From: Ruminococcus sp.
GTDB lineage: Bacteria; Bacillota; Clostridia; Oscillospirales; Ruminococcaceae
NCBI GenBank assembly: GCA_017620025.1
Contig: JAFZRF010000015.1
Span: forward strand, 1-39,485
Direction: 5' to 3'
Length of the DNA stretch: 39,485 nt
Made by a program: the position numbers and the translations under genes. The notes beneath the pieces are model-generated. The model was not told where the DNA came from. It searched no databases and saw only the letters and a list, made by a program, of their open reading frames with translations. The stretch's first letter is position 1, and every line of letters starts with the position of its first letter. This document shows positions 1 to 39,485 of the stretch, in pieces.

Positions 1-466
1 GAAACCTTGGGACGGGGGAGGATGTCAGCTTTTACTGCGGTTTTCTTTTCCTCACCCGGGTCCCATGGTTTCCCCCTCTGGCTTTGTGAGTACAAGTATG
101 TTAGTTGATGAATAAAAGAAAAGAACGATAACTCATTCTTCTTATATCAGTATTTTCAAGATTTGCTAAATCTCACACAAAAGCCAAAGAGGAACACCTC
201 CCGGGGCAAGGAGGGAGGGAAAAAGAAAACCGCAGCAAAAACCGGCATTTCCCTCCCTCTCTCCCCCTTACGGTTTTCCTCTCTGGACTCTCTTTTCCCT
301 CACCCCCTCTCTTCTACCCATTGCCGGTTTTTGCTTTTTCTAAGACACGCAGGCTAAAGGCGGCTGTCGCACGGCAGGCATAATGCGTATTCCTTCATTA
401 TGTGATGTTGAGCTGACCGTGATTATACATAGAATTTCAACAAGCTTTTATTGTAAATTATTTCAC
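1..466. repeat. gene-free block of nested inverted repeats
   Basis: No convincing gene is seen before position 539. The block holds several long-range inverted repeats: 35-49 is the exact reverse complement of 221-235 (15 bp), 235-247 of 322-334 (13 bp), 211-219 of 251-259 (9 bp), and 225-232 of 271-278 (8 bp). Bases 1-21 also pair imperfectly with about 51-73. The arms overlap, so alternative folds compete. One side is purine-rich and the other pyrimidine-rich. It could be a decayed non-autonomous element, an intergenic repeat or a structured RNA. The sequence does not decide between these. Confidence 0.5.
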
Positions 467-495
467 TTGACATAGCTTCGTGAATAAAGTATAAT
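467..495 (+). promoter_or_regulatory. sigma-A promoter of the dockerin hydrolase
   Basis: TTGACA at 467-472 and TATAAT at 490-495 are separated by 17 bp, a full consensus. An SD (AAGGAGG, 524-530) and the ATG at 539 follow. Confidence 0.9.
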
Positions 496-538
496 CAATG
501 TATAGACTGTTTTCAGTCAGATAAAGGAGGATCATATC

Positions 539-1897
539 ATGAAAAAAATAATTTCAGCAGTATCTGCCGCAGCGCTCACTCTCTCAGGTATAGCAGCAGC
601 CGTACCCACAGCACAGGCAGCAGACTCAGTCGAGAATATCGTGCTCTTAGGCGACAGCATCACATCAGGTGACGGCCTTGCCGACAGCGAATACGCTTAC
701 GGTGAGCTCCTTGCCGATTACCTCGGTGCAAAGGTAGATAATTTCGCAGCTTCCGGTGCAGAATCCGGCGATCTCAAGGAACTCGTTTCCACCGACAAAG
801 TCTCAAAAGCCCTTTCAGATGCAGACGTAGTTGTTATATCCATCGGTGCAAATGACATGATGCACTATGCTTCAAATGCTCTTCTTCAAGTCGCAAAGGC
901 AGCAAACTGCCTCAAGGACGAATATGCCAGTGCAGTTATCCCTGACGCTCCCACTCTCGGCGACGTTAAGAATATGATCGACAAAACAAAGCTCAAGACC
1001 TTTGCCAGCGATCTTACAAACAAGATCACGATCTCAACAGAGCTCTCAAGACTTACCAACAACATCGGAATGACCTCTGACAACAAGAACGCTTCAAAAT
1101 ACGACAGAGTTATCGAAACAAAGACCATCCCGAATATCACCGCTACCGTCACACGCATCAAGGAGCTCAATCCCGATGCTGAGATCATCCTTGAGACTGT
1201 ATACAACCCGCTCGTATTCGAGCCCACATATTTCGAGAAGACCTATGACAGCACATACCGCACTCTGCTTGACAACCTTGTTGTAAAGTTCGACAGCGTA
1301 CTCACTTCCTACTCTGTACAGCTCTCCGGCTGTGCTATGGAGAACGGCGCTAAGGTTGCCGATGTTTATACCGTATTCGATTCACTCGATCTCAATGGCG
1401 CAAGATACACCTGGTACTTCGACAAGATGCAGGATAAGAATATCGACATTCACCCCAACCAGGCAGGAAACATTGCCATCGCAGCAGAGATCATCAATAT
1501 GCTCAGCACAGAGGGCAAGGTAACTCTCCATGACGATAACGGTGCTCTCAGCACTGCATACAACAGCCTCCCCAACAAGGACAGCTACCCCGCAGGCGCT
1601 CTCGCCACGCTCAAGAAGGTGCTCGGCGATCCTTCAAAGGCTCCTGCAACATATATGCTCGGTGATTTCAACGAGGACAAGATGGTAGACGCTAATGACG
1701 CATCCGGCATCCTTGAAGCCTATGCACTTCTCTCGACTGATTCCACCAAGTCACTCACTGACGCACAGAAGCTCTCCGGTGATGTAAACACAGACAAGCT
1801 CGTTGACTCCAACGACGCTTCCATAATCCTCAGTTTCTACGCAGCTACTTCAACAGGCTACAGCAAGAGCATCGAGGACTTCGTTAAGGAGAACTGA
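539..1897 (+). CDS. secreted SGNH/GDSL hydrolase with C-terminal dockerin
   Basis: Predicted exported esterase of the SGNH (GDSL) superfamily, probably acting on acyl or acetyl groups of plant polysaccharides. Residues 1-27 form a signal peptide ending in AQA. Block I is GDSIT (38-42, nucleophile Ser40), block III is GAND (103-106), and block V has Asp303 and His305 in DIHPN. Residues about 375-445 are a type I dockerin: two calcium-loop repeats starting GDFNEDKMVD and GDVNTDKLVD, each followed by a short helix. Dockerins bind cohesins, so the enzyme is likely displayed on a scaffoldin or cell surface in the manner of ruminococcal cellulosomes. It is monocistronic, with its own consensus promoter and a strong terminator. 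The substrate cannot be read from the sequence; the esterase fold and dockerin are clear. Confidence 0.9.
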   Translation: MKKIISAVSAAALTLSGIAAAVPTAQAADSVENIVLLGDSITSGDGLADSEYAYGELLADYLGAKVDNFAASGAESGDLKELVSTDKVSKALSDADVVVISIGANDMMHYASNALLQVAKAANCLKDEYASAVIPDAPTLGDVKNMIDKTKLKTFASDLTNKITISTELSRLTNNIGMTSDNKNASKYDRVIETKTIPNITATVTRIKELNPDAEIILETVYNPLVFEPTYFEKTYDSTYRTLLDNLVVKFDSVLTSYSVQLSGCAMENGAKVADVYTVFDSLDLNGARYTWYFDKMQDKNIDIHPNQAGNIAIAAEIINMLSTEGKVTLHDDNGALSTAYNSLPNKDSYPAGALATLKKVLGDPSKAPATYMLGDFNEDKMVDANDASGILEAYALLSTDSTKSLTDAQKLSGDVNTDKLVDSNDASIILSFYAATSTGYSKSIEDFVKEN

Positions 1898-1908
1898 CCA
1901 TAACCACA

Positions 1909-1940
1909 GGAGCCCGGGATAAAGCTCCCGGGCTCCTTTT
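1909..1940 (+). terminator. intrinsic terminator of the dockerin hydrolase
   Basis: Perfect 11-bp stem (1909-1919 with 1926-1936), 6-nt loop, then TTTT at 1937-1940. Confidence 0.9.
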
Positions 1941-1954
1941 ATGTGCATAAATAT

Positions 1955-1979
1955 AAAAAAGCCCCGCGATAAGCAGGGC
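1955..1979 (-). terminator. intrinsic terminator of tRNA-Arg
   Basis: On the minus strand a 7-bp stem (1973-1979 with 1961-1967, one G-T pair) is followed by six T residues (1960-1955). It lies just downstream of the tRNA and faces the terminator of the converging gene. Confidence 0.85.
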
Positions 1980-1986
1980 TCACAAG

Positions 1987-2058
1987 CGCGCCTGAGTGGA
2001 ATCGAACCACCGCACACGGCGTCGGAGGCCGCTGCTCTATCCGCTGAGCTACAGGCGC
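1987..2058 (-). tRNA. tRNA-Arg (anticodon CCG)
   Basis: A complete 72-nt cloverleaf on the minus strand. The acceptor stem GCGCCTG/CAGGCGC is perfect. The D arm is GCTC/GAGC, the anticodon stem GCGGC/GCCGT carries loop CTCCGAC with anticodon CCG (codon CGG), and the T arm has the normal loop TTCGATT. The discriminator is G. The 3' CCA is not encoded and must be added by CCA-transferase. Confidence 0.96.
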
Positions 2059-2134
2059 ATATATTGCATTATTATGTCTCCGTTATCAACAAAGATACGG
2101 TAGGATTCGTGTCCTATAACAGCACACCTATATA

Positions 2135-2163
2135 ATTATATCAAAAACTCTTGTAATTTGCAA
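2135..2163 (-). promoter_or_regulatory. sigma-A promoter of tRNA-Arg
   Basis: Minus strand: TTGCAA at 2163-2158, 17 bp, TATAAT at 2140-2135. The tRNA begins about 70 nt downstream. It is interleaved with the divergent promoter at 2151-2179. Confidence 0.8.
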
Positions 2164-2179
2164 TAGTTTATGATATAAT
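2151..2179 (+). promoter_or_regulatory. sigma-A promoter of the papain-like hydrolase gene
   Basis: TTGTAA at 2151-2156, 17 bp, TATAAT at 2174-2179 with an extended -10 TGA. Its -35 lies inside the spacer of the divergent tRNA-Arg promoter, so both are unlikely to be occupied at once. Confidence 0.8.
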
Positions 2180-2263
2180 TAGGAAAGAAAAATTTTTCAG
2201 AGTCAGCTTTGTTTTTGTAGATTATCACTGCCAGCTTATCTGACAGATTCAGGAGGTGACATT

Positions 2264-2845
2264 TTGGAGGATTCTATATATCTGATAATCGCACAGACCG
2301 GCACCCGGCCTGCACGATTCTTCAGATTCTTCACAAAAAAGCCGTATAACCACGTTTCCCTCTCCGGAGACGCTACACTGTCTGAGATGTACAGCTTCTG
2401 CCGTTCCTATACTCCCTTTCCCCTTCCGGCAACATTCAACAAGGAGATAGTAGGCAAAGGCACACTCGGCAAATACGATTTCATTCCCTGCGAGATCTAC
2501 CGCATACCAGTGACCCGTGAGCAGAAGCTCGAGTATGAGCGTATCATCCGCCATTTCTCCGATAACAGGAATATCTATTCCTACAACGTGCTCGGCCTCA
2601 TTGCGGTTTACTTCAATATAGAATGGAACAGGAAGTACAGCTTCGTCTGTTCACAGTTCGTGGCATACACGATGGATAAGATCGGCATAAAGCTTGAAAA
2701 GCCCTTCTGCCTTTACACTCCCGACGACTTCCGCAGCTTCCCCGGCGCTACACTTGTTTACTCCGGCGAGCTCAACAGCTTCTATTTTGATATGAAGGAT
2801 CAGCGGAGATACCTGACTGTAAGAAGATACAGCTCTAAGGCGTGA
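2264..2845 (+). CDS. permuted papain-like (YiiX/NlpC-P60 type) hydrolase
   Basis: 193 residues. The start is a TTG at 2264 with a strong SD (AGGAGGTGA, 2251-2259). The order of likely catalytic residues is His first (His30 in NHVSL) and Cys later (Cys129 in FVCSQF), as in circularly permuted NlpC/P60 enzymes of the YiiX/YaeF group. Such proteins act as amidases or thioesterases on cell-wall peptides or lipids; the substrate here is unknown. There is no signal peptide, so it should be cytoplasmic unless the hydrophobic N-terminus tethers it. It has its own promoter. The 3' end overlaps the last 11 bp of the converging gene. The family call is fairly sure, the reaction is not. Confidence 0.7.
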   Translation: MEDSIYLIIAQTGTRPARFFRFFTKKPYNHVSLSGDATLSEMYSFCRSYTPFPLPATFNKEIVGKGTLGKYDFIPCEIYRIPVTREQKLEYERIIRHFSDNRNIYSYNVLGLIAVYFNIEWNRKYSFVCSQFVAYTMDKIGIKLEKPFCLYTPDDFRSFPGATLVYSGELNSFYFDMKDQRRYLTVRRYSSKA

Positions 2846-3134
2846 TCATGGCAAGTACATAAGCTTCTGCCCTGACCTCATCCGGCGAGAGAAGGTATCC
2901 CGCAAGATATACATTGCTGCTGTCAGGCAGCCGGGTGTCAGCGGTGAATACCGCACCGGCAAGATGCAGCTCCGTTTTCCCGTCAGTGACTGTCAGCTCC
3001 GCAGGAGCAAGCCGTTCACCGGTGATATTCGCACCGGAGAGCGTAAGAGAATAAAGAAACATCAAGAGACCGGCGCTCAGCAGAAGATAGACTATCATCA
3101 CTGCTGCAGCCGGTTTTATATTTTTGTGCCGCAT
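2835..3134 (-). CDS. small single-pass membrane protein after spoIIP
   Basis: 99 residues when started at the ATG at 3134, which has an SD (AAGGAG) inside the 3' end of spoIIP and lies 2 nt after the spoIIP stop (TGA-GT-ATG), implying translational coupling. One membrane segment (about residues 9-32) is followed by an approximately 65-residue polar domain that should lie outside the membrane. No known family is recognised. Linkage to spoIIP suggests, without proof, a role in the sporulation envelope. A longer frame reaching 3200 would overlap spoIIP and has no better start. The 3' end overlaps the converging hydrolase gene. Confidence 0.6.
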   Translation of the reverse strand: MRHKNIKPAAAVMIVYLLLSAGLLMFLYSLTLSGANITGERLAPAELTVTDGKTELHLAGAVFTADTRLPDSSNVYLAGYLLSPDEVRAEAYVLAMITP

Positions 3135-3136
3135 AC

Positions 3137-4285
3137 TCAGTTCTCCTTCATACCATTGAGCAGCGAGGCAAGGGACCGTCCGATGAGCTGCCCCGACCAC
3201 TGCACCTGTGAAAGGGTATTCCCGTGTGAGCCGACCTCTATAAGGAGACTGCCCGTCGTAAGGTCCTGGTTGTAGTGACGGTAGTCAAAGAGTATGGGCC
3301 TTGTAAGCCCTTTCCAGTCGCCCTCGAGCTGCTGCTGAAGGGCACAGGCAAAGTGAAAGTTCTTCATATACTCTGGCATGCCGAGCGTACCGTCATCGCA
3401 GCCGGATATGATCATCACCTGTGCCGCTTCTTTACCGTATATCTCGGTATAAGGCTGGGCAAGACCGTTATCTCCGGATATGGCGTCACGGTGTATATCC
3501 AGTGCTACCTTTATGGAGGGATTTGCCTCGAGCACCGGTACGACGGACTCACGACTGCGGGCGTAGGAGCCGTTGTAGGAGGGATAATCGTGTATCGTCC
3601 TGATATGGATTACTCCGATGCCGGCTGCCTCAAGCTCCGCCTGTATCGCATCGCCGACCATGACGATATTCTTTGTCTCGTCGGTAGTGCGGTAGTTGAA
3701 GGTATCATCGCCGTTCTCACGTACAAAGGGCTCAAAGCTCTCAGTGGTATGAGTATGGTATATCAGCACCTGCGGCTGCGAGGTATCGGCTATGGCGAAA
3801 TCCGACGGACGGCGGCTCTCATCGATCAGAGTACTGTTTGGCAGCTCCGTCCGGTTGTTGACCTGTCCGCATTTATCAAGATCAAAGAAAGTGTCTCCGT
3901 AATACTCACCGTAGGTCGTCCGAAGTATGGGACTTCCGGTGCTCCATACCGCCGGATAGGGCTTCTCTCCGGGAGAGGCGGAGACAGTCTCATACGGATC
4001 GGGGAGCACCACCTCTCCGGAGGGCTCCGGAGCAGTCTCCTCACGCCAGCCGAAACCCTCCGATACGATAAAGTCACCCGCAGAGGCCTTTACCGCTGCC
4101 CGTTCCACTTTGCAGGTCGCTGCGGAGACAGCCTCACCCTTGTCCATCCTGAGACTGCCGATACGCACGACTGCCTCCTCAGCAGCCGGAAGCAGCTTCA
4201 GTACTACTGCTGCCGCTGCCGGCAGAGCCGCCATTACGCAGCATCTCAGTGCTGCCCTTATCTTCCTTTTCCTGTAACGTGTCAT
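3137..4285 (-). CDS. spoIIP: stage II sporulation protein P (SpoIIP)
   Basis: 382 residues. SpoIIP is the membrane-anchored amidase/endopeptidase of the DMP complex (SpoIID, SpoIIM, SpoIIP), which degrades septal peptidoglycan and drives engulfment of the forespore. The N-terminus is basic with one membrane segment (about residues 14-34). A variable linker leads to the catalytic domain, which opens with the family motif YHTHTTES (176-183, zinc-binding His and Glu) and continues with a conserved region near DIHRDAI and the C-terminal IEVGSHGN block. Its presence implies that the organism sporulates or descends from sporulating Clostridia. It is transcribed first in a two-gene unit; no clear sporulation-sigma promoter could be identified upstream. 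Confidence 0.93.
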   Translation of the reverse strand: MTRYRKRKIRAALRCCVMAALPAAAAVVLKLLPAAEEAVVRIGSLRMDKGEAVSAATCKVERAAVKASAGDFIVSEGFGWREETAPEPSGEVVLPDPYETVSASPGEKPYPAVWSTGSPILRTTYGEYYGDTFFDLDKCGQVNNRTELPNSTLIDESRRPSDFAIADTSQPQVLIYHTHTTESFEPFVRENGDDTFNYRTTDETKNIVMVGDAIQAELEAAGIGVIHIRTIHDYPSYNGSYARSRESVVPVLEANPSIKVALDIHRDAISGDNGLAQPYTEIYGKEAAQVMIISGCDDGTLGMPEYMKNFHFACALQQQLEGDWKGLTRPILFDYRHYNQDLTTGSLLIEVGSHGNTLSQVQWSGQLIGRSLASLLNGMKEN

Positions 4286-4435
4286 CCCTGCACCTCATTT
4301 CCTTTGCGCTCTTTCTGAACAGTATTTACCCTGCAAAGGATTATATTCACCGGGGAGAAAAAATAGTCCTGTGAGAAAGTGTACAGGCATTATCTCCCGC
4401 CCCTGCGCATAGAGTTGACTGAGGGGGGATGTCTT

Positions 4436-5305
4436 ATGTATCACTGCTACAGCCCGGGGAGATTCCTCAGGCTCCTTGTGCTCGATGCCGTTATATTTTC
4501 GGTATGCGCCCTGTGCTTCCTTGTCGGAAAGACCGTCATGACATTCGCAGGCAGCATCTCAGGCCAGCCCGTAAGGCTGCCTGTTATAATGTATCACAGC
4601 GTCGGAGGGAACGTACCCTCGGAGTACGTCGTTACACCCGTGCAGCTTGAGGATGATCTGCGCTGGCTGAAGGATCACGGCTATACATCCGTAACGGCAA
4701 GGCAGATATGCAGCTATGCCGGCGGACATGGAAGTCTCCCTGACAAGCCCGTACTGATAACGCTCGATGACGGCTTCTACAGCAGCCTCTCCGTGCTGCT
4801 GCCGCTGCTTGAGAAATACGATATGTACGCAGTGGTATCCGTCGTCGGAAAGTACACCGAGGTAAATGCGGCTGCCGACCCGCACAATACACTGTATTCC
4901 TACCTTACGTGGGAGGATATCCTGGAGCTTGCGGAGTCGGGGCGTGTTGAGATCGGCAATCATACATACGATATGCATTCACTCTCGCCGAGAAGAGGCT
5001 GCTCACAGACGGCAGGAGAATCCGACGAGGACTATACTGCTTCATTCCGTGAGGACACAGCCGCCATGCAGTACGCCCTGCATGAGCACACGGGCATGAT
5101 GCCCTTTGTCTTCGCCTATCCCTTCGGGAGCGTGAGCCCGGCCGGGCTGCCCGTACTGCGGGAGGAAGGCATCCTTATGACTCTCACCTGCCGTGAGCAG
5201 GTCAATACCCTTACCCGCGATCCCGGCTGCCTTTACGGCATCGGAAGGATCAACCGCAGCGGACTTCTCTCCACTGAGGAATATATGTCAAAAATCGAGG
5301 AATAA
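4436..5305 (+). CDS. membrane-anchored polysaccharide deacetylase (NodB fold)
   Basis: 289 residues from the ATG at 4436, preceded by a G-rich SD (4421-4428). An upstream in-frame ATG at 4379 lacks an SD. The N-terminus has one membrane segment (about 11-35). The CE4/NodB domain includes IMYHSV (51-56), the metal/base motif TLDDG (109-113, Asp111 and Asp112) and the second metal motif NHTYDMH (His176, His181), followed by FAYPFG. CE4 enzymes remove N- or O-acetyl groups from peptidoglycan or other glycans with a divalent metal; an extracytoplasmic location suggests cell-wall modification. The downstream DUF2752 gene starts 2 bp after the stop, so they are co-transcribed. Confidence 0.88.
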   Translation: MYHCYSPGRFLRLLVLDAVIFSVCALCFLVGKTVMTFAGSISGQPVRLPVIMYHSVGGNVPSEYVVTPVQLEDDLRWLKDHGYTSVTARQICSYAGGHGSLPDKPVLITLDDGFYSSLSVLLPLLEKYDMYAVVSVVGKYTEVNAAADPHNTLYSYLTWEDILELAESGRVEIGNHTYDMHSLSPRRGCSQTAGESDEDYTASFREDTAAMQYALHEHTGMMPFVFAYPFGSVSPAGLPVLREEGILMTLTCREQVNTLTRDPGCLYGIGRINRSGLLSTEEYMSKIEE

Positions 5306-5307
5306 CT

Positions 5308-5703
5308 ATGAAAAGCAAAAAGAACCTTGTCATCTCTCTGCTGCCGGCAGTGCTGCTGCCGCTGTTCCCGGTCGTCACGGGATTCTACAGAAGAGAGATA
5401 AGCGTGCATATGCCGCCCTGCCCGATCAGGATGTTCTTTCAGGTATACTGTCCCGGCTGCGGCGCCACCCATGCGGTATACTCGCTCGCTGAGCTCGATA
5501 TCCCCGGCGCACTCAGGAACAACGCTATAATCGTTGCCGTTGCCGTTCTCCTGATACTCTACTGGCTCGAGAACCTGCTCGCTCTTTTCGGGAGGAAGAA
5601 AAAAATACTCCCCACGGACGACAGGTTTTACCTTGCCGCCGTGGGGGTAGCTCTGTTATATACAGTTGTCAGGAACTTTGTTCCCTTTCTGGCTCCGCTT
5701 TAA
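5308..5703 (+). CDS. DUF2752 membrane protein
   Basis: 131 residues with about three membrane segments. It has the DUF2752 hallmark CPGCGATHA (49-57), a CPxCG motif at a membrane edge, typical of this small family of unknown function often encoded near envelope genes. The CxxC could bind metal or be redox-active; this is inference. It starts 2 bp after the deacetylase stop. The last 4 bp overlap the end of the converging gene. Confidence 0.8.
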   Translation: MKSKKNLVISLLPAVLLPLFPVVTGFYRREISVHMPPCPIRMFFQVYCPGCGATHAVYSLAELDIPGALRNNAIIVAVAVLLILYWLENLLALFGRKKKILPTDDRFYLAAVGVALLYTVVRNFVPFLAPL

Positions 5704-6239
5704 GAAACAGCAAGTGCCAAGCCGGAAGTTTTTCCTGCCTGCATACTTTGCTTCATCTGCGGGATCCAAACCTCGCCATACCACTCTGTGAAGTTCTGGC
5801 AAGGAGGATTGTAGCTCTGCCAGATCTGATCAAACTTAGGATCATTGTACTTCTGGAACTCAGCAGGAACCTCGTGTGTCTCATCCCAGTCCTGGATATA
5901 CTTGTCAGCGTTCTGTGCAAATAACATGATATCAGCTGCATAAGGCTTGAATGCTACTGACATTGCGATCATTACGATAAGGCTGATGCCTGCGATGATG
6001 AGTGCTGCAATAGCAAGTCCCTTGCCGCCGCGCTTTGTGATCAGTGAGATCAGTGCAAAGATGATTGCGGGGATAACAAGGATAAAGCCTATGGGTGAGA
6101 TTGCGGCAACAATCCAGCAGCAGCAGAGAAGGTTTAATAAACTGAGAATGAATGCTGTTACAGCAAGTCCCTTCTTGTATGCGTTCGGATTGTCATCCAT
6201 TGCGGAATAGTTGGTGTTGTCCATGAATACGTCGCTCAT
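5700..6239 (-). CDS. DUF4190-like small membrane protein
   Basis: 179 residues with a strong SD (AAGGAGGAG). A short polar N-terminus is followed by hydrophobic segments (about 26-48, 49-65 and 75-95) with the Gly/Ala/Ile composition of DUF4190 proteins. An approximately 75-residue soluble tail follows, rich in Trp, Tyr and acidic residues. A CCC triplet sits in the first membrane segment. Function unknown. It is the last of three minus-strand genes (7587 to 5700) that appear related in design: polar N-terminus, membrane hairpin, variable tail. Confidence 0.7.
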   Translation of the reverse strand: MSDVFMDNTNYSAMDDNPNAYKKGLAVTAFILSLLNLLCCCWIVAAISPIGFILVIPAIIFALISLITKRGGKGLAIAALIIAGISLIVMIAMSVAFKPYAADIMLFAQNADKYIQDWDETHEVPAEFQKYNDPKFDQIWQSYNPPCQNFTEWYGEVWIPQMKQSMQAGKTSGLALAVS

Positions 6240-6277
6240 GATACTCCTCCTTAATAATAAAAAATATTTATTTCATC

Positions 6278-6294
6278 TCCCGCTGTATGCGGGA
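6278..6294 (-). other. stem-loop between two membrane-protein genes
   Basis: A 6-bp stem TCCCGC/GCGGGA with a 5-nt loop, upstream of the SD of the 5700-6239 gene. On the minus strand an AT-rich stretch follows, but no clean T-run, so it may be a weak terminator or a processing site. Confidence 0.35.
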
Positions 6295-6307
6295 AAAGAT
6301 GACATGG

Positions 6308-7084
6308 TTATTCAAATTCGCTGAATACTTCCCTCATGTTGGTAATTACAATCAGCGCGGTTATTGCTATGATACCAAGCATAACAATGATGATCACAGC
6401 CTTTGCGGTATTGAATTCATTGGACGGCTGTTCCGTATGATTCCGTTCAATATGATTCCGCGGTGATACACTGCTCTGCTTGCCCTCTTCCTTCACGGCG
6501 GACGCCATCTTCATTATTATGGAACCTGCTATGATGAAAACAAAGCCTATAGATTCGATCGTAATGAATCCCACGACGAGCAGTATGATACCTATCATAC
6601 GCAGTGATGCGGGATTCTTCTGTGCATCTCCGCCGGCGCCTGTATCGGTAAATATCTTTCCCGGAGGCTTCGGAGAATAGTCCGTTACCGAGGTAAACGG
6701 TATGCCCGAAGTGGTGGGATGTTCTTTGCCTTCTCTGTAGGAGACTGTATTATGCTTGTTCTCAAGCCTCTGCCGCGCATCGGAAGTACGCTCATGGCGC
6801 TCGCCGTCCTCACACAGATGCCCTCCGTAGGGCGTCTTTTCTTTTGGCTGGCTGTATGAGACAGAGCGTCTTCTGTCATTCGAATCATGATCATGGCCTT
6901 CCTCGCAGAGGTGGCTGTCATGAGATGCATCGTTTGCAGTGCCGTAACGTGAAGGGTCGTAGTAACGGGTCGAATCGTAATAGTCGCTGCTGTCTGTCTG
7001 AGACATATCGTCAACGACTGTCCTGTCCATTTCATCGACGGTGGTGCGGTCCATCTCGTCGATGGTGTCACGCTTCCAGAACAT
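6308..7084 (-). CDS. membrane protein with paired HLCE motifs, unknown function
   Basis: 258 residues, not recognised as a known family. The ATG overlaps the stop of the upstream gene (TGATG), so translation is coupled. The N-terminus contains a short tandem repeat (DEMDRT twice, then a degenerate VDDMSQT). Two related Cys/His motifs follow, HLCEEGHDHD (near 58-67) and HLCEDGERHE (near 89-98), which could ligate a metal such as zinc. A polar linker leads to a membrane hairpin (about 162-193) and a final membrane segment (about 228-249). The charged N-terminal half is probably cytoplasmic. Neighbours are two DUF4190-like proteins. Metal binding is inference from the motif pair. Confidence 0.6.
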   Translation of the reverse strand: MFWKRDTIDEMDRTTVDEMDRTVVDDMSQTDSSDYYDSTRYYDPSRYGTANDASHDSHLCEEGHDHDSNDRRRSVSYSQPKEKTPYGGHLCEDGERHERTSDARQRLENKHNTVSYREGKEHPTTSGIPFTSVTDYSPKPPGKIFTDTGAGGDAQKNPASLRMIGIILLVVGFITIESIGFVFIIAGSIIMKMASAVKEEGKQSSVSPRNHIERNHTEQPSNEFNTAKAVIIIVMLGIIAITALIVITNMREVFSEFE

Positions 7085-7587
7085 CAGTCAACACCTCCCG
7101 TAAACTCCATACCGTATACGCTGAATGCGGAGATGATACCGGGGTCGGATTCCTCCTCATCTGCGTGGATGGAGAACTTCTTGTTTTCTTTGTCACCCCA
7201 GAAATAGGGATAATCGATGTATGCCCAGCTGCATATGATGATGACGATTACTGAGATTATGACCGCACCGACCGCAAAGCCGTACTCGCTGTGCTTGCCT
7301 GCGACTGCTATAATGCCGAGTATCAGTGCCACAACGCTGCCTGCGATGACGAGCGGAAATATCCCGGTAATAACGAGCACGATGCTGGAAATACTCAGCA
7401 CGAATGCCGCAACGGAGAGAAATCCTCCGTGATAGTTCTCATCTTCGTCATAATCCTGAAAATCGGTATTGTCGAAGAAGAGCTCCTCATCCTTCTTTAC
7501 CGGAAGGTCGTCAAGATCGTCTCTTGTTTCCTCTGCCGGAACTGTCTCCGGTATCTCTGCCAAAACTGTTTCTTCATTGTTTTCCAT
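7084..7587 (-). CDS. DUF4190-like small membrane protein
   Basis: 167 residues from the ATG at 7587, which has a proper SD (GGAGG with 7-8 nt spacing). An in-frame ATG five codons upstream overlaps that SD and is less likely. The first 55 residues are strongly acidic and soluble. Three hydrophobic segments follow (roughly 58-78, 80-100 and 105-125 in this numbering) and then a polar tail. Composition and layout match DUF4190 proteins. Function unknown. It heads the three-gene group and overlaps the next gene by one base. Confidence 0.65.
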   Translation of the reverse strand: MENNEETVLAEIPETVPAEETRDDLDDLPVKKDEELFFDNTDFQDYDEDENYHGGFLSVAAFVLSISSIVLVITGIFPLVIAGSVVALILGIIAVAGKHSEYGFAVGAVIISVIVIIICSWAYIDYPYFWGDKENKKFSIHADEEESDPGIISAFSVYGMEFTGGVD

Positions 7588-7620
7588 TGCTTTTTCCTCC
7601 ATAAATAGTTCCTATATCAT

Positions 7621-7644
7621 GTCCCGCCTTTACCCCTGCGGGAC
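7621..7644 (-). other. stem-loop after metA
   Basis: 7-bp perfect stem GTCCCGC/GCGGGAC with a 10-nt loop between the metA stop and the next gene. No T-run follows on either strand, so termination would be weak; an attenuating or mRNA-stabilising role is possible. Confidence 0.35.
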
Positions 7645-7648
7645 GATA

Positions 7649-8596
7649 TCAGAGAGCCGTCTCCCAGGTCCAGCTTCTTATCTCAAGCTCGTCCAGGTTA
7701 TACGGTGTCCTCTGATATACACAGTAGTTGAGCCAGTTCGAGAACATCAGGTTGGCTGTGCATCTCCAGGAAAATACCGGCTGATTTGCCGGATCGTCAC
7801 CGGGGAAGTAGTTGTAGGGGAGCTGTATATCCAGCCCCTTTTCCACATCACGGAAATACTCCGAGGCGAGGGTGTCCCTGTCGTACTCGGAATGGCCGGT
7901 GATGAAGTACTGCCTGCCGTTCTTGTTGGCTATGATGTGAACTCCCGAAAGCTCCGAATAGGTCAGTATCTGCAGCTGATCTATCTTTTCGATATCCTCA
8001 CGGCGCACCTCGGTGTTCCTTGAGTGCGGCACGTTGAATATATCATCGAAGCCCCTGAGGAGCTGACAGTTCTCCTGCAGGACACGGTGCGGGAAAACTC
8101 CGAACATCTTCTGTTCAAGGGGATACTTTGGTATCCCGAAATGGTAGTAGAGTCCCGCCTGCGCTGCCCAGCAGATATAGAGGCTCGAGTAAACATGGGT
8201 CTTTGACCACTCGAATATCTCCGTTATCTCCTGCCAGTAATCAACGTCCTCATACTCGAGGAGCTCTACCGGAGCGCCGGTTATTATCATACCGTCATAG
8301 CGGTTGTCCCTTATCTCGTCAAAGGTCTTGTAGAACTCCTCAAGATGGTGGCGTGAGGTGTTCTTCGAAATATGTGAAGCCATTTGCAGCAGTTCAACGT
8401 CCACCTGGAGAGGAGTATTGCTGAGCAGCCTCATAAGCTGGCATTCTGTCTCGATCTTCTTGGGCATAATATTGAGTATTATCACCTTGAGCGGACGGAT
8501 ATCCTGATGCTCCGCCCTTTCCTTCGACATGACAAATATATTCTCTTCTCCAAGCGTTTTGAATGCCGGAAGCTCCTGCGGTATACGAATAGGCAT
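7649..8596 (-). CDS. metA: homoserine O-acetyltransferase (MetA family)
   Basis: 315 residues, full length. MetA acylates L-homoserine, the first committed step of methionine synthesis, in the cytoplasm. The catalytic Cys142 (YICWAAQ), His235 and Glu237 (TGHSEYD) are all present. Residue 111 is Glu (GAPVELLEY), where E. coli MetA has Gly; in Bacillus-type enzymes this Glu selects acetyl-CoA over succinyl-CoA, so the product should be O-acetylhomoserine despite the frequent succinyltransferase label. The SD is AAGGAGCGG. It is the last gene of the minus-strand run that begins at scpA. No S-box or T-box leader is seen in the 38-bp gap upstream. Confidence 0.94.
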
Positions 8597-8634
8597 TCCA
8601 AACCGCTCCTTTCTTTCTTAGATATCGCTGTGGA

Positions 8635-9012
8635 TCAGCTGTTGTGCTTACAGCTCTCGCAGCCGTTCATGAAGCTGCTCAGATCCTCGCAGACCCTGCT
8701 GTCCTCCGTGAGGAAACGCAGTCTGCGGAGCTGTGTGTAGGCGGCATCGTCGGTGAGGGCAAATTCCATCCTTTCGATGCCCTTGAGAGCGCTCTTTAGC
8801 ATTACCGAACGGACAAGACCGTCGCACAGCATAAGGTCGCCGCCGTCATCACAGGCATAGACCGTGGTCTGCTCCGTGCCGTAGGCATAGGCAATGAAGC
8901 CGATGGCTCTGCCCTTGTCGAGTGCCTCGGTTATATGGATATCAGCACCGCCGGCCCGAGCGATAACGCTCTCATAGCCCTCAGTACCGGATACTTCCTG
9001 TATCTCCAGCAT
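8635..9012 (-). CDS. small protein, possibly a reduced GNAT-like domain
   Basis: 125 residues from the ATG at 9012, one base after the rluB stop (TGA-T-ATG). An upstream in-frame start inside rluB is unlikely. The central pattern (a GFIAYAY strand, an acidic turn, then a DGLVRSV helix) is reminiscent of a short acetyltransferase-like fold, but no acetyl-CoA loop can be asserted. The C-terminus has FMNGCESCKH, a CxxC-His motif that might bind metal or be redox-active. Function unknown. It sits between rluB and metA and is probably co-transcribed with both. Confidence 0.55.
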   Translation of the reverse strand: MLEIQEVSGTEGYESVIARAGGADIHITEALDKGRAIGFIAYAYGTEQTTVYACDDGGDLMLCDGLVRSVMLKSALKGIERMEFALTDDAAYTQLRRLRFLTEDSRVCEDLSSFMNGCESCKHNS

Positions 9013-9013
9013 A

Positions 9014-9745
9014 TCACTTTTCCTTTCCGATAGCTGTACGCAGGGCACGAAGCTCGTCTGCCGTAAGCTCACGCCAGGTTCCGGGCTTGAGCATACCCAG
9101 TCTCAGCGGACCGATGCTTACACGGCGGAGCCTTGCGACCTCGAGGCCTACTGCCTCGCACATTCGTCTGATCTGGCGGTTCCTGCCCTCCTTGATGGTG
9201 ATGAGAAGGACTACCCTGCCCTCCTGCTTCTCCTTTACGACTACAGTCGCAGGGAGAGTCATCTTTCCGTCAAGGTCTACGCCGGTGGAGAGCTTTTCAA
9301 GCTGCTCCTCGTCGATATCGGGACGTACCGTTACACGGTAGGTCTTGGTGATATGTCTGCTCGGGTGCATGATGCTGTTTGCGAATTCGCCGTCGTTGGT
9401 GAGGAGGAGAAGTCCCTCGGAGTTGCGGTCGAGCCTTCCTACGGGGTATACTCTCTCGTCGATATCTGCTATCAGATCCATAACGGTACGGCGCTCCAGC
9501 TCATCTGACACCGTGGTCACGTAGCCTCTCGGCTTGTTGAGCATGATGTAGAGCTTGTTCTTCTTGGGAGCTATGTAAAGGCGCTCCCCGTCAACGCTGA
9601 TTACATCACGGTAGCTGCACTTGTCGCCCAGCTTGACCGGTCTTCCGTTGACCTTTACCTTGCCCTGATCTATCAGAGCCTCAGCCTTGCGGCGTGAACA
9701 GTAGCCGCTGTCTGAGATTATCTTCTGTATTCTTATCTTTTCCAC
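9014..9745 (-). CDS. rluB: rRNA pseudouridine synthase, RluB/RsuA family
   Basis: 243 residues from a GTG at 9745 with SD GGAG five bases upstream. A longer frame starting at 9787 overlaps dacF and has no SD. Residues 2-46 are an S4 RNA-binding domain (SRRKAEALI, GKVKVNG). The RsuA-type catalytic domain follows, with the active-site Asp in GRLDRNSEG (near residue 106) and the late motif RNRQIRRM. RluB isomerises a uridine in 23S rRNA helix 80; RsuA acts on 16S. The Firmicutes gene next to scp/dac/spm genes is normally rluB. It begins 17 bp after dacF. Confidence 0.92.
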   Translation of the reverse strand: MEKIRIQKIISDSGYCSRRKAEALIDQGKVKVNGRPVKLGDKCSYRDVISVDGERLYIAPKKNKLYIMLNKPRGYVTTVSDELERRTVMDLIADIDERVYPVGRLDRNSEGLLLLTNDGEFANSIMHPSRHITKTYRVTVRPDIDEEQLEKLSTGVDLDGKMTLPATVVVKEKQEGRVVLLITIKEGRNRQIRRMCEAVGLEVARLRRVSIGPLRLGMLKPGTWRELTADELRALRTAIGKEK

Positions 9746-9761
9746 AATTTCTCCATATCTC

Positions 9762-10916
9762 TCAGGAAAACATCCTCCTGAGCGCATTGATTATCCTGCT
9801 GCAGAGCCCCTCGTCCTCCTGTCCTTCCTCCGGGATATATCTCCCGGCATCGCAGTCGGCATAGAGAGGAAGCCTGTTTATTTCCCTGCCGCAGAGCTCC
9901 ACTCTGAGTTCTCCGACATTGTCGCCCTGTCTTACAGGCGCATATATGAACGGCGGTGCGATAACGGTGAAAGTGATATCCTCCTGCCCGGCTGAAAGCG
10001 TTGTGAGCCTGAGGCTGCTGCCGAGCGGTGATGCAGTTATCTGCTCCCCGGTCCCGCCTGCAAGGTCTATCGCAAGCTCCTGCGGAAGGGTTATATCTAC
10101 CGATGAGGCTGTCTGAGCCCCGTAGCTGTACAGAGCCAGATGGTCGTTCCAGTCGTCGGGGTCGTTCAGGGTAACACATATCATGTCCCTGCCATCACGC
10201 ACACAGGCAGATACAAGGCATCTGCCCGCCTCGTCCGTGTAGCCGGTCTTAACTCCGTAGACGCCCTCGTCCATGGTAAGGAGCCTGTTGGTGTTCTTCA
10301 GCCAGCGCCGGTAGGGCGGTGAGCCGAATTCCGTCTCCTTGTCGGTACATGAACATATCTCCCGGAAGGTGGGGTCACGAAGAGCCTTCCTTGCAAGGAT
10401 GGCCATATCGTAGGCGGAGGAGCCGTGCCCATCGCCTTCAAGGCCGGAGGGGGTAACAAAATGCGTTGCCCGGAGCCCCAGCTCTGCTGCACGCCTGTTC
10501 ATAAGACCTGCGAAATCCTCAATGCTTCCGGCTATCCGGACTGCCGCTGCATTTGCGGCGTCGTTGCCGGAGGGAAGGAGCATCCCGCAGCAGAGAGCGT
10601 ACTTCGTAACGGTATCGCCGTCAACGAGGCCCATTGAGGAGCCCTCTACCTTTATAGCTTCACTGTCAACCGTGAACTCCTCATAGAGGTCGCCCGCTCT
10701 CCGGGCACTCTCAAGTGTGAGCAGCACGGTCATAATCTTGGTGGTGCTCGCCATGGGCAGCTTTTCGCCGGAGCGGTGTGCGTATATCACCTCGCCCGTA
10801 TCGGCGGATATCAGCACGGCGGCCTTTGCAGACACCTCCGGCGCATTGGCCGAGGCCTGTGCAGGTACGGCTGCAATAAGCGCCGCTGCCGTGACAAGTA
10901 CCGTTATTATCTTCAT
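9762..10916 (-). CDS. D-alanyl-D-alanine carboxypeptidase (DacF/DacB, peptidase S11)
   Basis: 384 residues from the ATG at 10916 (SD GGGAGGCG); the ATG at 10952 lacks an SD. A signal peptide (1-24) is followed by the penicillin-binding domain: SxxK is STTK (57-60), SxN is SGN (116-118) and KTG is 223-225. A beta-rich PBP5-C-like domain occupies about 265-355, and an amphipathic, basic C-terminal helix may tether the enzyme to the membrane. It trims the terminal D-Ala from peptidoglycan stem peptides and so controls cross-linking. In spore formers the copy in this neighbourhood (dacB/dacF) acts on the spore cortex. It lies between gerW and rluB. Confidence 0.93.
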   Translation of the reverse strand: MKIITVLVTAAALIAAVPAQASANAPEVSAKAAVLISADTGEVIYAHRSGEKLPMASTTKIMTVLLTLESARRAGDLYEEFTVDSEAIKVEGSSMGLVDGDTVTKYALCCGMLLPSGNDAANAAAVRIAGSIEDFAGLMNRRAAELGLRATHFVTPSGLEGDGHGSSAYDMAILARKALRDPTFREICSCTDKETEFGSPPYRRWLKNTNRLLTMDEGVYGVKTGYTDEAGRCLVSACVRDGRDMICVTLNDPDDWNDHLALYSYGAQTASSVDITLPQELAIDLAGGTGEQITASPLGSSLRLTTLSAGQEDITFTVIAPPFIYAPVRQGDNVGELRVELCGREINRLPLYADCDAGRYIPEEGQEDEGLCSRIINALRRMFS

Positions 10917-10971
10917 ATTACGCCTCCCGGTCTTTTTGTACAGGATATGCACACCGGGGCGTATTTATGAA

Positions 10972-11406
10972 TCAGTCGTTGATGATGACGGATGCCTCGC
11001 CGGAGTCGTCAGAGGACTCTGCGGGCTTGCCCTTTCTGCCGGAAACGTAGCCGGATACCTTGTCGATGATGCCGGGTACGGAATTCAGCACGTTGGCTAT
11101 GGGATCGCTTGAAGGCTCTATGGGAACCATTCTTGCGGTACCGTCGGGAGAGATGACCAGGAAGCCCTCGGGCTTGATGGAAACTCCTGCGCCTGCGCCG
11201 CCGCCGAAGAGATCCTTGTCGTACTTTGACGGAAGATCAGAGCCGCCGGAAGCAAAGCCGTATGATACCTTTGATACCGGGATAACGGAAGTTCCGTCCT
11301 CAAGCTTCATGGGCTGTCCGATGATGGCGTTTACGTCTGCCATCTCCTTGACCTTCTCCATGGATATACCAAGCAGATCATTGATCGGTGTATTCTTTGC
11401 ACTCAT
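10972..11406 (-). CDS. ytfJ: GerW family sporulation protein (YtfJ)
   Basis: 144 residues, full length. Family features are the N-terminal helix, the GFASGGSD segment, a glycine-rich GGGAGAG stretch and the KPEGFLVI core. In Bacillus, YtfJ/GerW is a forespore protein needed for normal germination. The hydrophilic tail is rich in Ser, Glu and Asp. It follows the DUF2953 gene (ytfI-like) by 10 bp, the same pair order as in many Firmicutes, and is followed by the carboxypeptidase. Confidence 0.92.
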   Translation of the reverse strand: MSAKNTPINDLLGISMEKVKEMADVNAIIGQPMKLEDGTSVIPVSKVSYGFASGGSDLPSKYDKDLFGGGAGAGVSIKPEGFLVISPDGTARMVPIEPSSDPIANVLNSVPGIIDKVSGYVSGRKGKPAESSDDSGEASVIIND

Positions 11407-11416
11407 AACTGTAACC

Positions 11417-12355
11417 TCACTTCTGCCTTGCGGCTTTATTGATCTTTCTGCCCCGCAGCTTTCCGGGGATGAAGTATCTGAATATATATGTTACCAGGAA
11501 CCAGAGTCCTGCGATAACCAATGTTCCGAGCCGGAAGCTCACCTTGACGGCGGCGTCCCAGCGGCTCTTTTCAAGCCCGAAGCCGGCATTGAGATCTATG
11601 GTCTTCAGCCTTACAGTGAAGAGCGTGCTCAGCCAGCCGAGCAGCGGGTAGAGCAGTGCGCTCACCCTGCCGTAGTTCAGTGCGCATTTGTATGCGTCCT
11701 CGTCTGCGACTATAAGATCGGCATACAGATCGTAGAGACGTATGCCCTTGAATATCCTCAGGAGCGGACGGTCTGCCGCCCTCCAGAGATCAAGCAGGAA
11801 CTCCACCTTCTCGCCGAGAGTTTTCGGCTCCTTCGGGGGCTTTTCCTTCTTTTTCCTGCGGTGACTGTGCTTCTTCTCCGGCTCGGTTTCCTCCTCCATG
11901 AAGGGATCCTCTTCCGTTTCAGACTCGCCGGACGATGTATCCTCCGCTGTTTCCTCAGCGGGAGCAGTCACCTCTGCGGCGGCTGTATCCTCTGCCGGTG
12001 CAGTCTCTGCTGGCGGCTCTGTCTCAGACGCGGTATCGTCATCAGGCAGTTCCTCCGGCACAGACGGGATATCGTCAAGGGAGATATCCTCCTCGTCTTC
12101 ATCGGAGCCTTTCTTTTTGGCCTTGCGCTTTTTCAGCCAGCCGAGGACTCCTCCGCCGCCAGAATCCATAACGGGTATGAACCAGAGCTTCACACGGTAG
12201 GTGAATACCTCCGATATGAAGGAGGCCTCCGCACGGAGCGGTATTATCAGTATTATAAGGAGCAGAATCAGTACGGCAAGAAGTATCCAGCCTATAACTT
12301 TAAGTATAGTCAGCAGCACAGTGCCGACTGTAGCAAAGACTACGACCAGAGTCAT
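11417..12355 (-). CDS. DUF2953 membrane protein (YtfI-like)
   Basis: 312 residues. A strongly hydrophobic N-terminal segment (about 5-42) anchors it. The core DUF2953 elements are split by an acidic, Glu/Thr/Ala-rich insert (about 80-165) and a short Lys-rich patch. The C-terminal half carries the family pattern (an amphipathic helix, then a domain ending in a hydrophobic stretch and a basic tail). Usually encoded directly upstream of gerW/ytfJ, as here. Function unknown, with a sporulation link suggested by context. The acidic insert is probably unstructured. SD AAAGGAGCGG. Confidence 0.85.
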   Translation of the reverse strand: MTLVVVFATVGTVLLTILKVIGWILLAVLILLLIILIIPLRAEASFISEVFTYRVKLWFIPVMDSGGGGVLGWLKKRKAKKKGSDEDEEDISLDDIPSVPEELPDDDTASETEPPAETAPAEDTAAAEVTAPAEETAEDTSSGESETEEDPFMEEETEPEKKHSHRRKKKEKPPKEPKTLGEKVEFLLDLWRAADRPLLRIFKGIRLYDLYADLIVADEDAYKCALNYGRVSALLYPLLGWLSTLFTVRLKTIDLNAGFGLEKSRWDAAVKVSFRLGTLVIAGLWFLVTYIFRYFIPGKLRGRKINKAARQK

Positions 12356-12378
12356 ATCTTACCGCTCCTTTCTGCGTA

Positions 12379-12999
12379 TCATTCTGCGTCTGTCGCTGTA
12401 TCCTCAGTCTCAGCAGCGGCTGCGGCTGCTGCCGCTTCCTCCTCTGCTGCAAATTCCGGCAGCATCTCTGTCTCGCAGTTCTCTGTCTCCCTGCCGGGTA
12501 TCGGCGGGAGCTCGGAAACTGAGCTGAGCCCGAATGTGCGGAGGAATACCGGGGTAGTACGGTATACTATCGGTCTGCCGGGGACATCAAGTCTTCCGGC
12601 TTCCTCGACCAGCCCCTTCTCCACAAGATTGTTGACTACCGAGGAGCTGTCTACTCCGCGGACATTTTCAACAAAGCTCTTGGATACCGGCTGGTTGTAT
12701 GCGATTATTGTAAGCACCTCCATTGCCGCATTGGACAGAGGTGTATTTTTCTTGGTTTCAAGAGCAGCACGTATCTGCGGGGCGTACTCCTCACGGCTGC
12801 ACATCTGATAGCTGCTCTCGAGCTTCTTTATCGTGATGCCGCTGCCGTAGTCGTCGTAGCGCTCATTCAATAAACGTATCAGGGACGGAAGAGTCCCGAC
12901 ATCAACTCCGCTCGCCTCAGACAGACGGTAGAGCTCTATGGGCTCGCCGCTTGCGAAGAGTATCGCTTCTACTGCTCCGAGTTTTTCCTTGATCTCCAT
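12379..12999 (-). CDS. scpB: segregation and condensation protein B
   Basis: 206 residues. ScpB is the winged-helix (kite) subunit of the SMC-ScpAB condensin, which loads at parS/ParB sites and arranges the replicated chromosome. Two winged-helix domains are visible: residues 1-80 (EAILFASGEP) and 85-170 (AMEVLTIIAYNQPVSK, GRPIVYRTTPVFLRTFG). The C-terminus is a Glu/Ala-rich low-complexity tail. Its ATG lies 31 bp inside the end of scpA, with SD AAGGAGG, so the two subunits are translationally coupled. Confidence 0.95.
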   Translation of the reverse strand: MEIKEKLGAVEAILFASGEPIELYRLSEASGVDVGTLPSLIRLLNERYDDYGSGITIKKLESSYQMCSREEYAPQIRAALETKKNTPLSNAAMEVLTIIAYNQPVSKSFVENVRGVDSSSVVNNLVEKGLVEEAGRLDVPGRPIVYRTTPVFLRTFGLSSVSELPPIPGRETENCETEMLPEFAAEEEAAAAAAAAETEDTATDAE

Positions 13000-13721
13000 T
13001 TCCTTCTGCCTCCTTCCTCGCCTTTAAGATAGATCAGCATATTATCATCGCTTATGGTTATGCGTCCGAATCGTGTGAGTTCAAGCACGGCAAGGAAGGT
13101 CGCCACTCTTGCAGAGCGGTCGGTCACTCCCTCATAGAGCTTGTCCATGCACACCTGACCGGTGTCATACAGCTCACGGAGAATATGCACTACCTTGGTG
13201 AGAACGGGGACTATCCTGCGCTTCACCACGGAATTGATCTTGTTCTCGATACGCAGCCTGTGAGTATCCGGATGCAGCTTTCTGCCGGATACGGCACTGT
13301 ATGCCGTCACAAGGCGCTCCGGCTCATGAACGAGACCATAGGTGAGATCTGCCTTTATCTTCATCGGCTCACGGACGAATATATCAAAGCCGATATTGCG
13401 TGCTGCAAGCTGCTTTGCAGCCTCCTTGCACAGCGACAGCTCTATCAAGGCGCCCTCGAGCTCCTTCTTGAGCTGCTCCGCCTCCTCCTGACGCGGAAGA
13501 AGATATGCAGTCTTGATGTAGATTAGTCTTGCCGCCATTTCAAGGAATTCTCCCGCAAGCTCCATATCATGCCTGCGGGCTTCCTCCATGAAGGCAAGGT
13601 ACTGCTCAAGCAGTACGGATATCTCTATATCAAAGATATTCAGCTTATGCTTTGCGATAAGGCTCAGAAGTACGTCCAGAGGGCCTTCAAATACTTCGAG
13701 CTTGAATGACAGCTTATCCAT
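12969..13721 (-). CDS. scpA: segregation and condensation protein A
   Basis: 250 residues from the ATG at 13721 (SD AAGGGG). The kleisin subunit of SMC-ScpAB bridges the SMC heads. The N-terminal signature FKLEVFEGPLDVLLSLI and helices that contact the SMC neck are followed by a middle helical region that binds ScpB and a C-terminal winged helix (LAVLELTRFGRI). Length is typical. It starts 1 bp beyond the stop of the upstream gene. A longer reading to 13766 would overlap that gene without an SD. Confidence 0.95.
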   Translation of the reverse strand: MDKLSFKLEVFEGPLDVLLSLIAKHKLNIFDIEISVLLEQYLAFMEEARRHDMELAGEFLEMAARLIYIKTAYLLPRQEEAEQLKKELEGALIELSLCKEAAKQLAARNIGFDIFVREPMKIKADLTYGLVHEPERLVTAYSAVSGRKLHPDTHRLRIENKINSVVKRRIVPVLTKVVHILRELYDTGQVCMDKLYEGVTDRSARVATFLAVLELTRFGRITISDDNMLIYLKGEEGGRRKWRSRKNSEQ

Positions 13722-13722
13722 C

Positions 13723-14415
13723 TCAGCCCCTTGCCCCGAACAGAAGCGGAACCCATGAGGCTGCAAGCACAGTCAGGCTGTTGAAGAATGCTATAAGATA
13801 TCTGAGCGGATTTATCGGATCAGGCAGGAAGAACAGCGCGAATATCAGGAGCGTGGACACACGCTGGATATTCGCATAGTTTGCAAAATACCAGCGGTGG
13901 AACTTCTGTCCCATGAACTGGTTGATTATCTGGAAGCCGTCCATAGGCGGCAGAGGAATCAGATTGATAGTGCCGATACATACATTGACACTTGCAAGTA
14001 TCTGAAGGATAAAACCAATGCACCAAAGCATACTGCCTGTCCCGGCCATTGCTGAAAGTGAAGGTGAATACTCAATAAAGAATACTATTATATAACAGAT
14101 TATCGCTGATACGAAATGTGTCAGGGGGCCTGCCGCAGATACTGCTATTATACCAGCCTTTCTGTTCTTCATATTTGCATAATTGATAGGCATGGGTTTT
14201 GACCAGCCGAATCCGATAAGCATTATCATCAGCGAGCCGAGAAGGTCAAGATGAACGAAGGGATTGAGGGTTATCCTGCCCTGTTTGTCGGCTGTATCAT
14301 CGCCCATCCACTTGGCCGCAAGTCCCCTCATACTGTTGGTAACGGGCATGACAAGCAGCAGCATGAGCGCTCTTGCAAAATACGTGAGAAAAAAACTCAT
14401 CGAAGACTCATTCAT
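13723..14415 (-). CDS. site-2 protease (M50) homologue lacking the HExxH motif
   Basis: 230 residues from the ATG at 14415 (SD AGGAG); a longer frame to 14487 would start at the predicted transcription start. Multi-pass membrane protein of the S2P/M50 fold, with GRITLNPFVHLDLLG (46-60) and NLIPLPPMDG (151-160, the third metal ligand Asp159) well conserved. At the place of the zinc motif HExxH the sequence reads TNSMR (26-30): both His and the Glu are gone. It is therefore probably proteolytically inactive, perhaps a binding or scaffold protein. M50 genes often precede scpA-scpB in Clostridia. It is first in the operon. Confidence 0.85.
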   Translation of the reverse strand: MNESSMSFFLTYFARALMLLLVMPVTNSMRGLAAKWMGDDTADKQGRITLNPFVHLDLLGSLMIMLIGFGWSKPMPINYANMKNRKAGIIAVSAAGPLTHFVSAIICYIIVFFIEYSPSLSAMAGTGSMLWCIGFILQILASVNVCIGTINLIPLPPMDGFQIINQFMGQKFHRWYFANYANIQRVSTLLIFALFFLPDPINPLRYLIAFFNSLTVLAASWVPLLFGARG

Positions 14416-14492
14416 GATATAACGCAGCTCCTGAGTAAATATTTTTACATCAAATCGATAAACAAATATCCGTATATGGATGTCCATTTTCT

Positions 14493-14521
14493 ATTATACT
14501 ACAAATGCACAAATTTTTCAA
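14493..14521 (-). promoter_or_regulatory. sigma-A promoter of the scpAB operon
   Basis: Minus strand: TTGAAA at 14521-14516, 17 bp, TATAAT at 14498-14493. It supports starting the first gene at 14415, about 70 nt downstream. Confidence 0.8.
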
Positions 14522-14579
14522 GTCCTGAAAGCAATTTTACAGCCTTTTAAAAAAAAATCGTTTTTTTTATAAAAAAGGC

Positions 14580-14608
14580 TTGCAATTCTTTCTGAAATGT
14601 GTTAGAAT
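14580..14608 (+). promoter_or_regulatory. sigma-A promoter of rpmB
   Basis: TTGCAA at 14580-14585, 17 bp, TAGAAT at 14603-14608. It diverges from the scpAB promoter across a very AT-rich spacer. Confidence 0.8.
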
Positions 14609-14673
14609 AATCATGTTGTCTTATAAATCAAACAGTTATTAGACGGACTCAGACTATAAGGAGGTGCAGCCTG

Positions 14674-14862
14674 ATGGCAAAATGTGATATCTGCGGAAAG
14701 GGAGTAACTTTCGGAATCAAGGTTTCCCACTCCCATAGACGTGCAAACAGAACATGGAAGCCTAATGTAAAGCGTGTTAAGGCTATCGTCAAGGGTACTC
14801 CTTGTCATATCTACGCTTGCTCAAGATGCCTGCGTTCAGGTAAGGTTGAGAGAGCTAACTAA
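14674..14862 (+). CDS. rpmB: 50S ribosomal protein L28
   Basis: 62 residues with a perfect SD (AAGGAGGTG, 14658-14666). L28 binds 23S rRNA near the exit-site region of the large subunit. This is the C+ form: Cys4 and Cys7 pair with the CSRC motif near residues 49-52 to make a zinc ribbon. The family core KVSHSHRRANRTWKPN is intact. Monocistronic, with its own promoter and terminator. Zinc-dependent C+ forms are often replaced by C- paralogues when zinc is scarce; no second copy is in the window. Confidence 0.97.
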   Translation: MAKCDICGKGVTFGIKVSHSHRRANRTWKPNVKRVKAIVKGTPCHIYACSRCLRSGKVERAN

Positions 14863-14880
14863 GTTACATTAGTATTCAGG

Positions 14881-14907
14881 GGACGTTCCGGCGGAGCGTC
14901 CTTTTTT
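14881..14907 (+). terminator. intrinsic terminator of rpmB
   Basis: 9-bp stem (14881-14889 with 14893-14901, one T-G pair), 3-nt loop, then six T residues. Confidence 0.9.
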
Positions 14908-14955
14908 CATCGCTGACGAAGCGTGATATTTTTTTCATATAATAGTATTTTCCAC

Positions 14956-14984
14956 TTGACATTTTTGCTAATATGACGGATAAT
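14956..14984 (+). promoter_or_regulatory. sigma-A promoter of the C39-like peptidase
   Basis: TTGACA at 14956-14961, 17 bp, GATAAT at 14979-14984. The transcript would have an approximately 110-nt leader before the ATG at 15099; no recognisable riboswitch is in it. Confidence 0.7.
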
Positions 14985-15098
14985 AATATATGACTGTGAA
15001 CGACACCGGAACCTACCGACGCAGCTTCGATCAGATAAGTTCATGCCCTCCTCGTCCACAGCAATATCATACATTACGAAAGCTGAGAGATAGCCAGA

Positions 15099-16274
15099 AT
15101 GAATAGAGTCTTTGAGAATCTGAAAAAGCTGCCTGTCATAGGTCTTGTGCTGCTCGCTGTGCTGACTTCGGTGGTCGCATCTGCCGAATTCACGGATATC
15201 AAACCCGATGTATCAGCCGCAGAGGAAGCAGAGACTACGACTGCACCCGCAATCGCAACGACTGAACCGGAGATGACAACTACCGTCAAGCCTACGGCAA
15301 AGATACTCGATCCGAAGGATGAGACCCGCACGGAGGCCGTGCTCGATGTTCCCTTTATTTCCCAGACAGCAGAAGGATATCCCACCGGATGCGAGCTTGT
15401 CAGCACTTCGATGCTGCTGAAGTTCCACGGCTTCGATATCACTGCCGGAGATCTTGTAAGGAAGGGGTACATCGGTACTTCAATAGTTACTGCCGACGGT
15501 TTCGATGACGGAGAGCTCCACGGCAATGACCCGAATGAATACTTCATCGGCGACCCGCTCGATGACGGCGGCTTCGGCTGCTACAGCGGCGCTATCAACA
15601 AATGTCTTGACAACTACCTCGCAGATACGAACCTTGGACCTTCAAAGCTCGACGGCATGGAGCTCGAGGATATCTGCAAGAGATATATAAACAACGGCTA
15701 CCCCGTACTGATATGGGCAAGTATGTTCATGGAGCCCACCAGTGAAAGCCAGTTCACCTGGATACTCGAGGAAGCACAGCTGACAGCCACCACTACAACG
15801 ACAACTACTACGACTACTTCCACAACGACGACCGCAACAACAACTACCGAGACACAAACAGAAGCAGCTCCCCCGCCGGAACAGCCTGCTGCTGAACCCG
15901 CACCGGAGCAGCCTGCACCTCAGGAGCCGCCGCCGGCTGAGACTCCTCCTCCGCCTCCCGCAGAGACAGAGGCCCCTCCGGCAGAAACGGAAGCTCCTCC
16001 CGTTGAGCCCGAGACTCCCGCAGAGCCGGATACGGCTGCACCCGAATACAGCGGAGAAGCCACCTTCGGACTCACGGCCTACGCCGATGACAAGAAGTTC
16101 TTCACATGGCGCTACAACGAGCACTGTCTCGTTCTTGTGGGGTACAACGAGAAATGCTACATCTTCAACGATCCGCTCAGCGAGAAGAACACCTACTACG
16201 ACAAGGCTCTCGTTGAGAAGAGATTCGAGGAAATGGGCAAGATGGCAGTGACCATTGTTCCCGTAAGTCCATGA
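15099..16274 (+). CDS. secreted C39-like cysteine peptidase with internal Thr/Pro-rich insert
   Basis: 391 residues. An N-terminal membrane or signal segment (10-28) and a Thr-rich spacer lead to a papain-fold C39-like domain. VPFISQ (84-89) and GCEL (97-100, catalytic Cys98) open the domain. HCLVLVGY (342-349, His342) and FNDP (356-359, Asp358) close it. Between them, residues about 228-318 are an insert with a run of threonines followed by Pro/Glu/Ala repeats. It lies after the FTW strand and before the catalytic His, so the active site is split by a flexible loop of about 90 residues. The role is unknown; leader-peptide cleavage is not implied because no ABC transporter adjoins. The SD is weak (GAGAG). 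Confidence 0.8.
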   Translation: MNRVFENLKKLPVIGLVLLAVLTSVVASAEFTDIKPDVSAAEEAETTTAPAIATTEPEMTTTVKPTAKILDPKDETRTEAVLDVPFISQTAEGYPTGCELVSTSMLLKFHGFDITAGDLVRKGYIGTSIVTADGFDDGELHGNDPNEYFIGDPLDDGGFGCYSGAINKCLDNYLADTNLGPSKLDGMELEDICKRYINNGYPVLIWASMFMEPTSESQFTWILEEAQLTATTTTTTTTTTSTTTTATTTTETQTEAAPPPEQPAAEPAPEQPAPQEPPPAETPPPPPAETEAPPAETEAPPVEPETPAEPDTAAPEYSGEATFGLTAYADDKKFFTWRYNEHCLVLVGYNEKCYIFNDPLSEKNTYYDKALVEKRFEEMGKMAVTIVPVSP

Positions 16275-16283
16275 TAAAAATAC

Positions 16284-16324
16284 AAGTCCCTGTAACGATT
16301 ACTGTTACAGGGACTTATTTTTTT
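16284..16324. terminator. bidirectional intrinsic terminator
   Basis: 13-bp perfect stem (16284-16296 with 16304-16316), 7-nt loop. T-rich tracts follow on both strands: 16318-16324 for the plus strand and GTATTTTT on the minus strand. It overlaps the last codon and stop of the AraC gene and ends both converging units. Confidence 0.88.
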
Positions 16325-17085
16325 CTGTAGCGTGTGGGGGTGACTCCCACTGTCTTCTTGAACTGGCGCATGAAATGCTCCTCGTTGTCGTAGCCGCACA
16401 TAGCCGCCACCTGTGAGACGGTACAGGAGGTCTCGCTGAGTATCTCCTTTGCCTTCTCTATCTTGCTGTTGATAACGTCAGTCATGCACGATACACCGAA
16501 GAGTTCACGGTAGATGTGCTGGAAATAGGAGCGTGACATATTCACCTCTGCCGCCATTGCGTCTACGTTCCATTTCAGCTGCGGAGTGCGGTATATCTTC
16601 TCACGCAGCTCCTTCATGGCGCTGTAGTGCGGCTCGGCGGACTGCTGCATATCGCCGTATGCAGGATCGGCTGCACTGAGCAGGAGCGTCCTCAGAAGCA
16701 ATTCAAGGTTCTTTCCGCGGCGTGCGCTGAGAGAATAGAACTCCCCTGCTATGGAACGTATCAGGCGGCTGACGAGTTCCGGGTCGGCATACTTCACCGG
16801 CACTCCGGGAACAAGATTCGCCGCTTCAAGGGATTCACGGTCGCCCTCGGAAGCGAAGCATACCCAGTCACAGATAAGATGCCCGTTATCTCCGCAGATG
16901 CTGCTCTCCGTACCTCCGCCGCACAATATCAGCGTACCGGCAGGTATGTACTCCTCTGCGCCGTCAAGGGTGAAGACTGCGTCTGTTCTCGCAAGGAGCA
17001 GCATACAGCAGCCCGGCTCAGACGGAGGGCTTACCGGCTGCCACGCTTCATACACCGAGCCGTATCCGACACTCATGACATTCAT
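16315..17085 (-). CDS. AraC family transcriptional regulator
   Basis: 256 residues. The N-terminal half (about 10-100) looks like the beta-rich ligand-binding cupin of AraC regulators. The C-terminal 95 residues hold two helix-turn-helix motifs: NVDAMAAEVNMSRSYFQHIY and, further on, VSQVAAMCGYDNEEHFMRQFKK with the terminal signature GVTPTRYRKK. The ligand is unknown; family members often sense sugars. Its ATG overlaps the stop of mpg by 4 bp (ATGA), so it is translated as part of that operon rather than standing next to an obvious sugar target. The 3' end is built into the bidirectional terminator. Confidence 0.92.
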   Translation of the reverse strand: MNVMSVGYGSVYEAWQPVSPPSEPGCCMLLLARTDAVFTLDGAEEYIPAGTLILCGGGTESSICGDNGHLICDWVCFASEGDRESLEAANLVPGVPVKYADPELVSRLIRSIAGEFYSLSARRGKNLELLLRTLLLSAADPAYGDMQQSAEPHYSAMKELREKIYRTPQLKWNVDAMAAEVNMSRSYFQHIYRELFGVSCMTDVINSKIEKAKEILSETSCTVSQVAAMCGYDNEEHFMRQFKKTVGVTPTRYRKK

Positions 17086-17597
17086 ACCTTATCCTCCGCT
17101 ATAAAACGCCACGGCTTGCTTATCCACGGTTCGCCGGCATAGTCTATTCCGACTCTCGGGGCTGTCCTTATGGCCGGTCGGTATCCGTCATCCTCGATGC
17201 GGATATCATCCCTGTCCCAGCACGGAACGCCGTTGAAGCTGCCGTCTATATGCAGATACTTCGTCAGCTTTGCGGGGCCGTTATGCACCTCGCCGCAGCG
17301 TATCAGTATTCCCTGCGGCCTGCCTTCCTCGCCGGTGATTATATTCATCAGCCAGTGCATACCATAGCAGAGGTATACGTATATGATACCGGGCTCGCCG
17401 TAGAGTATCTCGGTGCGCTTGGTCCTGCCCTTTGAGGCGTGGCAGGCCTTGTCCTCCTCGCCGCCGTAGGCCTCTGTCTCGGTTATTCGCTCACGGAGCT
17501 CGGTGCCGTCGGGCAGGGTGCGTACTATTATCTTCCCCACAAGCTCGGGAGCGGCTTCCAGCACGTTACGGCTGAAAAATTCTCTTCCTATTATCAT
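17082..17597 (-). CDS. mpg: DNA-3-methyladenine glycosylase (AAG/MPG type)
   Basis: 171 residues, somewhat shorter than the typical 190-200. It removes alkylated or deaminated purines (3-methyladenine, hypoxanthine) to start base-excision repair. Family motifs are ELVGKIIVR near 18-26, the catalytic segment ETEAYGG (40-46, general base Glu), the intercalating loop region YVYLCYGMHWLMNI with the conserved Tyr, and GPAKLTKYL. It overlaps rqcH upstream (ATGA) and the araC-type gene downstream (ATGA), so the three are tightly coupled. Shortening is at the C-terminus; all motifs I know to be needed are present. Confidence 0.93.
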   Translation of the reverse strand: MIIGREFFSRNVLEAAPELVGKIIVRTLPDGTELRERITETEAYGGEEDKACHASKGRTKRTEILYGEPGIIYVYLCYGMHWLMNIITGEEGRPQGILIRCGEVHNGPAKLTKYLHIDGSFNGVPCWDRDDIRIEDDGYRPAIRTAPRVGIDYAGEPWISKPWRFIAEDKV

Positions 17598-19345
17598 ACT
17601 CTCAGCTTCTCTTCAAGCTCGGTATCGGGTTTCACGAATGCAGTCTGGTAGTTGGTGAATATAACCTTTCCCGGCTTTGCGCCGGAGGGCTTCTTCACGT
17701 AGCGGGCAAGACAGTAATCAACAGGCACAAGGCTCGAAGCCCTGCCGCGGCTGTTGACTGCCGCTATTATCGCAGCCTCCTCTATCGTCCTGTCGGGCGG
17801 GGTCTCGCCGCCGGTGACTATGATGACGTGAGAGCCGGTGATTGTCTGCGTATGGAGCCATATATCCGTCTTCTCGGCGTATTTCAGGGAGAGCTGGTCG
17901 TTCTGGTGATTGTTGCGTCCGACGAGTATGGTATATCCGTCCGAGGAGCGGTACTCTACCGGCGGGAGTGCCTTCGGTGGCTTCGTCTTGCTGCCGCCGG
18001 AGCGTATATATCCCTGCTCGCTCAGTTCAAGGCGGAGCTGAGTTATATCATTCTCGCCCGAGGCTCTTGTCAGGGCATCGAAGACGCTGTCAAGATACTG
18101 CAGCTCCTCCTGTCCCTTGTCTATCTGCTGTGCGAGGACAGACTCCGCCGTCACGCACTTCTTGTATTCGCTGTAATAGTGCTGAGCGTTCTGTGAAGGA
18201 GTCTTTCTCGGGTCGAGCTTTATCTCGACTGCAGGATTTCCCTCCTCGTAGAAATTCTCGACAACTGCCTTCTCATCGCCCTTCTGTATGCGGTACATAT
18301 TGGCAGAGATAAGGTCTCCGCAGAGCTTGAACTGTTCCTTCTCTGCGCAGGCGGAGAGCTCCTCCTGCTGCACGGAGATACGGCGTGAGGTACGGTCGGT
18401 AAGGTTCATGAGCAGCTTGAAGAGGTCGTTGGCTCTCTGCTTCGTCCTTGCGGCACGGTCACGCTCAAAGTAGAAGTAGTCAAGGAGAGCGGATGCGCTT
18501 TCATGCTCACGGGTATACATCAGCGTTCCGAACTGGGAAAGGCGGATGAAGCTGAAATCCTTCAGCATACCCTCCTTGTCGCTAACTGTGGAGAAGCAGC
18601 ACTCGCCGCCTGTGAGCTGCTCACGGGTGCGCTTTACAGTGAAGAGGAGACGGTCGAGCTGGTCGCCGTCTATGGTATCGCTCTCAATGTGCGCTCCCCT
18701 GCCGGCAAAGTATGCCCACTCACGGGCGAGCACGGGAGAGATACCCTCGAACACACGTATCAGAGCCTTAGACAGCTCTGCGGGCTGGGTCTCACGGAGG
18801 CGCTGTACTATCTGCTCCGGCTCTGCATCAAGAAAACAGAGGCGGTCGTCACGGGGCGGCATGGTGTACTGCATACCCGGGAGCACCATACGTTCACGGG
18901 ACATCTCGCCGTCAACACGCTTGATGCTGTCGATGACCCTGCCGTCCTGTCCGATGACAACGAGGTTGGAGCATCGTCCCATTATCTCACAGGCAAGGGT
19001 GACAGTAACGATATCGCCGAGTTCGTTCACGCACTCGAAGTCAAGGAAGAGTATTCGCTCAAGGCCGTCCTGACGGATGTCAATGAGCTTGCCGCTGCCG
19101 AGGCGCTTTCTCAGGAGCATACAGAACATGGGCGGGGTCTGCGGGTTGTCTACGGATTTCTCCGTTATGTGTACCCTTGCACTTCCGGCATTTGCCGATA
19201 TATATACCTTCCTGCTGCCCTGACGGGTGCGTATGGATATTATTATCTCCTCCCTTGACGGCTGGTGTATCTTTTCCACCCTGCCGCCTATAAGAGGCTG
19301 TAATTCGCTTTTTATCGCATAGAGAAATGCTCCGTCGAGAGCCAT
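17594..19345 (-). CDS. rqcH: ribosome rescue factor RqcH (NFACT family)
   Basis: 583 residues, full length. RqcH binds stalled 50S-peptidyl-tRNA complexes and adds C-terminal alanine tails that mark nascent chains for degradation; it was formerly annotated as a fibronectin-binding protein. NFACT-N covers about 1-230, a coiled-coil middle about 250-420, and NFACT-R about 440-560, with GRNNHQND and DIWLHTQ followed by GSHVIIV. At residues 96-97 the motif reads Glu-Arg (GLERIL) where the Bacillus protein has the Asp-Arg pair needed for tailing; a conservative change worth noting. ATGA overlap with mpg downstream. Confidence 0.93.
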   Translation of the reverse strand: MALDGAFLYAIKSELQPLIGGRVEKIHQPSREEIIISIRTRQGSRKVYISANAGSARVHITEKSVDNPQTPPMFCMLLRKRLGSGKLIDIRQDGLERILFLDFECVNELGDIVTVTLACEIMGRCSNLVVIGQDGRVIDSIKRVDGEMSRERMVLPGMQYTMPPRDDRLCFLDAEPEQIVQRLRETQPAELSKALIRVFEGISPVLAREWAYFAGRGAHIESDTIDGDQLDRLLFTVKRTREQLTGGECCFSTVSDKEGMLKDFSFIRLSQFGTLMYTREHESASALLDYFYFERDRAARTKQRANDLFKLLMNLTDRTSRRISVQQEELSACAEKEQFKLCGDLISANMYRIQKGDEKAVVENFYEEGNPAVEIKLDPRKTPSQNAQHYYSEYKKCVTAESVLAQQIDKGQEELQYLDSVFDALTRASGENDITQLRLELSEQGYIRSGGSKTKPPKALPPVEYRSSDGYTILVGRNNHQNDQLSLKYAEKTDIWLHTQTITGSHVIIVTGGETPPDRTIEEAAIIAAVNSRGRASSLVPVDYCLARYVKKPSGAKPGKVIFTNYQTAFVKPDTELEEKLRV

Positions 19346-19360
19346 AGGATCAGTCCTTTT

Positions 19361-20191
19361 CTAAGATATTATACGGTAGCTGAGCACCTCGAAATCTGCC
19401 TTGACAGCAAGGGACGGAAGTGCTGCAAGACGTTCCTGTTCCGTCTTTCCGGTGCGGTAGTAGTAGGGGGTCATGGAGAAGAGGCTCTGTATATCCTCCT
19501 GTGAGCCGAGTTCCATAGTAAAGGTGACACGCTCACTGCCGAGGAAGTCAAAGCCTTCGAGGTCGTAGCCCTTGACCTCGTTGCGGTAGGGTGTGTCATA
19601 TACGGCCTGCTTCAGCTCCCAGAGATGCTCCTCAGAGGGAATGGTCATTATCATGATGCCGCCGGGACGCAGTACCCTCCGGAACTCCTCCCCTGCATAG
19701 GGTGCGAACATGGTTATCAGCATATCGCAGGAGGAATCCATGACAGGCAGATGGAAGACACTTGCGGCCGCAAATGTCACTTTGCAGCGGCGCTTTGCTG
19801 CAAACTCCGCAGCCGTCTTGGATATGTCTATCCCGTACATCTCAACCGGTATGCCGGCCTCGTCAAAGGCAGCTCTTATGCCGGAGGTGTAGTAGCCCTC
19901 TCCGCAGCCTGCATCAAGCACAGTACCGCCCCTGGGGAGCAGCTTTACTGCCTGACTGCATACCGCATCACGAAGCGGGCTGTAGTAGCCCTTTTCAAGG
20001 AAATCACGGCGTGCCTGCACCATAAGGCGGTTGTCGCCGTGGACAGCCTTGCCGATGTGCTTCGAGAGCAGCAGGTTTACGTAGCCGCTGCGTGCGATAT
20101 CGAAGCTGTGCCGTGAAGGGCAGATATAGCTCCTGTCAGATATGCCAAGACACTCCCCGCATACCGGACAGGCAAGTATCATATCGCTCAT
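19361..20191 (-). CDS. rlmA: 23S rRNA (guanine-N1)-methyltransferase, RlmA type
   Basis: 276 residues. An N-terminal zinc knuckle (CPVCGECL, then ICPSRHSFD) binds rRNA and is typical of RlmA enzymes. The segment ARSGYVNLL and the SAM-binding motif LDAGCGEGYY (near 91-100) follow, with FAPYAGEEFRRVLRPGG later. RlmA-I methylates G745 and RlmA-II (TlrB) G748 in 23S rRNA hairpin 35; the subtype cannot be settled by eye. The RlmA-II form can raise tolerance to some macrolides, but that is not implied here. The start has SD GAGGTGGGG, placed on the stop codon of the upstream gene. Confidence 0.9.
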   Translation of the reverse strand: MSDMILACPVCGECLGISDRSYICPSRHSFDIARSGYVNLLLSKHIGKAVHGDNRLMVQARRDFLEKGYYSPLRDAVCSQAVKLLPRGGTVLDAGCGEGYYTSGIRAAFDEAGIPVEMYGIDISKTAAEFAAKRRCKVTFAAASVFHLPVMDSSCDMLITMFAPYAGEEFRRVLRPGGIMIMTIPSEEHLWELKQAVYDTPYRNEVKGYDLEGFDFLGSERVTFTMELGSQEDIQSLFSMTPYYYRTGKTEQERLAALPSLAVKADFEVLSYRIIS

Positions 20192-20199
20192 GCCCCACC

Positions 20200-21651
20200 T
20201 CAGATATACTCGCAGGGATCGCCGGAGCGGTCGGTTATCTCGATATCAAGCTGCGGGAACTTCTCCTCAAGCACTCTGCGGAATTCCGCAAGCACAAGAT
20301 TCTCTGTGTGGAAGTGGCCGCAGTCATAGAGCGCCAGTCCGAGGTTGTTGGCTTCGATCCAGACGCTGTGCTTGACATCGCCGGTGATATAGGCATCGCA
20401 GCCCTTTTCCGCAGCAAGTCCGAGCGTCGAGCCGCCCGAGCCTGAGCAGAAGGCAAAGCGCTTTATAGTATCCCTGCCGCCGGCTGACATACGCACATAC
20501 TCGCAGCCGAATATATCCTTCAGCAGATCGGCAAACTCACGGCGGTCGATACCCTCCTCAAGCTCGCATATCCAGCCGTAGCCGAGACCGTCGCCGGTAT
20601 CCTCGAATATCTCAGGCTCAGTGGCAAAAGCGAGCTTTTCATTAAGCCTGCAGAGAATGACTCCGTTCGTGCCGCTTACCGCCTTGTCTACGTTTGTGTG
20701 CATACACAGGGCAGAAATTCCGTTCTCCGCCAGCTTGTAGACAGGATCGCTGTAGCTGAGCTTTCTCAGCGGATCGAATATAACGGGATGATGCGAGATG
20801 ATAAGGTCTGCCGACTTGTTCTCCGCTTCATCTATGGCTCTCATATCTATATCAAGAGTCAGGAGTATCTTCCTTATATCGCTGTTCCTGCCCTCTACGA
20901 GAAGGCCTGAGTTATCCCAGCTGTCCTGCGATGCGAAGGGATAGAGAGTATCAAGATAACCGTATATCTCCGGAAGAGATACAGTATCCGTACCGTTTGA
21001 GAGCTTGTACTGCAATGCAGCTGCGTGGACGGCTTCATCATGCTTTCCGGCAGCACCGAGAGGATCTACTATCCTGCCGAAGCGCTCTGCCTCTGCAATA
21101 CGGTACTTCTTTCCGTATTCGTCATCTTCGGCAAAGAATCCGGCCAGTGCTTCGTATTCAGTCAGCTCTGTCCAGTCCTCGCTCCATCTTGCACAGATGA
21201 CAGTGTACAGTCTTCCGGCATCCGCCGCTGCACGCTCGTTCTCTATGGTGAATCCGCCGCTGTAGAGCTTACGGCGCAGCTCCTCGGCCTTCGTCATAGG
21301 CTGGAGTATCAGGCGGATATCGGGATCATGAAGCGCAGGGCAGTCATCTATGATGTCGGCGATAGTCTCGCCGCCCATACCTGCTATCACGATATCGCTC
21401 ACTCCGTCCAGCGGTACGTTCGCAAGTCCGTCGGAGAGTATCAGCTCCACCTTGTCCTCAATGCCGTACTTCTCTACGGTACGGCGTGCGGACTCGAGCG
21501 GCCCTTCCTTTATATCTGATGCAATGACTCTGCTGCATCTGCCGGATGTTATCAGTTCCGCCGCAAGCAGTGCATGATCGGTGCCTACGTCGCATACGCA
21601 GCCGCTGCCGCCCACCATTTCCGCACACAGCTTCAGTCTGTTGTCAAGCAT
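20200..21651 (-). CDS. TrmK (tRNA m1A22 methyltransferase) fused to Nif3-like protein
   Basis: 483 residues, one uninterrupted frame carrying two normally separate proteins. Residues 1 to about 215 are TrmK, which methylates A22 of tRNA: CDVGTDHALLA (20-30, SAM-binding), ASDIKEGPL, and the catalytic-region IAGMGGETI (89-97). Residues about 224-483 are a Nif3-like dinuclear-metal protein: EIYGYLDTLYPF, SWDNSGLL, SHHP (286-289) and, near the end, CGHFHTENL with further metal ligands. The Nif3 part lacks the PII-like insert of YqfO. The two genes are adjacent in many Firmicutes, so the fusion probably arose by loss of the stop and start codons. SD GGGAGG. Confidence 0.93.
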   Translation of the reverse strand: MLDNRLKLCAEMVGGSGCVCDVGTDHALLAAELITSGRCSRVIASDIKEGPLESARRTVEKYGIEDKVELILSDGLANVPLDGVSDIVIAGMGGETIADIIDDCPALHDPDIRLILQPMTKAEELRRKLYSGGFTIENERAAADAGRLYTVICARWSEDWTELTEYEALAGFFAEDDEYGKKYRIAEAERFGRIVDPLGAAGKHDEAVHAAALQYKLSNGTDTVSLPEIYGYLDTLYPFASQDSWDNSGLLVEGRNSDIRKILLTLDIDMRAIDEAENKSADLIISHHPVIFDPLRKLSYSDPVYKLAENGISALCMHTNVDKAVSGTNGVILCRLNEKLAFATEPEIFEDTGDGLGYGWICELEEGIDRREFADLLKDIFGCEYVRMSAGGRDTIKRFAFCSGSGGSTLGLAAEKGCDAYITGDVKHSVWIEANNLGLALYDCGHFHTENLVLAEFRRVLEEKFPQLDIEITDRSGDPCEYI

Positions 21652-21663
21652 AATGAACCTCCC

Positions 21664-21693
21664 AAAAAAAGAGCGTGCCGGAGTGCGGCACGC
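21664..21693 (-). terminator. intrinsic terminator abutting the SD of trmK-nif3
   Basis: Minus strand: 8-bp stem (21693-21686 with 21680-21673), loop of 5 nt, then TC and seven T residues (21670-21664). The next bases are the GGGAGG SD of trmK-nif3, so no promoter fits between them. Confidence 0.85.
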
Positions 21694-21701
21694 CGTAAGT
21701 C

Positions 21702-21905
21702 TTACGCCTTGTTAGCGAAGTAATCGTTGAGCTTAGCCACGAGAGCGTCTGCATCGGTGCCGTGAACAGCGCAGGCTTCCTCGATGGATTCTCCTCTTGA
21801 AGCGGGGCAGCCAAGGCAGTGCATACCGATCTCAAGGAAGAAGGGTGCAACCTCGAAATCTGTGTCGAGGATATCTCCGATGATGGTATCCTTTGTTATC
21901 TGCAT
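21702..21905 (-). CDS. DUF1858 domain protein
   Basis: 67 residues, a complete small DUF1858 protein: ITKDTIIGDILDTD, then FFLEIGMHCLGCPAS with the characteristic CxxC (Cys30 and Cys33), and a C-terminal helix ending in LNDYF. The domain occurs alone or fused to redox and hybrid-cluster-type proteins in anaerobes, and the CxxC is thought to be redox-active or to bind a metal or cluster. It is upstream of trmK-nif3 and separated from it by the terminator at 21664-21693. SD AAAGGATGA. Confidence 0.88.
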   Translation of the reverse strand: MQITKDTIIGDILDTDFEVAPFFLEIGMHCLGCPASRGESIEEACAVHGTDADALVAKLNDYFANKA

Positions 21906-21974
21906 TTCTTATCATCCTTTCCTATACATTGTTTTAATTTTGTCAATATCAGTTCACAAGTCTTTATATAATCC

Positions 21975-21998
21975 AAAGCACAGCCGGAGCTGTGCCTT
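21975..21998 (-). terminator. stem-loop after the zinc-ribbon gene, weak terminator
   Basis: 10-bp stem (21975-21984 with 21989-21998, one G-T pair) and a 4-nt loop. On the minus strand only TTT belongs to the stem end and no longer T-run follows, so termination strength is uncertain. Confidence 0.5.
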
Positions 21999-22014
21999 GA
22001 AATATATGCAGAGA

Positions 22015-22290
22015 TTATTCTGCGCTGAGCTTAGCGTAGCAGTCGCTGCAGTATACAGGTCTGCCGTCACGGGGCTCAAAGGGAACCTTTGCCTCGCCGC
22101 CGCAGGTAGCGCATACACCTGTGTACATAACTCTCTCAGCTCTTCCGGAGTTCTTTCTTGCGTCACGGCAAGTCTTGCATCTCTGAGGCTCATGCTCAAA
22201 GCCTTTCTCAGCATAGAACTCCTGCTCGCCTGCAGTGAATACGAACTCGTTTCCGCAATCCTTGCAGACTAAAGTCTTGTCTTCGTACAT
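22015..22290 (-). CDS. CxxC-x17-CxxC zinc-ribbon protein
   Basis: 91 residues from the ATG at 22290 (SD GAGGT). Two zinc-ribbon units are visible: Cys9/Cys12 with Cys38/Cys41, and Cys60/Cys63 with Cys81/Cys84, the latter with exactly 17 residues between the CxxC pairs, as in the small CxxC-x17-CxxC family. Such proteins are abundant in Clostridia; a nucleic-acid or ribosome-associated role is suspected but not established. A longer frame reaching 22380 would read through the tRNA-like RNA and is rejected. The tRNA-like element ends 27 nt upstream of the start and may be part of the same transcript. Confidence 0.85.
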   Translation of the reverse strand: MYEDKTLVCKDCGNEFVFTAGEQEFYAEKGFEHEPQRCKTCRDARKNSGRAERVMYTGVCATCGGEAKVPFEPRDGRPVYCSDCYAKLSAE

Positions 22291-22317
22291 TTTACAATAC
22301 CTCGCAAAAATAAAATT

Positions 22318-22405
22318 AGACCACGGCCGGACTTGCACCGGCACCTTTGATAAGACCCGGCATCGCCGGAGAAAATACAACGCTCTTGAGTTAAGCTACC
22401 CGGTC
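22318..22405 (-). ncRNA. tRNA-like RNA with aberrant loops and extended anticodon arm
   Basis: 88 nt on the minus strand that folds like a cloverleaf but is not a normal tRNA. The acceptor stem GACCGGG/CGTGGTC pairs with one G-G mismatch, followed by TA at positions 8-9. The D stem is GCTT/GAGC, with loop AACTCAA lacking the conserved GG. The T stem GCCGG/CCGGC is perfect, but its loop is TGCAAGT, with G in place of U55. In the anticodon position a longer arm forms: TTGTAT/ATCAA, a 5 by 5 internal loop, then CCGGC-GAT-GCCGG. No CCA is encoded. It could be a non-translational tRNA, a decayed tRNA or an mRNA leader of the zinc-ribbon gene. The T arm also resembles the P4 hairpin of cobalamin riboswitches, but the rest of that core is missing. 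Confidence 0.45.
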
Positions 22406-22412
22406 ATATAGT

Positions 22413-22444
22413 CTCTGTCAGCCGGCATTCACCGGCCGACAGAG
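22413..22444 (-). other. strong stem-loop after the DivIVA-like gene
   Basis: 13-bp stem (22432-22444 with 22413-22425, one G-T pair) and a 6-nt loop, 18 bp downstream of the DivIVA-like stop and 8 bp upstream of the tRNA-like RNA. No T-run follows on the minus strand. It may be a 3' stabiliser, a processing site or a poor terminator. Confidence 0.6.
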
Positions 22445-22461
22445 TAAAGATCGGGTTTGTA

Positions 22462-24003
22462 TTATTCGCTCTCGTTTGAAGCAGCCTCTTCGGCAGCCTT
22501 AAGCAGCTCAGCCATATCAAAGTTGAAGTTGTTCTTCTTCTGTGCGGGCTCGTCATTCTTATGATCGGATGACGGTCTCTCTGTGGTGCCTGACTTTGCG
22601 AAGGAATTTGCCCAGTTATCTGATGAGGGCTTGTGCTCCTCATGCTTTACTTCCTTTGCAGCGAAAACATCACCTGAGATCTCAGCCTTCTTTGCGCCCT
22701 CGCCCTTTGTAGCTTCGTCTACAGTGGAGCGAGCCTCAGCAAAGATATTCTTTGCCTGGTTCATGCGGTCAGTAGCCTGAGTTGTGAGCTTGCTGATGGA
22801 AGAGTAGATGTCGCTGAACTTGGTGTTTACGCTCTCGATCTCGTTGAGGAGCATCTTGCGAACGTTATTGGACATCTCGTTGACCTTGTTAGCCTTGCTG
22901 TCAGCCTCGGCAACAGTAGCTCTTGCCTTGGAATCAGCCTCAGCAACAGTGGACTTAGCCTTGGAATCAGCCTCAGCGATAGTCTTCTCAGCTGTTCTGT
23001 TAGCCTCGTTGATGATCTGATCAGCCTTCTGGTTAGCCTCTCTTGTAGCCTTGTCAAGTACCTCGGAAGCCTCCTTGGTCATCTGAGCAGCCTTGTCCTT
23101 AGCCTCCTTGGTAACTGCGTCTGCCTCGTTCTTGGCCTGAGCCTTGAGAGCATTTACAGTCTTCTGAGCCTCTGCAAACATTGTACCCATCATAGCGACA
23201 GGGTTATTAGCCTCATCCTTGAGCTTCTCGATCTCCTCGTTGAGGGACTTGATCTGCTCTTCCTTCTCGGATACAGCCTTGGCAACAGCCTCGTCCTTAT
23301 CCTTTGTAAGAGCGGTGATCTTCTCTTCCTTCTCAGCGAGTTCCTTGGTCTTTGCAGCCATCTCAGCGGTCATATTCTCAAGGTCGCTGCCGATCTTCTC
23401 GAGATCAGCCTTAGCCTTAGCGAGCTCAGCCTCAGCGGCAGGATTGCCTGCTGCACCTGCGGGAGCTGCTGTAGCTGCTGCAGCTGCCTTCTGCTCTGCT
23501 GCAACGGCCTTCTGCTCTGCGGTCTTGACCTGTCCGCGGAGAGTTTCGATCTCCTTCTTTGCAGCCTCGAGAGCCTGCTGTGCCTGTGCGGAAGCCTGAG
23601 CGTTGCCCTGACCGCCGGCAGCCTGAGCTGTCTTGAGCTGGTTGCGGAGATTCTCTATTTCCTTCTTGGCAGCCTCAAGAGCCTGCTGTGCCTGAGGATT
23701 AACAGCACCTGCCGGAGCTGCGCCGCCTCTGCCTGCAGCCTCGAGCTGCTTCTTGAGTTCTTCGTTCTCTTTTCTTGCTGCTCTGAGAGCATTGTTGGAT
23801 GCATTGAGCTTTTCCTGCAGGTTGTCGACCTGATTCCTATACTTCGTAAGCTCCTGAGGATCGGAAGAACCGGTCTCCTTAGCTTTCTTCAGATCTTCTT
23901 CAAGACTTTCGATCTTAGAATTCAGTTCGTCGAGGTATGTGAGGACGTCCTCCTTGACAAAACCGTTTCCTATCTTAGTTGTCCTTAAAACGGTAGGTTC
24001 CAT
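22462..24003 (-). CDS. DivIVA-like long coiled-coil protein
   Basis: 513 residues from the ATG at 24003 (SD GGAG); an ATG five codons upstream overlaps that SD. The N-terminus (KIGNGFVKEDVLTYLDELN) resembles the membrane-curvature-sensing start of DivIVA. A long coiled coil follows, interrupted by Ala/Gly/Pro-rich spacers near residues 100-205. Residues about 290-390 are an 11-residue Ala/Lys/Asp/Glu repeat array with three close copies of TVAEADSKAK, similar in texture to LEA proteins. The C-terminus is polar and disordered. It probably localises to poles or septa; placement just beyond ftsZ fits that. It has its own promoter. Confidence 0.7.
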   Translation of the reverse strand: MEPTVLRTTKIGNGFVKEDVLTYLDELNSKIESLEEDLKKAKETGSSDPQELTKYRNQVDNLQEKLNASNNALRAARKENEELKKQLEAAGRGGAAPAGAVNPQAQQALEAAKKEIENLRNQLKTAQAAGGQGNAQASAQAQQALEAAKKEIETLRGQVKTAEQKAVAAEQKAAAAATAAPAGAAGNPAAEAELAKAKADLEKIGSDLENMTAEMAAKTKELAEKEEKITALTKDKDEAVAKAVSEKEEQIKSLNEEIEKLKDEANNPVAMMGTMFAEAQKTVNALKAQAKNEADAVTKEAKDKAAQMTKEASEVLDKATREANQKADQIINEANRTAEKTIAEADSKAKSTVAEADSKARATVAEADSKANKVNEMSNNVRKMLLNEIESVNTKFSDIYSSISKLTTQATDRMNQAKNIFAEARSTVDEATKGEGAKKAEISGDVFAAKEVKHEEHKPSSDNWANSFAKSGTTERPSSDHKNDEPAQKKNNFNFDMAELLKAAEEAASNESE

Positions 24004-24072
24004 AGATGTACACTCCATTCCCCGCAGGACTCTGCGGAATAAAAATTAAAGGGTAAAAAAAGCCTTTTATTA

Positions 24073-24101
24073 ATTATATCACTTTTACTGTCCTAATTCA
24101 A
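24073..24101 (-). promoter_or_regulatory. sigma-A promoter of the DivIVA-like gene
   Basis: Minus strand: TTGAAT at 24101-24096, 17 bp, TATAAT at 24078-24073. It lies after the ftsZ terminator, so the gene is transcribed independently of ftsZ. Confidence 0.85.
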
Positions 24102-24176
24102 CTATTATTATGTAGAAAATTTTAGTGGATTTTAGTGCATTTTACCATAAAAAATATCGGATAATATACATCCGGT

Positions 24177-24213
24177 AAAAAAACAAGGACAGCGGTTCAG
24201 CACCGCTGTCCTT
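24177..24213 (-). terminator. intrinsic terminator of ftsZ
   Basis: Minus strand: 12-bp stem (24213-24202 with 24196-24185), 5-nt loop, then a run of seven T residues (24183-24177). It closes the division cluster. Confidence 0.93.
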
Positions 24214-24234
24214 TATCCGCATAATATACCTGAA

Positions 24235-25362
24235 TCAGTTGCCTAACATCCTGAAGATCTCATCAAGATCCGTATCAGTTGTAGATGAGGGCTTTGCTGC
24301 GTGGTCAAGGCCGAGGCCGTCGATAAGGGGATTATCGATCGGGATGATGTCCTCCTCGTCGGATACGTTTGTAACGCTTCCGAAGCTGTCACCGTCCTTG
24401 TCCTCGTCAAATCCTGCAGCGATTACTGTGATGGTCATCTCATCCTGCATATCTTCCTTGAATGCAGTACCGAAGATGAACTCAACACCGTCAGCAGCTG
24501 TATCTGTGATCATCTTTGTAGCTGTATCAACATCGGAGGAAAGGATATCCTCAGACATAGCGATATTGATAAGAAGTCTCTTGGCACCGGAGATGTTTGT
24601 CTCAAGCAGCGGGCTGGAGATAACTGCATTTGCTGCCTCTCTTGCCTTCTCCTTGCCTGAACCGTGACCGATAGCCATGTGAGCGTAGCCTGCGCCTCTC
24701 ATGATTGTTGAAACGTCTGCGAAGTCGAGGTTTATGTAACCCTCCTCCACGATAAGATCGGATATGCTCTTTACACCGGTCTTGAGAACGTCATCTGAAA
24801 GGGAGAATGACTGCTTCATGGTGAGGGGCTGCTTCTCGTAGCCTACCAGAAGTCTTTCATTCGGGATAACGATAAGTGAATCAACATACTTTCTCAGCTC
24901 TGCGATACCGGCCTCAGCCTGAGCCATCTTCTGCTCTCTCTCAAAGAGGAAGGGCTTGGTTACTACAGCTACTGTAAGGATGTCCATTTCCTTTGCGATC
25001 TTTGCAACTACGGGAGCTGCGCCGGTACCTGTACCGCCGCCCATTCCGGCAGTGATGAAGATCATATCAGCGCCCTTGAGGTGAGCCTCGATCTCGTCTC
25101 TGTTCTCCTCAGCGCTCTTTGCACCGATCTCAGGCTTGTTGCCTGCGCCTCTGCCCTTGGTGAGCTTCTGGCCGATCGGGATCCTTGTAGATGCCTTTGA
25201 TTTGTTAAGAGCCTTTGCATCAGTATTGATAGCTATATATTCGATATTGCTTACATCGGACTCAACCATGCAGTTAACGGCATTTCCGCCGCCGCCGCCA
25301 ACGCCGATGACCTTAATATTCACATCGGGTTCCATTGCTTCCTCGTAATTAAAATCTGACAT
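24235..25362 (-). CDS. ftsZ: cell division GTPase FtsZ
   Basis: 375 residues from the ATG at 25362 with a strong SD (AGGAGG, 10 nt spacing); a longer frame to 25422 starts at the promoter and is rejected. FtsZ polymerises into the Z-ring that places the division septum. It has the nucleotide motif [11 protein letters not shown] near the start, the tubulin signature GGGTGTG (108-114) and the T7 loop region NLDFADV. The C-terminal linker is short and acidic, and the terminal peptide reads [10 protein letters not shown], a divergent form of the conserved peptide that binds FtsA/SepF. ftsA is not adjacent. A consensus promoter directly upstream gives ftsZ its own expression. Confidence 0.97.
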
Positions 25363-25427
25363 TTGAAAAACGCCTCCTACTCTTCTTTTTTTCCTAATTC
25401 TCGAATTCGTACTTAGATACATTCTAT

Positions 25428-25456
25428 ATTATATCATAGAAAGATTTTTTTTGCAA
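25428..25456 (-). promoter_or_regulatory. sigma-A promoter of ftsZ
   Basis: Minus strand: TTGCAA at 25456-25451, 17 bp, TATAAT at 25433-25428 with extended -10 TGA. Located in the AT-rich gap between ftsQ and ftsZ. Confidence 0.9.
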
Positions 25457-25553
25457 GTACCAAACCGATTTTTTTTGAATTCAGCACTATTAACAAACGG
25501 TTATATGGCCTTTATATCGTTTTTACTTCAATATTACCACAAATACAGGCATT

Positions 25554-26786
25554 TTACGGCCACCAGTAGTGGAAATTGCCGTATTCGTCGAAGTAACCCT
25601 CGTCAGGTTCCGAACCCACGGCCGGCCGGTTGTTCACCCAGTCCTCTACGCTCTGGTAGCCATGCTGCTGCCATACAGTCTGTTCTCCGGACTGCTGTGA
25701 GCCGTTCTGACCGGCGTTATTGTTGGGCTGTCCGGCGTCACCGTTCCAGCCTCCGTTATTGTTCTGTCCGCTGCTCCAGGGATCCTGCTGCCAGCCGTTG
25801 TTCCAGTCCTGCTGCGGAGTGGTCGGTACGGTCTGCCAGTCCTGTGCAGCTGCTGTGGTGACGAATCCGGGCGGACGGTAAAGACCGTCATCGGTGGAAG
25901 TTGTGGTAGTAGTGGCGTTCTCCATCGGCTGTGCAGAGGCTGTCGTCAGTGCCGCAGGATCTATCTCCGGCACCTCGGCGGGACCTTCGGTCATACGGAA
26001 GCTGCACTGGTTCGTGCCTATCATTCTCAGATAACCGGTCTTTCCGGCAACGCTGTCGTCCTGCATTACATCATCGGCAAGATCCAGCTTGTACTGCACG
26101 TCCTTATAGTCACCCATGCGGAATATGATGCCGCTGCGGTAGCATATCTCGATATTGTAGGGATCGGTCATATCTATATATACTATATCGCTGCCGTCCC
26201 ACTTGCTGAAGCGCTCCACAAGCTGATTGTAAAAGGTCTGCTTCTCGCTGACTGAGGACTGCATCACAGTACCCTTCACCATCGACTCCGGTTCTATATC
26301 GTAGCCGTAGATCGTCGGCAGGTCGTTCACGTAGAAATCGTTTATTCCAAGTATCTTTCCGTGTCTGCTCACCTGAAGCACGCCGCCTTCTCCGTCATCC
26401 TTGATATACTCAACGTTGAAGGCAGGGATGCACTGGCTGACATGGATCTTTATGGTGGACGGGAAGATCTTGTCCACATCCGCCTCTTCAACAAGAAGAA
26501 GGGTATCGGTGATATTCTTCTCGTTGTCATCGGTATTCATACGTATCAGGTTATCGCCCGCACGTATACCGGCCGCATTCACTACCTCCATATAGGTGTA
26601 GGTATCGGATTCGCCGGAAATTATGATCTCGTTGACCTTGAACAAAAAGGTCAGGCTTGCCACTACTCCGGCAAAGACAACGAGCAGCAGTACGATCAGC
26701 GCATAGACGCTCATGAAACGCCGCCTGCGCCGCATACGCTTACCGCTGTTGACCCTTTCTATTGTAGTCTTTTCGATATCGTTCAT
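25554..26786 (-). CDS. ftsQ: cell division protein FtsQ/DivIB with Gln/Asn-rich tail
   Basis: 410 residues, long for the family (about 250-290). A short basic cytoplasmic segment (RMRRRRR), a membrane segment (about 27-48), a POTRA domain (about 50-120, starting VNEIIISG) and the FtsQ/DivIB beta domain (about 120-265) are all present. FtsQ/DivIB links early and late division proteins and forms a complex with FtsL and DivIC. Beyond residue 270 is an atypical extracytoplasmic tail of about 140 residues: a Thr-rich stretch, then Gln/Asn/Gly/Trp-rich sequence ending in an aromatic cluster (YFDEYGNFHYWWP). SD GGAG. Position between murA and ftsZ agrees. Confidence 0.9.
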   Translation of the reverse strand: MNDIEKTTIERVNSGKRMRRRRRFMSVYALIVLLLVVFAGVVASLTFLFKVNEIIISGESDTYTYMEVVNAAGIRAGDNLIRMNTDDNEKNITDTLLLVEEADVDKIFPSTIKIHVSQCIPAFNVEYIKDDGEGGVLQVSRHGKILGINDFYVNDLPTIYGYDIEPESMVKGTVMQSSVSEKQTFYNQLVERFSKWDGSDIVYIDMTDPYNIEICYRSGIIFRMGDYKDVQYKLDLADDVMQDDSVAGKTGYLRMIGTNQCSFRMTEGPAEVPEIDPAALTTASAQPMENATTTTTSTDDGLYRPPGFVTTAAAQDWQTVPTTPQQDWNNGWQQDPWSSGQNNNGGWNGDAGQPNNNAGQNGSQQSGEQTVWQQHGYQSVEDWVNNRPAVGSEPDEGYFDEYGNFHYWWP

Positions 26787-26813
26787 TTTATCTCCAAACC
26801 CCGGTGCCGCAGG

Positions 26814-28073
26814 TCATACACGTCTGATCCTTCCGCCAAGCCCTGCAACAGCGTCCTCAATTCTTTCATAGCCTCTGTCGATATGCATTATGTCTGTTAT
26901 AACGGAGATGCCCTCTGCTGCCAGCGCTGCTGTCACCATGGCTGCTCCGCCCCTGAGATCGGTGGCTGCGACCTCTGCGCCGTGGAGCTTCTTCACTCCC
27001 CGGACTACAGCTGCCCTGCCCACTGTCTCTATTTCCGCACCCATTTTAATAAGTGCGTCTGTGTGACGGTAGCGGCATTCAAAGACTGTCTCCTCGAATA
27101 CGCTCGTACCGTCCGCTCCTGCAAGTGCTGCCATCAGCACAGCCTGTGCATCCGTCGGAAATCCCGGATGCGGCATCGTGCGTATCCTGTCACGGACTGC
27201 ACGGAGCCTTGAACCGCTGTGCAGGCAGATCCTGCCCTCTGAAGCATACATACTGCATCCGGTCTGCTCGAGCACCGTAAGAAAGGGCTCCATTTCCCGG
27301 ATACAGGCGTTTTTAAGTATCATCTCCCCGCCGGCTGCTGCCGTCATGGAGAGGTAGGTCGCACCGGCTATCCTGTCCGGCATGACAGTATACTCGCAGC
27401 CGTGAAGACGCTTCTTTCCGCTTATCACGATGCTGCTGCCGCCGTCGCCCTCGACCGAGGCTCCGCAGGCACGGAGGAAACCGCAGAGATCACAGATCTC
27501 CGGTTCACGGGCAGCATTGTTGATGACCGTCTCACCCTCCGCCATTACGGCACAGAGGATGATATTCTCAGTGGCACCCACAGAGGGAAAGGGCAGGGTC
27601 ATGCGTGTTCCCTTTCCTCTGCCGGAAGGCAGCCTGCAAACGATGTTCCCGCCGTCCTCTGTGACAGACGCACCGAGCTTCCTCAGAGCGGAAAGGTGCA
27701 TATCTATCGGACGGGGGCCGAGCTCGCAGCCTCCGGGTATACTCACGGCAGCACAGCCGTTCCTGCCGAGTATCGCTCCCATGAACATGATAGAGGAGCG
27801 CATCTCACGCATAAGGGCGGCAGGTATCTCCGTACCCTCCGCACCGGCTGAGTTTATGACCGCCGTATTTCCCAAGAACCGGCACTGTGCTCCGAGACAG
27901 TTGAGTATCCTCGAAGCCGAATATATATCCGTGATCGCCGGACAGCCGTGCAACACGCACTCCTCTCCGCACAGCAGCGACGCCGCCATTATGGGGAGGG
28001 CACTGTTCTTGCTTCCCTGCAGCTCAATCTCGCCGCAGAGACGACGCCCGCCTTCGATCACCAGTTTCTGCAT
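26814..28073 (-). CDS. murA: UDP-GlcNAc 1-carboxyvinyltransferase (MurA)
   Basis: 419 residues, full length. MurA transfers enolpyruvate from PEP to UDP-GlcNAc, the first committed step of peptidoglycan synthesis, in the cytoplasm. The substrate-binding QGSKNSALP (19-27) and the flexible-loop catalytic Cys in PGGCELGPRPID (the Cys alkylated by fosfomycin in other MurA proteins) are present. Six repeated alpha/beta units are consistent with the EPT fold. The SD is AGGTGG, and it forms part of the 3' arm of a hairpin just upstream (28082-28112). It lies between the alpha/beta hydrolase gene and ftsQ. Confidence 0.95.
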   Translation of the reverse strand: MQKLVIEGGRRLCGEIELQGSKNSALPIMAASLLCGEECVLHGCPAITDIYSASRILNCLGAQCRFLGNTAVINSAGAEGTEIPAALMREMRSSIMFMGAILGRNGCAAVSIPGGCELGPRPIDMHLSALRKLGASVTEDGGNIVCRLPSGRGKGTRMTLPFPSVGATENIILCAVMAEGETVINNAAREPEICDLCGFLRACGASVEGDGGSSIVISGKKRLHGCEYTVMPDRIAGATYLSMTAAAGGEMILKNACIREMEPFLTVLEQTGCSMYASEGRICLHSGSRLRAVRDRIRTMPHPGFPTDAQAVLMAALAGADGTSVFEETVFECRYRHTDALIKMGAEIETVGRAAVVRGVKKLHGAEVAATDLRGGAAMVTAALAAEGISVITDIMHIDRGYERIEDAVAGLGGRIRRV

Positions 28074-28081
28074 AAGACCAC

Positions 28082-28112
28082 CTCACAGCTTTTTTATATA
28101 CTATGCTGTGAG
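28082..28112 (-). promoter_or_regulatory. hairpin overlapping the murA SD
   Basis: Minus strand: perfect 8-bp stem CTCACAGC/GCTGTGAG (28112-28105 with 28089-28082) with a 15-nt A/T-rich loop. The 3' arm runs into GAGGTGG, the SD of murA, so folding could hide it. No T-run for termination follows. Confidence 0.45.
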
Positions 28113-28123
28113 CCGGTGATTTG

Positions 28124-29005
28124 TCACTCTGAACCGAGTATGCCCTGAGTGCGGAGGAAATTCAGGAAGGTCTCCGCCATCTCGCCGGGTATCTTAGTGT
28201 ACATCATATGTCCCTTGTCGGAGAGATGATACTCTGCTCCGCATCTTTCGGCAAAGGTTATGCCTGCCTGACGCCATGTCGTCTTCATGCCGGGCACCTT
28301 CATATCGCTGATGTACATACAGCACCTGCAGCCGAGATTTCCGGTATCATGAGCCTTACCGGCATTTTCCGGTATAAGCTCTGCCTGCTCGGAGGTCTCG
28401 GGGCGGGCTATATTCTTATAGAACAGCTCACGGTAGAGCTTCTTCTCCTCCTCGCTGAGCTCACTGCCCGTGAGAAGGCCTGAGGAGTTCTCTCCGCTGT
28501 TCCTGAAAAGCTTTGCTAAAAGGCCGTCCTTTGCGATGATCTTCATCAGCTTCGCCTGACGGCGGACCATAGCGATGCGCTTGCCATCAGGGATATCCTT
28601 TCCCTGCTCGATACCGTATTCCGGCACGCCCATATCCACGCCGAGGACAGCTGATACCTCGCCGGGATAGGTGTTTGCCCACCATACGGCCTCGAAGCCG
28701 CCGAGAGAATGTGCGGCGAGGACATAGGGAGGTTCTATGCCCGCAAGACGCAGCGCCTCACGGTCCTCCTCAACCATATTCTCGACTTTTCTGTCTGAGG
28801 TCTTGTCTGAACTGAAGCCCGATCCCGGGCGGTCTATGACAGCTATGCGGCAGTGTGCCGCCATACGGCTGTAGAGAGGTTTATACTCGAGTGCGGGAGC
28901 CGTGACTCCGTTTCCGGCAATAAACACGACCGTTACTGCGCCGCTGCCTTCTGTATAGACATTGATATCGCAGCCCTGCACCTTCACCTTGTTCTCATAC
29001 TTCAT
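28124..29005 (-). CDS. alpha/beta hydrolase within the division cluster
   Basis: 293 residues. Alpha/beta-hydrolase fold: oxyanion region VVFIAGNG near 29-36, DRPGSGFS, nucleophile elbow AHSLGG (Ser near 100) and a late catalytic His in DKGHMMY. A cap insert occupies about residues 140-225. No signal peptide, so it should be cytoplasmic. The substrate is unknown; sequence like this covers esterases, lipases and peptidases. The start overlaps the murG stop by 4 bp (ATGA), so it is co-translated with murG and precedes murA. This is not a standard dcw gene, so a link with cell-wall or lipid precursors is possible but inferential. Confidence 0.85.
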   Translation of the reverse strand: MKYENKVKVQGCDINVYTEGSGAVTVVFIAGNGVTAPALEYKPLYSRMAAHCRIAVIDRPGSGFSSDKTSDRKVENMVEEDREALRLAGIEPPYVLAAHSLGGFEAVWWANTYPGEVSAVLGVDMGVPEYGIEQGKDIPDGKRIAMVRRQAKLMKIIAKDGLLAKLFRNSGENSSGLLTGSELSEEEKKLYRELFYKNIARPETSEQAELIPENAGKAHDTGNLGCRCCMYISDMKVPGMKTTWRQAGITFAERCGAEYHLSDKGHMMYTKIPGEMAETFLNFLRTQGILGSE

Positions 29006-30138
29006 GCTTCCTTCTTCCCGCTCAGCTTCTTCACTACCTCCAGAATACGCTTGTCTGTGTCTGAGAGGTGAAGAGAAGCTGCTGCTTCAGACATTTTTCT
29101 GACTGTTTCCGGATCGCCGCAGAGACGCTGTATCTCCGCATTGACCCTCTCGTTGGTGACGTCCTTCTGTTCGATGACTACCGCTGCACCTGCCTTGCCG
29201 AGCACCATTGCGTTGTGGTACTGATGGTTTCCGGCAACTATCGGTGAGGGGATAAGTATTGAAGCCTTTCCGGCTGCCTCGAGCTCTGCAAGAGTGGAGG
29301 CGCCGCTGCGGCATATCACAAGGTCTGCTGCCGCAAGGCATACATCCATGTCGTTTATGTATTCTGTTATCCGGAGCCTGTCGCTCTTTAGCGGCACTCC
29401 GGCTGCTTTCATTGCCTGGGGGAAGGTATCCTTGCCCATACCGCCGTAGCCGTGGATATGGTTTATCGCCCTTCCGTTACTGAAGTCGTCCTTGATGACG
29501 TACTCCATAGTCTCGTTGATACAGCCTGCACCGAGACTTCCGCCGAAGGAAAGTACGGTAAAGCTGTCATCGAAGCCGAGCTTCTTCCTTGCCTCCTCCC
29601 TGGTGATGCTGGAGCTTATCTTGCTCCTTACCGGGAGGCCTGTAACTGTATACTCGAACTTGCTCTTGTCCATATAGTCAAGAGCCTCGATCACTGTCAG
29701 CATGACGTGATCTACTTCCTTGGAGAGCAGCTTGTTGGTAACACCGGGGTATGCGTTCTGCTCGTGGATAGCTGTGGGGATGCCCATGCGTGCAGCCTTG
29801 CGTATCACAGGACCGGCAGCATAACCGCCCGTACCTATTGCGATATCCGGCTTAAAGCCCTCGATGATCTCCTTCGCACGCCTTCCCGATGTGAGAAGAT
29901 AGGCGACCGCCTTGGCGTTGCGGCCTATGTTCTCAAGCGAGATCTTTCTCTGGAAGCCGGCGACCTTGATCGTCTCGAGCCTGTATCCGGCCTGCGGGAC
30001 GAGCCTGGCCTCCATGCCCTTCGGGGTGCCTGCAAAGAGGAACTCCGAGTCCGGATAAGCCTCCTTTATTATATCTGCGATGGCGAGGCCGGGATTGATA
30101 TGTCCGCCCGTACCTCCGCACGCTATCAGCACTTTCAT
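29002..30138 (-). CDS. murG: UDP-GlcNAc:lipid I GlcNAc transferase (MurG)
   Basis: 378 residues. MurG (GT28) adds GlcNAc to lipid I to give lipid II on the inner face of the membrane. The N-terminal glycine loop GGTGGHINPG (8-17), HEQNAYPG in the middle, a second glycine-rich loop (SFGGSLGA) and the donor-binding CRSGASTLAELEA are all present. Length is close to the family norm. SD AAAGGAG; it starts 18 bp after ftsW and overlaps the alpha/beta hydrolase gene by 4 bp. Confidence 0.96.
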   Translation of the reverse strand: MKVLIACGGTGGHINPGLAIADIIKEAYPDSEFLFAGTPKGMEARLVPQAGYRLETIKVAGFQRKISLENIGRNAKAVAYLLTSGRRAKEIIEGFKPDIAIGTGGYAAGPVIRKAARMGIPTAIHEQNAYPGVTNKLLSKEVDHVMLTVIEALDYMDKSKFEYTVTGLPVRSKISSSITREEARKKLGFDDSFTVLSFGGSLGAGCINETMEYVIKDDFSNGRAINHIHGYGGMGKDTFPQAMKAAGVPLKSDRLRITEYINDMDVCLAAADLVICRSGASTLAELEAAGKASILIPSPIVAGNHQYHNAMVLGKAGAAVVIEQKDVTNERVNAEIQRLCGDPETVRKMSEAAASLHLSDTDKRILEVVKKLSGKKEA

Positions 30139-30156
30139 GCTATCTCTCCTTTGTGA

Positions 30157-31530
30157 TTACTTGCGGCCCGATCTGCCGCCCTTCTGAAGTGATGTGTACC
30201 ACTTGAAGCCGCTGTTCTTCTTTTCCCTGCCGCTGCCGGAGCGTATCTTCTCAGGCGGCGGGAGCGGAGGATCTATCTCCTCGTCACGTCTCGGCGGGAC
30301 ATACCGTTGCTGCGAGATATTGAGCATGATGCCCATTTCGACCAGCTGCATGATGAGCGCCGTACCGCCGTAGCTGAAGAACGGAAGGCTGATACCGGTA
30401 TTGGGTATCAGGTTGCTTACAACGGCGAGGTTGAGAACTGTCTGTATGCCGATCTGAGTAGTGATGCCTACTGCAATGAGCATACCGAAACGGTCACGGC
30501 TCCTTGCAGCTATGGAATAGCCTTCTATGACGAGAAGGAAGAATACTATTATAATGGCGAGTGCGCCTACGAAGCCGAGCTCCTCGCATACTATCGGGAA
30601 AACGAAGTCGTTCTTCGTCTCGGGAAGATAGAGGTACTTCTGACGTGAGTTGCCGAGGCCGAGGCCGAAGAGTCCGCCTGAGCCTATGGCGATAAGGGAG
30701 TTAGCCGTCTGCCAGGTATCGCCGAGCAGGTCATCGAAGGGATGCCGCCATGACATGATACGTGCCTGAACGTAGCTTCCGTCCTTGTTGAACTGGAGGA
30801 TGATGTATCCTACAGCCGCTGCAAGAGAGCCTGCACCGAGCAGGAGGAACTGCCTTATATTGGCGCCTCCGCAGAGTATCATGGCGATAGCGATGAAGGT
30901 TATCAGCATGATACCGGAGATGTGCTTCTCGAGTGCTATGAGAATTACATAGATCGAGAGCAGACCGACGTACTTCACGATACCTACGCTGAAACGGTTC
31001 ATGCGTCTGCCGTCCTGTTCCATGTTGTAGGCGAAGTATATTATAAGCGAGAACTTCGCTACCTCTGAAGGCTGAAGGTCGAAGGGGCCGATGGTGATCC
31101 ATCTTCTCGCACCCATCGAACCTCCCTCGTCGTTACCGATAAGGATAACGGCAACAAGGAGAGCGCCGACTATGAAGAAGAGAAGTCCGGGGATGTTTAT
31201 CCTCTTTATAAAAGGTATGCGTATCTTCTTGAAGTTATGATAATCCATATTCATGAAGAAGAGCATGAGCACGAAGCCGATTATGGCGTTCCTGCCCTGT
31301 GAGACAGCATAGTGAAGACCGTCTCCGAAATCAAAGTACGCCCATGCGTAGCTTGCCGACGACATCATGACGAGGCCGACTACGAGGAGTATCATTACAT
31401 AGGTGAAAAACGAAAGGCTGAGATCCCTGTAGCGGCTGTCGCCGTTGAAGGTCTGCCAGAGCTTTCTGAATCCGCTCTTTATACTGCCGGAGCTCTCTGA
31501 GCCCCTGACAGGCTTTGTCTCTGCCGCCAT
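30157..31530 (-). CDS. ftsW: lipid II polymerase / division protein FtsW
   Basis: 457 residues. SEDS-family peptidoglycan glycosyltransferase that works with the class B PBP at the septum. Ten or so membrane segments, the family signatures GARRWI, LQPSEVAK, the loop Asp region near WQTANSLIAIGSGGLFG, PETKNDFVF and the terminal PFFSYGGTALI are present. The basic cytoplasmic tail (PPRRDEE onward, about 55 residues) is long. SD GGGGAGG. Gene order mraY-ftsW-murG is normal, but murD, usually between mraY and ftsW, is missing. Confidence 0.95.
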   Translation of the reverse strand: MAAETKPVRGSESSGSIKSGFRKLWQTFNGDSRYRDLSLSFFTYVMILLVVGLVMMSSASYAWAYFDFGDGLHYAVSQGRNAIIGFVLMLFFMNMDYHNFKKIRIPFIKRINIPGLLFFIVGALLVAVILIGNDEGGSMGARRWITIGPFDLQPSEVAKFSLIIYFAYNMEQDGRRMNRFSVGIVKYVGLLSIYVILIALEKHISGIMLITFIAIAMILCGGANIRQFLLLGAGSLAAAVGYIILQFNKDGSYVQARIMSWRHPFDDLLGDTWQTANSLIAIGSGGLFGLGLGNSRQKYLYLPETKNDFVFPIVCEELGFVGALAIIIVFFLLVIEGYSIAARSRDRFGMLIAVGITTQIGIQTVLNLAVVSNLIPNTGISLPFFSYGGTALIMQLVEMGIMLNISQQRYVPPRRDEEIDPPLPPPEKIRSGSGREKKNSGFKWYTSLQKGGRSGRK

Positions 31531-31571
31531 CCTGACCTCCCCTTTCCCTTAGTCAGCCGGCTGTGCGGCTG

Positions 31572-32612
31572 TCAGTCAAATGCCAGTAATGTCATTATTC
31601 CCAGAATACCGAAAATAATGCCTGCTGTCGAAAATGTTATCACTATCTTGTATTCGCTGTATCCGCTCATCTCAAAGTGATGATGGATAGGAGTCATCTT
31701 GAATATACGTCTTCCCTCGCCGTACTTCTTCTTTGTATACTTGAAGTAGGTGACCTGTATAACTACAGAGAGCGCTTCTATTATATATACAAGTGCAACA
31801 AGCACGATAAGGAGATGCTTGTGGAGGACGAGGCCAGTTGCGGTAACTGCTGCTCCGAGGAACATGGAACCTGTATCGCCCATGAAGCACTTGGCGGGGT
31901 TGAAGTTCCAGATCAGGAAGCCGAGACAGCCGCCTGCAAGTGCCATAGTGAAGAGCGTGAGCTCGTTCTGTCCGAGGATAGAACAGCATACCGTGAATAT
32001 AAGCATGGCAACGAAGGTGACTGAGCCGCAGAGGCCGTCAACTCCGTCCGTGAGGTTTACTGCGTTGGTAAGGTAGATGATGACAGCTACCATTAATATA
32101 TAGTAGAAGATGCCGAGATCGGGTGATCTCCAAAAGCCGAGGTCGATGCAGGTGGAGGAATCGCCGAACTTCCACAGTGCAAGCAGGAAGCCGCCGGCGC
32201 ATACAAGCTGGAAGGCTATCTTCTGCATGGGAGTAAGGCCGTCATTGTTCTTCCTTGCGACCTTGGTATAGTCATCTATAAAGCCGATAAGGCCGAACAG
32301 AAGTGAGAATATGATGCAGCTCAGGAGCCTGTAGAAGGCGTGATGTGTTGCGATCGCCGTAACATCGGGATTCATCGAGAGGCGGTATATCCAGTAGCCG
32401 GCAAGTGAGGCTATTATGGTGGATATGATGAACATGAAGCCGCCCATTGTCGGCGTACCCTGCTTCTTGGCGTGCCATTTCGGTCCGTCCTCAGTCTTTA
32501 TCGGCTGACCGAACTTTATCCTGTGAAGGAAGGGCACGAGCCAGATTCCTGATACTCCGGCTATTGCGAATGATAATATTGATGTAAGCAGATCGATTAT
32601 CCAGAATGACAT
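31572..32612 (-). CDS. mraY: phospho-MurNAc-pentapeptide transferase (MraY)
   Basis: 346 residues, about ten membrane segments. MraY moves phospho-MurNAc-pentapeptide onto undecaprenyl phosphate to make lipid I. The magnesium/catalytic DDYTK (115-119), NAVNLTDGVDGL (about 188-199), and the loop HHHFE near the C-terminus are all conserved. SD AGGAG with a long spacer of about 13 nt. Between murE (46 bp upstream) and ftsW; murF, often just before mraY, is absent here. Confidence 0.96.
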   Translation of the reverse strand: MSFWIIDLLTSILSFAIAGVSGIWLVPFLHRIKFGQPIKTEDGPKWHAKKQGTPTMGGFMFIISTIIASLAGYWIYRLSMNPDVTAIATHHAFYRLLSCIIFSLLFGLIGFIDDYTKVARKNNDGLTPMQKIAFQLVCAGGFLLALWKFGDSSTCIDLGFWRSPDLGIFYYILMVAVIIYLTNAVNLTDGVDGLCGSVTFVAMLIFTVCCSILGQNELTLFTMALAGGCLGFLIWNFNPAKCFMGDTGSMFLGAAVTATGLVLHKHLLIVLVALVYIIEALSVVIQVTYFKYTKKKYGEGRRIFKMTPIHHHFEMSGYSEYKIVITFSTAGIIFGILGIMTLLAFD

Positions 32613-32658
32613 TTACTCACACTTCTCCTGTAATTTCAGATTCTGCGGCTTTACGCCG

Positions 32659-34101
32659 TCAGTCCAGCAGTTTAAGGCCCTCTGCGACTACCTCTCTCTC
32701 GTCGAAATGGATATGCTCCATACCGGCAAGTATCTGATAATCCTCGTGGCCTTTGCCTGCAAGGACTATTATATCACCTTTTCTGGCAATTTGCAAGCCG
32801 TGATATATAGCTTCTCTTCTGTCAGTTACCACATCATATGGTATTTTGCAATCCTCAAGACCTACGAGTATGTCTTTTATGATAGCTTCGGGGTCTTCGT
32901 TGCGGGGATTGTCGGAGGTAACGATAAGGTGATCGGCATACTTCGCCGCAGCTGCCGCCATCTTCGGACGCTTTGCCGCATCACGGTTTCCGCCGCAGCC
33001 GAAAAGACATATCAGTCTTCCTTCAGTATATTCCTTTACGCTGCGGAGTATGTTCTCCACGGCGTCGGGAGTATGTGCATAGTCGCATATAACGGTGAAG
33101 TCACGGCCGGTGGGGATGACCTCGCAGCGTCCCTTTACTCCGTTGTAGCCTGCGACCGATCTCAGGATATCGTCAAGGGCAATGCCCTCCAGGAGACATA
33201 CGGATATGGCTGCTGTCAGATTGGAGACATTGAACTTTCCGGGGATAGGCGTTCTTACAAGGTGGGATTTGCCTCCGGTACAAAGCCAGAAGCTGCTGCC
33301 GGTGGACTTTATCTTGATACCGTCAGCGTAGTAATCGGCGGTCTCGCAGACGCTGAACGAAAGCTTTTTGCAGCTTACCTCTCCGAGGAGCCTTCTGCCG
33401 TACTCGTCATCGATGTTGATAAGAGCCTTGTCGCAGATATCGAAAAGCATCTTCTTGGCCTGGTAGTAATCCTCCATGTCCTTGTGGTAGTCAAGATGGT
33501 CCTGGGTGAGGTTCGTGAATACCGCCGTTCTGAACCATGAAGCACCGATGCGGTTCTGAACGAGTCCGAAGGAGCTTACCTCCATGACCACGTACTCGCA
33601 GCCCTCTCTTGCCATGCGGTCAAGAAGAGCCATGAACTCGAAGGTGAGAGGAGTTGTGTTCTCAGTATGGATAACGGTATCGCCTATCTCGTTCTGTATC
33701 GTTCCGACGAGACCTGTCTTGTGGCCGGTATCCGTAAGGATATGCTTGATGACGCTTGTCGTGGTCGTCTTGCCGTTGGTGCCGGTAACGCCTATCAGCT
33801 TCATCTTTCTCTCCGGGTGGCCGAACCATGCGGAGCATACCTTTCCGTAGAGGAAGCGTGAATTCTCCGTAAGGATCTGTCTGTCACCGAGTCCGAGGTC
33901 GTGCTCGCATACTACTGCTGCCGCACCCTTTTCAAGCATCTCCGCTGCGGCGGTATGCCCGTCGAAGCTGCCGCCCTTCACGCAGAAGAAGAGACTGCCG
34001 TCCTTCACATTCTTTGTATTGTCAGTGACCGATGTTATCTCTGAGCCTGCAATGCTGTCTGCGCAGACTGCGTTGTTTTCCAGAAGGTCTGTTAATCTCA
34101 T
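32659..34101 (-). CDS. murE: UDP-MurNAc-tripeptide synthetase, meso-DAP type (MurE)
   Basis: 480 residues. MurE adds the third amino acid to UDP-MurNAc-L-Ala-D-Glu. The ATP loop is GTNGKTT (107-113). The specificity motif is DNPR (397-400), the form that selects meso-diaminopimelate rather than L-lysine, so the cell wall should be DAP-type. The Mur-ligase C-terminal domain ends normally. Excellent SD (AAGGAGGATC). It follows the PBP gene by 28 bp. No frame damage. Confidence 0.95.
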   Translation of the reverse strand: MRLTDLLENNAVCADSIAGSEITSVTDNTKNVKDGSLFFCVKGGSFDGHTAAAEMLEKGAAAVVCEHDLGLGDRQILTENSRFLYGKVCSAWFGHPERKMKLIGVTGTNGKTTTTSVIKHILTDTGHKTGLVGTIQNEIGDTVIHTENTTPLTFEFMALLDRMAREGCEYVVMEVSSFGLVQNRIGASWFRTAVFTNLTQDHLDYHKDMEDYYQAKKMLFDICDKALINIDDEYGRRLLGEVSCKKLSFSVCETADYYADGIKIKSTGSSFWLCTGGKSHLVRTPIPGKFNVSNLTAAISVCLLEGIALDDILRSVAGYNGVKGRCEVIPTGRDFTVICDYAHTPDAVENILRSVKEYTEGRLICLFGCGGNRDAAKRPKMAAAAAKYADHLIVTSDNPRNEDPEAIIKDILVGLEDCKIPYDVVTDRREAIYHGLQIARKGDIIVLAGKGHEDYQILAGMEHIHFDEREVVAEGLKLLD

Positions 34102-34129
34102 TTTGTGATCCTCCTTTTTCTTTTTTCCG

Positions 34130-36460
34130 TCAATCGTGGTTCGCTATGACTATGAACTCCAGCTCGATCGCCGTACCTACCGGAACAGGCTGACCCTCGG
34201 GCAGCGACTGGCTGTTTACTCTTACATTTTCGTTGTTTATAGATGCTCCGACTGCCACATAGTTCAGTCCGTACAGTGCGAGGCGCTGATTTGCCTCCTC
34301 CGGGCTGAGTCCTATGAAGCTCGGCACTGTTGTCGTATCGGATGTATGATCCTCATCTGTATAGAGGTATACCGTTCCGCCCTTGGCTATGGCCGTACCC
34401 GTTTCGGGAGACTGCGCAACAACTGTCGGGCCGTTGCCCAGTACCTTGACGTATCCGCCCATGGACTCGATCTGTTCCCTTGCGGCTGTGATGGAGCCCT
34501 GGAGCAGCGGAACCTTGATATCAAGGTTGGCCTGTTCCTCGTCGGTATATTCAGGCGAGTAGCCGAGATAAGGAAGAACGTCCGTAAGTATATCTCTTGC
34601 GGCAGGCACTGCTACCTGCGCACCGTAGTAGCCTTTTGAAACATCGGGCATATCGGCAAGAACGAGAAGTATCAGCTCCGGATCATCGGCAGGAGTGAAG
34701 CACACATACGAAGCGCCGTAGAGATCCTTCGGGCCTACGCTGAGTCGCTCGGAGGTACCGGACTTTCCGCCGATGGAATAGCCCTTGATGCTTACGTTTC
34801 CGCCGCCGTTGCCGGATACTACCTTCTCGAGCGCATCACGCATCTTGGCGGAGGTATCCTCGGAGACCACCTGTCTCCTTACTGTGCGCTGGTTGCGGAG
34901 TACGATATTTCCCTCCTGATCCTGGACGTGATCGACCACGTAAGGCTGGAGAAGATACCCTCCGTTTATTGCTGCCGCATAGGCGGTTATCATCTCTATG
35001 GGGGTGACAGTTTCGCCCTGTCCGAAGGAATCTACCGCAAGATCGACATCGGACATTGTCTCTTCCTCATGACCCCGGCCGCCTACCTCTGCGGGAAGGT
35101 CGATGCCGGTCTTGTTCCAGAAGCCGAAGGCATTGAAGTAGTAGCTGAACTTGTGTACACCGAGCCTGAAGCCCAGATCCATGAATACCGGGTTACAGGA
35201 ATTTGTAAGTCCCTCCTGGAAGGTCTCGAGATGATGTCCGCTCGGCTCATGACATCTTATTATCTCACCGTTTACGTTGGTAAAGCCCTCGCAGTCGAAG
35301 GTGTAGGTGTTTATGTCTATAACCCTCTCCTCAATGGCTGCCGAACTGGTAAATACCTTGAATACGGAACCCGGCTCGTATACCTCAGAGATACACTTGT
35401 TTCTCCACTGGTTCTCTCTTGCGTCCTCTTCACGCTTCGTTTTCAGCTCATCCGAGAGAGAAGCTATCTGTGCGGCGATCCTCTCGTCCGAGATGATCTG
35501 CGGCTCGTTCGGATCGAATCCGGGATAGGTCGCCATACCGTAGATCGCTCCGGTCTTGGCGTTCATAAGAATAGCACAGGAGCGGTTCGCAACGTTGAAC
35601 TCCTTTGTCATCTCCTCGATGTGTTTTTCAAGGTAATACTGTATATTCATATCTATCGTCAGATAGATATCATCGCCGTTCTTTGCCGCGTAAGTCTTGG
35701 AATACCTGTACGGCAGCTCGTTGCCGTTGGAATCCTTTGCGGATATGGTCTTGCCGTCGATGCCGGCAAGGTAGTTGTCGTACTTTGCCTCAAGGCCGTA
35801 CACGCCGTCGCCGTTTCCGCTTGTAAACCCGATAACGGATGCGGCAAGGTTGTTCTGCGGGTAGTACCTCTTTGTATCCTCCTCAAGGTTGAGACAGGTG
35901 AAGCCGTACTGAGAGAACATTGCAAGCACTTCGTCGGCAACAGGCTTCTCGACCTGATCCTGGAGGATGCTGTACTGGCTGTCCTCCTCCATAGCGGCAT
36001 CTACCTTTTCCTTGGTTATGCCGAGCTTCTCGGAGAGGAGAGCTACCGCCTCCTGACGGAAGAAGAAGGATGACTGCGGCAGAGGATAGAGCTCGTTGCC
36101 TTCATCATCAAGCTTCGGGATATAGGTTCCCTTTGCTTTCTCGGCGTTGCGGCGGTCGATGCTCGTCTGGAGAGCCTCCATCTCACTGCGGAAACGCTCA
36201 GGATCAAGGAACACACGGTATACCGTGGCACTCTTGGCAAGAGTCACATTGTTGCAGTCGTATATCGTTCCTCTGTGTGCAGGTATCGTTATAGCTCCGA
36301 AATGCTGGTCGTTAGCCATCGCCTGATAGCGCTTGTTCTCTATTACGGAGATCTTGAAGAAATTGCCTGCTACTATCGTAAACAGGACAAAGAACACTAC
36401 GGTCATAAGGTAGCGTGTTCTCTTCTTCATGGATCTGGAAGGTATTTCTCTCTCGTTCAT
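34130..36460 (-). CDS. class B penicillin-binding protein with two PASTA domains (FtsI/SpoVD type)
   Basis: 776 residues. A basic start and one membrane segment (about 16-35) lead to an extracytoplasmic protein. The dimerisation domain (RGTIYD at 63-68) is followed by the transpeptidase domain with SxxK SVFK (365-368), SxN SCN (421-423) and KSGT (566-569). Two PASTA domains, about 646-702 and 709-772, end the protein. Class B PBPs cross-link septal peptidoglycan together with FtsW; in spore formers the PASTA-bearing relative in this cluster can be SpoVD, which works on the cortex. With only one PBP gene here, it may serve vegetative division. The SD is G-rich (GGGGGG). A 334-bp gap separates it from ftsL. 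Confidence 0.92.
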   Translation of the reverse strand: MNEREIPSRSMKKRTRYLMTVVFFVLFTIVAGNFFKISVIENKRYQAMANDQHFGAITIPAHRGTIYDCNNVTLAKSATVYRVFLDPERFRSEMEALQTSIDRRNAEKAKGTYIPKLDDEGNELYPLPQSSFFFRQEAVALLSEKLGITKEKVDAAMEEDSQYSILQDQVEKPVADEVLAMFSQYGFTCLNLEEDTKRYYPQNNLAASVIGFTSGNGDGVYGLEAKYDNYLAGIDGKTISAKDSNGNELPYRYSKTYAAKNGDDIYLTIDMNIQYYLEKHIEEMTKEFNVANRSCAILMNAKTGAIYGMATYPGFDPNEPQIISDERIAAQIASLSDELKTKREEDARENQWRNKCISEVYEPGSVFKVFTSSAAIEERVIDINTYTFDCEGFTNVNGEIIRCHEPSGHHLETFQEGLTNSCNPVFMDLGFRLGVHKFSYYFNAFGFWNKTGIDLPAEVGGRGHEEETMSDVDLAVDSFGQGETVTPIEMITAYAAAINGGYLLQPYVVDHVQDQEGNIVLRNQRTVRRQVVSEDTSAKMRDALEKVVSGNGGGNVSIKGYSIGGKSGTSERLSVGPKDLYGASYVCFTPADDPELILLVLADMPDVSKGYYGAQVAVPAARDILTDVLPYLGYSPEYTDEEQANLDIKVPLLQGSITAAREQIESMGGYVKVLGNGPTVVAQSPETGTAIAKGGTVYLYTDEDHTSDTTTVPSFIGLSPEEANQRLALYGLNYVAVGASINNENVRVNSQSLPEGQPVPVGTAIELEFIVIANHD

Positions 36461-36523
36461 GGTCTCATCCCCCCCGGATGACCTATATCTCTCAGGGCTG
36501 ACCCGCCCTGTATCTTTCGTGGC

Positions 36524-36691
36524 TCATATAATAGAATAAGGCAGGGTAACAATGCTGCCCCGCCTTTTGAACATCTTCTTTATTTTTATATGATGTTCTT
36601 CATTGTCTTGATCGACGAAGTTTATAATGCCTGAACCATCCGCACCCGGCCCGGTCGGCCGGACCGGGGGGATGATCCCGTTCACATACAC
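36524..36691 (-). CDS. possible 55-residue protein between ftsL and the PBP gene
   Basis: An open frame of 55 codons with a GTG start at 36691 and an SD-like GGAG (36704-36701) nine bases upstream. The product starts VYVNGIIPPV, has a mid acidic/His stretch (DQDNEEHH) and a basic segment (KIKKMFKRR). No family is recognised. The frame crosses a GC-rich hairpin (36650-36668) that could instead be purely regulatory. It would fill the unusual 334-bp gap inside an otherwise compact cluster; confidence is low. Confidence 0.25.
   Translation of the reverse strand: MYVNGIIPPVRPTGPGADGSGIINFVDQDNEEHHIKIKKMFKRRGSIVTLPYSII
36650..36668. other. GC-rich hairpin in the ftsL-PBP gap
   Basis: 7-bp perfect stem CCCGGTC/GACCGGG with loop GGCCG, surrounded by extra G/C runs. 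No T-run follows. It may be an attenuation or processing element within the dcw transcript. Confidence 0.5.
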
Positions 36692-36794
36692 TCGTTTGAT
36701 CTCCGGTGTTCTACTATCAACGGCTTATATATTCTCTTGCCGTTATTGATCTTTTGTTATCCCGGGCAGCTTATTTATTATATTTATATTTGCG

Positions 36795-37349
36795 CTACCC
36801 TCTGAAATATTCCACGCAGTCACTCAGGAAGTCCTTTACTTTCGCAAGGACGCCGTCGTCCTGTTCGGGAATGCTTACAACGTCTTCGGTCTGTATCTTT
36901 ATGTACTTTATCTGCGATGAATCTATCTTTCTCATCTTCAGTACATTCTCTGCATAATCCTCGACGTTCTTTGCAGACATCTTACTCTCCAGTTCAGACT
37001 GCAGTCTTACATTCTCAGCTTCAGCAAGTTTCAGCGCAGAGGTCTTTTCGTTGATCTCGTTATATATACTGTTGCGTCTGTTATAGCTGAATATGACTCC
37101 TGCAAGCAATGCCGCTGCCATCAGAGAGATCAGAATGACCAATAGCACAGCTCCGGTGCCTGTACCGCCTTCGTCAGGCTCCGCCGCCGCTTCAGCCGCT
37201 GCGGGCTCTGCCGCCGGTTCTGCGGGAGCACTCTCCGGACTGTCAGATGTCTGCACAACACTTGCCGTTATAGCAAGGCTACGAGGTTCTTCCTCACGGC
37301 CGTCACGATCTTCATCGAAAACGTCGTAGGCAGGATTTCTGTCAGTCAT
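36795..37349 (-). CDS. ftsL: FtsL-like septum protein
   Basis: 184 residues, long for FtsL (about 100-120) owing to an N-terminal disordered, Ala/Pro/Glu-rich cytoplasmic region of about 65 residues. One membrane segment (about 67-89) is followed by a coiled coil (about 90-130) of the FtsL/DivIC type, with the conserved-style end of the coil VLKMRKIDSSQIKYI. FtsL bridges FtsQ/DivIB and the FtsW-PBP pair. The call rests on topology and position between rsmH and the PBP gene rather than strong sequence identity. The start overlaps the rsmH stop by 8 bp. Confidence 0.8.
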   Translation of the reverse strand: MTDRNPAYDVFDEDRDGREEEPRSLAITASVVQTSDSPESAPAEPAAEPAAAEAAAEPDEGGTGTGAVLLVILISLMAAALLAGVIFSYNRRNSIYNEINEKTSALKLAEAENVRLQSELESKMSAKNVEDYAENVLKMRKIDSSQIKYIKIQTEDVVSIPEQDDGVLAKVKDFLSDCVEYFRG

Positions 37350-38292
37350 CGTACTCTGCTTTCCTTTCGATCACTCTCAGTTTCGCACTTCTGCTTCTGT
37401 TGTTGTTGTCAAGCTCCTCAGGCGCAGCCTCTATCGGCTTGCGGTTTACGAGGGCTCCCTCTGGTTTTCTTCCGCATACACACTGCGGAAAATCAGGCGG
37501 ACATATACATCCCCTGCACCAGCCTGCAAAGCGCTGCTTTACAAGCCTGTCTTCCAGCGAATGGAAGGTTATGACGGCAAGCCTGCCGCCCGGCTTCAGA
37601 CTGTAGAACGCTTCGTCGAGACCTTTGGAAAGGTGGTCGAACTCGCAGTTTACTGCAATCCTCAATGCCTGGAAGGTTTTTTTACATGGATTCTTATCTC
37701 TCCTTGCCTTCTGCGGAACGCACTCACGGATTATATCCGCAAGCTGAAGCGTTGTCTCCACAGGGGCTTCGCTCCTCGCCTTCACGATACCTGCTGCGAT
37801 ACGCCTTGAGAATTTCTCCTCGCCGTATTCAAAGATGATATCTGCAAGCTGCTGCTCGCTGAAGGTATTGACGATATCCGCTGCGCTCGTTCCCTCACGG
37901 CTCATCCGCATATCGAGCGGTGCTTCGCTGTGATAGGAGAAGCCTCTGCTTCCTTCGTCAAGCTGATACGACGACACCCCAAGATCCATAAGGACTCCGT
38001 CAAGAGCCTCGATCCCCAGTTCGTCAAGAACACTTCTCAGCTCCGAATAGTTCCGGTGTATCACCTTCGCATTATCGTACCCCCTGAGACGTTCCGTTGC
38101 CGCCGCCACTGCATCCGGATCCCTGTCCAGCGATATCAGTCTGCCGGTGCCTCCCATAGCCTTCAGCCTTTCGGCTATAGCTGAGGAATGACCGCCGCCG
38201 CCCGCTGTGCAGTCTACATACACTCCGTCTGGACGAAGTGCAAGACCGTCGAGAGATTCATTCAGCAGTACAGGAATGTGTCTGAATTCCAT
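37342..38292 (-). CDS. rsmH: 16S rRNA m4C1402 methyltransferase (RsmH)
   Basis: 316 residues. RsmH (MraW) methylates N4 of C1402 in 16S rRNA, fine-tuning the P site. It has the SAM-binding motif DCTAGGGGHS (28-37), LMDLGVSSYQLD, the start IPVLLNE and the terminal region ITFHSLEDRLVK. A Cys-rich segment (GWCRGCICPPDFPQCVCG, about 268-285) near the C-terminus, common in Gram-positive homologues, may bind a metal. SD AAGGAG. It follows mraZ after a 143-bp gap that holds an oppositely directed promoter. Confidence 0.95.
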   Translation of the reverse strand: MEFRHIPVLLNESLDGLALRPDGVYVDCTAGGGGHSSAIAERLKAMGGTGRLISLDRDPDAVAAATERLRGYDNAKVIHRNYSELRSVLDELGIEALDGVLMDLGVSSYQLDEGSRGFSYHSEAPLDMRMSREGTSAADIVNTFSEQQLADIIFEYGEEKFSRRIAAGIVKARSEAPVETTLQLADIIRECVPQKARRDKNPCKKTFQALRIAVNCEFDHLSKGLDEAFYSLKPGGRLAVITFHSLEDRLVKQRFAGWCRGCICPPDFPQCVCGRKPEGALVNRKPIEAAPEELDNNNRSRSAKLRVIERKAEYDD

Positions 38293-38385
38293 TGTGATCT
38301 CCTTATACTCGTCAGCTCTCTTCAGAACTAAAGAAGCTGCCTTTACGCAGCTGCCTGTTCTGTGAAGGAGCCTGTGATATGCCTG

Positions 38386-38414
38386 TTGACAAATGTGCGA
38401 AGATATGCTATAAT
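38386..38414 (+). promoter_or_regulatory. consensus promoter reading antisense into mraZ
   Basis: TTGACA at 38386-38391, 17 bp, TATAAT at 38409-38414, with TGC giving an extended -10: among the best promoter matches in the window. Transcription would start near 38421 and enter the 3' end of mraZ (38436) antisense. No plus-strand gene follows. Confidence 0.75.
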
Positions 38415-38435
38415 ACTATAGTGTATCTGTACATT

Positions 38436-38867
38436 TCAGAGCATCATGCCGGCGAGCGCAGCCTTCTTCTCGTCAGGATCAACAGTTCCCCTGACTTTCT
38501 GATAGGTCTTGGTATCCCAGATCTCAGCCTTGTGGAGCGCACCGACAATGGTCACCTCATCGGTGATGCCGGCAAATTCTCTCAGATGCTGTGCAAGGAA
38601 TATTCTTCCCTGCTTGTCGGGTACCTGCTTATCGGCGCCTGCCAAAAGCTCTCTTCTGAGCGCAGTGCCGATCTCTCCGGTTATGGTTTGGAGCTTTTCA
38701 CAGTACTTATCAAACTCTTCGGGAGAGTAAACTGCGATGTAGCTGTTGTCATGTCCGATGCAAAGATAGAATTCTGCGCCGAGGATGTCACGGAGTTTGT
38801 TCGGGAAGCTCATGCGGCCCTTTGAGTCGATACTCGGATTATAAGTACCGTACAACGGCTCTTTCAT
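38436..38867 (-). CDS. mraZ: transcriptional regulator MraZ
   Basis: 143 residues when started at the ATG at 38867, the same length as the Bacillus protein and with the family N-terminus GTYNPSIDSKGRM soon after the start. A GTG at 38909 with SD AGGAG ten bases upstream is a plausible alternative, adding 14 residues. Two SpoVT-AbrB-type swapped-hairpin domains are visible: SIDSKGRMSFPNKLRDIL and DKQGRIFLAQHLREFAG. MraZ forms a ring-shaped DNA-binding oligomer that controls its own dcw operon. It is first in the cluster and has its own promoter upstream. Confidence 0.95.
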   Translation of the reverse strand: MKEPLYGTYNPSIDSKGRMSFPNKLRDILGAEFYLCIGHDNSYIAVYSPEEFDKYCEKLQTITGEIGTALRRELLAGADKQVPDKQGRIFLAQHLREFAGITDEVTIVGALHKAEIWDTKTYQKVRGTVDPDEKKAALAGMML

Positions 38868-38960
38868 GTTCTTCGCCCCGCTTTCCTTCAACTTAGTTCC
38901 TAAATTCACCTCTGAATGACTCCTGGTTACATCTCATCACCAGTTTTTACCTCTAAAGAT

Positions 38961-38989
38961 ATTATACAGCATCGAAAGAGACATTGCAA
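38961..38989 (-). promoter_or_regulatory. sigma-A promoter of mraZ and the dcw cluster
   Basis: Minus strand: TTGCAA at 38989-38984, 17 bp, TATAAT at 38966-38961. Transcription would start near 38954, about 45 nt before the GTG and 87 nt before the ATG. Confidence 0.88.
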
Positions 38990-39060
38990 GCCCTGCAGCT
39001 TACAATTCTGAGTCGGCTTTCGATACGTTTTTAGTTATTTTGCACAAATTTCATAAAATA

Positions 39061-39087
39061 AAACGTTTGTTTCGTGAACGTTTGTTC
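39061..39087. promoter_or_regulatory. two dyad LexA-like operators upstream of mraZ
   Basis: Two 12-bp boxes: AAAC-GTTT-GTTT at 39061-39072 and GAAC-GTTT-GTTC at 39076-39087, 15 bp apart. The second fits the Gram-positive SOS form GAAC-N4-GTTC. The two differ only at the outer positions, where the changes keep the dyad (A/T versus G/C). They sit about 70-100 bp upstream of the mraZ -35. Confidence 0.5.
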
Positions 39088-39231
39088 TGTTTTTTTACCT
39101 TTCATCACCCAAAACCTCCACCAAAGCACTGATTTTGAAAAAAGCAGGTAATTTTTACCTCCGTTTTACCCATTGGTACTGAAGAGGCATTCTGTCCCAT
39201 TGTGCACTTTTATAAACAAGCAGAAATGAGC
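39088..39231. other. intergenic AT-rich stretch upstream of the mraZ regulatory region
   Basis: No gene. It contains one small palindrome (AGGTAA-TTT-TTACCT, 39146-39160) and related AGGTAAAA words on the minus strand at about 39093-39100 and 39152-39160. A third lies at about 38945-38953, near the mraZ transcription start. Nothing firmer is seen. Confidence 0.4.
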
Positions 39232-39485
39232 AGCACCCGGAGACGGTCTCTGACATACCTCCTCCGGGTGCTCAGTCTGTCAAAAATCCTTAGTTTTATC
39301 AGGGGACGCCTTCACTTGCAAGGCGTCCCCTCTTCCAAAACAGTCCCCCGGACTGTTTTGGAATTCACCCCTTGCGAAGCGCCCTGCGGATAAATGCGGG
39401 GCGTTGCCCCAACCTAACCGGTCCGTCCCCTCTGTCAGCTTCGCTGACATCTCCCCACACTGTGGGGAGTCACCCCACCAGAGGC
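39232..39485. repeat. field of near-perfect palindromes, intergenic repeat cluster
   Basis: At least six stem-loops follow each other: 39232-39242 with 39262-39272 (11 bp); 39301-39312 with 39320-39331 (12 bp); 39333-39346 with 39350-39363 (14 bp, loop CCC); 39380-39387 with 39396-39403 (8 bp, one wobble); 39433-39439 with 39443-39449 (7 bp); 39451-39458 with 39462-39469 (8 bp). The last two are enclosed by an outer stem 39429-39434 with 39479-39484. This resembles the interspersed structured repeats found between genes in Clostridia. No coding frame is credible. It reaches the window edge, so its full length is unknown. Confidence 0.65.

Follow-up and report, generated by a model that had tools for sequence, protein, structure and literature searches.

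Staphylococci possess a non-proteogenic wall tRNA-Gly with a changed D loop and changed T-loop positions 54-56, which has an anticodon arm, is charged and acts in trans. The use of tRNAs as punctuation is known from mitochondria. The closest known system to the element described here is the tRNA-like yjdF riboswitch, a four-way junction located shortly before the Shine-Dalgarno sequence, which has been proposed to be a homologue of tRNA and which responds to azaaromatics, altering translation (PMC9142559). tRNAs grafted at this place before a Shine-Dalgarno sequence increased translation 2- to 6.3-fold in vitro (PMC9142559). RNase P sites exist in polycistronic mRNAs and riboswitches (PMC11143913). 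The RNase P of B. subtilis prefers U(-1) and A(-2), and the elbow formed by the D and T loops and the 3' RCCA are further features that RNase P recognises (PMC4919922).

In the current analysis a tRNA-like element of 87 nt (22319..22405, minus strand) has been characterised in a contig of Ruminococcus sp.; the window is the whole stretch of DNA analysed, 39,485 nucleotides in length. The original prediction had described at this place a tRNA-like cloverleaf with TA at 8-9, a D loop devoid of GG and a T loop beginning with TGC, and all of these are read in the minus strand of the window together with the acceptor, D and T stems. The 5' strand of the acceptor, GACCGGG (22399..22405), faces CGTGGTC (22319-22325) with a G-G mismatch at pair 6-67 and a G-U at 5-68 when paired by hand, and the discriminator position is 22318. 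The D arm is GCTT-AACTCAA-GAGC (22382..22396) and the T arm GCCGG-TGCAAGT-CCGGC (22326..22342). The position of the anticodon arm (22347..22380) is occupied by a foot of TTG (22380-22378) and CAA (22349-22347) enclosing 28 nt, in which the hairpin TCCGGC-GAT-GCCGGG (22370-22356) is located. The longer hairpin with its GAT triloop is thus as predicted, whereas the internal loop, predicted to be 5 by 5, is 7 by 6 when paired by hand. Decoding had seemed impossible here, and the arm indeed has no anticodon loop.

A covariance model built from 10 relatives with the window left out (R1) recovers the element with 76.9 bits (E 1.4e-20), and the next-best match in the window has an E value of 1.1, so that the element is more than a chance resemblance. 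The covariance search proposed with the original prediction succeeds in part: the Rfam tRNA model (RF00005) scores 32.0 bits over a 321-nt stretch, above its gathering score of 29 (E 4.4e-5), whereas in a gathering scan of the whole window the element is absent and the sole entry is a tRNA-Arg. The Rfam yjdF model is absent from the three matches obtained at E values up to 10 on the 321-nt stretch. ARAGORN makes no call for the element of the window, and its folding energy is ordinary (z -0.43), which by itself is not evidence. The element is real and conserved.

The family has been followed outwards from the genus. In a nucleotide search of 60 related genomes, query positions 1-29 and 53-87 abut in the same-genus matches, these relatives being without 23 nt of the arm found at the anticodon position in the window. 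R1 matches are present in 99 of the 125 genomes of the genus (E up to 0.1), although in at least three of these (G002, G116 and G141) the model has picked up a different RNA. The family sample has matches in 173 of 347 genomes and the order sample in 121 of 394 (E up to 1e-4), nearly always once per genome, part of the weak order matches probably being ordinary tRNAs (for example one of 73 nt and 31.7 bits); 57 of the 394 reach 45 bits or more, spread over 12 families. The 173 of 291 class-wide matches to the model R3 are not a count of elements, since many matches of 35-48 bits are ordinary tRNAs. A pattern scan of named genomes, which used letters of the element alone and was blind to the neighbours, gave at least 120 loci, including those of R. 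flavefaciens XPD3002 and R. bicirculans 80/3. Where loci were scanned with Rfam 15, tRNA was the one family scoring at gathering level over the element; a known Rfam class other than tRNA has accordingly been set aside. The tRNA finders are inconsistent on the family: ARAGORN is silent in the window and calls a tRNA-Cys in L071, which keeps the T-loop TTC.

The covariation proposed as a check on the stems is supported in two alignments. In A3 (74 genus rows, 66 distinct, with 8 rows that are not elements), both partners have changed in 14 of 19 pairs, a number that none of 500 shuffles and no slid version equals. In A5 (61 rows of relatives) the number is again 14 of 19, and once more no shuffle among 500 and no slid version attains it. 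The alignments A3, A5 and a further one, A7, were fitted to the model structure and lean towards it. In the smaller MAFFT alignment A2, made of the 10 relatives behind R1, double changes are confined to two pairs of the T stem, as many as or fewer than in 395 of 500 shuffles, whereas 1 shuffle of 500 attains its covariation score. For A7, 154 of 500 shuffles attain the count of double-change pairs, and none attains its cells or its score. Since the scan pattern prescribes some of the D-stem and anticodon-stem letters as well as a loop of 4-7 nt, the constancy of these parts in A7 is built in. The stems are conserved among relatives, and an intact anticodon arm, which would have marked the window copy as a lone pseudogene, is not the rule in the homologues, most of which have an even smaller arm than the window; the copy is thus not a lone pseudogene. 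L071 is one possible exception among the homologues. Covariation together with conservation across families shows that the element is under selection.

The absence of GG from the D loop, the frequent TG of the T loop and the stub of an anticodon arm are traits of the family. A single row among the 66 of the genus has GG in the D loop, as does one of the 61 in A5. T-loop positions 54-55 read TG in 54, TT in 6 and TC in 1 of the 61 rows of A5, and TG in 54, TT in 19, TC in 6 and TA in 1 of 80 among the at least 120 pattern loci; in these 80 loci T54 is invariant, A58 is present in 79, and CCA is encoded at 74-76 in none. Acceptor pairs are often open, 5-68 in 45 and 6-67 in 40 of 77 distinct rows. 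The anticodon arm of the family is a stub of three pairs; of the 61 relatives of A5, 49 have 4-6 nt inside it, one has 7 nt and 11 have 10-28 nt. The D arm and the junction are nearly invariant across the family and the distal arm is freely variable, its extra length amounting to 23 nt both here and in G133 (L062), 54 in L019, 57 in L080 and more than 120 in L385, L387 and L390. The core of tRNA is kept, and the elbow, the anticodon and the 3' end have been given up. The core positions retained without decoding are 8, 14, 21, 54 and 58 in tRNA numbering.

The element shares with yjdF a four-way junction of tRNA-like form that closely precedes a Shine-Dalgarno sequence. It differs from yjdF (PMC9142559) as follows: the D-like loop L2 of yjdF has GG in over 97%, whereas GG is nearly absent from the present family and is missing in the window; the purine-rich extended J1/2 of yjdF forms a pocket, whereas J1/2 of the element is TA; and P4/L4 of yjdF pairs with the Shine-Dalgarno sequence, whereas no strong masking is predicted for the element, which precedes another gene. 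The staphylococcal wall tRNA-Gly shares with the element the changed D loop and T-loop positions 54-56; the element, however, lacks an anticodon, encodes no CCA and accompanies a single gene.

The gene following the element (22015..22290, minus strand) encodes a zinc-ribbon protein assigned to zf_Tbcl (PF13451) and zf_Tbcl_2 (PF23477), also described as CxxC-x17-CxxC (TIGR04272), and it is preceded by the likely Shine-Dalgarno sequence GCGAGG on the same strand. The libraries searched describe no function for this protein, which has 28 invariant columns among 40 diverse relatives. Within one order, numerous bacteria of the gut and the rumen have a tRNA-like element ahead of this one zinc-ribbon gene. 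Homologues upstream of CxxC-x17-CxxC genes were to be collected according to the original prediction, and the linkage they reveal is tight. The zinc-ribbon gene follows the element in 79 of 80 and 40 of 40 among the at least 120 pattern loci; in the remaining one the gene start is masked and the visible remainder fits the zinc-ribbon gene. It is found just downstream in 42 of 42 loci of the family and order, for one of which this was assessed by eye. Of 74 matches of the genus model, 66 lie just upstream of it, the other eight being five domains of a separate tandem family and three ordinary or odd tRNAs. In a family of another order (f47) it follows the element in 5 of 5 loci. Among the literature titles listed, none deals with a tRNA-like leader of the zf_Tbcl gene, and the words tRNA-like, zinc and Ruminoco are absent from the main text of PMC11109978 and PMC8632094.

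A SigH-like C-terminus, recognised by motif, is encoded before the element in 171 of 199 loci at a median distance of 22 nt. The sigma proteins of L371 and L364 pass the NCBIfam SigH cut-off; for those of L010, L224 and L302 the SigH models are best or nearly so, below the cut-off. The window is exceptional in having a DivIVA-like gene where most relatives have sigH. Of the two neighbours named in the original prediction, the zinc-ribbon gene stands, whereas the DivIVA match of the upstream gene (22462..24018, minus strand) is weak, 20.5 bits against a cut-off of 28. Immediately before the 5' end of the element, a hairpin (CTCTGTCGGCCGG..CCGGCTGACAGAG; 22413..22444, minus strand) has no T run and is absent from the predicted terminator-like sites; a hairpin with altered letters is seen by eye at the equivalent place in L062. 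A promoter-like site is located at 24101-24073 on the minus strand, and no terminator-like site has been predicted on this strand between it and the element, which is therefore probably inside a transcript. In L410 and L412, divergent elements follow an apparent sigma-70 promoter of their own and a small hairpin, as judged by eye, and the leader may head its own transcript there.

A second family, consisting of two tRNA-like cloverleaves in tandem over about 135 nt, has also been identified; the first cloverleaf has a tiny T loop and the second is without GG. Members are located in L077 (888-1024 and 1109-1245, plus strand), in L078 (2029-2170, 1812-1947 and 1176-1311, minus strand) and in the further loci L132-L157 and L162. 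Double changes are seen in 18 of 38 pairs (6 sequences). Matches of at least 60 bits number 41 in 26 of the 125 genus genomes, the 6 model sequences included, and one among the 394 order genomes (L162). The motif TTGAC-N15-20-TAnnWT is found just upstream in 27 of 27 opened loci and a T run downstream in 22, and in 9 of the 27 an O-acetylhomoserine sulfhydrylase-like gene starts within 600 nt; the neighbouring protein of L077 passes TIGR01326. In L077, L078 and L083, tRNA was the sole Rfam family to reach its gathering score. The tandem family could represent a novel small RNA or an attenuator. Next to tRNA-Met, ARAGORN reports odd tRNAs as 'tRNA-???', with an anticodon call of four letters, in L086 (1144-1216, minus strand), L087 (1151-1223, minus strand) and L089 (1208-1280, plus strand).

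The origin of the element is suggested by its neighbourhood in the wider class. When the 24 best class loci were passed through ARAGORN, 5 were elements and 19 were not; among the latter, 15 have a tRNA-Thr(GGU) as the matched tRNA, three a tRNA-Arg and one a tRNA-Gly. A SigH-like gene is located 97-281 nt before the tRNA-Thr(GGU) in all 15, tRNA-Gly(CCC) lies beside or before it in 9 of the 15, and in L371 the next gene after the tRNA-Thr is tuf, as judged from its sequence. The five f47 loci (L361-L364 and L377), which belong to another order of the class, have the order sigH, element, zinc ribbon; by eye, their elements keep GG in 4 of 5 and TTC in all 5, and none has a normal anticodon arm. 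A tRNA-Gly(CCC) precedes the element in 3 of these 5. From the sigH and tRNA-Gly(CCC) neighbourhood in common, the element occupies the place of the tRNA-Thr(GGU) gene. This tRNA resembles the element in position, in some loci with the tRNA-Gly(CCC) as well, and in the pattern of acceptor, D and T arms; it differs in that the element has lost the anticodon, the CCA and, in the order of the window, the elbow, and is tied to an mRNA. Isotyping by plain sequence identity has been rejected as not decisive, since Phe, Cys and an odd tRNA rival Thr: the f47 elements are on average closer to Phe than to Thr, yet their best single match is Thr, and for the elements of the order Phe, Cys and the odd tRNA average as high as Thr or higher. 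A tRNA-Thr(GGU) query matches 12 of 14 genomes, all 12 loci checked having the anticodon GGU, and 9 of these 12 genomes also have an element match; decoding there is independent of the element, as the true tRNA-Thr(GGU) coexists with it. The same query gave no match in the incomplete genome to which the window belongs. The position thus points to a former tRNA gene, probably of tRNA-Thr.

The 5' flank of the element in the window is ATAT (22406..22409, minus strand; A-4 T-3 A-2 T-1), which resembles the leader of a pre-tRNA. Over 201 distinct elements the flank has A-4 in 78%, T-3 in 70%, A-2 in 85% and T-1 in 83%, against 52, 47, 61 and 65% at the same positions of 188 ARAGORN tRNAs of the loci collected up to that stage (a few odd calls such as L071, L077 and L078 included, and kinship uncorrected in both sets) and a background of 32% A and 26% T. 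The elements therefore share the 5' leader preference of the pre-tRNAs of the same hosts. A-2 is present in all 19 and T-1 in 15 of the 19 loci without a sigma-like gene upstream, these being 23 loci less 4 that look sigma-like by eye. The flank of a fossil would be expected to be weaker than that of real tRNAs, and the observed one is stronger. An apparent three-codon frame, RTG-N6-TAG, over the 5' end was dismissed, as it follows from A-2 T-1 G1 and U8 A9 G10. Among the features of an RNase P substrate, the U(-1)/A(-2) leader is present and the elbow and 3' RCCA are absent.

On this basis we propose that a duplicated tRNA gene, most probably the tRNA-Thr(GGU) located after sigH in other Clostridia, came between sigH and the zf_Tbcl gene and would have become a cis element, its anticodon arm shrinking to a stub and later lengthening again in some lineages. 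It would be transcribed within a longer RNA covering sigH, the element and the zinc-ribbon gene, or in the window the DivIVA-like gene in place of sigH. RNase P would recognise the tRNA-like fold and cut between AUAU and G, freeing the zinc-ribbon mRNA with a tRNA-like cap at its 5' end some 25-40 nt before the start codon, and the cap would protect this end and favour translation. The mRNA structures that RNase P is described to cut (PMC11143913) resemble this model, cleavage of the element itself being a prediction. That the element is a tRNA-derived cis element is very probable from its sequence and setting, and that it helps to process or translate the zinc-ribbon message is probable. The processing and cap mechanism is put forward tentatively, at somewhat under an even chance, since the elbow and 3' RCCA are absent and the inner acceptor pairs are often open; a signal for processing alone, moreover, could do without a D arm and junction that hardly vary, and a GG double mutant of yjdF dropped almost to background (PMC9142559), while the element is without GG. 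The explanation as a whole, from the tRNA-Thr copy through the RNase P cut to the cap, is about as probable as its negation, some relatives having lost the element and kept the zinc-ribbon gene.

These losses have been followed in 35 genomes, mostly picked for lack of a good element match, of which 31 keep the zinc-ribbon gene. Among 30 such gene loci, R3 recovers three long-armed elements and four weak ones (L405-L407 and L410), and many others have, by eye, a different long leader or a short hairpin instead. Being lost in relatives that keep the gene, the element can evidently be replaced, as would be expected of a processing signal or leader more than of an essential trans-acting RNA. In part of the genus (L388, L389, L391, L393 and L395-L404) the tRNA-like leader is seemingly replaced by another long leader, which may resemble an IS200/IS605 right end. 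A RAGATH-18 RNA (L388, 1331-1392, plus strand; 72.4 bits, gathering 44.9) is located near the zinc-ribbon gene.

The original prediction had offered a non-translational tRNA, a regulatory leader or a fossil. The leader, that is a cis element, is the best supported of the three by the linkage to the zinc-ribbon gene at the pattern loci (at least 120), in 42 of 42 and in 66 of 74 loci. Within this reading the four-way junction could also act as a regulatory switch that binds a ligand, or the zinc-ribbon protein in an autoregulatory operator mimicking tRNA, and so alters translation. The close association with one gene, a junction core that hardly varies beside a distal arm free to do so, a protein rich in CxxC, and the rather fixed codons 2-4 of the gene (top codon 87-98%; Gln 23 and 36 also 94%) are consistent with it, and among the 127 of 201 loci that could be parsed the enforced cloverleaf raises the predicted openness of the Shine-Dalgarno sequence by more than 0.1 in 42 and lowers it by as much in 7. 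The mean shift, however, is small, with an unpaired probability of 0.42 when free, 0.51 with the cloverleaf enforced, 0.40 when shuffled and 0.51 when the element is deleted, and the 2-nt J1/2 provides no purine-rich pocket of the yjdF kind, so we regard such a switch as possible and rather doubtful. A switch that masks the Shine-Dalgarno sequence has been rejected for the little average change with the cloverleaf, though 42 of the 127 loci rise, and pairing of the stub loop with the Shine-Dalgarno region has been rejected because, by eye, it is seen in some species and fails in others.

An excised, trans-acting, non-decoding RNA used in wall synthesis or together with the zinc-ribbon protein could explain the pre-tRNA-like leader and the kept cloverleaf. 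It is unlikely, as CCA is absent in 80 of 80, the inner acceptor pairs are often open and the element is never apart from the zinc-ribbon gene in the loci opened; the staphylococcal wall type is unlikely on the same grounds and for the missing anticodon. A decaying pseudogene would account for the loss of the anticodon and for the weak, apparently decayed copies of one genus (16.5 bits, L405-L407), and covariation and conservation across 12 families leave it very improbable. The fossil thus survives as a possible statement of origin from a tRNA gene and fails as a description of a decayed state, since covariation and conservation show selection. Most likely, then, judging from the sequence comparisons, the element is a co-opted, non-decoding copy of a tRNA gene that acts in cis.

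The finding would provide an apparent and traceable case of a tRNA gene turned into an mRNA control element, with possible intermediates still extant: normal tRNA-Thr after sigH in other parts of the class, a near-normal elbow in f47, elbow-less elements in the order, longer arms, and losses. It shows which positions of the tRNA core stay once decoding is abandoned. A bolder reading, which we hold to be rather unlikely, is that of a bacterial counterpart of mitochondrial tRNA punctuation, in which many Clostridia of this order would keep an anticodon-less and elbow-less former tRNA-Thr solely as a cis signal, RNase P cutting the mRNA away from sigH and leaving a tRNA-shaped 5' cap recognised by the ribosome or by the zinc-ribbon protein. 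A tRNA shape in a leader that drives processing or translation would be testable in the cultured species Ruminococcus flavefaciens and R. bicirculans (L293, L302).
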